Shown: positions 1 through 39,056 of the stretch, in pieces
Layout of the letters: each line of letters opens with the position of its first letter
Numbering within the stretch: position 1 is the first letter of the stretch
Source: Acidobacteriota bacterium
GTDB taxonomy: Bacteria; Acidobacteriota; UBA6911
Direction: 5' to 3'
Assembly: GCA_016934295.1 (NCBI GenBank)
Contig: JAFGTD010000031.1
Span: 1-39,056, forward strand
DNA length: 39,056 bases
Program-made: the position numbers and the translations under genes
The notes under the pieces: model-generated
Databases searched by the model: none
The model's input: only the letters and a program-made list of their open reading frames with translations
Told to the model about the DNA's origin: nothing

Positions 1-76
1 CATTCAGGGTCACGGAAGTTATGCTCTATCATACACTTGGCGAACTACCTGAGCCGGAATATACCCACAGATTTTC

Positions 77-331
77 ATGAGGAAGCAGATTTTTTATCTA
101 GGCTTGGATGGAAAAATGATGGCTGTGGATATTGATCTGGAAAGCAAAACGGAACCGGGCAAGCCAAAGGAATTATTCGATACGGAGTTAATTGTTGAGT
201 CAGGGATGGGAACCGACCAATACGCCGTGACTCCTGATGGCCGACGTTTCCTTATTCTGAAGCCGGTAACAGAATCGGCATCCATTCCAATCACTGTCGT
301 TCTCAACTGGACTTCATTATTAGAAAAATGA
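77..331 (+). pseudogene. C-terminal remnant of a kinase-associated TolB-like propeller
   Basis: The 84-residue product matches only the last part of the propeller found in the 19033-20115 gene: both have an IFYL...K-MAV strand, a DGRRFL motif and a closing LLEK/LLKK tail. Homology begins near position 80, and the frame is closed by a TGA at 50-52, so neither a kinase domain nor the rest of the propeller precedes it inside the window. I read it as a 5'-truncated remnant. Its TGA overlaps the ATG of the next kinase (ATGA, 328-331), the same junction seen at 20112-20115. It could still be translated as a short peptide that couples to the kinase, but no clear ribosome binding site is visible. Confidence 0.55.
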
Positions 332-3006
332 CACTTTCAACCGGTACCACGCTATCTCATTACGAAATAACCGCAGAAATCGGCAAGGGCGGCATGGGTG
401 AGGTGTATCAGGCGAAGGACCGGAAACTCGGGCGAGATGTGGCGATCAAGGTCCTGCCTGAAGAGTTTGCCCAAGACGACGACCGTGTAGCCCGTTTCCA
501 GCGTGAAGCGAAGCTGCTTGCCTCCCTCAATCATCCGAACATTGCGGCTATATATGGTCTGGAAGAGGCTGACGGCACAAACTTCCTTGTGATGGAGCTT
601 GTTGAGGGGCAGACGCTGGATGATCGGATCAAGACGGGTGCCATCCCCGTCGAAGAAGCCCTGAAACTTGCGCTGCAGATCGCCGAAGCCCTGGAAGCCG
701 CCCATGAGAAGGGAGTGATCCACAGGGATCTGAAGCCCGCCAACATCAAAGTGACGCCTGACGGGAAAGTGAAAGTGCTGGACTTCGGTCTTGCGAAGGC
801 GTTCGCCGGCGAACAGCCTGATTTGAACCTGTCGAACTCTCCAACCTTGAGCGTAGCAGCAACTCAACAAGGCGCGATTCTCGGAACAGCGGCTTATATG
901 AGTCCGGAACAAGCAAGAGGGAAAGAAGTCGATAAAAGAGCGGATATATGGGCGTTTGGCGTTGTGCTCTTTGAAATGCTGACCGGACGACAGATTTTTT
1001 CAGAAAAGACTGTCTCAGATACTTTGGCGTCTGTCCTTAAAAGTGAACCAGAATGGCAGAGCCTTCCCCAAAACCTTCATCACCGAATCCGTCTTCTACT
1101 TGAACGCTGCTTAAAGAAGGAATGCAAAAACCGTTACAGCGGCATCAGCGATGCGAGGGTGGATATTCAAGAGGTTCTGGCCGATCCGAGCGGCGTGTTA
1201 GCCCAACCGGTTCCTTCAGGAGAATCCCGAACAAAGTTCCGAACAATGATCCCATGGCTTGTAGCAACCCTTGTCTTGGGAGCAGTCATAGCCGGAATCA
1301 TTGTATGGAAAATAAAGCCTATAGATTCTACTAAGCTGAAACAGGTTGTACACGCAACTTACAACCTGCCCAAAGATCATTATTTCAGTAATGAATACCA
1401 GCCCCTGTTGGCTGTTTCACCTGAAGGCAGTCAATTCGTCTACTGTGCACAAGATGGGATTTACTTGCGTTCTATCAGTAAAGATCAAGCGATAATCATT
1501 CCCGGAACGAAGGGTATAGCCCAATCGCCATTCTTCTCTCCTGATGGAAAGTGGATAGGCTATTATTCTCCTTCTGAAAAGAAATTGAAAAAGATCAGGA
1601 TAAGTGGCGGCATACCTACTGATTTATGTATAGTCGACAGTAATCCTGTAATTCCCGATTGGGGTGCTGATGGAAATATTGTTTTTGGTCAGTTTGGAAA
1701 AGGCATCATGCAAATTCCTGAAAAGGGGGGTAAACCCGATTTACTTTTAAAGGTAGACTATGAATATATTTTTTATCCACAAGCTCTGCCCAATGGCAAG
1801 GCTGTACTATACAGCCAAGGTGACGAAGTCATAGTTCAGGAATTGGAATCAGAAGAACCCAAACCGCTTTTCCCTGGCACTTCTCCACGATATCTTCCTA
1901 CGGGGCATATCCTGTTTTCATCCGGCAATACTCTTTTTACCATCCCGTTTGATTTAAACAATCTCGAGATCACGGGTGATGCCATTCCGGTTTTTAATGA
2001 CGTTCATCAGGCCTTGTGGACTTTACACTATGCAGTTTCTGGCTCGGGAACAATAGTCTATATTCCGCGTGATCGGTTTCCCGTAGACTCTGAGCTTGTT
2101 TGGGTAGACATGAATGGGAATGAAGAGCCTCTCGGCCTTCCATCGGCCGATTATAGAGGCGTCAGCATATCTCCAACTGGAAACAAAATAGCCTATATCA
2201 TCAGCGCCGGCGAAACGTCCGATCTTTTCATATACGATCTTGCTAAAGAAAAACCGGAGCAACTCACAGTCAATAAGGTTTGTGGTTTTCCTCTATGGTC
2301 GCCCGATGGGCAGCGCATCTTTTTTTCATATAGCGAGGATAATTTCGCCAAATCAAGTTTATGTTGGAAGGCTTCTGATGGCAGAGGCGATGTGAAATGC
2401 ATTCCTACCGGTTCCGGTATTGCATTTGCCGCTACTAGTTGGTCACGCGACGGTAAAAGAATAGTCGGAACTCATGTATCGGGGATTGGGGCATTGGATA
2501 TCGGGATGGTTTCCGTTGGAGGGAATGGTTCATATGAATTATTACTAAGCGAAAATTATATGGAATTGAATCCTAAAATTTCTCCTAATGGACTATGGAT
2601 GGCATACGGATCCCATGAATCATCTCTTGGTGAAATTATTATCCGTCCATTTCCTGATGTAAAGGATTGGTGGAAGAAAATTTCAGTAGGCGGTGGTTCC
2701 ACTCCTCTGTGGTCACCGGATTCCAGTAAGCTGTATTATTTCAGTCCAGACTCAAAAAAAATGTCTGTTTCTATAGAAACAGAACCGGATTTCGAACCCC
2801 AAAATCCTGAGACACTATTTACGGGAGTTTATCGCGCATTCGGAGGACAAGATGGATATTCGTGGGACATTCACCCTAACGAAAATAAATTTTTAATGCT
2901 TAGACCTGCCACTAATGCTGCTGATGAATTCTACAGTAATCCGCGTAGTATAGAGATTGTATTGAACTGGTTTGAAGAACTGAAGGATCGGGTGCCGATG
3001 CCATAA
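328..3006 (+). CDS. Receptor-type Ser/Thr protein kinase with C-terminal TolB-like propeller
   Basis: This is an 892-residue membrane protein kinase that phosphorylates Ser/Thr on cytoplasmic partners, probably in response to a ligand bound outside. The kinase domain occupies about residues 12-285: glycine loop GKGGMGEVY (19-27), ATP-binding Lys41, catalytic HRDLKPAN (132-139, Asp134), DFG (152-154) and the APE-like MSPE (191-194). One transmembrane helix is at about 307-328. The rest, to the end, is a beta-propeller of PD40/TolB type with repeated LWSPDG- and FSPDGKW-like strands, predicted to be periplasmic. The start overlaps the preceding propeller remnant by ATGA and is supported by the identical N-terminus at 20112. 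A lipoprotein gene follows 32 bases later. The propeller half is visibly richer in A/T than the kinase half. The substrate and signal are unknown. Confidence 0.93.
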   Translation: MTLSTGTTLSHYEITAEIGKGGMGEVYQAKDRKLGRDVAIKVLPEEFAQDDDRVARFQREAKLLASLNHPNIAAIYGLEEADGTNFLVMELVEGQTLDDRIKTGAIPVEEALKLALQIAEALEAAHEKGVIHRDLKPANIKVTPDGKVKVLDFGLAKAFAGEQPDLNLSNSPTLSVAATQQGAILGTAAYMSPEQARGKEVDKRADIWAFGVVLFEMLTGRQIFSEKTVSDTLASVLKSEPEWQSLPQNLHHRIRLLLERCLKKECKNRYSGISDARVDIQEVLADPSGVLAQPVPSGESRTKFRTMIPWLVATLVLGAVIAGIIVWKIKPIDSTKLKQVVHATYNLPKDHYFSNEYQPLLAVSPEGSQFVYCAQDGIYLRSISKDQAIIIPGTKGIAQSPFFSPDGKWIGYYSPSEKKLKKIRISGGIPTDLCIVDSNPVIPDWGADGNIVFGQFGKGIMQIPEKGGKPDLLLKVDYEYIFYPQALPNGKAVLYSQGDEVIVQELESEEPKPLFPGTSPRYLPTGHILFSSGNTLFTIPFDLNNLEITGDAIPVFNDVHQALWTLHYAVSGSGTIVYIPRDRFPVDSELVWVDMNGNEEPLGLPSADYRGVSISPTGNKIAYIISAGETSDLFIYDLAKEKPEQLTVNKVCGFPLWSPDGQRIFFSYSEDNFAKSSLCWKASDGRGDVKCIPTGSGIAFAATSWSRDGKRIVGTHVSGIGALDIGMVSVGGNGSYELLLSENYMELNPKISPNGLWMAYGSHESSLGEIIIRPFPDVKDWWKKISVGGGSTPLWSPDSSKLYYFSPDSKKMSVSIETEPDFEPQNPETLFTGVYRAFGGQDGYSWDIHPNENKFLMLRPATNAADEFYSNPRSIEIVLNWFEELKDRVPMP

Positions 3007-3038
3007 TCGACGAAAACTCAGCCCGAAAAGGAGGAACG

Positions 3039-3956
3039 ATGAAAAGACTACTCATGCTCATCCCTTTGGTCTTCCTATGCTGTTTTACGGCTTGCACGGA
3101 TGCTTCTGTCTCAAACAGCGAAATGAGTTCAGAGGATCTGACAGCGGTTATGGACCGGTATCTTGGTTTGCTTGTAAAAAACGATCCGGCCGGATTGCCG
3201 GTTGCCGATAATATTAAGATCACCGAGAACGGTTACGCGATTCAGTTGGGCAACGGGCTTTTTCAAACAGCGGAAGAAATAACCTATAAACAGTACATGG
3301 CTGATCCCTCAGTCGGTCAGGTTATGGTTTTTGGTGTCGTGAAGGAATCGGTGCTCCTGGCTAATTTCATGGTTCGCTTGAAGGTTGTAGGCGATAAAAT
3401 CACGGAAATTGAAACTATTGTGGCGAGAAAAGACGAGGCTTCATTCGCCAGTCCGGAAGATTTGAAAGAGCCCAGGCCCGTATATGCCGGAATCCTGTCC
3501 GAATCGGAGCGTTCTCCTCGGGATGTATTGATAAAGATCGCAGACAGTTATTTTGAAGGCATAGAAAAAAACACCGGCGAAATAGTCCCGTTTCACAAGG
3601 ACTGCAACCGCTTTGAAAACGGCACGCAGACTACCAATAACCCGTCCACGATCGCGACCGGATGCAAGGAACAGTTTGATAATAAGGTATACTCCTACAT
3701 CACTAAAATCAGAAATCGGCGCTTTTTGATGGCTGATGAGGAAAAAGGATTGGTGTTTGGAATAGTCGTTTTTGATATGCCGGGGAAAAGGGAAAACTTT
3801 GAATATTTTCCAACACCTTTTGATCAACTGCCGACCCGGTTTTATAAACCCCGATCCCTGTTGCTGGCTGAGATGTTTAAAATTGTCGACGGACAAATAC
3901 TCTCTATTGAAGCCGTAATGGTAAATGCGCCGTTCGGGGCCACTACCGGCTGGTAA
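3039..3956 (+). CDS. Predicted lipoprotein with two NTF2/DUF8021-like domains
   Basis: The 305-residue product has a lipoprotein signal peptide, MKRLLMLIPLVFLCCFTAC, with the lipid-bearing cysteine at 19. A strong ribosome binding site (AAAAGGAGG) precedes the ATG. The mature part looks like two alpha+beta units of NTF2 type (about 30-140 and 160-300). The second has the pattern (R)RFLMADEEKGLVFGIVVFD, which resembles the core of DUF8021-type proteins and the secreted protein at 22325-23173. No catalytic residues are apparent, so I do not assign a reaction. It follows the kinase at 32 bases and is probably cotranscribed with it, which makes it a candidate partner or ligand-binding protein for the kinase's extracytoplasmic propeller. 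The RBS and signal peptide are nearly identical to those at 20649, but the mature domains differ. Confidence 0.75.
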   Translation: MKRLLMLIPLVFLCCFTACTDASVSNSEMSSEDLTAVMDRYLGLLVKNDPAGLPVADNIKITENGYAIQLGNGLFQTAEEITYKQYMADPSVGQVMVFGVVKESVLLANFMVRLKVVGDKITEIETIVARKDEASFASPEDLKEPRPVYAGILSESERSPRDVLIKIADSYFEGIEKNTGEIVPFHKDCNRFENGTQTTNNPSTIATGCKEQFDNKVYSYITKIRNRRFLMADEEKGLVFGIVVFDMPGKRENFEYFPTPFDQLPTRFYKPRSLLLAEMFKIVDGQILSIEAVMVNAPFGATTGW

Positions 3957-3981
3957 ATCAACAGTACATCTCAATATTCTA

Positions 3982-4833
3982 ATGACGACAATAGAAAAAT
4001 ACAGAAGTTATGGCAAAGAAATTGAGGATATTCTAAGGCTGGATTCTTTTGCTATAGCAGTAAAAATGATTCAGAGGGAAGAAGAAATTCCGGCGGAAGC
4101 GGTTAGACCCAAAAGGGATCGCAATCAGCATCTTGCCCAATGTCAGGCTTTTTCCCTCTCGCGACGCGGTGGTGAAACCGTGGCTATGCTGAGGGAAGAC
4201 CACTGGTGTTATGCTCCTGTCATCGGTTACGGGCTGGTTGAACAGCCGGAATTTTTCAAGAAAGGTGGATTATATAATCTGCAACTGGGTGATGATCCGG
4301 AAATACTGGAAGCATTGGGAGGCACCGGTACCAAGTTCCTCGGCCATTTCCTTGAAAAACCTGAATTAGCAAAAAATATGACATTTCCATGTTTTGAAGC
4401 CGGAAAGTATATCGGCTGCCTCACGGCGCCTTTGAGGAATACCGGCTTTGAGCCTGATGCGGTTTTCATTTATTCCAACAACGCCCAGCTGAGAAATATG
4501 CTGATGGCAATAAAATACAAGGAGGGCGTTCATGTAATCTCCGAATTCGATCCCATTGACTCCTGTATCTATTCCCTTGTTCCCCTTGTCGAGGGTAAAC
4601 AGAATTATATAATTACTATCCCTGATCCGGGCGAACAGGAGCGGGCTCTGACCGATGAAAATAAAATTATTTTTTCACTGACAAAAGATAAGGTAAAAAT
4701 CCTGGTAGAAGGGCTGAGGCACTATGATGAGATTAAACTCGGGTATACCCATTTAACGAAGCTTATGCAGGCGGATTTCGAACAGCCTAAGTTCTATACC
4801 CTGCTGTTTAAAAGATGGGGTATTATCAAATAA
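3982..4833 (+). CDS. DUF169 family protein
   Basis: The roughly 283-residue cytoplasmic protein matches the DUF169 pattern: an N-terminal region about using a substrate ('LRLDSFAIAVKMI'), then CQAFSLSRRGGE, the tryptophan/cysteine motif DHWCYAP and, further on, the paired motifs PCFEAGKY and YSNNAQLRNML. The family is widespread in anaerobes and its biochemical role is not established, so no function is given. I chose the ATG at 3982. An in-frame ATG at 3925 would overlap the end of the lipoprotein gene by 32 bases and would add residues unlike the family's start. Neither start has a good ribosome binding site, and the short 25-base gap suggests readthrough from the upstream gene. Confidence 0.8.
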   Translation: MTTIEKYRSYGKEIEDILRLDSFAIAVKMIQREEEIPAEAVRPKRDRNQHLAQCQAFSLSRRGGETVAMLREDHWCYAPVIGYGLVEQPEFFKKGGLYNLQLGDDPEILEALGGTGTKFLGHFLEKPELAKNMTFPCFEAGKYIGCLTAPLRNTGFEPDAVFIYSNNAQLRNMLMAIKYKEGVHVISEFDPIDSCIYSLVPLVEGKQNYIITIPDPGEQERALTDENKIIFSLTKDKVKILVEGLRHYDEIKLGYTHLTKLMQADFEQPKFYTLLFKRWGIIK

Positions 4834-4918
4834 ACTACTCTCCGTCTGTTAAAGAATTCCTGAAGTATTTTAAATGATCCTTTAAAAAGTTAGGGGAAAG
4901 AAATGTTTCTTAACGATT

Positions 4919-5806
4919 TTATTTTCCCACGACTTTTCCAGCCATTTTCAGCACCGTTCGGATGGAACGCTCCAGATCAAATTCAAGGAAATCCTTCTCG
5001 CGTAATACCGGCTTCAGTTGGGTATCGAGTTGCTGGCGGAGAATATCCAGACGTGTTTGTGAAGTATCCACCGGAAAATTTCCGGGGACTGAAAGTTTTT
5101 GTTTAACCAGTTTTATAAATTTCCTGTCTTCAACCGGGATTTCAAGCTTTTGCGAAGCGTAATCGATATCAAAGAAATCCCGGATGGCGACATCCCGGCG
5201 AGTCAATGCAGCTCTGAATTTTTCCGCAAATGCTTCAAATTTTGAAATACAACGCAACGATACCGGCTTCAGTAGCGGTTGATCTGATACCGGATCCAGT
5301 AAGATTGTATTTGACGGGTACATCCGTACTGCTGTCAATAGAGGTTCGCGCAATCCAATTTCAATTTTAATATTTTCCAACTGTCCACTGATCAGGGATT
5401 TATAAGAGATTACTGAAATATATTGCGTTGAGTTGTTTGTTCCTGTCAGTGGGTGGACCAATCTCAGAAAGGACAATCGATCGGGCGTTTCCGCCAGGAT
5501 CTGCTTCAATGCATGCGTTCGTTTGCTCCGTTCACTTCTGCGGGAATTGATTGGGGTGGGAATGACAAAATCCAGATCTTCACTCAGCCGATAAAATCCA
5601 GCATGCACTTTTGCAAGGCATGTGCCGCCTTTGAAAACAATGCCTTTGCCGGCGGATGACAGGTATTCCAATACTACACTGCAGAAATAATCTTTTTCAA
5701 TAAGCCGGGCCGCAAATGCTGTTCTATGTGCCGTAAAATTTACCGCTGATAGAAAAAAATCCGGATCATCAAGGATTTTCTCCGTGATCCAAGGAAACTT
5801 ATTCAT
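4919..5806 (-). CDS. abiEii: AbiEii-type nucleotidyltransferase toxin
   Basis: This is the toxin of a type IV AbiE toxin-antitoxin system, a nucleotidyltransferase-fold protein (DUF1814/AbiEii) of about 295-299 residues. Near the N-terminus it carries the motif FKGGTCLAK, then YRLSEDLDF, in which the two aspartates of the S-D-x-D motif are expected to bind metal. A later RDFFDIDY segment matches the family's conserved helix. It lies directly after the AbiEi-like gene. The ATG used here overlaps the AbiEi stop as ATGAATAA; a GTG at 5818 is an alternative start. Members of this family block growth, and some act in phage abortive infection by modifying RNA such as tRNA. The exact target here cannot be read from the sequence. 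Confidence 0.88.
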   Translation of the reverse strand: MNKFPWITEKILDDPDFFLSAVNFTAHRTAFAARLIEKDYFCSVVLEYLSSAGKGIVFKGGTCLAKVHAGFYRLSEDLDFVIPTPINSRRSERSKRTHALKQILAETPDRLSFLRLVHPLTGTNNSTQYISVISYKSLISGQLENIKIEIGLREPLLTAVRMYPSNTILLDPVSDQPLLKPVSLRCISKFEAFAEKFRAALTRRDVAIRDFFDIDYASQKLEIPVEDRKFIKLVKQKLSVPGNFPVDTSQTRLDILRQQLDTQLKPVLREKDFLEFDLERSIRTVLKMAGKVVGK

Positions 5807-6593
5807 TAATGACGACACCCCATTGACGGTTTACCATTCCACGTTTAGGTCTTCCCGGGATCCACGGGATCAAGCTGGAAGAAGGTTTTAGAGCGCGCAT
5901 CATTTTGCCAAGCTCTGCTGTATCAACTCCCTGGTTTTCGAGTAAGGCTCCAATCCGCCGTATGGTTCCTGTATCTCCATAGCGCAGGGCAACTTTGACA
6001 AGATCCTGAATATTTATTCGTTTGGTCCTGATTTCACGGCGGATCCATTCGTAACCGCGAGGAAGGCTGTCAAACCTTGACCAGTCGTATACCGCATCCA
6101 ATAGTGTCCTCACTAAGGATGAGTAGGAGACAGTTTCCCCATTCAGAGTTACCTCCTCGGTTGCGCCTAGTCTTTCGTCGTCAACTTTGATTAGTGTCAG
6201 GACAACGGATCCAATCTTACGCACTCCGGATATCCTGTTGTTATAAACGTATACACGGTTAGGGATCTGATCGACGAATCCATAGCGGTTGAATGCATTG
6301 GGTCCGCAGATTTGATAGCACCCGCTTCGATCTTCCATCAGAGTATTCAATGCCAGCGCTTCGCTTGGGGTCCATGCCCCACCCAGAGGCAGTTGTGGAG
6401 GCACAAGGTATAATCCCGGCCGTACCCTTGCAATCAGGCCGCCGCGTGAGAGTCTGCTCAGCAGTTTACGTTCCTGGTCGGGAGCCAAACGAAGCAAAGA
6501 AGATGTCAAGTCGCCATTCCGAACGGTTTTCAGCTTGCGCATCTGCATGTAGGCAAAAAACTGTGTTTCAAGTTTTCCAAGCTTCTTTTTCAT
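5799..6593 (-). CDS. abiEi: AbiEi-like antitoxin and transcriptional repressor
   Basis: The 264-residue protein begins with a winged-helix segment (about 10-65, ending in the wing-like GGLIARVRPGLYLVPP) typical of AbiEi antitoxins. This is followed by a larger C-terminal domain that in the family neutralises the AbiEii toxin. It is the first gene of a two-gene minus-strand operon and overlaps the toxin start, the usual antitoxin-first AbiE order. AbiEi proteins repress their own promoter by binding inverted repeats, and such a sequence lies just upstream at 6616-6632. The length is close to the family's usual size, and the gene appears intact. Confidence 0.85.
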   Translation of the reverse strand: MKKKLGKLETQFFAYMQMRKLKTVRNGDLTSSLLRLAPDQERKLLSRLSRGGLIARVRPGLYLVPPQLPLGGAWTPSEALALNTLMEDRSGCYQICGPNAFNRYGFVDQIPNRVYVYNNRISGVRKIGSVVLTLIKVDDERLGATEEVTLNGETVSYSSLVRTLLDAVYDWSRFDSLPRGYEWIRREIRTKRINIQDLVKVALRYGDTGTIRRIGALLENQGVDTAELGKMMRALKPSSSLIPWIPGRPKRGMVNRQWGVVINE

Positions 6594-6606
6594 GGTTGTA
6601 TTCTAT

Positions 6607-6632
6607 TTTACGTAAATACCCTTTAAAGGTAT
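6607..6632. promoter_or_regulatory. Palindromes upstream of abiEi, possible autoregulatory operator
   Basis: Fourteen bases upstream of the AbiEi start are TTTACGTAAA (6607-6616), a perfect palindrome, and the overlapping inverted repeat ATACC...GGTAT (6616-6632) around TTTAAA. AbiEi antitoxins are known to bind inverted repeats in their own promoters, so this is a reasonable operator candidate. The assignment is by position only. Confidence 0.35.
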
Positions 6633-6790
6633 CTGTGCAAAATATCATACACTATACAGAACTATCAATTTAATTCATGTAAATATATAAGTCTGAAAAT
6701 GATTATTGAAATTCCGAATCGTTTCATTGATTTTCATTAAACACGGTACATCGGAGTGTTTTACGCAAAGGTAATGCAAGAGGATATATT

Positions 6791-9529
6791 ATGAGAAAAG
6801 CACGAGATCAACAGACAAAGCTGCCGTCACCGCACAACTGGAGAACCACGGACGATGAAGAGATCTTCCGGCGCCGCTATCGCGCACAAACGGAATCTTT
6901 GAGAGTAAAAAATCTCGATCCGCGCTTCCCGATTTTTTCGAATTTTGCCGTGAAGTCTTCAAGCGGTTTAACCTATTCGGTTGAAATTCGCAGCGTTTCC
7001 AAACGGCGATTTTCCTGTAATTGCGTCGACTTCCGTATCAATGCGCTTGGGACCTGCAAGCATGTTGAGGCAACGCTCCTTTACCTGGAATCCCGATTTC
7101 GACGGCTATACTACCGGGCCGGGAAAAACGGCGCGGAACGCCTGGATGTAGTGCCGGATATAGCTTCCGGGTTGCTGCGCATCGAAGCGCTCAACCGAAA
7201 GGTGACGCCGACACTGGCCCGTGTTTTCGACAGCGGCGGATCTCTGCGAATCGATGATCCGGAAGAGGCTCTTGCGTTGTTGCGGCGCACCCGGGTTTCC
7301 TCACTGCGTATTTCACAGGAAGTAGAGCCCTGGCTCGAACAGAGACGGCGCGAACAGGAGAGGCGGGAAGCGCTTCGGGAGTATGAGCAAAAAGTGCAGT
7401 CCGGAGAATGGCCGTCGCAGGAGACATTAGTGCCTCTGTATCCCTATCAGCGCGAAGGTATGCGCCATCTGGCTTTTAAGGAACGCGCATTGTTGGCTGA
7501 TGAAATGGGGCTGGGCAAGACAATTCAGGCCATAGCCGCATCCTCACTCCTTCACCGCCTGGGTAAAGCGGCGCACGTTCTGGTGGTAACCCCGGCTTCA
7601 TTGAAAACCGAGTGGGAAGAACAAATCCAACGTTTTACCGATCTGCCGTATCAGCTTATCTATGGGTCGCGCAGCAAGAGATTGCGGTTGTATGATTCCG
7701 CTCCGTTTTTTACGATCGTCAACTATGAACAGATGTTGAAGGACGCGCTTGATGTAAATATACGTCTGCAACCGGATATCATTGTTCTGGATGAGGCACA
7801 ACGCATTAAAAACTGGAGCACCAAAACGGCTCAGGCGGTCAAGCGCCTGCAGAGCCGTTATGCTTTCGTTCTTACAGGAACTCCCGTTGAAAACCGAATC
7901 GACGATATTCATTCTCTGATGTCTTTTCTCGATCCTTCAGTCCTGGGGCCGTTATTTCGCTTTAACCGCGAGTTTTATGATTTGGACGAACGCGGACGGC
8001 CGTCGGGTTACCGGAACCTAAAGCAGCTGCATGAGCGCATCAAGCCTTTCCTGCTGCGCCGGCGGAAGGCGGATGTCGAAACGGAGTTGCCGGGACGCAC
8101 GGATCAAAGATATTTTGTTCCTCTCAGCACGAGGCAGGCCGACAGCTATGCGGTTCACGAGGCCAATGTTGCCCGGCTTATGTCTGTTGCAAAAAAACGC
8201 CCATTGACGCGACAGGAATCTGAAAAACTGCAGCGTGAACTGGCAATGATGCGAATGATCTGCGATACCAATTACATTCTGGATCCCGGCGACCGCACCT
8301 GTCCCAAGCTTTCCGAGCTGGAAAAGATACTGGAGGAATGCCGCGGTAACGGGGATGTGAAGGTGATCGTGTTTTCCGAGTGGGCGCGAATGCTGGAGCT
8401 GGTAAAAGATCTCTGCGATAGGATGGGAATTGGATACGCGCTGCATACCGGTTCGGTACCGCAACAGAGGCGACGGGCGGAAATTCAATTGTTTAAAGAT
8501 GATCCCGACTGCCGCGTATTCCTGAGCACCGATTCCGGCAGCACCGGACTGAACCTCCAAAACGCAAGCGTTATTGTGAATTGCGATCTGCCCTGGAATC
8601 CGGCCCGTCTGGAACAGCGGATTGCGCGCGCCTGGCGCAAACATCAGACGAAGCCGGTCACGGTAATTCACCTGGTTTCCGAGAATACAATCGAGCAGCG
8701 GATGCTTGAAACCCTCTCGAGTAAGCAGGCGCTTGCCGACGGAGTCCTGGACATGCGCGGAGATCTGAGTGATATCCAATTCCGTGGAGGCAAGCAGGCA
8801 TTCCTTTCCCGGCTGAATCAGCTTGTTTCGACTGCACCAAAGCATGCCGCAACCGTTGCCCGAAAGAAGGCCCTGCCGGTCGATCGAGGGCTTGGATTCA
8901 GTGAAATGGCCAGGGAATTGCTGGGATCCGCCTATGTTCGTTGTGAAGAGCGATATCCTGCAGAAGGTCCGCATTCCGTTTTAGTGGTGGTTGTGGATAG
9001 GGATGCCCCGCTGTATCGCGAAAAACTGGCGACTCCCTTCGAGGATTTTTTCGGCAGGGATGTTTCGGATCCATTGGCTCCCGTGACTCTCGAAGTGATC
9101 GACAGGTCCACCGATGAGGCGATGGAGCGCCTGGTTGCAGCAGGATTAATTGCCACGAGTACTCGCGCCGTCCGGGAACTCGGCGTATCCGGCGGGGCGT
9201 TGCCGTCTGAACTTACTGAAGCGGAACGCCGGGAGGCTCAAGAGAATCGCCGTCAGGCGAGCCGCAAGTTGAAAATGGCAGCCCTGTTGGGCGGAGGGGG
9301 ATTGCTGGAGGAAGAGCGGGAAGCTCTGCTTCAAGCCGGCTTATGTCTGGGCAAGGCGTTGAGCGTGGAAAATAAGCTTTCAGAACCGTCCTCGCTCGAA
9401 GAGGCGCTGCGCGCGCCCCATGCTATTTACTGGGGCGATCATTTTTCGACGATCCGCAACTATGCATCCGATTCCTCCGCTGCCGCCGCTTCGGCAACCA
9501 TCGCTATACGCACTCTGATCGGAGAATGA
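6791..9529 (+). CDS. SNF2-family ATPase with N-terminal SWIM zinc finger
   Basis: The 912-residue protein is predicted to be a double-stranded-DNA translocase that remodels or strips protein-DNA complexes. A SWIM zinc finger (CxCx10CxH: Cys76, Cys78, Cys89, His91) is N-terminal. The SNF2 core follows: Q-motif region YPYQREGM (217-224), Walker A DEMGLGKT (237-244), Walker B DEAQ (334-337), motif III TGTPVEN (362-368), and in the second RecA lobe the VFSEWARML, STDSGSTGLNLQ and arginine-finger RIARAWRKHQ segments. A C-terminal extension of about 220 residues after the helicase core has no family I recognise. The start has a usable AAGAGG site. The gene is one base from the DUF2293 gene, so the two are almost certainly co-translated. 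It diverges from the AbiE operon. SNF2 ATPases occur in several defence systems (for example DrmD of DISARM), but this is not a DISARM locus. Confidence 0.9.
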   Translation: MRKARDQQTKLPSPHNWRTTDDEEIFRRRYRAQTESLRVKNLDPRFPIFSNFAVKSSSGLTYSVEIRSVSKRRFSCNCVDFRINALGTCKHVEATLLYLESRFRRLYYRAGKNGAERLDVVPDIASGLLRIEALNRKVTPTLARVFDSGGSLRIDDPEEALALLRRTRVSSLRISQEVEPWLEQRRREQERREALREYEQKVQSGEWPSQETLVPLYPYQREGMRHLAFKERALLADEMGLGKTIQAIAASSLLHRLGKAAHVLVVTPASLKTEWEEQIQRFTDLPYQLIYGSRSKRLRLYDSAPFFTIVNYEQMLKDALDVNIRLQPDIIVLDEAQRIKNWSTKTAQAVKRLQSRYAFVLTGTPVENRIDDIHSLMSFLDPSVLGPLFRFNREFYDLDERGRPSGYRNLKQLHERIKPFLLRRRKADVETELPGRTDQRYFVPLSTRQADSYAVHEANVARLMSVAKKRPLTRQESEKLQRELAMMRMICDTNYILDPGDRTCPKLSELEKILEECRGNGDVKVIVFSEWARMLELVKDLCDRMGIGYALHTGSVPQQRRRAEIQLFKDDPDCRVFLSTDSGSTGLNLQNASVIVNCDLPWNPARLEQRIARAWRKHQTKPVTVIHLVSENTIEQRMLETLSSKQALADGVLDMRGDLSDIQFRGGKQAFLSRLNQLVSTAPKHAATVARKKALPVDRGLGFSEMARELLGSAYVRCEERYPAEGPHSVLVVVVDRDAPLYREKLATPFEDFFGRDVSDPLAPVTLEVIDRSTDEAMERLVAAGLIATSTRAVRELGVSGGALPSELTEAERREAQENRRQASRKLKMAALLGGGGLLEEEREALLQAGLCLGKALSVENKLSEPSSLEEALRAPHAIYWGDHFSTIRNYASDSSAAAASATIAIRTLIGE

Positions 9530-9530
9530 T

Positions 9531-10604
9531 ATGGGAAACAAACGACCGGGCGATTTGAAAGAGAGGGTTGAGCAGGCGGCGGATGCCGCGCTGCAGGCAA
9601 GCGGATCCGTTGGACCGCTGGAGCTGCTGATGGAAATGAGATTGCTGGCGCCGTCTCATTTTACAAGCTGGCGGAAAGGGATCATTCCGGCGCTGGAGGA
9701 TGTTATACAGGGAAGCCCTGAAAAGCTACGGCGATCCTTTGGACATTTCCAACAGTGGGCACGAAATCGCGGGATGAGGCCTGTAAAAATTCCGTATCAA
9801 CGAAACACACCCGGCGACGTGGTCACTCTCCGTGTGACTTTATCGGGGGATCCTGAACGGGAAGATTTTTTTAACAAGCGCTACGTTCCCGGTGAACTTT
9901 CGGCCGCAAAAACCAAGCAGACCGTTGCAAAGATGAGCAAGCCGCAGGACATCGTAGTATTCGAGACCGTACGCCAATCGGTGATCTGCAGCGAGTGCGA
10001 AACAGAGCTTAACAAAGGCGACTTTCTGTTCATGGAAAAGGATCGGCCTCTCTGCCTGAATTGCGCCGACCTGAATCATTTGGATTTTTTGCCTAGCGGA
10101 AATGCGGCTCTTACGCGGCGCGCCCGGAAATACAGCCGCTTGTCGGCCGTCGTTGTGCGCTTCGCAAGAGCGCGCAAGCGATATGAACGCCAGGGAATTC
10201 TCGTGGAACCGGATGCGATCGAGAAGGCGGAACAGGAATGTCTCGGCGACGAAGATCAGAGGATGGCCCGGCGCGAACGTGAAGCGACGCGGCGGGTGGC
10301 GCAGGACGAAAAGCTGGTTGACGAAATGGCTCAATCAATAAGGCGGATATATCCGGGATGTCCGTCGGAAGAGGCTGAAAAGATAGCATGCCATACGGCT
10401 GAGCGTGGAAGCGGCCGCGTAGGCCGTTCAGTCCCGGGGCGAAACCTGGAAGAACGGGCGCTTGAACTTGCAGTAGCCGCCTGGATTCGACACCGATGGA
10501 CGGAATATGACGAACTTCTCTGCAGTGGTCACGAACGCCTCGACGCGCGTGAACTCGTTCGTCACAAGGTCCGGGAAATTATAGGACGCTGGAAGGACGG
10601 ATAA
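9531..10604 (+). CDS. Zinc-ribbon protein with C-terminal DUF2293
   Basis: The 357-residue protein has three parts: an N-terminal region of unknown fold (1-145), a four-cysteine zinc ribbon (CSEC at 153-156 and CLNC at 175-178), a charged helical linker (about 195-260), and a C-terminal DUF2293 domain (about 265-355). The DUF2293 domain is recognisable by YPGCPSEEAEKIACHTAERGSG and the WIRHRWTEYDELL helix. DUF2293 has no established activity. The stop of the SNF2 gene is one base before this ATG, with GGAG just upstream of the ATG. This tight coupling suggests a complex in which the zinc ribbon and DUF2293 recruit or regulate the SNF2 motor. That role is inference from the gene order. Confidence 0.82.
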   Translation: MGNKRPGDLKERVEQAADAALQASGSVGPLELLMEMRLLAPSHFTSWRKGIIPALEDVIQGSPEKLRRSFGHFQQWARNRGMRPVKIPYQRNTPGDVVTLRVTLSGDPEREDFFNKRYVPGELSAAKTKQTVAKMSKPQDIVVFETVRQSVICSECETELNKGDFLFMEKDRPLCLNCADLNHLDFLPSGNAALTRRARKYSRLSAVVVRFARARKRYERQGILVEPDAIEKAEQECLGDEDQRMARREREATRRVAQDEKLVDEMAQSIRRIYPGCPSEEAEKIACHTAERGSGRVGRSVPGRNLEERALELAVAAWIRHRWTEYDELLCSGHERLDARELVRHKVREIIGRWKDG

Positions 10605-10869
10605 ATCACTGTGTAAGATTTCCTGACTTTGTAAACAGTGTCGCCCGGTAAGTTGGCTGGATTTAGAAAGAGTCGATTTCTCGCGGGCATCCGGCTTCAC
10701 CCTGTGGGTTACGGCGGACAAGTCGCCTGACGAGTGTCATATGTTTTGCGAATAATTTCGAGGTTTTGGTGGCTGTCACCGTATTTATTCGTTCGGGGCC
10801 ATGTGATTTCAGCGTCCTGACTTCGTAAGAGTAGCTCTGCGGATGACTTTGGTCATAAAGGGCCTTTCC
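10605..10869. other. Intergenic region with a short direct repeat
   Basis: No gene is supported between the DUF2293 gene and the pseudogene that follows. The stretch contains two copies of TCCTGACTTNGTAA (10621-10634 and 10815-10828), 194 bases apart. There is no hairpin followed by a T-run that would mark a terminator. Confidence 0.4.
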
Positions 10870-11234
10870 TCAAAACCGGGCACACTGTCCGCCCTGCGGC
10901 TGGTCGAACCGGCGGCCGTCGTAAAAACCAGTGTTTGCCCGCCAGCCTATGTTAATCATGCACATGGCAATAGCACGTCCGATTGTGCTGTTTGCCCGGT
11001 ATCCGGGGCTCAGGTACCCTATATCATTATTAAGCCCGATCTCTTCAACGATAGGGCCACTGATCCAGATCACGGGCAACGGTCCTGTAACGATATGATA
11101 TTGGGAAAATTTTGATCCGTAATGCATTCTATCGCCGTGATAATGACCGGAAGGTACTCGGGCTTCGCCCCTGCCATTACCGAATTTATAGCTATTTTTT
11201 CGACAGTCGCGATCCCTTTCCTTTTAAGAGTCAT
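10870..11234 (-). pseudogene. Frameshifted gene of a UGSC-like conserved family
   Basis: A very good ribosome binding site (GGAGGAATACA) precedes the ATG at 11234. The first frame reads ATVEKIAINSVMAGAKPEYL, a signature I associate with a conserved hypothetical family often annotated as UGSC-type. Near 11110, in a run AAAATTTTCCC, the match leaves this frame and continues in another with PLPVIWISGPI, YRANSTIGRAIAM and CMINIGW, which follow in the same family. A single-base indel therefore separates two halves of one gene. After the tryptophan the match fades and a stop comes at 10870, so the 3' end is also degraded. It is the last gene of the minus-strand operon. A sequencing or assembly error at the homopolymer cannot be excluded. 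The family name is from memory and the function is unknown. Confidence 0.5.
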
Positions 11235-11269
11235 TGTATTCCTCCGTAAAAAGAATTCGCAAAGCTCCA

Positions 11270-12070
11270 TCAGACAGCAGGGCGGCTCTTCTTCCGGTGG
11301 CTGCAAAGGATTTCGGCTATTTCATTCCGGCAAAGCTGAAGCGCTTCAGCCAGTTCGGACTCCTTCTCGGCGAACCTCACGGTAGGTGTCGGGATCGTAA
11401 TCGCGGCGATTTCTCCCTCAAAGCCGATAATTGCAGTTCCGACAGCCGAGATCCCTATCGAATGTTCCTCACGGTCATAAGCGATCCCGGTTTGGCGGAT
11501 CGCGATGAGTTCCTCTTCGAGCTGCGCCCATGATCGGATGGAATTCACGGTGGAAGCGGACAGGCGAATACGCTTTTTGATCCTGCCCAATTCCCGGGCA
11601 TCCATCACGGCAAGCATCGCTTTACCGTTGGCAGTACAATGCAGTGGAAATGAAACACCGACGGCCGACACGGCACGAAGGCGCTGCGATCCCGGGATCT
11701 GGTCCACAAAGACCGCTTTGTTTCCATCCAGTAAAGCGAGGTCCACGGTTTCTCCCGTTTTCTCGGAAAGCTTCCGCAGATAAGGCCTGGCGGATTCAGC
11801 GATTGGAAAACGTATGGAATGGGCAATCCGGACCAGGGCAGGGCCGAGCCGCAGGCGACCTCCGGGTGATGCCGAAACCACGAAATTTTCCAAATCCAGT
11901 GCGGCAATAATCCTCTGCACCGTGGACTTGGGCAAGCCTACTTTTTCGGCAAGCCGACCCAGGCTCATGCCATTGCTGCCCTCCAGCGCCCGCAGAATAT
12001 CGGCAGCGCGGGCAATTACCTGCACCCCATTCCGTTCGCGGGGCTTAAATTTTGTTTTTAACCGCTCCAT
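11270..12070 (-). CDS. IclR family transcriptional regulator
   Basis: The protein of about 266 residues has the two IclR domains: an N-terminal winged helix (GMSLGRLAEKVGLPKSTVQRII contains the recognition helix) and a C-terminal effector-binding domain with the characteristic GVSFPLHCTANGKAMLA and GIAYDREEHSIGI segments. IclR regulators bind palindromic operators and respond to small carboxylic acids. It is encoded inside the minus-strand catabolic operon and overlaps the dehydrogenase gene by 26 bases. A GTG/ATG upstream at 12100 would extend it by ten residues, but the ATG at 12070 is better placed. It probably controls the divergent promoter at 15021-15044. Confidence 0.9.
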   Translation of the reverse strand: MERLKTKFKPRERNGVQVIARAADILRALEGSNGMSLGRLAEKVGLPKSTVQRIIAALDLENFVVSASPGGRLRLGPALVRIAHSIRFPIAESARPYLRKLSEKTGETVDLALLDGNKAVFVDQIPGSQRLRAVSAVGVSFPLHCTANGKAMLAVMDARELGRIKKRIRLSASTVNSIRSWAQLEEELIAIRQTGIAYDREEHSIGISAVGTAIIGFEGEIAAITIPTPTVRFAEKESELAEALQLCRNEIAEILCSHRKKSRPAV

Positions 12071-12980
12071 CCCTGAACGACTCTCCCCTGTGTATTGCAT
12101 CGCTAAGATACCGCGTCAGCCGGTCGCGGACCTGCTGCGCCGACTCCGGCGTCCATTCCATAAATCCTTTGCCCGTTTTCATCCCAAGGCGCTGCTGGTT
12201 CGCGTAGAGCTCCAGCAAAGGACTGGGTTCGGGTGAGGCTTCAAGATGACGAAGGATTACATTGTGTATTGCGAGAGTCAAGTCCAGTCCCACCAGGTCC
12301 GCATTCTCCAGAGGGCCAAGTATCGGCAACCGCATCCCAAAACTGTTTTTGACGACAAGATCTACGGTTTCTGCATCGCAGATTCCCGCCTCCACAATGG
12401 AGATTGCTTCCCTCCAGAGTGCGTGCTGTAAACGGTTGCCGACGAAGCCGGGAACGTCGCGTTTGACGTGGACGGCCGTTTTCCCTGCACGCTGCAAAAG
12501 GCCCATACACTGCTCAATATGGATCAAATCCGTGCAGGGTGCCTGAATGACCTCGACCAGAGGTATCAGGTATGGAGGATTCCACCAGTGTGTCCCAAGA
12601 ACGCGGCCCGGATTTTCAGCCCGGGCAGCGACCTGTCCTATCGGGATGACCGATGTATTGCTGGCCAGAATGCAGCCGGCAGGTGTCGCCGTCGACATCT
12701 GCTCAAAGAGATCCTGCTTCAGCGCGATATTCTCGGGAGCGGCCTCGAAGACAATATCAGCCTCTTCTACAGCGGATTTGAGTGTACTGTGCAGGGAAAT
12801 TTTCTCAACGCAAGACTCGTCATAACCAAGGCTCCGCAGGTTCGCTCGTACCCGCTCCGGGACACTGGCCAGTGCATCCGGGAAAGGATCGTGGATCGCT
12901 ACATCATACCCCTTCACGGCGAAAACCTGCGCTATACCGTGTCCCATCAGCCCTGCGCCGATCACTGAAATTTTTTCCAT
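12045..12980 (-). CDS. 3-hydroxyacyl-CoA dehydrogenase family NAD-dependent dehydrogenase
   Basis: The 311-residue enzyme has an N-terminal Rossmann fold with GAGLMG at 8-13 and an all-helical C-terminal dimerisation domain starting at VPGFVGNRL. It is predicted to oxidise the hydroxyl of a beta-hydroxy acid or its CoA ester with NAD. The active-site segment is GTHWWNPPYLIPLVEV (His131, Glu143). Ordinary fatty-acid enzymes usually have FFNP at this place, so the tandem tryptophan points to a different substrate, as in carnitine- or gulonate-type dehydrogenases of this superfamily. It has a GGAGAG ribosome binding site, follows the cyclase gene by 17 bases and overlaps iclR. With the BKACE enzyme of the plus arm it could form an oxidise-then-cleave pair. 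Confidence 0.88.
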   Translation of the reverse strand: MEKISVIGAGLMGHGIAQVFAVKGYDVAIHDPFPDALASVPERVRANLRSLGYDESCVEKISLHSTLKSAVEEADIVFEAAPENIALKQDLFEQMSTATPAGCILASNTSVIPIGQVAARAENPGRVLGTHWWNPPYLIPLVEVIQAPCTDLIHIEQCMGLLQRAGKTAVHVKRDVPGFVGNRLQHALWREAISIVEAGICDAETVDLVVKNSFGMRLPILGPLENADLVGLDLTLAIHNVILRHLEASPEPSPLLELYANQQRLGMKTGKGFMEWTPESAQQVRDRLTRYLSDAIHRGESFRDGAVKNKI

Positions 12981-12997
12981 GTTCCGGCTCTCCGGTG

Positions 12998-13801
12998 CTA
13001 GACAACTCCGTATTTATAAACCCTTGGAGGAACGGGATTGATGTCCTTCTCGTCGACCAAAGCCGCCATCCGGACGATGGATCCGTCCCCCATATACCAC
13101 CGCAGCGGAAGTCCCATTATGGTGACCCGTTTCCCGACAACCATTGCGATGTCGCCTCCCACATTCTCCCATCCCATGATTCCGTTTCTGAGGAGCAGGT
13201 TGTGGCAGGGTTCCCATTCCGGAAAATCATCCAGGATGTCGCGTCCCGTCATCTGCCTGTATTCTTCCCCCAGTTCCGGATTTATCGGGCCGGGGCCGTG
13301 CGGTCCGATGGCCGTATGCAGGGGGTGATCCAGGGCCTGCTGGTCCACGCCCACCGCTTTTACGCCTTTGGCGACAAACCATTCTCCGGCTTCGCGTCCG
13401 AGACCGGGAGAGTAGCAGAAATACTTCTTGTTATCTCCCCAATACCTGTTCCATCCGGTGTGAACGATCACGATGTCGCCCTTTTCGATCTTCGGAGTAG
13501 CATTCTCCAGATCTTCGGCCGTGATCAGTTCCCACTGCTTTTTTGGGATATCCACTACAACGCCGGTTCCATAGTAGAGATCCAGGGGCAGTTCATGGGT
13601 ATATCTCAGGCCTTCGACAACGTGTCCCGGAGAGTCGGCGTGCGTCGTGCAGTGCATAACAGTGGTAATCTTCTGCGACAGGACACCCGATTTGGCGTGA
13701 TAATGCATGCGCTCTACTTTGATATCCTCGAAATAGGGCCATAGAGGACATCCGGGACCGAAGGGGTGACTGAGGTCGACTAATTTCATATTGTTGCTCA
13801 T
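12998..13801 (-). CDS. Cyclase family (kynurenine formamidase-like) metal-dependent hydrolase
   Basis: The 267-residue protein has the family metal-binding motif HCTTHADSPGH at residues 50-60 (family consensus HxGTHxDxPxH; His50, His54, Asp56 and His60 are kept, the glycine is replaced by threonine), and a second metal-site region GVDQQALDHP. Such enzymes hydrolyse amides, lactones or cyclic dicarbonyl compounds; kynurenine formamidase is the best-known member. A GGAG site precedes the ATG. It lies in the middle of the operon between SDR and dehydrogenase genes, which suggests ring or lactone opening in the same pathway. The substrate is unknown. Confidence 0.87.
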   Translation of the reverse strand: MSNNMKLVDLSHPFGPGCPLWPYFEDIKVERMHYHAKSGVLSQKITTVMHCTTHADSPGHVVEGLRYTHELPLDLYYGTGVVVDIPKKQWELITAEDLENATPKIEKGDIVIVHTGWNRYWGDNKKYFCYSPGLGREAGEWFVAKGVKAVGVDQQALDHPLHTAIGPHGPGPINPELGEEYRQMTGRDILDDFPEWEPCHNLLLRNGIMGWENVGGDIAMVVGKRVTIMGLPLRWYMGDGSIVRMAALVDEKDINPVPPRVYKYGVV

Positions 13802-13825
13802 TTCAGAATCTCCATTTTTATTTCT

Positions 13826-14617
13826 TTATCCGGCGACCGTGCCGCCGTCCACATACAGGATCTGCCCGGTTACGAAATCCGAGGCGGGAGAGGAAAGATA
13901 CACGGCAGCCCCGACGGAATCCTGTGTCAATGCCGCCCTGCCCATGGGGATCCTGGACATGAAAATTTTATACATCTCCTCATTGTCCAGAACCTCCTGC
14001 GTCAATGGAGTCCAGAAAATACAGGGCGCAATCGAGTTGACGTTGATGTTGTACTTGGCCCACTCGGTTGCAAGCTGTCGGGTCAGCAGATTTACAGCAC
14101 CTTTACTGGTACCGTAGGCGGCATACCCGCTTGGATGCCCCGCAAAAGCGCGTACGGATGAGATCGTGACGATCTTCCCCTTTTTCCTTTCTTTGAAAAT
14201 TTTTCCCGCATGTTTGCAGCAGAGGAATGTACCGCGAACGTTTATGTCCATTACCTGCTGCCATTCATCTATGGGAAACTCTTCAGCGGCAAAACGTTTT
14301 GCAATGCCTGCTACCGTAACCAGGATATCCAACGCGCCGAATCCCTTTAGAGTTTTCTGCACCAGGTTCTCTACATCTTCTTCAACAGACACATCGCAGC
14401 TGACAGCCATGGCGTTCCTGCCCAGAGCCTTGATGTCGTTTACAACCGGCAGGAGCGTTTCCAGAGTGCGGCCGGTAACCACAACATCCGCGCCGTACAT
14501 GGCCAATCCCTGTGCAATCGCGTGCCCCAAAGCGCCTGCACCGCCGGTTACGATTGCGACTTTTTTTTCAAGGCTGAACATGTTTCGTACGTATTCCAGA
14601 TCAACCCGCGCTTCCAT
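13826..14617 (-). CDS. SDR family NAD(P)-dependent oxidoreductase
   Basis: The 263-residue short-chain dehydrogenase has the cofactor motif TGGAGALG (24-31), an NAG-equivalent VAGIA at about 102-106, catalytic Ser153/154 and the YGTSK motif (Tyr168, Lys172). The overall pattern, including a C-terminal YVDGGTVAG, resembles gluconate 5-dehydrogenase or 3-oxoacyl reductase members. It reversibly oxidises a secondary alcohol. An alternative start at the second ATG (MFSLEKK) would shorten the protein by 12 residues and fits the family equally well. It is the second gene of the minus arm. Confidence 0.88.
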   Translation of the reverse strand: MEARVDLEYVRNMFSLEKKVAIVTGGAGALGHAIAQGLAMYGADVVVTGRTLETLLPVVNDIKALGRNAMAVSCDVSVEEDVENLVQKTLKGFGALDILVTVAGIAKRFAAEEFPIDEWQQVMDINVRGTFLCCKHAGKIFKERKKGKIVTISSVRAFAGHPSGYAAYGTSKGAVNLLTRQLATEWAKYNINVNSIAPCIFWTPLTQEVLDNEEMYKIFMSRIPMGRAALTQDSVGAAVYLSSPASDFVTGQILYVDGGTVAG

Positions 14618-14647
14618 AAAACCACCGCCTTTCCCCGCATTGCCGGA

Positions 14648-14986
14648 TTATTTGTATGTAATGATCACGAGCATGCTTGCAGGCCTGTTCGTATTGTTGA
14701 CTATTGCCCTGGCTTCATTGGGACCGACATACAATGAATCCCAGGATTTCAGTACATATGTTTCGTTCTCAGGTGTCGTAACCGTCACTTCTCCATCAAG
14801 GACGAAATAAAGCTTTTCAGCCGGTGTCGCGTCCATCTCTGCGCCGCCATTCGGAAGGAAGTGAGAAAGCCCCATCCAATACTGTTGTGTTCCCGTCTCC
14901 TCTTTTCCATGAAGTTTCAGCGCTGTCATACCGAAGTGTTTCGGCGGGTCATAGGGTTTCGCACTTTTGAATTCAACCTTCTTCAT
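14648..14986 (-). CDS. Small cupin-domain protein
   Basis: The 112-residue protein is a single beta-barrel cupin. The two conserved segments are GGAEMDATPAEKLYFVLDGEV and DSLYVGPNEARAIVNNT. The first metal-binding motif is incomplete, because the expected histidines are missing, so it may bind a ligand or act on it without the usual metal site. It has a strong AGGAGG ribosome binding site and is the first gene of the minus-strand operon, 35 bases after the palindromic operator. It may be a sensor-like or isomerase-like component of the pathway. Confidence 0.8.
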   Translation of the reverse strand: MKKVEFKSAKPYDPPKHFGMTALKLHGKEETGTQQYWMGLSHFLPNGGAEMDATPAEKLYFVLDGEVTVTTPENETYVLKSWDSLYVGPNEARAIVNNTNRPASMLVIITYK

Positions 14987-15020
14987 AAGGCCTCCTTTCT
15001 TTGTTGCCAGAGCGTATCAC

Positions 15021-15044
15021 ATTATGGTATTGAAATACCACAAT
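15021..15044. promoter_or_regulatory. Palindromic operator, probable IclR-family binding site
   Basis: The core TGGTATTGAAATACCA (15025-15040) is a palindrome with 7-bp arms around GA. The symmetry extends outward to 24 bp (ATTATGG...CCACAAT) with one mismatched pair. It sits 35 bases upstream of the cupin start and 36 bases upstream of the secreted-protein start, the only divergent promoter of the cluster. Its TGG..AT/AT..CCA shape resembles operators known for IclR-family proteins, and the cluster encodes an IclR regulator. The link is inference. Confidence 0.6.
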
Positions 15045-15079
15045 ACGGTTTTTAACACTTTCCAAAAGGAGACCAGGTG

Positions 15080-15460
15080 ATGAAATCAATAAGAGTTTTA
15101 CTCATTGCGTCTTTTGTTCTTCTCTGCATCATTCCGGCCGCAGCGGCCGATATTTCAGGCCAATGGACAGCCGTTATCACCACCCCGATCGGTGAAATGA
15201 ACTACGACTTCAACTTCAAGGTAGAAGGAGAAAAGCTTACGGGAACAGCTGAAATGACGATGGGAAGCGATTCCAGTAAATCCGACTTAACGGAAGGCTC
15301 CGTGAAGGGCGACGAAATATCATTTGTCGAAACGCTGAAAGTACAGGGCCAGGAGTTGAGGTGCGAATATAAAGGCAAAATATCGGGCGATGAAATTCGA
15401 GGCTCCAGGGCGGTCGGCAGCTATGGCTCCGAGGACTTCGTTGCAAAACGTAAAAAATAA
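15080..15460 (+). CDS. Small secreted lipocalin-like protein
   Basis: The product of about 126 residues has an N-terminal signal peptide (to AAAAD near residue 23), then a beta-rich domain: DISGQWTAVI, FNFKVEGEKLTGTAE, GSVKGDEISFVE and ISGDEIRGSR. This alternating pattern of short strands is common in small secreted proteins of Acidobacteriota-like genomes and looks like a calycin fold. The ATG at 15080 is preferred over the GTG at 15077; AAAAGGAGA precedes it. It is the first gene of the plus arm. It may bind the pathway's substrate outside the cytoplasmic membrane, but nothing in the sequence proves this. Confidence 0.7.
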   Translation: MKSIRVLLIASFVLLCIIPAAAADISGQWTAVITTPIGEMNYDFNFKVEGEKLTGTAEMTMGSDSSKSDLTEGSVKGDEISFVETLKVQGQELRCEYKGKISGDEIRGSRAVGSYGSEDFVAKRKK

Positions 15461-15499
15461 ACGCCGAATTTGAAAAACTTTCAGACAGTTAAAGGAAAA

Positions 15500-15514
15500 C
15501 AGGCGGAACGCCTG
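15500..15514 (+). other. Perfect stem-loop upstream of the BKACE gene
   Basis: CAGGCG GAA CGCCTG forms a 6-bp stem with a 3-base loop. It lies a few bases before the GGGAGAC ribosome binding site of the BKACE gene. No T-run follows, so it is not a terminator. It might stabilise mRNA or affect translation of the next gene. Confidence 0.4.
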
Positions 15515-15531
15515 CTCCATGGGAGACAGCC

Positions 15532-16467
15532 ATGACCGACAAGCTGATAATCACATCCGCACTAACAGGTGCGATCACGATCCCGACTCAGACGCCTCAC
15601 CTTCCTTTCACACCGGAACATCTCATTGCGGATGCCATTGCATGCGGTCAGGCCGGTGCCGCAGCCGTTCACGTTCATGCGCGCGATCCCGTGGACGGCC
15701 GCCCTCTTTCCGACCCCGATCTCTTCGAGCCCATTCTGAAAGGAATCAAGGCCGCGAGCAATGTCGTGACCGGGGTTACGACCGGCGGAGGCATGGGCAT
15801 GTCTCCGCAGGACAGACTGCGTGTAATTCCGCGGTATCGCCCGGAGCTGGCATCGTTCAATCTGGGAAGCATCAACTTTTCCATGCATCCCGTGGCGAAA
15901 AGATACAAACCCGGGGACTATAAGTACGATTGGGAACAATCGTACGTCGAAGGCACGAAAGATTTCATTTTCCGGAACACATTCGGCGATATGGAAACCT
16001 ATTCCAGCACTTTCGCCGAAAATAATGTCCGGCCGGAATTCGAGGCTTATGACCTGGGGCACCTGTATAACCTGCGATTCCTTGTAAAGAACGGGCTCGC
16101 AAAGCCGCCTTTATGGATACAGTTCGTCCTGGGAGTCCTGGGAGGCCTGGCGGCGACGATCGAAGATCTTATTGTAATGAAGCAGACCGCCGACAGGCTT
16201 TTCGGAAGCGAGAATTATAAATGGTCGGTGATCGGCGTCGGCTATCCTGCCGAGATCAATCTTGCCGCCACAGCAATCATGATGGGAGGCCATGTGCGCG
16301 TGGGTCTCGAGGACAATATTTTTATCGGCAAAGGCAGGTACTGTACAAACGCTCAACTGGTTGAAAAGATCGTACGCCTCGCGCACGAGTTTGACCGCGA
16401 TATCGCAACACCCGAGGACATGCGGCAAATACTGGGGCTGAAGGGTGCGGCAGCGATCGGGTTTTAA
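15532..16467 (+). CDS. Beta-keto acid cleavage enzyme (BKACE family)
   Basis: The 311-residue TIM-barrel protein has the family length and motifs: AAVHVHARDPVDGRP with the zinc-binding His47 and His49, TGVTTGGGMGM, ASFNLGS and GGHVRVGLEDN near the C-terminus. BKACE enzymes cleave a beta-keto acid with acetyl-CoA, giving acetoacetate and a new acyl-CoA; the founding member acts on 3-keto-5-aminohexanoate and others on dehydrocarnitine. The gene is followed one base later by the CoA-transferase alpha subunit, which would reactivate the acetoacetate. Which keto acid is used cannot be inferred from these residues alone. The neighbouring 3-hydroxyacyl-CoA-dehydrogenase-like enzyme is a candidate producer of it. 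Confidence 0.93.
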   Translation: MTDKLIITSALTGAITIPTQTPHLPFTPEHLIADAIACGQAGAAAVHVHARDPVDGRPLSDPDLFEPILKGIKAASNVVTGVTTGGGMGMSPQDRLRVIPRYRPELASFNLGSINFSMHPVAKRYKPGDYKYDWEQSYVEGTKDFIFRNTFGDMETYSSTFAENNVRPEFEAYDLGHLYNLRFLVKNGLAKPPLWIQFVLGVLGGLAATIEDLIVMKQTADRLFGSENYKWSVIGVGYPAEINLAATAIMMGGHVRVGLEDNIFIGKGRYCTNAQLVEKIVRLAHEFDRDIATPEDMRQILGLKGAAAIGF

Positions 16468-16468
16468 T

Positions 16469-17125
16469 ATGCATATGAATAAAGTCATTAGTTGCTCCAA
16501 AGCTGTTGAGATGATTCCGGATGGGGCCACAATTATGGTCGGTGGATTCATGGGTGTCGGATCGCCGCATCGCCTCATCGATGAAATGGTTCGCCAGGGC
16601 CGGAAAAATCTTACGATCATGGCCAACGATACCGCTTTTGAGGATATAGGGATCGGCAAACTGGTTGCGGCGAAGATGATTCGCAAGCTCATTACGTCCC
16701 ATATCGGGCTGAATCCAGAAACTCAGAGGCAGGTTATAGAGGGGGAGATTGAAGCGGAACTCTGCCCCCAGGGTACACTCGCAGAACGGATCCGCGCCGG
16801 GGGGTTCGGACTCGGCGGGATCCTTACTCCGACCGGGATTGGTACTGTAGTCGCGGAGGGAAAACAGATAATGGAAGTGGACGGGAAGCAATTCCTGCTT
16901 GAAAAACCATTAACGGCCGATTTTGCACTGATCGCGGCACATCGTTCCGATTATCGCGGCAACCTGGAATATTCTTTGACTGCACGCAATTTCAACAGCA
17001 TCATGGCCACAGCCGGCCGGACTGTCATCGTGGAACCGGAGCACATCGTCCCGACCGGAGTTATTCCCCCGGATGCCGTGGCGACCCCGTTCGTGTGCGT
17101 CCATCACATAATAGGAAGGGCATAA
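16469..17125 (+). CDS. 3-oxoacid CoA-transferase, alpha subunit
   Basis: The protein of about 218 residues is an AtoD/ScoA-type subunit: it has GATIMVGGFMGVGSPHRLID, the SHIGLNPETQRQ segment and the CPQGTLAERIRAGGFG motif that marks the family. With the beta subunit it transfers CoA between acyl-CoA and a 3-oxoacid such as acetoacetate. The ATG at 16469 begins one base after the BKACE stop. A second ATG at 16475 is an alternative. It is coupled to the beta subunit by a 4-base gap. The pair completes the acetoacetate-to-acetoacetyl-CoA step expected after BKACE cleavage. Confidence 0.92.
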   Translation: MHMNKVISCSKAVEMIPDGATIMVGGFMGVGSPHRLIDEMVRQGRKNLTIMANDTAFEDIGIGKLVAAKMIRKLITSHIGLNPETQRQVIEGEIEAELCPQGTLAERIRAGGFGLGGILTPTGIGTVVAEGKQIMEVDGKQFLLEKPLTADFALIAAHRSDYRGNLEYSLTARNFNSIMATAGRTVIVEPEHIVPTGVIPPDAVATPFVCVHHIIGRA

Positions 17126-17129
17126 ACCG

Positions 17130-17834
17130 ATGGACGACAAGATACTTATTGCAAAACGGGTAGCTCTCGAATTAAAAAGCGGTAGTCTGGTAAACCTCGG
17201 AATTGGCTTGCCTACGTTAGTGCCCAGGTATCTGCCGTCAGACATGGAGGTATATTTCCAATCCGAGAACGGCATCATCGGCATGGCGTCTGTTCCAGGA
17301 CCAGGAATGGAAGAACCATCACTTACCGATGCAGGCGGAGGTTTCGTCGGCGCTATTCCCGGTGCCGCCAGCATCGACAGCTGCTTCTCATTCGGATTGA
17401 TCCGTGGCGGTCATCTCGACCTCACCATTCTCGGCGGGTTGGAGGTGGACGAACAGGGGCGGCTTGCGAACTGGATGGTTCCTGGCAGTAGACTGCCGGG
17501 AATGGGCGGTGCCATGGATCTGGTAACCGGAGCCAAACGCGTTATTGTCGCCATGTCCCATACGGCTAAAGGTCAGCCAAAAATAAAGAAGCAATGTTCT
17601 CTCCCTTTGACATCCGTACGGAGGATCAATCTGATCGTAACGGAAATGGCGGTTATTGAGCCGACGGATGAAGGCCTGGTTCTCAGGGAGGCCGCGCCGG
17701 GGGTAAAAATAGAAGAGATAACAGCCGCGACAGAAGCCGATCTCATTGTGCCGGCACATGTGCCTGAAATGCAGGTAGATCCGGCTCTACCAGGCGACCT
17801 TTTCTATTTAGGTGGGACCAGCCGAAGTCACTGA
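17130..17834 (+). CDS. 3-oxoacid CoA-transferase, beta subunit
   Basis: The 234-residue AtoA/ScoB-type subunit has the catalytic motif SENGIIG (Glu46), which forms the glutamyl-CoA intermediate, [10 protein letters not shown] just before it, and [15 protein letters not shown]. The family's normal length is about 210-230, so the gene is complete. It starts four bases after the alpha subunit. It ends the plus-strand operon, because the next genes are on the opposite strand. There is no obvious terminator hairpin in the 130 bases that follow. Confidence 0.92.
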
Positions 17835-17964
17835 ATAAGCACTTACCGCAACGGACGCGTATGTGAATATTGGATGGAGTTGGCTTGAATTGGATAGGAT
17901 GTGGTCCAGACGGACACAGTACGGGACACAGTTCAGACTGTAGTCTATTCTTCGGATTAACAAT

Positions 17965-18228
17965 CTACCTGTAGACTTCCCGACGATGGCGAATGCGGTA
18001 AATGGTAACTACTTTTCGTTGATCATTTATCGTATAGAGGATGCGGTAGTCACCGACCCGGACACGATAGCCATCCTTGGTGCCGCTGAGTTTTTTGGCG
18101 TCGGAAGGTCTCGGCTACTTATCAAGCTTATCAATTGCTTTCTTAACAGAATTATCGTGGGGCGGGGATAGTTTGAGAAACTCTTTTTGCGCTTTGTTTT
18201 CAATGATAACGATATAGGGCACGGTCAT
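17965..18228 (-). pseudogene. RelE/ParE-type toxin disrupted by an in-frame TAG
   Basis: Translation from the ATG at 18228 (overlapping the antitoxin stop as ATGA) gives VIIENKAQKEFLKLSPP and KKAIDKL, then a TAG at 18115-18117. The same frame continues with DAKKLSGTKDGYRVRVGDYR, ILYTIND and TIYRIRHRREVY, which are the diagnostic C-terminal strands of RelE-like mRNA endonucleases, and ends at a TAG at 17965. The whole is 87 codons, a normal size. A single nonsense codon after codon 37 therefore inactivates the toxin unless it is read through. The remaining residues are well preserved, so the mutation is probably recent. Confidence 0.75.
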
Positions 18229-18431
18229 CCCTTTTTCGCTTCCACTTCCTTAACGAAATCTTTCCATTTTTTGAAGCCGGTAGCATCCTTGCGCGCTTTT
18301 TCCAGTTCCAGAGCGTCTTCCAGATCTTCTATCTCATCCTGTATCCGCTCGAAATCATTAACATTAAGGACCACACTTTTTTTATTGCCCTTTTTATCCG
18401 TTACATAGGTAACATTTTTAAGCGCGATCAT
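18225..18431 (-). CDS. Type II antitoxin of a RelE-like pair
   Basis: The 68-residue protein has a strong ribosome binding site (AAGGAGGT), an N-terminal beta strand segment (KNVTYVTDKKGNKKSVVLNV) and a highly charged helical C-terminal part (IQDEIEDLEDALELEKAR), which is the toxin-wrapping type of tail. It precedes the RelE-like toxin gene and overlaps its start by ATGA, the standard antitoxin-first order. With the toxin interrupted, this may now be an orphan antitoxin that still regulates the shared promoter. The exact antitoxin family is not certain. Confidence 0.75.
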   Translation of the reverse strand: MIALKNVTYVTDKKGNKKSVVLNVNDFERIQDEIEDLEDALELEKARKDATGFKKWKDFVKEVEAKKG

Positions 18432-19032
18432 GTCTTACCTCCTTCAACGTATTGTTAAAAATACCATTGTTGCAGATTGCATTCCACGTAAAATGACCCG
18501 ACACCCTGCCGACGGCCGCAATCCGTCCATTCGTCAGGTTTCAGATCCCGGTATCGACACCGCTTAGGATATCATTCACTCGATCACCTTCGCCGCTGAC
18601 GGCCGCCTGTGGTTTGAACACCAGCGGCTGATCCGAACACCGTTCCAGCTGCAGGTAAAAGCGTATTTTCCAGTGCAAGTTTCCTGAGGTATCCCGCGCC
18701 TCAACGGCCGCAATCCCTTTCATCAATCTGTATTGCTTGTGGCCCATCTCCCAAGTAATGTTGTGTTCATTACACGCCAGCTGGTGCTCAACGAGCCGCA
18801 GTGGCTCTTTTCTTCGGCCGAGCTTCTTCAGTAACATCGCTACGAGCTTGAGTATCTGATCGAGCTGATCAACTGGCGACTGAAGCTCTGCAACACGAAG
18901 CCGGACGAGTGGAATCGCGACAACGAATTTTACTGGCGGTGGCGGCTGCGTGGGAGCGAAGTACCGACAGGTACCGACGAGGAGATTTCGGGCCTTTACG
19001 ATCAGGGAGATCTTGACCGGACTGAAGCGATC
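18432..19032. other. Degraded region upstream of the truncated propeller gene
   Basis: No intact gene is supported. A minus-strand frame of 98 codons (18541-18837) has no ribosome binding site and no family I recognise. On the plus strand, a frame stays open from the TAA at 18832 directly into the propeller gene and encodes a segment unrelated to propellers (LEYLIELINWRLKL, then FYWRWRLRGSEVPTGTDEE). This looks like a piece of another gene joined to the propeller at about position 19030. I see no transposase or terminal repeats that explain the join. Confidence 0.4.
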
Positions 19033-20115
19033 GTGCGGCTCCTTGCCGACTCCGGTTATCTTCTTTACTTCCGTGAATCTAATTTAATGGCGCGACGGTT
19101 CGATCCTGATTCACTTGAGCTTTACGGTCAGGAGGAAATCCTTGCGGCTGGAGTTGCTACGAGTTGGTTCAATGGGATGGCCGGGATCTCCGTTTCTCAA
19201 TCAGGTACCCTTGCATATACGATTGATAGTTATTGGCGTGGCCAATTGCGGTTGTATGATCGCCGGGGAACCCTGTTGAAAGCTTTCGAACCTTCAGGCT
19301 ACTACACCAACCCGTCACTTTCTCCCGACGGCAGCCTGGTTGCAGTCGACAAGTCTGATTCAATGGGTGAGCTGCCGGATATCTTCACCTTCAATCTTTC
19401 ACGCCCGGGCGACTATTCCAGGGTCACATCCTTTGAGGGGGACGACTCAAATTCCTTATGGTCGCCTGACGGGGAATTTCTCCTGTTTTCCAGGCTACGT
19501 GAATCCGCCCGTGATTTATTCAGGAAGAATATTTCAGGAACTGAGGAAGTCGAACCTCTTCATGAATCCGGGGATGATAAATATGTAAGCGATTGTTCAC
19601 GGGACGGCAAACTGGTTCTCTTCACGGTCCGAACTAAAAATCCCAATCCGTATGACTTGTGGGTTATGAATCTGTCTGATGAGAACAAGGCTGAGCCTTA
19701 CTTGAATAATATGGCGTTCAATGAATGGTGGGGGCAATTCTCCCCGGATGGCAAATGGGTGGCCTACGAGTCAAATGAGGCCGGCCGGGAAGATATTTAT
19801 GTACAATCCTTCCCTGAACCCGGTAACAAGCAAAAAATCTCGAAAAAGGGTGGGACTCAGCCAAAGTGGATCGGCGGGGAGATATTCTACCTGGCGCCGG
19901 ACAATAAAATAATGGCCGTACCTGTCGAGACATCCCCGAATCTGGTTGTAGGAGATCCCGTTGAGCTATTTGGAGTTCAGCTCTTCGATCGTACACGCAA
20001 CAATTATGATGTCACGAGCGACGGCCGACGGTTCCTTGTCGTTGGCCCTGCCGAAAATCGTGTGGCATCGCCAATTGTTGTTCTTAATAACTGGAAATCA
20101 TTACTAAAAAAATGA
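19033..20115 (+). pseudogene. 5'-truncated kinase-type TolB-like propeller gene
   Basis: The open frame encodes 360 residues of beta-propeller with PD40-like strands (LSPDGSLVAVD, LWSPDGEFLLFSR, FSPDGKWVAYESNE) and the terminal DGRRFLVVGP segment. In related proteins this part is joined to a kinase domain and a membrane helix, as in the gene at 328-3006. Here both are missing, and the match starts abruptly at LLADSGYLLYF. The only in-frame start is a GTG at 19033 without a visible ribosome binding site. There is no signal peptide, so an exported product is unlikely. It ends in ATGA overlapping the next kinase start, exactly like 331. It may be transcribed but is probably non-functional. Confidence 0.65.
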
Positions 20116-20616
20116 CACTTTCAACCGGAACCAAGCTGTCTCATTACGAAATAAACTCCCAAATTGGCAAGGGCGGAATGGGGGAGGTGTATCAGGCAAA
20201 GGACCAGAAGCTCGGCCGGGATGTGGCAATCAAGGTGCTGCCCCAGGAATTCGCTCAAAACACCGACCGTGTAGCCCGGTTCCACAAATGGAGGACACAG
20301 CCCGCAATGGTCCCCGGACAGCCGGGAAATATATTACCGGAACGGAGACGCGGTTATGGCGGTCGCTATGATTACGGAACCGGCACTCAGACTGGAAGCA
20401 CCCAGAGAGCTTTTTCGAGGTAACTATTGGCCGACATCCTACAATTTCATGCCTGTCAATATGAATTCCTGGGACATCGACCCGAAAGGGAATCGATTTC
20501 TGATGATCAGGCCGGGCCGTGCGGTAGGGGCAGAATCCCCGGCGGAACCGCCCCGCAGGATCAAAATCATCACAAACTGGTTTGAGGAATTGAAAGAAAA
20601 GGTGCCGGTGCCGTGA
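20112..20616 (+). pseudogene. Ser/Thr kinase gene with large internal deletion and frameshift
   Basis: The first 57 codons match the kinase at 328 nearly residue for residue (GKGGMGEVYQAKD, VAIKVLP, RVARF). At about 20280 the reading switches frame and the other frame carries the end of the propeller: STNGGHSPQWSPDSREIYY, SWDIDPKGNRFLM and FEELKEKVPVP, which match the last roughly 120 residues of the same kinase. Compared with it, about 2.2 kb (some 730 codons) is missing, including catalytic motifs and membrane helix. The joint carries the short sequence GTTCCA/TTCCA, shared by both flanks, which suggests deletion between short direct repeats. No active kinase can be produced. Confidence 0.85.
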
Positions 20617-20648
20617 CCGGAAAAGGTTCGGCCCGAAAAGGAGGAACA

Positions 20649-21185
20649 ATGAAAAAACTACTCATGCTGATCCCTTTGGTCTTTCTGAGCTGTTTTTCGG
20701 TGGGCTGTCAACAGGGTGAAGAGGTGGCCAGTGAAGATGCTGGGATGGATATTCAGGCTATAGAAGACATGGCTGCGGACCCATGGAACGGGACATGGAA
20801 GTTAAACGCAGCCAAGTCCAAAGCCCCGGGAGGACAAATACCCCACCCAAGCTCCACAAATATAATTGAAATCCAGGGTGAAACGGTGCACCTGATCGCG
20901 GACCATACGGATGCGAGCGGGAAACTGGAGCATGTGGAGTACACTGCCAAACTCGACGGCAACGAATATCCCGTCACGTCAACACCACCCGGCCCGCAGC
21001 CATATACGATCTCGTTAAAACAAATCAATCCACGTACCAGGGAATTTGCCGAAGTTATTGGCTCGTTCACAATTAAAGGCCGGGATGTTCTTTCCGAGGA
21101 CGGCAAAAGCTTTAGTCGGATCGTCGACAGCAAGGACGCTGAGGGTTACGACACTAGTGTGATTCAGGTGTTCGAGAAGCAATAG
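20649..21185 (+). CDS. Predicted lipoprotein with lipocalin-like domain
   Basis: The protein of about 178 residues has a signal peptide ending in a cysteine (MKKLLMLIPLVFLSCFSVGC, Cys20) that is probably lipidated, though the -3 residue (Ser) is not the classical one. The mature part begins with WNGTWKLNAAKSK, followed by strands with VHLIADHTDASGKLEHVEYTAKLDG and a DVLSEDGKSFSRIV turn; this WKLN..KSK pattern is frequent in small lipoproteins of Acidobacteriota-type genomes. The ATG at 20649 is chosen because AAAAGGAGG lies just upstream. The RBS and signal peptide are nearly identical to those of 3039-3956, while the mature domain is unrelated. Confidence 0.8.
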   Translation: MKKLLMLIPLVFLSCFSVGCQQGEEVASEDAGMDIQAIEDMAADPWNGTWKLNAAKSKAPGGQIPHPSSTNIIEIQGETVHLIADHTDASGKLEHVEYTAKLDGNEYPVTSTPPGPQPYTISLKQINPRTREFAEVIGSFTIKGRDVLSEDGKSFSRIVDSKDAEGYDTSVIQVFEKQ

Positions 21186-21412
21186 TTCCTGCAACTCACT
21201 TAGAAGTGAAAGAATTTTGAAGTATTTTCAGCTGCCATTATCGAGACCCGCAGAATATAGTGACACACATATGGAATATCTGTCGCCCCTAGGGGTGTCC
21301 GGGATTTTAAGCCGTACATCTGCATTCCGCTAAACGCTGTGAGTACGATATTTTGACCTCATTGCTCCGGTCAAACCGCTCCCGGTATTTTTCATTAGCC
21401 TTCTTACTGCCG
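21186..21412. other. Intergenic stretch with CCCCTAGGGG palindrome
   Basis: No gene is supported. The notable element is the 10-bp palindrome CCCCTAGGGG (21286-21295), next to GTGTCC/GACAC-type sequences. A comparable GGACACAG/GGGACACAG pair occurs around 17915-17935. They may be ends of lost mobile DNA, but no transposase or target-site duplication is visible. Confidence 0.3.
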
Positions 21413-21690
21413 CTAGAGACCGGCGCCTGCTGAATCCAGTCTGGCGATCTCCTCCGCGCTCAGTTTCAATTGAACCGCTTTCACCAGGTCGGCAAGTTGC
21501 TCCAGGTTGGTGGCTCTTGCAATCGGGGCCGTAACGCTCTTTCGCGCCGCCAGCCAGGCAATTGCCACGGCGCGGGCTTTGATTCCCGCTCCTTTGCAAT
21601 CTCATCATCCTGTATCTCAAGCAGGGAACACGGCTGACTTTTCTCCCCAGCCCGACCCGATTGATGTAATATCGCTGTTGGCAGCAAAGA
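21413..21690 (-). pseudogene. Aldo/keto reductase C-terminal remnant
   Basis: On the minus strand the C-terminal part of an aldo/keto reductase is visible in two frames: DDEIAKERESK in one, then a shift within about 20 bases to a frame reading VAIAWLAARKSVTAPIARAT, LVKAVQLKLSAEEIARLDSA and a stop at 21413. These are the typical last two helices and the NADP-binding segment of the family. The N-terminal two thirds, including the catalytic tetrad, are absent. No complete aldo/keto reductase of this kind occurs nearby; the intact one at 28483 is of another type with a twin-arginine signal. Confidence 0.75.
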
Positions 21691-21817
21691 GCAGTATGTA
21701 AAGCCATAGGCATATATTGGTATTTACCTGTGTTTTGTTACAGCACTTCGGCGGTACCGGGAAAATGGTTGTCCCGTACATGGATTTGAACCGGGGGGCT
21801 GTTTTTTATAAGCGATT

Positions 21818-22126
21818 ATGCACATGGGATTAAGATGGGCGTTTATATTCCTGTCGGGGAAATCAAACCTGTCCGAAAAGGAAAGGCTCAGGGTGGTCGG
21901 TGTGGCTGCAGATCTGTATTTTAGCGGGGAGAAGGAGCGGCGGATTTCTATCCATGGATACCGAGGGCTGGTTTCAACGGAACAAGAATGGTCGGTACTC
22001 GGCTGCTTCTCCGGTCAGGTGTTTTATGCCGAGCTCTGGCCTGAAGGCGGAGAGGAAAAGATAAATCTGAGTTTCCTTATCAGTGAACAGACTTTTGGAA
22101 CAGGAAATGCCTATTCCATGAACTAA
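21818..22126 (+). CDS. Hypothetical protein, weakly supported
   Basis: The frame encodes 102 residues without a match I recognise. It has no ribosome binding site at either of two close ATG codons, no signal peptide and no membrane segment. The composition is protein-like (for example VGVAADLYFSGEKERR and EWSVLGCFSGQVF). It lies in a decaying region between pseudogenes, so it could also be a remnant. It is convergent with the gene at 22325-23173, with about 200 bases of spacer. Confidence 0.3.
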   Translation: MHMGLRWAFIFLSGKSNLSEKERLRVVGVAADLYFSGEKERRISIHGYRGLVSTEQEWSVLGCFSGQVFYAELWPEGGEEKINLSFLISEQTFGTGNAYSMN

Positions 22127-22280
22127 GGGCTCGCGCCAAGATGAGAGCCCGGCTCCTCAATGCTCGGTGAAGGTTTGGGCTCTTCGCAATCCCCGCCTGC
22201 CTGAAGTCACAAACTGTGATTTCAAGGATACGTGTCAGTTGGAGGGCAGGCGCTCCTGTATCTTAATGCAAAGACGCCGG

Positions 22281-22303
22281 GGCGCCATGGACCTCATGGC
22301 GCC
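22281..22303. terminator. Stem-loop after the DUF8021-like gene
   Basis: GGCGCCATG and CATGGCGCC form a perfect 9-bp stem with a 5-base loop (GACCT), starting 22 bases after the stop of the minus-strand gene at 22325. On that strand it is followed by CCCGGCGTCTTTGC rather than a clean T-run, so rho-independent activity is plausible but not certain. Confidence 0.45.
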
Positions 22304-22324
22304 TCTTGGGTCTCTGCCATAGAT

Positions 22325-23173
22325 TTATTCTTCCTCCCCCGGAGTCTCGAAGCCGGAGTAGTCGATGGGCTCGTCGGACGGATTCACACTCAGGGTGTGA
22401 ATATAGCGGTATCTCCCATTGACCAGATAGAACAAATGGGAATCGGGCATGCCTTCCGCGCCGCCGAAACGGCAAAAGACATTGACCGCCCCCATCTCTT
22501 CATCAACGACAAAGGTTCGGTTGACAACAAACATTCCTCCGCCTTGCATGGGCGCGGAGACCTGGCAGTTGTCTCTGTCATTGCCGTCGGGATTTGTATA
22601 CATGCCTCCCTCCAGTCTCGCGCATGGAGTTCCCCATGGAGGCTTGATGCCAGGATCCAGAAACACAAAATCAAAATACTGGTTGCCGGCATCGATCAGA
22701 TCCTGCCGGCTTACGCGTTCATCGACATGAAGAACGCGCCAATCCTCCGCCTTCGAATATTTCAGGTAATCCTCCCCATTGAACAGCCAGTCGTGCTCAT
22801 CGGTAACCAGGCTGTCGATCTCGGAAACCTTTCCATCCTCGACCTTCAAGCGGGTTCCAATTACATAAGGATGACCGCCCTCGGTAACGATCACTTCGGA
22901 AAATGTCCTGCACCGTCCAATATCGTAAATACTGCGGTGAAGCGCAATAGGGAGAGCAGAATTCCAGAGACCCTTATCCTTCGTGGTCTCTTTCATATCT
23001 TCGATATACTTCACCTCGGCGGCAAGAGACATCTTCGACAGATCTCCCGCTTCCTGAGCGGCTATATAGCTTGCTGCCGCCTCCTGAAGCATCGCTCGAG
23101 TGCATTTATCCTGAGCATGAAGAAATGCAGCATTGCTCAGCAAAACCAACATACTGAGAATTACGCGGATCAT
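22325..23173 (-). CDS. Secreted DUF8021-like protein
   Basis: The 282-residue protein has a cleavable signal peptide (MIRVILSMLVLLSNAAFLHAQ) and two NTF2-like units. The second unit has the DUF8021-type segments RQDLIDAGNQYFD, then FVVDEEMGAVNVFCRFGG. A cysteine-rich stretch (WGTPCARLEGGMYTNPDG) sits between them. It is distantly similar to the lipoprotein at 3039, but without a lipobox. AAGGAGG precedes the ATG. No catalytic residues stand out, so the function is unknown; a binding role in the periplasm or outside is likely. It is a single gene with its own promoter region and a stem-loop after it. Confidence 0.75.
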   Translation of the reverse strand: MIRVILSMLVLLSNAAFLHAQDKCTRAMLQEAAASYIAAQEAGDLSKMSLAAEVKYIEDMKETTKDKGLWNSALPIALHRSIYDIGRCRTFSEVIVTEGGHPYVIGTRLKVEDGKVSEIDSLVTDEHDWLFNGEDYLKYSKAEDWRVLHVDERVSRQDLIDAGNQYFDFVFLDPGIKPPWGTPCARLEGGMYTNPDGNDRDNCQVSAPMQGGGMFVVNRTFVVDEEMGAVNVFCRFGGAEGMPDSHLFYLVNGRYRYIHTLSVNPSDEPIDYSGFETPGEEE

Positions 23174-23365
23174 AAAACCTCCTTAAGATTTGAATTCCAT
23201 AACTTGGCCTGCTGACGCTGAAAAGGCCAACGGATCTTGTATGGAGTTGAATTTCTTATCATCCATTATCCTATGTTCGGGCGCGGGCAGCGACAGTTTC
23301 TCTTCGACTTGAGAACTACTGGTAATATTATACCGAGTTGGATGAAATTATATGCTCCTAAGTTG

Positions 23366-23387
23366 ATTCATACGGATCTGTATGAAT
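23366..23387. promoter_or_regulatory. Inverted repeat upstream of the DUF8021-like gene
   Basis: ATTCATAC and GTATGAAT are perfect 8-bp arms around GGATCT, about 190 bases upstream of the minus-strand gene at 22325-23173. The spacing and symmetry fit a regulator binding site. No regulator gene is adjacent, so this is only a candidate. Confidence 0.3.
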
Positions 23388-23409
23388 AAGGTATTGAGTT
23401 CTGGAATAT

Positions 23410-23488
23410 AATAATAAAGAGTTCGATGGCATGAATTCCTGGAGGTTCGCGCTGCCCGGCCATTTCCCGTCACCCGTTCTTTATTATT
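23410..23488. repeat. 79-bp element with AATAATAAAGA inverted ends
   Basis: AATAATAAAGA (23410-23420) and TCTTTATTATT (23478-23488) are perfect 11-bp inverted repeats flanking a G/C-rich 57-bp core. The right end is 13 bases beyond the stop of the gluconolactonase-like gene. It could act as an mRNA 3' stem or be a small non-autonomous mobile sequence. Confidence 0.45.
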
Positions 23489-23501
23489 AGGCCCCGTACT
23501 C

Positions 23502-24455
23502 CTATTGACTGCCAACTCCCTTTACGCGCATCCGCAGTCCGAACAGATTCTGCATGGCCGTAATAAAAAGCGTTTGGCGGTCTTTGCCGCCGAAGCACAC
23601 ATTAGCCGTCCACATGGTATCGACCATAATCTGCTCGATCTGTTTCCCGGAAGGATCGAAAACGGTCACTCCCCTGCCGGTCAGATAGACATTGCCCTCA
23701 CTGTCAATCGTCATGCCGTCCGAACCCATTTCACAAAAAAGCTTCTTTCCCGACAGGGTCCCATCCGGTTGGACAGCGTAGCGGTAGGTTTTCTGCCCTC
23801 CCAGGTCCGCAACATAAAGAGTTTTTCCATCCGGTGTGCCGATGATCCCGTTGGGCAGAATCAGGTCATCCGCAACCCGGACCGGCTTTTCTCGATCCGG
23901 TCCCAGATAGTAGACGCCTTTTGCATCCTGTTCGCTCTCCCCACGGTTCCAATACTCGCGCTTGAAAAATGGATCGGTGAAGTAGAGTCCCCCGTCCGGG
24001 CGGATCCAGACATCGTTGGGACCGTTGAGTAATTTCCCGTTGTATTCCTTCACCATTACGGTAGGTTTGCCGCCAGGAGAAATGTGCCAGAGCTCGTTCT
24101 TTTCGTCCGCGCACGCCCAGAGGTTGCCCAATGAGTCAAAACTCAATCCGTTGGAACGGCCGCTTCCCTGCATAAACGTCGAAAGTTTGCCCTCGACGCT
24201 CCATATCAGGATACGATCATTCGGCTGGTCGGTAAAATAGACATTGCCGTCCGAATCACAGGCTGGGCCTTCGGTAAATTCAAAACCGGAAGACAGAAGC
24301 TTTACGGTTGCACCCGGTGCAACAACGGAAGATTGCGCGTGGAGGGGTACGATGAATAAAGCGGCAAACATGAAGACTACCCAGAAATAAACGCAACGGA
24401 AGGGTCCGCTGCGGCCATTGTTTATATTCATTTTGATAGGCATTTGATAGGGCAT
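23502..24455 (-). CDS. Secreted SMP-30/gluconolactonase-like protein
   Basis: The 317-residue protein is a six-bladed propeller of the SMP-30/gluconolactonase/LRE family: EFTEGPACDSDGNVYFTD, RSNGLSFDSLGNLWACAD, NGPNDVWIRPDGGLYFTDP, LPNGIIGTPDGKTLYVAD and DGMTIDSEGNVYLT. The conserved Glu of FTEGP and the Asn of NGPND and LPNG are the metal ligands of this family, so a lactonase hydrolysing sugar lactones is the likely role. A long signal peptide (FMFAALFIVPLHAQ) indicates export. There are three clustered start codons (24455, 24443, 24431) without a clear ribosome binding site. Nearby genes for a mutarotase and sugar oxidoreductases fit sugar-acid metabolism. Confidence 0.87.
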   Translation of the reverse strand: MPYQMPIKMNINNGRSGPFRCVYFWVVFMFAALFIVPLHAQSSVVAPGATVKLLSSGFEFTEGPACDSDGNVYFTDQPNDRILIWSVEGKLSTFMQGSGRSNGLSFDSLGNLWACADEKNELWHISPGGKPTVMVKEYNGKLLNGPNDVWIRPDGGLYFTDPFFKREYWNRGESEQDAKGVYYLGPDREKPVRVADDLILPNGIIGTPDGKTLYVADLGGQKTYRYAVQPDGTLSGKKLFCEMGSDGMTIDSEGNVYLTGRGVTVFDPSGKQIEQIMVDTMWTANVCFGGKDRQTLFITAMQNLFGLRMRVKGVGSQ

Positions 24456-24474
24456 TTCGCACTCGCTTGTATTT

Positions 24475-24650
24475 AACCCGGATAATTCATGAAGCTTCTA
24501 CTACGGCGGCGGATCCGGGCATGTCTGCCGCGTTGTGCTCCCTCGGACTCCTCGACGTACTGTTCAAGTACGCCTGTGGTGCCCTCGGTCGCACGCCTTG
24601 TATCCACGCCCGTCTTCACCGCCTGCGAACCTTCATGAATTATCCGGGTT
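24475..24650. repeat. MITE-like element with perfect 20-bp terminal inverted repeats
   Basis: AACCCGGATAATTCATGAAG at 24475-24494 is repeated exactly in inverse orientation at 24631-24650. The 176-bp element encodes no protein. Its core is G/C-rich and contains a smaller stem CGTACT...AGTACG, so the whole may fold into a branched hairpin. It sits just upstream of the SMP-30-like gene. No clear target-site duplication is visible. The architecture is that of a non-autonomous transposable element or an intergenic repeat of REP/MITE type. Confidence 0.75.
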
Positions 24651-24774
24651 TTAGGATTTCGCCGAAAGACAGAAAGGCTATTCTATTCAAATTCCAGTTG
24701 GAAGTAAAACACCCGGTCGATTTTCATTTAACTGGCCTGGGACTCTTTAAGTCGGGCTTTGAATAAAAGAATTA

Positions 24775-24826
24775 ACGCAAAGACGAAGCCGTAAAGTATT
24801 TATATGTAATTTCTTTGCGTCTTCGC
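24775..24826. repeat. Inverted GCAAAGACGAAG motif
   Basis: ACGCAAAGACGAAG (24775-24788) and CTTTGCGTCTTCGC (24813-24826) form an imperfect inverted repeat around an A/T-rich spacer. The motif is the same type as the ends of the dispersed repeat at 26072 and 36276, so it may be a shortened relative. Confidence 0.4.
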
Positions 24827-24886
24827 AGAATCAAACCGGAGTTTCCGGATTCGAAACGGAGGAAACTGCTGTAAGATGATTCCGTT

Positions 24887-25984
24887 ATGAATAAATTCAT
24901 GCAATGCAAAATTGGATCTTTATTCTTCATCTTTGTGCTGTTTATTTCGCCGGAGTATCCTGCAAGCGCGGTTTCTCCGTCAGAACCGAGTTTTTCCGTT
25001 CAACAGCTGGCTATAGACGGAATTCCCGTCGTCCGCATGATCGACGCCACCAGAGAAATGGAAGTATCTGTTCTCCCATCGCACGGATACCGGGCATTTG
25101 AGATGAAAGTCCGCGGGAAAAATGTTCTATACATGCCGGACAGCGAGTCATCCGATTTTCTTAAAAGGGTTTCCCGGAATGGAATCCCTTTCATGGCGCC
25201 CTGGGCCAATCGTCTCGACAGCGAAGGCTTCTGGGCCAACGGCAAAAGATATAGTTTCAACTCCGATCTGGGAAATTTTTGGAAAGACGAGAACGGCCTT
25301 CCGATTCACGGCCTGATCATGAATTCAACCCTGTGGCGTATAGTGGAGGTGGGAGCGGATCAGGACTCCGCATTTGTAACCGGCAGGCTTGAACTCTGGA
25401 AGCACCCCGATATGCTGGCCCAATGGCCGTTTGCCCATGAGTATGAAATGACCTACCGTTTATCAAACGGAAGCCTGGAAGTCCGGACAACGGTTTCAAA
25501 CCTGAGTTCCGAGGCAATGCCGCTGTTGATCGGATTTCACCCTTACTTCACTATACCGGGCATCGCGCGCGACCGATGGATCCTTCACCTGCCTGTCCGA
25601 AAAAAAGTCGTTACCGATGAAAGGCAGATACCGACCGGGGTATTCACGGACCTGGATCTGCCCAATCCTCTTCCCCTGAAGGACCGCACACTGGATCATG
25701 GATTTACAGACATGAAATTCGATGCGGAAGGGCGCGCTACGTTTTCGATAGAGGCGGACAAAAAACGGATCGACGTTATTTTAGGTCCGAAATACCCGGT
25801 TGCACAGATTTGGCAACCCGCCTCGCCTCCAGGTCAGGCCTGGAATTTTATCTGTATCGAACCCATGACCGGCGTCACCAACGGGATGAATTTAAACCAC
25901 GCCGGGGATTATCCCGATCTGCAGGTTGTTCCCGCATTCGGAAAATGGACCGAAAGCTTCTGGATCAGGCCTGAAGGATTTTAA
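24887..25984 (+). CDS. Secreted aldose 1-epimerase (mutarotase)-like protein
   Basis: The 365-residue protein belongs to the aldose 1-epimerase superfamily: an N-terminal export signal (FIFVLFISPEYPASA), the NRLDSEGFW and IHGLIMNSTLWRI segments where family members bind sugar, the catalytic-type GFHPYF and a late WNFICIEPMTG. It should interconvert anomers of an aldose. The usual catalytic pair is a His and a Glu; the His of HPYF and the Glu of CIEPMTG are at the expected places. Export is unusual for mutarotases of central metabolism but common in periplasmic carbohydrate degradation. A GGAGG lies 20 bases upstream, so the start is only moderately supported. Confidence 0.87.
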   Translation: MNKFMQCKIGSLFFIFVLFISPEYPASAVSPSEPSFSVQQLAIDGIPVVRMIDATREMEVSVLPSHGYRAFEMKVRGKNVLYMPDSESSDFLKRVSRNGIPFMAPWANRLDSEGFWANGKRYSFNSDLGNFWKDENGLPIHGLIMNSTLWRIVEVGADQDSAFVTGRLELWKHPDMLAQWPFAHEYEMTYRLSNGSLEVRTTVSNLSSEAMPLLIGFHPYFTIPGIARDRWILHLPVRKKVVTDERQIPTGVFTDLDLPNPLPLKDRTLDHGFTDMKFDAEGRATFSIEADKKRIDVILGPKYPVAQIWQPASPPGQAWNFICIEPMTGVTNGMNLNHAGDYPDLQVVPAFGKWTESFWIRPEGF

Positions 25985-26071
25985 ACCTGACTTGAACGGT
26001 CTGAGAGAAAAATCGGGCACCGATTCCGGAGGTGCCTGTAAATAAATGGGGCTGATTGGGTTTTGTATTTT

Positions 26072-26230
26072 GAACCACGAAGACCACAAAGACCGCAAAG
26101 AAAAAATGTTGGCTCATTAACTGGAAAGTCCCACGCATCAAGGATGGAATCCAGCACATGATCCGGTGTGAACAATAACCACGAAACCCACAAATATATT
26201 TTCTTAGCGGTCTTCGCGGTCTTGGCGGTT
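26072..26230 (+). repeat. Dispersed repeat, copy A
   Basis: This 159-bp element begins GAACCACGAAGACCACAAAG and ends in GGTCTTCGCGGTCTTGGCGG, so the ends are imperfect inverted repeats of a GAAGACCNC period. It aligns over its whole length with the reverse complement of 36276-36452, sharing internal blocks such as CAAAGACCGCAAAGAAAAAAT, TAACTGGAA and AACAATAACCA. Relative to copy B, about 20 bases are missing in the middle. It lies between a mutarotase gene and a convergent transaldolase gene and contains no gene. Confidence 0.7.
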
Positions 26231-26266
26231 TATTTTTTTGTGGTTACTAATGCGTCAATTCAGGCG

Positions 26267-27301
26267 CTAACGGAAGTTCTCAAGCAGGCGCCATCCGGCT
26301 TCGGTGTACTGGCCCAGGGTGCGCTGCGTGACGCCGTAGGAAATGAAATCATCCCGGGCCATTCCCTCCGGATCGTATGCTTTGACAAATTCGGGAAGCG
26401 TCCGAAGCCTGTCAATTGTCCCGGCGGGGATTTCATTCTCAAATCGTTCCTCTCTGGGATTATCCTCTGCATAGAACCATTCCTGCGCTTCGGGAGATAG
26501 AGATGCGATTATGTCCGCCCCGGCCAGTTCTGTCAGGTGATAGGTCCCGCGCAGTGCAGCAATAAGAATAACCGATTCGTACCCGCGATCCCGGTATATC
26601 CTGCATGCCTGCTTGGTAACCGCCAGCCCGGCCTGCCGGATATCCGATTCAGCCACTCCGGATCCGTTGGCTCCGGCCACTTCACGAAGATAATCATCCA
26701 GCCTGCCGATCATTATTACAGAAAAACACTTTCCCGGCCGGATGCCGCTGCCTGCCGCACGTCGGATACCGGCCCGGTTCCTTTCGGCTACGGCAATAAG
26801 CTGGGAGACGGTAAAACTGATTGTCGCCATGACGGCAATGCCTTCCGCAACACAGTTCTCCAGCACATCGAGACCTGCGGCCACCGCCGGCAATTTGACG
26901 ACAATATTCGGGGCCCAACCGTGAAAACGCCGGGCCATCGCCATCATGGCATCGCGATCTCCTGTACGACAGGGATTCAGTTGGGCGCACACATACCCGG
27001 TCTTACCGCCGCTTTTTTCAAAAGAACTCCGGTACAGTTCCGCTGCAGGAGTTACCACCATCCTCATCAATTCTTCCGCTTTCCTCTCAGGATCGAGTCT
27101 TCTCGCGACAATAGCAGCCGTTTCTTCAGCCCATAGTTCCCTGTTTTTTAGAAACGCCGCACAGCTCAGGAATGGATTGGTCGTAACTCCAAGAGCACCG
27201 CGTCCCATGGCTAACCGCAGTTCGCCCGGATCGGCCGAATCATGCCACCAGACTGTCGCCGTTTCTTCAGCCAACCAGTTCAAATACGGATTGTCTCCCA
27301 T
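26267..27301 (-). CDS. Transaldolase family protein
   Basis: The 344-residue enzyme is a transaldolase/fructose-6-phosphate-aldolase type TIM barrel. It has GVTTNPFL (38-45), the Schiff-base lysine in NIVVKLPA (Lys136) and ATISFTVSQLIAVAE. It catalyses aldol cleavage or transfer of a three-carbon unit between phosphorylated sugars in the cytoplasm. The ATG at 27301 is the only sensible start. It lies after the TIM-barrel isomerase gene in the same direction, with an 80-base gap, and so may be the third gene of a three-gene operon with the aldo/keto reductase. Confidence 0.9.
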   Translation of the reverse strand: MGDNPYLNWLAEETATVWWHDSADPGELRLAMGRGALGVTTNPFLSCAAFLKNRELWAEETAAIVARRLDPERKAEELMRMVVTPAAELYRSSFEKSGGKTGYVCAQLNPCRTGDRDAMMAMARRFHGWAPNIVVKLPAVAAGLDVLENCVAEGIAVMATISFTVSQLIAVAERNRAGIRRAAGSGIRPGKCFSVIMIGRLDDYLREVAGANGSGVAESDIRQAGLAVTKQACRIYRDRGYESVILIAALRGTYHLTELAGADIIASLSPEAQEWFYAEDNPREERFENEIPAGTIDRLRTLPEFVKAYDPEGMARDDFISYGVTQRTLGQYTEAGWRLLENFR

Positions 27302-27381
27302 AGTCCTGTCCCGAAATTATGTAGGATTCTCGAATTTTGAGGGTTTTACGGGCGTCTGCCGGGCACCCTGCAGCTAATCCA

Positions 27382-28470
27382 TTAGAGATCCAGATGTTCC
27401 CTGGCGTATGCAATGCACTCCCGATTTATGCCGTCCTCATATTTCATCTGCTCTTCCGGAGTCATTCCGGTGGTTCGCGGTGTCGGAAACCTGGGAGGAT
27501 TCTTGCGCACCAATTTCAGGGTGGCGGCCAGGTCTCTTCCCGGCAGGGGGCTGTAATCATCGTCGAACGTCGCCCAGTATTTTTCGGTAAATACCGGAAT
27601 TTTCAGAGGATCGCGCGTGATCGTCTCCAGGTTGAAAATCATATTGCGATCTTTCTCCCTCAGCATTCCGACTATCCGCTTCAGGTCCACGATGCCTTTT
27701 CCAAAAGGAACTTCGGACAGGAGAAACCCGTCGTCGTACTCCTCGACAGCCATGTCTTTTATATGCGCGCAGCAAGTGTAGGGAGCGAGGGTTCGGGCGG
27801 TATCCATAGGATCTTCGCACAGCGAAATATTGTTTCCGAAGTCCAGGCAAACGCCGACCCATTCGCTGCCGAGGCGCTTCAGCCACTCCGCCTGCTCCGC
27901 GGAACGGTAGCCCTTATGATTTTCGATGCCGAGCTTGATCCTGTACTTGCGCAAAACAGGCTCCGCTAACTCCACCGATCTTTTAATGCCTTCGAACATT
28001 TTCCTGAACGGCTCCAGACTGTCGAAGTCTTCGTAGCGCCTGCCGGTCAGGGCGGCGTGAAATACGGAAGCGCCCGCTTCCCTGTGGGCTTTGACTTGAG
28101 TTTCGAAGTCAGCCACGTCGGATTTCTGTTTCGGAAGGTTCGGATCGGTGACGAGGTGCATGTTGTAGTTCTCGAGCCGCTGCCGGAATGCTTTAATCTC
28201 TTTTGAATCGGTTGACGGGGGGTTCCACTGAATGCCTCCCAGTTCCAGGTTGTGACAGTGCTCGATCATATCAAAGGGTTTATTGGCGGTTCTGGCCCCC
28301 ATGAAAGCTCCCATGAAAGCGGCCGGGGATGCTCCCATACGCATGGGTCCTTTTACGGCAATCGGAGTGCCGACGGATTGCGGAGCGGTCTGCGCCTCAA
28401 CGGCAGGTTTCAATGCCGACCAGGCGGAGGCCGCACCTGCCATCGCAAGAACCTGTCTTCTTGAGATCAT
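27382..28470 (-). CDS. Sugar phosphate isomerase/epimerase-like TIM barrel with twin-arginine signal
   Basis: The 362-residue protein has a twin-arginine type signal (ISRRQVLAMAGAASAWSALKP) and an AP-endonuclease-2-like TIM barrel. The core segments are FDMIEHCHNLELGGIQWNPP, LRKYRIKLGIENHKGYRS, VGVCLDFGNNISL and a final NLETITRDP: the Glu, His, Asp and Glu expected for a divalent metal site are present. It is exported folded to the periplasm. Members isomerise or epimerise keto-sugars. AAGGAGG precedes the ATG, and it follows the aldo/keto reductase gene by 12 bases. Substrate unknown. Confidence 0.88.
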   Translation of the reverse strand: MISRRQVLAMAGAASAWSALKPAVEAQTAPQSVGTPIAVKGPMRMGASPAAFMGAFMGARTANKPFDMIEHCHNLELGGIQWNPPSTDSKEIKAFRQRLENYNMHLVTDPNLPKQKSDVADFETQVKAHREAGASVFHAALTGRRYEDFDSLEPFRKMFEGIKRSVELAEPVLRKYRIKLGIENHKGYRSAEQAEWLKRLGSEWVGVCLDFGNNISLCEDPMDTARTLAPYTCCAHIKDMAVEEYDDGFLLSEVPFGKGIVDLKRIVGMLREKDRNMIFNLETITRDPLKIPVFTEKYWATFDDDYSPLPGRDLAATLKLVRKNPPRFPTPRTTGMTPEEQMKYEDGINRECIAYAREHLDL

Positions 28471-28482
28471 GGATTCCTCCTT

Positions 28483-29409
28483 CTACGCCTGATTTCTAAA
28501 TGCGTTATTTATATGCATGAAGGCCTCATCGATTTCCTCCCTGCTCTTGAGACCCAGCACGACGGCATCGACCAGGCCGGACTGCATGACCCAGGTCAGG
28601 GATTTTCTGCGGTCTTCAATATCGGTAAATTTTCCCTGCGCGAACAGTTTCATGCCTATGATGCCGTGTCCGTTTTTCCGCATAATCTCCATCTGTTCCA
28701 CAACTGCCGGAACATCCGATTCATCACTGTCCCCATATACGGTCAGTTCGGGGTTGTCGATATCGACGCCCTGCGGATTGATACGGACAAGGTTTACATC
28801 GACCCAATCCATGGAGGCGGCTTTCGTGGTTGCCGGAAGGGAATGGCCGGACACGCCGTGAGCCCGAATTATCTTTTTCATCTTGGCCTCTTCCAGATCG
28901 TCCCGGAGCGCCTTGCTCTGTTCGTCCCAATCGGGAGCAATCTGGCAATGGATCAGTACGGTATCGATGTAATCCATATTCAATTCACGGCGAAAACGGT
29001 CCAGGGTTTCCATGGTAGTTTCCTTGTTTCCAAGCCACGGACCGTACGAAATCTTGGACTGGATATACAGCTTCTCCCTGGGAAATCCCTTGATTGCATC
29101 CCGCACCCATGTGTGGGTTCCATAGGTGTCGGCTGTATCGAAGTATCTAATGCCCCGTTCATAAGCATACCTGATCAGATCGTTGTATTTATCCCGCCCA
29201 AGCCCGCGCTGTACCGTATCGCTGTGCGTTCCTCCTCCGATACCAACACGGGTCAACTTGATTCCGGTCGCACCCAGCGTAACCTGATCGGTCGCTGTCT
29301 TGACTGATGCCGGAGTATTTATGCTCGCGGCGCCCGTCGAAGCCAGCACAACTCCTGCGGATGCAGCACCCTTAATAAATTGACGCCGTGTGATTCTGGA
29401 ATGACCCAT
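28483..29409 (-). CDS. Aldo/keto reductase with twin-arginine signal
   Basis: The 308-residue NADP-type reductase has a twin-arginine motif (RRQFIKGAASAG) followed by a TIM-barrel core. The tetrad residues are visible: Asp91 and Tyr96 in FDTADTYGT, Lys119 in IQSKIS, and His in VLIHCQI. It reduces a carbonyl or oxidises a hydroxyl group, presumably in the periplasm or as an anchored protein. GGAG precedes the ATG. It is first of three minus-strand genes, before the isomerase and the transaldolase. Similar exported AKRs occur with Gfo/Idh/MocA and isomerase proteins in saccharolytic bacteria. Confidence 0.9.
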   Translation of the reverse strand: MGHSRITRRQFIKGAASAGVVLASTGAASINTPASVKTATDQVTLGATGIKLTRVGIGGGTHSDTVQRGLGRDKYNDLIRYAYERGIRYFDTADTYGTHTWVRDAIKGFPREKLYIQSKISYGPWLGNKETTMETLDRFRRELNMDYIDTVLIHCQIAPDWDEQSKALRDDLEEAKMKKIIRAHGVSGHSLPATTKAASMDWVDVNLVRINPQGVDIDNPELTVYGDSDESDVPAVVEQMEIMRKNGHGIIGMKLFAQGKFTDIEDRRKSLTWVMQSGLVDAVVLGLKSREEIDEAFMHINNAFRNQA

Positions 29410-29624
29410 AATTGAATCTCCTGGTATTGATACATTAAAGCCGGATTTATGTTTGTATTAAAATATCCGCCCATGCTATCACAAAGTACAAAGACGAAAT
29501 ACAAACAGCTCTGGAACATTGACAGGATCGGATGCAATACATCCGCTGTGCTTTTTGAAATCCCGTTTTTGTTCAATAGCGATTCATGAACGGATCCTGC
29601 GTTCTTTGAAGCAAATTCCGCTGC

Positions 29625-30302
29625 TTATTGGATTGGCGTGCCGTAAATCTCCACTTCGATGTAATGGTTCAGATCATTGGCCGTACTGCCGCTGGAATAA
29701 AACCGGACGTATCGCCCTTTAATGCCTTTGGGATCGATAAGCCGTCCTTCGCTGGTTTCAATGTATTCCTTGTTCCTGCCGACTCCCAATCCGGCAGTAT
29801 TGTCGTGGTCGTTGTTATATACAGTCTTCACGCCGGCAAGAAAATCTTCGTCATCGGCCACCTGGACGATAACGTCTCGATAAACCCGGGGTTGGCTGTG
29901 ATAATGCCAGATCAGGATGGCGTGAAGGGAGGCGGAGGCTTCAAGATCGACCTGTATCCATTGGGTTGCCGGGCCAAGCTCTACGAAATAGCCGCTGCCG
30001 CCCTCTTTATAGCTGTCGGCAATCATATCGAGTTCGCCGATGATGGGCATCGGATCGCTGGAAGTGACCGGCTTGCCGGAGGAAAGCAGCACTGTGCCTT
30101 TGGGAACGTAGAAGGGTTCGCGATTCTTGCCGGTAACCTTTTCCAGGTTCGGGCTGGAAATATTCGTGGGTGTCCCGATAAACATGGGCCTGGGAAGCTG
30201 CAACTGAAGCTCTTCTTTGTCCGAATCCTGTCCGGCACCCAAGGGTGTCAGGATCGATATCCATGCCATGGTCAAAATCAAGGCATTTCCATAAACGGTC
30301 AT
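29625..30302 (-). CDS. Secreted discoidin-like carbohydrate-binding protein (copy 1)
   Basis: The 225-residue protein has a signal peptide (MTVYGNALILTMAWISILTPLGAG), an N-terminal PMFIGTP / FYVPKGTVLLSSGKPVTSSDP segment, and a galactose-binding (F5/8 type C, discoidin) beta-sandwich: QWIQVDLEASASLHAILIWHYH, YRDVIVQVADDEDF, GRLIDPKGIKGRYVRFYS and a closing NHYIEVEIYGTPIQ. Such domains bind sugars or glycan ends. It is about three quarters identical over its whole length to the protein at 38122-38799, so the two are recent paralogues. AGGAGATA is upstream of the ATG. It is a single gene here, with its own promoter region at 30303-30615. Confidence 0.85.
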   Translation of the reverse strand: MTVYGNALILTMAWISILTPLGAGQDSDKEELQLQLPRPMFIGTPTNISSPNLEKVTGKNREPFYVPKGTVLLSSGKPVTSSDPMPIIGELDMIADSYKEGGSGYFVELGPATQWIQVDLEASASLHAILIWHYHSQPRVYRDVIVQVADDEDFLAGVKTVYNNDHDNTAGLGVGRNKEYIETSEGRLIDPKGIKGRYVRFYSSGSTANDLNHYIEVEIYGTPIQ

Positions 30303-30615
30303 ATGATTTTGTATCTCCTTAGGGAAACACCTCCGTGTGTTTGCCTGGTAAAGAAGTTTGGCATTATCCGATCGCGCCTTATCTTACCCGTAATCCGAAC
30401 AAATTTGCACACTGAATTGTAAAGGATGATGCATTATCTTTTGGGCAATGCTATGCTTCACCCACCCAATAGGATCAATAGCTGTAAAACCGTCAATCGT
30501 CCTTGTACCCAAAATGGAGGATTGGAGAATTCAACCGTTAATGGACGAGCTTTTATGAAATTAGCCGGCAGCGGTGCCGTGGCCTGGAGATCACCGATAA
30601 TAAGGAGAATGACGC
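30303..30615. other. Intergenic region between two divergent genes
   Basis: No gene is supported in this 313-base stretch between the minus-strand discoidin-like gene and the plus-strand SDR gene. It contains a stem AAACAC...GTGTTT (30325-30342), just upstream of the RBS of the discoidin-like gene, and AAGGAGA before the SDR start. Divergent promoters are expected, but no convincing boxes stand out. Confidence 0.4.
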
Positions 30616-31347
30616 ATGGATTTAAGCGGTAGGGTTGTATTGGTGGCCGGCGGAGCCGGAGGAATGGGGCTGGCTATCGCTCGAGCTTTTGCCGATGAAG
30701 GCGGCATTGCGGTAATAACCGATCTTTCTGAAGCCGGAATACAAAAGGCAATCGCTGAATCAAAAGTGCAGTTGCCTTTGCACGGACGCGTTTGCGATGT
30801 TACCGACCGGAATCAGGTCGCCGATCTGTTTGCCTGGCTCATGCAGGAGTTCGGTACTATCGATATCCTTGTTAACAGTGCCGGCATTAATGTCCCCCAA
30901 CGCATGCTGGCCGATATTGATCCCGCCGATTTTGACCGGGTTCTGCAGGTCAATACCACCGGCACGTTTAACTGCATGCATTATGCTTTGCCTGTCATGC
31001 GGGAGAAACGATCGGGGTTGATCGTTAATATTTGCTCGATAGCCGGCATTCGGGTTATGCCGATGGCGGGCGTGCCTTATTGCGTGTCCAAGTTCGCCAC
31101 CGGCGCGCTCGGGACCTTTGCCAATCTGGAAGAGGCGGCCAACGGCATCAAGGTCACCAACATCTATCCCGGTGAAACCAATACCCCCATCCTTGATGAG
31201 CGCCCGTCACCGCCGCCTCCCGAAAAACGCGCCCGGATGCTGCAACCGGAGGATATTGCGGCGTGCGTGATCATGGTGGCCAGGCTTCCCGCCCGGGCAG
31301 TGGTTCCGGAACTGGTTGTTACGCCGCCCTATATGCTGCCCGATTAG
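30616..31347 (+). CDS. SDR family NAD(P)-dependent oxidoreductase
   Basis: The 243-residue short-chain dehydrogenase has AGGAGGMG (11-18), NSAG (87-90), catalytic Ser141 and the YCVSK motif (Tyr155, Lys159). The C-terminus lacks the usual long helix after the PGET segment and ends with a PELVVTPPYMLP stretch found in sugar or 3-oxoacyl reductases of the 'short' type. AAGGAGA lies at the right distance. It is the first gene of a plus-strand series, 69 bases before the GntP permease, so the pair may oxidise the sugar acid that the permease imports. Confidence 0.9.
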   Translation: MDLSGRVVLVAGGAGGMGLAIARAFADEGGIAVITDLSEAGIQKAIAESKVQLPLHGRVCDVTDRNQVADLFAWLMQEFGTIDILVNSAGINVPQRMLADIDPADFDRVLQVNTTGTFNCMHYALPVMREKRSGLIVNICSIAGIRVMPMAGVPYCVSKFATGALGTFANLEEAANGIKVTNIYPGETNTPILDERPSPPPPEKRARMLQPEDIAACVIMVARLPARAVVPELVVTPPYMLPD

Positions 31348-31416
31348 CCGGATCGATGCGGCGGCAGATCAAAACAGGTATGGAGAAATGCAGGCTGTGA
31401 CTGAACGAGGAAGGTT

Positions 31417-33018
31417 ATGAATCCATTGTTAATCCTGTGTGTGGGTATAATCGCCGTCATCGGCTTAATCGTGGTTTTGCGGGTCAATGCCTTTATGGCC
31501 TTAATTTCGGCCGCCATATTGGTCAGCCTTTTGGCTCCGGGGGAGTTGTCCGAAAAGATCACCCGGGTCGCCGAGGCTTTTGGATCGGTGGCAGGATCCA
31601 TCGGGATTGTAATCGCACTGGCTGCGGTGATTGGAACCTGTCTGATGGAGAGTGGAGCGGCGGATCGAATTGTACGCTCCTTTCTCAGGGTGCTGGGCGA
31701 GAAACGCGCCTCCTGGGCATTAATGGGAAGCGGATTTATTCTGTCGGTGCCGGTATTTTTTGATACGGTTTTTTACCTGCTGGTCCCTCTGGCTCGGTCG
31801 CTGTACCGCCGTACTCAAAAAAACTATATGTTGTATATCATGGTGATTTGCGCCGGAGCGGCACTGACTCACACGTTGGTCCCGCCTACGCCGGGCCCGC
31901 TTTTTATCGCTACCGCCTTTAATATTGATTTAGGCCTCATGATTCTCATGGGTTTAATAGTCGCTTTGCCCGCGGCCATTGCAGGTTTATTCGTCTGTAA
32001 GCTGGTTAATCGCCGGGTCCCGGTTCCGATGCGATCCTACGCCGGGGAATCGGAATCCAAATCCCTGAGCGATGAAGAGTTGCCTTCTTTATGGCTCTCC
32101 CTGACGCCGATCCTGCTTCCGGTGCTGCTCATTTCCGCACATACCGTCGCCAATGTTTTCGCCGATTCCGAAACCGTCAACCGGTTGAGTTCCAATCTTG
32201 TCAACGAACGAATCGCGATGGATGCAGATGAGGGCAGAGAGTTGGCGCAGGACCTGATAAACGCAGACGCCGGGGCTCACGCTGAAAACGTCGAACAGCT
32301 TGCGCAGCGTCTTTTGCAGTCCGGAATCATGGCCGATGCCGGGGAGGCGTCGCGGCTGGCCCGAAATCTGACGGCTGCCGAAATATTTTCCCGCACATTG
32401 GATGGACCCCGCCCGGCTCAACGCATGGCGGATGTGACCGCGGTTTTGGGGAGTCCTAATCTGGCGCTTTTGTTATCTGCTGTCGTTGCCATGGTCCTAT
32501 TGGCATGGAAGCGCAGGATGCCGCTCAAAATCCTTTCGCAAACGGTGGAGAAATCACTCATGAGCGGAGGGGTTATTATACTCATCACAGCAGGGGGCGG
32601 CGCCTTTGGAGCCATGCTGCAACAGGCAGGCCTGCGGGACGCGATTGTGTCGTCCTTTAAGCAGGATTCGACATCGGTCAGCCTGGCGATATTGCTGGCG
32701 GCATTCGGTGTAACGGCTATGCTCAAGTTTTCCCAGGGTTCGAGTACGGTAGCGATGATTACGGCCTCGGCAATGTTTGCCGCAATGGGAATTAATTCCG
32801 ATATGCTGGGATGCCACCTGGTTTATTTAGCCCTGACGATCGGAACCGCATCCCTGGTCGGATCATGGATGAACGACAGCGGTTTCTGGATCGTTTCACG
32901 TATGGGAGTGCTTACCGAGACCGAGACCTTGAAGTCATGGACAATCATGCTGGCGGCGATTGGAGTGATAGGCTTCGGATTTACATTCCTGTTGTCGCTT
33001 CTGTTTCCAATGGTGTAA
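31417..33018 (+). CDS. GntP family permease (gluconate-type symporter)
   Basis: The 533-residue membrane protein has about a dozen hydrophobic segments. GntP-type motifs include SGAADRIVR, GSGFILSVPVFFDTVFYLL and THTLVPPTPGP. The family imports gluconate or similar sugar acids with protons. Between helices, residues 249-341 form an unusual 93-residue hydrophilic insert, in which two segments resemble each other (MDADEGRELAQDL and MADAGEASRLARNL). The C-terminal half has AGGGAFGAMLQQAGL and GSSTVAMIT. AGGAAGG is the likely binding site. It lies between a sugar-type SDR and Gfo/Idh/MocA genes. Confidence 0.9.
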   Translation: MNPLLILCVGIIAVIGLIVVLRVNAFMALISAAILVSLLAPGELSEKITRVAEAFGSVAGSIGIVIALAAVIGTCLMESGAADRIVRSFLRVLGEKRASWALMGSGFILSVPVFFDTVFYLLVPLARSLYRRTQKNYMLYIMVICAGAALTHTLVPPTPGPLFIATAFNIDLGLMILMGLIVALPAAIAGLFVCKLVNRRVPVPMRSYAGESESKSLSDEELPSLWLSLTPILLPVLLISAHTVANVFADSETVNRLSSNLVNERIAMDADEGRELAQDLINADAGAHAENVEQLAQRLLQSGIMADAGEASRLARNLTAAEIFSRTLDGPRPAQRMADVTAVLGSPNLALLLSAVVAMVLLAWKRRMPLKILSQTVEKSLMSGGVIILITAGGGAFGAMLQQAGLRDAIVSSFKQDSTSVSLAILLAAFGVTAMLKFSQGSSTVAMITASAMFAAMGINSDMLGCHLVYLALTIGTASLVGSWMNDSGFWIVSRMGVLTETETLKSWTIMLAAIGVIGFGFTFLLSLLFPMV

Positions 33019-33033
33019 TTGCAGGAGATGAAT

Positions 33034-33053
33034 AATAAGTAATCTTATTTTTA
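33034..33053 (+). terminator. Weak A/T-rich stem-loop after the permease gene
   Basis: AATAAG TAAT CTTATT followed by TTTAA lies 15 bases after the permease stop. The stem has no G/C pairs except one, so it is a weak candidate for a terminator or attenuator before the Gfo/Idh/MocA gene. Confidence 0.3.
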
Positions 33054-33075
33054 ATAAATAAGGAGACCCAGGATC

Positions 33076-34539
33076 ATGAAAAATGTAACCCGTCGAAATT
33101 TCATCAAGAATTCTGCCGCTGCCCTGGCCGGAGCAGGAGTAGTTTCAACGCTGCAGCGAAGCGTTCGGTCGCAGGTTGTCGGCGCCAATGACAGGATTCG
33201 GGTGGCGATTGTGGGTGTCAAGAAACAGGGGGTCGAGCACATCGGGTATTTTGGCCAAATTCCCGGCGTCCAGGTGGCGGCGCTATGTGATGCGGACACC
33301 TTTTTCCTCGACCGCGAAGTCAAGAAACTCCGGGACCGTAACGTGAAAGTAGACACCTACGTCGATTATCGCGATCTGATGGATGACAAAAACATCGACG
33401 CGGTTGTTCTTCCCGTTCCGGATCACTGGCATGGCCTGATGACCGTTTGGGCCTGCCAGGCGGGAAAGCATGTCTACGTGGAAAAACCGGCCTCCTACAA
33501 CATCTGGGAAGGGCGGAAGATGGTCGAAGCCGCCCGGAAATACAACCGGATTGTGTGTGTCGGCTCGCAGGAGCGCTCCGACACCGGCCTGCTGGCCTTT
33601 GCCGAACACTTTAAAAAGGGAACGCTGGGCAAAGTTCAATATGCCAGAGCTGTTTCCTACGGGATACGCACCAGCATCGGTAAAGTAAACGGCCCGCAGC
33701 CTATTCCTGAAACCTGCGACTACAACCTGTTCCAGGGCCCCGCCTCCATGACTCCCTTAATGCGGGAGAATTTGCATTACGACTGGCATTGGTGCTGGCC
33801 GACCGGTACCGGTGAAATCGGCAACCTCGGCGGCCATGTGCTGGATGATGTCCGCTGGATCGTCGGGCTTTCCGGTTTGCCGCGCCGCGTGATCAGCCTG
33901 GGCGGCCGGTTCGGCTACGATGACGACGGCGAAACACCCAACACCCAGATCGCTTTTTATGATTATGAGGAGATCCCGGTTGTATACGAAGTGCGCGGTT
34001 TGCCTATCAAAAAGGGCGACAACTGGACGGACCAATATCGGGGCATTCGTTTCGGAATCATCATCCAGTGCGAGAACGGGTACTTCGCCGGCGGCCGCGG
34101 AGGGGGATGGACCTACGACAATGACGGCAACAAGATGGATCAATTCCCGGGTGACGGCGGCGGGACGCATCACATCAATTTCATCGAAGCGATACGCAGC
34201 GGCAAACCGGAAGACCTGCGTGCCGACATCAGCGAAGGGCACCTCTCCGCCGCTCTCTGCCACATGGCCAATATCTCTTACCGGCTGGGAAAACGGCAAT
34301 CCGTCGAAGAAATTCGCAGCACGATAGCTGAAAACGAAATGCTCAAAGAAACCTTTGATCGGACGTTAGCTCATCTTGAGGCCAATGGCGTCGACCTTGC
34401 CGGGAATCCCGTTACCATAGGGCCCACTCTGAATTGGAATGACCGGTCTGAAAGATTTGAAAACGATTACAGCGACTGGGCCAATATGCTGTTGAGCAGA
34501 AATTATCGCGAACCGTTTGTGGTGCCGGAAAAGGTATAA
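33076..34539 (+). CDS. Gfo/Idh/MocA family oxidoreductase with twin-arginine signal
   Basis: The 487-residue enzyme has a twin-arginine signal (RRNFIKNSAAALAGAG), a Rossmann domain starting at IRVAIVGVKKQG, the EKPASYN motif (136-142) with its catalytic-type lysine, and a long C-terminal beta domain with WHWCWPTGTGEIGNLGGHVLDD. Such enzymes use NAD(P), often firmly bound, to oxidise sugars or glycosides, for example at C3. Export with the cofactor folded in is consistent with a twin-arginine signal. AAGGAGA precedes the ATG. With the DUF1080 gene 49 bases downstream it forms a plausible keto-glycoside pathway. Confidence 0.92.
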   Translation: MKNVTRRNFIKNSAAALAGAGVVSTLQRSVRSQVVGANDRIRVAIVGVKKQGVEHIGYFGQIPGVQVAALCDADTFFLDREVKKLRDRNVKVDTYVDYRDLMDDKNIDAVVLPVPDHWHGLMTVWACQAGKHVYVEKPASYNIWEGRKMVEAARKYNRIVCVGSQERSDTGLLAFAEHFKKGTLGKVQYARAVSYGIRTSIGKVNGPQPIPETCDYNLFQGPASMTPLMRENLHYDWHWCWPTGTGEIGNLGGHVLDDVRWIVGLSGLPRRVISLGGRFGYDDDGETPNTQIAFYDYEEIPVVYEVRGLPIKKGDNWTDQYRGIRFGIIIQCENGYFAGGRGGGWTYDNDGNKMDQFPGDGGGTHHINFIEAIRSGKPEDLRADISEGHLSAALCHMANISYRLGKRQSVEEIRSTIAENEMLKETFDRTLAHLEANGVDLAGNPVTIGPTLNWNDRSERFENDYSDWANMLLSRNYREPFVVPEKV

Positions 34540-34588
34540 CCCACATTTCTCATAAGGATTCGTAGCCTACACTTTGTCAGGAGGGATT

Positions 34589-35371
34589 ATGATAAAAGTA
34601 ATGATCTCTGTGATTCTATCAACAATGGTGATTAGCCTTCTCGGACTGTCGGTTGCCGCCCAAACGAATCGTCGCGCCGCCGAGCTTAAGAAGTGGCGGA
34701 TCCACGACGAGACACGCCCGCTTCCGCCCATTGTCGATCCCGGTCCGCCACAGGCATCGATGCCGGCGCCGTCGGATGCTGTCGTGCTGTTCAATGGCAA
34801 AGATCTCCTGCAATGGACGGATGCGAAGGGCGCGCCGGCCGGCTGGCAGGTAAAGGGTGAATATGTAGAAGCAGTCGATAAATCCGGATCCATTAAAACG
34901 AAACGCGCATTTGGCGATTGTCAGCTTCACGTGGAATGGGCGACACCATCGGCGCCGACCGGATCGGGTCAGAATCGGGGAAATAGCGGCGTATTTCTCA
35001 TGGAAATTTATGAGGTGCAGGTGCTCGATTCTTATGACAACGCGACTTACGCTGACGGCTCCGCGGCTGCCATCTATGGGCAGTACCCGCCGCTGGTGAA
35101 TGCCTGCAGGAAGCCCGGAGAATGGCAGACCTACGACATCCTGTTCCGTGCCCCGCGGTTTGACGGTGACGGCGAGGTGCTTTCACCGGCGCGCATGACC
35201 GTGTTTCACAACGGCATTCTGGTTCATGACAATCAGGAATTAACCGGCCCGACAGCGCACAAAGCGCGGCCGCCTTACAAAGCACACGCCGACAAGTTGC
35301 CTGTTTCGCTTCAGGATCATGGGAACCCTGTCAGGTATCGCAATATCTGGATCCGCGAGCTGCAACCGTAG
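34589..35371 (+). CDS. Secreted DUF1080 (3-keto-disaccharide hydrolase-like) protein
   Basis: The protein of about 260 residues has a signal peptide ([12 protein letters not shown]) and a DUF1080 concanavalin-like beta sandwich. The typical segments are [54 protein letters not shown] and AWQTYDI-like [14 protein letters not shown]. Family members hydrolyse 3-keto-glycosides after a Gfo/Idh/MocA enzyme has oxidised the glycoside. The ATG at 34589 is preferred over the ORF start at 34574 because CAGGAGGG lies just before it. The ThuA gene follows in the same direction. Confidence 0.9.
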
Positions 35372-35426
35372 GGACAGCCACGGATTCTATTGTTTTAATT
35401 GGATATCAGAGGACCTCAAAAAAATC

Positions 35427-36242
35427 ATGAAAAAACAAGCTGTCGGTTTTAAGTTCGCTTTGGTGATGTTGCTGCTTGCAGGTGCCGTTGTTACCTTTGT
35501 TTCTTTTTCTCTAGACGCCAAATCCCAGGATGCCGGGGAAAAGAAAAAAGCTCTCTTCGTATGGGGAGGTTGGGAGGGACATCAACCCAGGCAGTGTATC
35601 GATATTTTTGCACCCTGGCTTGAGGATCAGGGATTTGAGGTTGAGATCACAAAATCTCTGGATTCGTACCTGGATGCAGAAAAAATGGAAAGGCTGGCGC
35701 TTATCGTACAGGCAATTACCATGGGACAGATCACGCCTCAACAGGAGAGGGGATTGCTGGCTGCTGTCCGCCGGGGAGTAGGATTTGCCGGATGGCATGG
35801 CGGCATCGCCGACTCGTTCCGAAGCAGTACGGAGTATGAGTTCATGGTGGGAGGGTCCTGGGCAGCCCATCCCGGCAACATCATCGATTATGAGGTTAAC
35901 ATCACGAATCATGACGATCCCATTACCAAAGGACTCACGGATTTCAAGATGCACTCCGAGCAGTATTACATGCTCGTCGATCCGAATGTTGAAGTGCTGG
36001 CCACCACCACATTCTCAGGCAAGGTCCTGCCCTGGATCGAGGGTACGGTCATGCCGGTTGTCTGGAAGAAACTGTACGGCAAAGGGCGAATCTTCAACAT
36101 TACCCTTGGTCACACCGCGGAGGACTTCAACGTGCCGCAGGCACGTGAACTGGTGAAGCGCGGTTTGCTGTGGGCGGCGCGCGTCCCGGGCGCCGGCAAT
36201 GATCCCGTACAAACGAACCCCTACCTGCCGCTGCTGAAATAG
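35427..36242 (+). CDS. ThuA-like domain protein with signal or membrane anchor
   Basis: The protein of about 271 residues starts with a hydrophobic stretch ([20 protein letters not shown]) that is a signal peptide or anchor. The rest is a ThuA-like glutamine-amidotransferase fold: [34 protein letters not shown], the HDDPITKGL repeat-like segment, MHSEQYYML and [15 protein letters not shown]. ThuA proteins act in trehalose and keto-sugar use, but their reactions are not well defined. The ATG at 35427 has AGAGGA upstream; the longer in-frame reading from 35319 overlaps the DUF1080 gene. The next 30 bases lead to the dispersed repeat. Confidence 0.88.
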
Positions 36243-36275
36243 TTATTGACCGAATGAGTAGCCACATTAAAAGCT

Positions 36276-36452
36276 GAACCGCGAAGACCGCGAAGACCGC
36301 GAAGAAAATACTATTTATAGGCTTCCTGGTTATTGTTTTTGCCTGATCATTCGCTGGTTTCCATGCTTGATGCGCATGACCTTCCAGTTACTGAACAGCC
36401 TCTAAGTGAGTTACATATTTTTTCTTTGCGGTCTTTGGGGTCTTCGTGGTTC
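36276..36452 (-). repeat. Dispersed repeat, copy B
   Basis: The 177-bp element reads, on the minus strand, GAACCACGAAGACCCCAAAG to GCGGTCTTCGCGGTTC. It is the inverted-orientation counterpart of copy A at 26072. On the plus strand it starts with a triplication of CGAAGACCG. It lies between the ThuA gene and a minus-strand glycosyltransferase gene, so convergent transcription ends there. No gene is inside. Confidence 0.7.
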
Positions 36453-36490
36453 AAAATATAAAATCTGGGGAGCGCCGAAGGTGCGGCACT

Positions 36491-38125
36491 TTATTGATCT
36501 ACGGTTGATTCGAGGAAGCGCTCCCAAAGAGTGCGTTCGATATACAGCGTCAGAAGCACCCACGGCCTCAGGCCGTAAAACTCCGATATGTAGCGATCAC
36601 CAAGCGTCGCTTCCAGCTCTTCTGCATTTTCCCGGGAGGCGATCAAAACGGGAGCATCATCAAGTCTTCCCGCTTCTTCCGTATTAGTCCAATACCCAAC
36701 GCGACGCATGTTGCGGACATACCATGGAAGAGGCCACTGCTCGTGTGGACCGGCAATCACCTTTATCAGCATATCTTCGCCGTCGGGGTGGAGGGCGGCC
36801 ACATCAGCGACACGCCCGGCCAGTCGAAGATAGTCCGGACTTGTCTGGGAGTAAACGTAGGGATTGCGTGTATCGGCGGGATAGCGGTAGTTCGCTTTCC
36901 AGTTCTGCAGGCCGAGATGACACCCTGCACCCACCACTACAATAATAAACAATCCCCGTAGCACACGGGTCTTCGGCAACTGAAGCAATAGCGAGGCACC
37001 GCATCCGGCCAGCAGAATGAAGCCGATATGAAAGTGAATCAGATTCCATGGAGTCTTGTAGCGAATAATAGAGAAAACTGCAGCTACCAGCACGGAGTAA
37101 CTGCAAATATAGCGTAGCCAGAAAAGTGCGACCGCGGAAATTCCCCCCTTCTTTGCCATTCGATTGGCGCTGAAGGTAAAGACTGTCCCCGCCAAAGCCA
37201 GCACAAGAATTAATCCTTCCGTCCACACCGAACCCTCCGAGGAGGAAAACGACAGGATCTGCAGGTAGTAGCTCCATGAATGCGCATGTATTCCGGGATC
37301 TATCCCTCGATGGAGGTAAATCCCGAATGCGCGAATCGATTCGAGGATGCCGGAGGGATTGCTGAAGAAAGATGTGTAAAGAACGACCGCGATCAATACA
37401 GCTATTCCGGCTGCTGCAAAGAAATGCGCGCTGCAGATCGCGAAATTAGGTTTGGATTGCCCCGGGCTCATTTGAAAATTTTCTTGATCCCGCGAAGCTG
37501 TATTCTCGTGAACCGGGATTGTGTTTGACTTTTTATGCAGCAACCCGGCAAGGATGCAGGCTGCGGCCGCAGCTATAATCAGGATGACCGAAGTTTCCTT
37601 CGTCGCGTACGCCAGTCCCGCAAATGCTCCAGTCCACAGCGCCCACACAAAATTGGGACGCAACAGGTATTTTCCAAGTGCAATAAGAAATCCAAGGATG
37701 AAGAAAGCGAGCAGGGATTCCTGGATGTAGAATCGGCTGTAGTAAGTCAATGCGGGTGAGAGAGCGGCAAGAAAAGCGCCGGTCACGACGGCCCGCTGCC
37801 CCAGATCTTTAGTCAGTAAGCAGAACAGCAGTATCAAACACCCGCCGAAGATAACGGGAACCAGTCTGAGCGTGCATTCATCCAGCGAAGACAGGGTCTT
37901 CTGCCCGCGAACCCGGGCGGACGGCAGTGTCAGGTAATAAAGTGTGGGGCCATGGTGGTCATTTCTGTCGTACCGGTATTCGCCGGTCTCCAGGAGAATA
38001 CCGAAACGGATCGCCTGGTTGGCCTCGTCGTGATGCATTGGCCGCAGATCAAGCCGTGCCAGACGGAAACCGAATCCCAGCACCAGAGCAACGGCAAACA
38101 GACTGCAGAAGACAGTCTTTTTCAT
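36491..38125 (-). CDS. TIGR03663-type membrane glycosyltransferase
   Basis: The 544-residue protein has about ten transmembrane helices and the GT-C type acidic motif HHDEANQAIRFG after the first one, which marks TIGR03663 (Agl23-like) family members; also PALTYYSRFYIQESLLAF and YKTPWNLIHFHIG. It probably transfers a sugar from a lipid-linked donor at the membrane. The large soluble C-terminal part (from about 425) is periplasmic. Its ATG overlaps the stop of the discoidin-like gene (ATGA, 38122-38125), so the two are co-translated. Confidence 0.88.
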   Translation of the reverse strand: MKKTVFCSLFAVALVLGFGFRLARLDLRPMHHDEANQAIRFGILLETGEYRYDRNDHHGPTLYYLTLPSARVRGQKTLSSLDECTLRLVPVIFGGCLILLFCLLTKDLGQRAVVTGAFLAALSPALTYYSRFYIQESLLAFFILGFLIALGKYLLRPNFVWALWTGAFAGLAYATKETSVILIIAAAAACILAGLLHKKSNTIPVHENTASRDQENFQMSPGQSKPNFAICSAHFFAAAGIAVLIAVVLYTSFFSNPSGILESIRAFGIYLHRGIDPGIHAHSWSYYLQILSFSSSEGSVWTEGLILVLALAGTVFTFSANRMAKKGGISAVALFWLRYICSYSVLVAAVFSIIRYKTPWNLIHFHIGFILLAGCGASLLLQLPKTRVLRGLFIIVVVGAGCHLGLQNWKANYRYPADTRNPYVYSQTSPDYLRLAGRVADVAALHPDGEDMLIKVIAGPHEQWPLPWYVRNMRRVGYWTNTEEAGRLDDAPVLIASRENAEELEATLGDRYISEFYGLRPWVLLTLYIERTLWERFLESTVDQ

Positions 38126-38799
38126 TGGATTGGTTGGCCGTAAATCTCCACCTCTATGTAGTGGTTCATATCGTTTGATGTACTGCCGCCGGAGTAAAAA
38201 CGGAGGTATCGACCCCGGATGCCTTTGGGATCGAACAGGCGGCCCTCGCTTGTTTCTATGTATTCCTTATCCTTGCCGATGCCCAGCCCGGCGGTGTTGT
38301 CATGGTCATTATTGAAGACGGTTTGCACTCCCTTGAGAAAGTCCGCGTCGTCGGACGCCTGGACAATCACGTCGCGATATACCTGGGCGCGGCTGTGGTA
38401 ATGCCAGACCAGGATGGCATGCAGCGCGGTGGGGGCGCCGAGATCGATCTGAATCCACTGTGTTCCGGGTCCAAGCTCGACGAAGTAGCCGTCGCCGCCT
38501 TCTTTTTCCCCGTCCGTGATCATACTGAGTTCCCCGATTACGGGCATCATGTCTCTGGAAGTGACCGGTCTGTTGAGGGAAAGCAACACGGTTCCCTTTG
38601 GAACATAGAAGGGGCCGCGCGGCTTGCCGGTAACCTTCTCAATGTTGGGGCTTTTCATGTTCATCGGTGTGCCGATGAACATAGGCTTAGGCAGCTGCAG
38701 CTGCAATACTTCCTTGCCCGGATCCTGCTGCGCAGCCAGGGGTGTTAGAGCCATTGTCCACGCCAGGGCAAATATCAAGGCACTCTTTTTGATCATCAT
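38122..38799 (-). CDS. Secreted discoidin-like carbohydrate-binding protein (copy 2)
   Basis: The 225-residue protein has a signal peptide (MMIKKSALIFALAWTMALTPLAAQ) and matches copy 1 at 29625-30302 from PMFIGTP to the end (NHYIEVEIYGQPIQ) at about three quarters identity. The F5/8 type C-like sandwich includes QWIQIDLGAPTALHAILVWHYHS and GRLFDPKGIRGRYLRFYSGG. Unlike copy 1 it is coupled to a membrane glycosyltransferase by an overlapping stop/start, which suggests that the sandwich binds the glycan made or exported there. The ATG has a moderate site upstream. Confidence 0.87.
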   Translation of the reverse strand: MMIKKSALIFALAWTMALTPLAAQQDPGKEVLQLQLPKPMFIGTPMNMKSPNIEKVTGKPRGPFYVPKGTVLLSLNRPVTSRDMMPVIGELSMITDGEKEGGDGYFVELGPGTQWIQIDLGAPTALHAILVWHYHSRAQVYRDVIVQASDDADFLKGVQTVFNNDHDNTAGLGIGKDKEYIETSEGRLFDPKGIRGRYLRFYSGGSTSNDMNHYIEVEIYGQPIQ

Positions 38800-38862
38800 A
38801 AGTAATTCATTCCTTGCGTTTTTACTTCTCCGTGTCTTCGTGCAAATCCTATATAGAGATCC

Positions 38863-38914
38863 CCCGGCTTCGACGGGATCGGAGTCGGTATCGGCATCGG
38901 GGGTCGAAACCGGG
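38863..38914. terminator. Stem-loop between two minus-strand genes
   Basis: CCCGGCTTCGAC (38863-38874) pairs with GTCGAAACCGGG (38903-38914) with one mismatch. It lies 17 bases after the stop of the Gfo/Idh/MocA gene, with a loop containing four TCGG hexamers. There is no T-run, so it is a terminator-like or processing structure at best. Confidence 0.35.
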
Positions 38915-38931
38915 AAAAATCCGCGGCAATG

Positions 38932-39056
38932 CTATGTTTTCATATCTTTGTCGAAGGCAACGTCGGACGGCGCGAAGTTGATTCTGCGAACGAACTCCAG
39001 CGACTCCCGCGCTCCGAATTCGCGATCCATACCGTTGTCTTCCCACTCGACCGAGA
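38932..39056 (-). CDS. Gfo/Idh/MocA family protein, C-terminal end (partial)
   Basis: The minus-strand frame entering from the right edge reads [20 protein letters not shown], then [20 protein letters not shown] and a stop at 38932. The GAREALEFVR-like helix followed by an NFxPSxxAFD segment is typical of the C-terminus of Gfo/Idh/MocA oxidoreductases. The rest of the gene lies outside the window. Only 41 codons are visible, so the family is a good but not certain call. Confidence 0.65.

Follow-up and report, generated by a model that had tools for sequence, protein, structure and literature searches.

A SWIM-SNF2 ATPase gene followed by a three-part DUF2293 gene in an Acidobacteriota contig: probably a lineage-restricted, facultative operon

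Two adjoining genes and their surroundings

The window, by which we mean the whole stretch of 39,056 nucleotides that was analysed, is a complete contig of an Acidobacteriota bacterium, so that the gene neighbourhood was read from position 1 rightwards only. It carries a SWIM-SNF2 ATPase gene and, on the same strand, a gene for a protein of three parts that includes a DUF2293 domain, with a single base between the stop of the first and the start of the second (Table 1). Both can be regarded as real genes because their reading frames are conserved in relatives. They probably share one transcript as a small operon; promoter and terminator scans around the pair gave results at or near chance level. 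An AbiE pair (tandem AbiEi and AbiEii) lies on the opposite strand and begins 197 bases upstream of the SNF2 gene. A preliminary description of this DNA had noted the one-base spacing, the SWIM and SNF2 motifs of the first frame, a CxxC...CxxC ribbon with DUF2293 in the second and the AbiE genes next door, and the coordinates, motif positions and profile matches bear out each of these observations.

Table 1. Genes of the locus and parts of the two proteins under study
Feature	Positions	Strand	Protein	Basis or remarks
AbiEii nucleotidyltransferase toxin gene	4919..5818	-		PF08843 1.2e-27; PADLOC
AbiEi-like antitoxin gene	5799..6593	-		PADLOC AbiEi match 1.6e-24; divergent from SNF2 gene
SWIM-SNF2 ATPase gene	6791..9529	+	912 aa	ORF list, domain profiles, motifs
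SWIM-type motif CxCx10CxH			aa 76-91	motif search
SNF2-rel domain			aa 219-469	E=2.1e-45
Helicase_C domain			aa 508-617	E=7.6e-24
C-terminal tail			aa 655-912	matches no known family
Three-part DUF2293 protein gene	9531..10604	+	357 aa	ORF, PF10056 profile, homolog alignment, AlphaFold2
Unnamed N-terminal domain	9531..9938	+	aa 1-136	predicted winged-helix-like
CxxC-CxxC zinc ribbon, LIM/RING-like	9987..10064	+	Cys 153, 156, 175, 178	weak LIM match
DUF2293 domain (PF10056), helical	10338..10595	+		81.7 bits, E=4.3e-23

With its SNF2-related and Helicase_C domains, Walker A (DEMGLGKT at residue 237), DEAx (DEAQ at 334) and motif VI (RIARAWR at 610), the first protein has the features of the SNF2 ATPase family, and by family membership it would be a translocase on double-stranded DNA. 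The SWIM assignment is motif-based in the window protein, which gives no score against PF04434 at 1e-3, a profile that does score a homologue in another genome of the phylum (G234, below). Within the literature collection searched, no paper turned up on the combination of a SWIM zinc finger with SNF2 in bacteria.

The score of the second protein passes the PF10056 gathering cut-off of 25 bits, and its four ribbon cysteines are invariant across an alignment of 35 homologs. The DUF2293 family is without described function, and a full-text search of the same literature collection found no paper on it. AlphaFold2 models the whole protein with a mean pLDDT of 91.6 and the N-terminal domain alone with 86.5. 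Compared with solved structures, the whole protein has no sequence match and no significant fold match, and the N-terminal domain, which matches no Pfam or PHROG family, likewise has no significant fold match. Winged-helix proteins (replication terminator protein, MukE, MarR-type regulators, ORC winged helices) make up most of this domain's weak, non-significant fold matches, so that the predicted fold may be guessed, and no more than guessed, to be a winged helix that binds DNA or protein. A domain profile scan detected no nuclease or other recognisable effector domain in either protein.

Base composition divides the locus. The G+C content is 45% over positions 1-6700, 55% in the pair and 52% in the rest of the window, the last equal to the genome mean of 52% estimated from ten sampled contigs; the step falls near 6.7 kb, in the interval from AbiE to the SNF2 gene. 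The AbiE side therefore looks like a different segment from the pair, and the AbiE genes are probably not part of the SNF2-DUF2293 unit. The low-G+C side also holds a DUF169 gene, an adjoining 305-aa ORF (3039-3956) without significant family match, and a serine/threonine kinase gene (328-3006) with a PD40 propeller tail. The kinase was considered as a defence gene and set aside, because its matches to PD-T4-6 defence models reflect no more than general likeness among kinases, in a protein with a PD40 tail. On the other side, ten genes to the right of the pair were scanned; none has a PADLOC match and most serve sugar and acid metabolism.

Fate of the pair within the phylum

Each of the two genes served as a query against 396 genomes of the phylum, and we then read the surroundings of the relatives. 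Ten genomes besides that of the window have SNF2 orthologs that are full-length or nearly so and 53-87% identical (60-87% for the full-length ones), and many more have SWIM-SNF2 relatives at a greater distance (about 37-42% identical). The downstream end is readable in nine copies (the window, G242, G266, G250, G062, G196, G322, G239 and G180); the copies in G349 and G164 stop at contig edges and were left out of this count. Among the nine, the DUF2293 gene is intact in the window alone, survives as a remnant in G242 and is absent from the other seven.

The remnant gives the pair a history. G242 is a congener whose SNF2 protein is 87% identical to that of the window, and directly after the same SNF2 stop codon it retains sequence that aligns with the final 200 bases of the DUF2293 gene in the window. 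A deletion removed about 880 bases of that gene and another 19 bases were lost as well, while the SNF2 gene is still open. Because the congener keeps this remnant in place, the history of the pair reaches back beyond a single genome, and the simplest reading of the alignment is that it predates the split of the two congeners, the DUF2293 gene having then been deleted in place in G242. The remnant thus argues for an old operon and, at the same time, against mutual dependence of its genes. A little downstream of its SNF2 gene, G242 also has the start of a kinase gene 69% identical to that at 328-3006 of the window.

The SNF2 gene is itself dispensable, since it is broken in G180 and G274, where the damage consists of a stop or frameshift or of internal deletions (L073 and L162). 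The genes beside sampled SNF2 relatives are metabolic or unannotated, with SelR, amidase, pectate-lyase-like, EamA and DUF3795 among those that could be named, and AbiE stands beside none of the relatives examined.

DUF2293 was found in 16 of the 396 genomes and, outside the window's own genome, in none of nine listed congeners. Most of the phylum's other DUF2293 proteins have 225-250 aa and consist of ribbon and DUF2293 without the N-terminal domain. None of their genes is directly paired with SNF2, the nearest approach being a divergent copy in G254 near a 38% identical SWIM-SNF2 gene, and sampled neighbours include urocanase, aromatic amino acid lyase, a racemase-like protein, radical SAM and ABC ATPase genes and the like. 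An origin of the window's gene by local fusion with the phylum's own solo DUF2293 is not favoured, as the tree places its product, on a long branch and with moderate support (88/83), beside three-part actinomycete proteins.

Adjacency is therefore not kept in most genomes that have either gene. The preliminary description had proposed a conserved defence or DNA-maintenance module, to be recognised by recurrent SWIM-SNF2 and DUF2293 neighbours; the proposal does not survive the comparison, in which the intact pair occurs in the window alone and the SNF2 relatives are without the partner and without defence genes nearby, largely the two outcomes that the description itself had named as counting against it.

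Interpretation of the pair

We consider it probable that the pair is a lineage-restricted, facultative and dispensable two-gene operon, an accessory motor with an optional adaptor. It is unlikely to be a conserved antiviral system, because relatives of either gene are found almost everywhere apart from the other and with no defence genes close by. The first gene would encode an accessory SWIM-SNF2 translocase on double-stranded DNA, of a family patchily kept or lost and mostly found alone. The second would derive from a separate, widely scattered and usually stand-alone three-part family (winged-helix-like domain, zinc ribbon, helical DUF2293), would have settled directly after SNF2 before the two congeneric species split, and would later have been deleted in one of them. 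By analogy with RapA, the motor may move on duplex DNA and clear or remodel bound protein, with the second product as an optional adaptor that would bind DNA or nucleoprotein. We infer that the genes are co-transcribed and that their products bind DNA and may contact one another.

The N-terminal domain allows the pairing to be followed further afield. Its profile finds two of the 396 phylum genomes, the window's and G234 (same class, different family), and in both the domain is encoded directly after a SWIM-SNF2 gene; in G234 it forms a 158-aa ORF that starts 75 bases after a 38% identical SWIM-SNF2 gene. Since the G234 genome has about three SNF2 genes, chance adjacency there is improbable taken alone (roughly 0.1-0.3% by our estimate), though the case comes from about 20 host groups looked at. 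G234 is not an independent sample, because its sequence came to light in an inspection of the flanks of SNF2 genes and was later included in the profile.

Scanning contigs of GTDB genomes located the domain at 75 loci, in Nonomuraea, Microbispora, Nocardia, Mycobacterium, Streptomonospora, Bradyrhizobium, Legionella and several metagenome-assembled genomes (MAGs). The actinomycete relatives have all three parts, and the Bradyrhizobium and Legionella forms are without DUF2293. By tblastn, an SNF2 gene accompanies two of 82 loci, which together cover 1.51 Mb and many of which come from one genus. With a background of 8 strong SNF2 genes in 22.7 Mb of four genomes (0.35 per Mb), about 0.5 such loci are expected by chance, and the two observed therefore represent no clear excess. 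They are in Bradyrhizobium plasmids and an Actinomycetes MAG (L093), with SWIM in a separate gene and the SNF2 gene 2-3 kb away, non-adjacent. A comparison of neighbourhoods found no other gene common to the host groups.

The domain also occurs in another phylum, to which a MAG named as Clostridia belongs: six of 200 genomes there have it, one of them only at E 6e-4. At the five loci read outside the query genome (L192-L196) it stands alone as a small protein of 120-157 aa, and SNF2 is absent from the vicinity. One of these genes is part of a conjugative-type element, flanked by a CD1107-like mobile-element gene on one side and a topoisomerase gene on the other, and one adjoins a BRO-N protein gene.

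The Bradyrhizobium plasmids present an association of their own. A 754-aa 2OG-Fe(II) oxygenase is encoded directly upstream of the N-domain/ribbon protein (L033:7619-10630), and the arrangement recurs at five further Rhizobiales/Proteobacteria loci (among L086-L091; 70-83% identical), which makes this pair better conserved than the SNF2-DUF2293 pair of the window. These plasmids were considered as carriers of the same module as the window (here with SNF2, SWIM, oxygenase and N-domain protein), an idea rejected because other Bradyrhizobium loci keep the oxygenase without SNF2.

Other explanations of the pair were weighed as well. Proteins with the N-terminal domain might partner SWIM-SNF2 motors specifically, in a recurring combination of motor and winged-helix adaptor for genome upkeep (clearing stalled transcription or nucleoid proteins, for example), most solo cases acting in trans. 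The window, the G242 remnant, G234 and the loose SWIM-SNF2 neighbours in the Bradyrhizobium plasmids and L093 speak for this; it is nevertheless unlikely, as 80 of the 82 loci have no SNF2 in their flanks, the Bradyrhizobium genome G398 has the domain and no SNF2 gene by PF00176, and SNF2 persists in G242 where the partner was deleted. Improbable as well, in our estimate, is that residues 1-136 represent an undescribed winged-helix-like adaptor family, spread over several phyla and one or more conjugative-type elements, which SWIM-SNF2 motors would have recruited at least twice and which, in the window, would be fused to ribbon-DUF2293 and co-transcribed with the motor. From G234 and the SWIM-associated SNF2 genes near the two loose loci, a weak functional link between the domain and SWIM-SNF2 proteins is possible. 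At the other extreme, the two genes could be chance neighbours without any functional link, as the lack of conservation of the pairing would allow; the one-base spacing on one strand, the existence of the pair before two species split, one of which later lost the DUF2293 gene, and the G234 case make this, too, rather improbable.

Our preferred reading, a facultative operon, means one candidate fewer among possible new defence systems: an SNF2 motor with a zinc protein in an AbiE neighbourhood looks plausible, yet the arrangement is not conserved. The most original by-product of the analysis is the N-terminal domain, previously unlisted, common to small proteins of several phyla and now defined, whose definition can be used to annotate DUF2293 or bacterial LIM-domain proteins.

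Comparison with known systems

An undescribed two-gene anti-phage module, in which the SNF2 protein would sense or track invading DNA with the DUF2293 protein as adaptor or effector and AbiE in the same island, is very improbable: the likeness of the motor to defence ATPases (best PADLOC models DpdE and ZorD), the adjoining AbiE genes and the patchy presence and loss of the genes are outweighed by matches confined to the shared ATPase core, metabolic genes to the right without PADLOC matches, SNF2 relatives without AbiE, the lack of any nuclease or recognisable effector in the two proteins and the result of a search of phage and viral-contig collections, which gave no homologue. We saw no sign of a dedicated anti-phage function in the genes and neighbourhoods examined; a defence island may lie left of position 1, beyond the contig start.

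The likeness to ZorD (Zorya), DrmD (DISARM), DpdE and BrxHII (BREX) is that of the ATPase core. The window protein scores below every curated NCBIfam cut-off tested, with 159 bits against 1500 for ZorD, 132 against 950 for DrmD and 121 against 500 for DpdE, and the partner genes of Zorya, DISARM, Dpd and BREX (nuclease, methyltransferase, PglX/PglZ, ZorABC) were not found in the window. As a type IV toxin-antitoxin system, the AbiEi/AbiEii pair is a separate divergent unit that is not linked to SNF2 or DUF2293 elsewhere. The second gene is a clear member of the DUF2293 family, set apart by its N-terminal domain from the other members in the phylum.

Known counterparts of the motor include RapA/HepA, bacterial SWI2/SNF2 ATPases that act in RNA polymerase recycling (PMC8501970). 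Like them, the window protein has an SNF2 ATPase core with all helicase motifs and would by family be a translocase on double-stranded DNA. It reaches 84 bits against a RapA cut-off of 576 and differs from RapA/HepA in its SWIM-type zinc motif and in a C-terminal tail unrelated to theirs.
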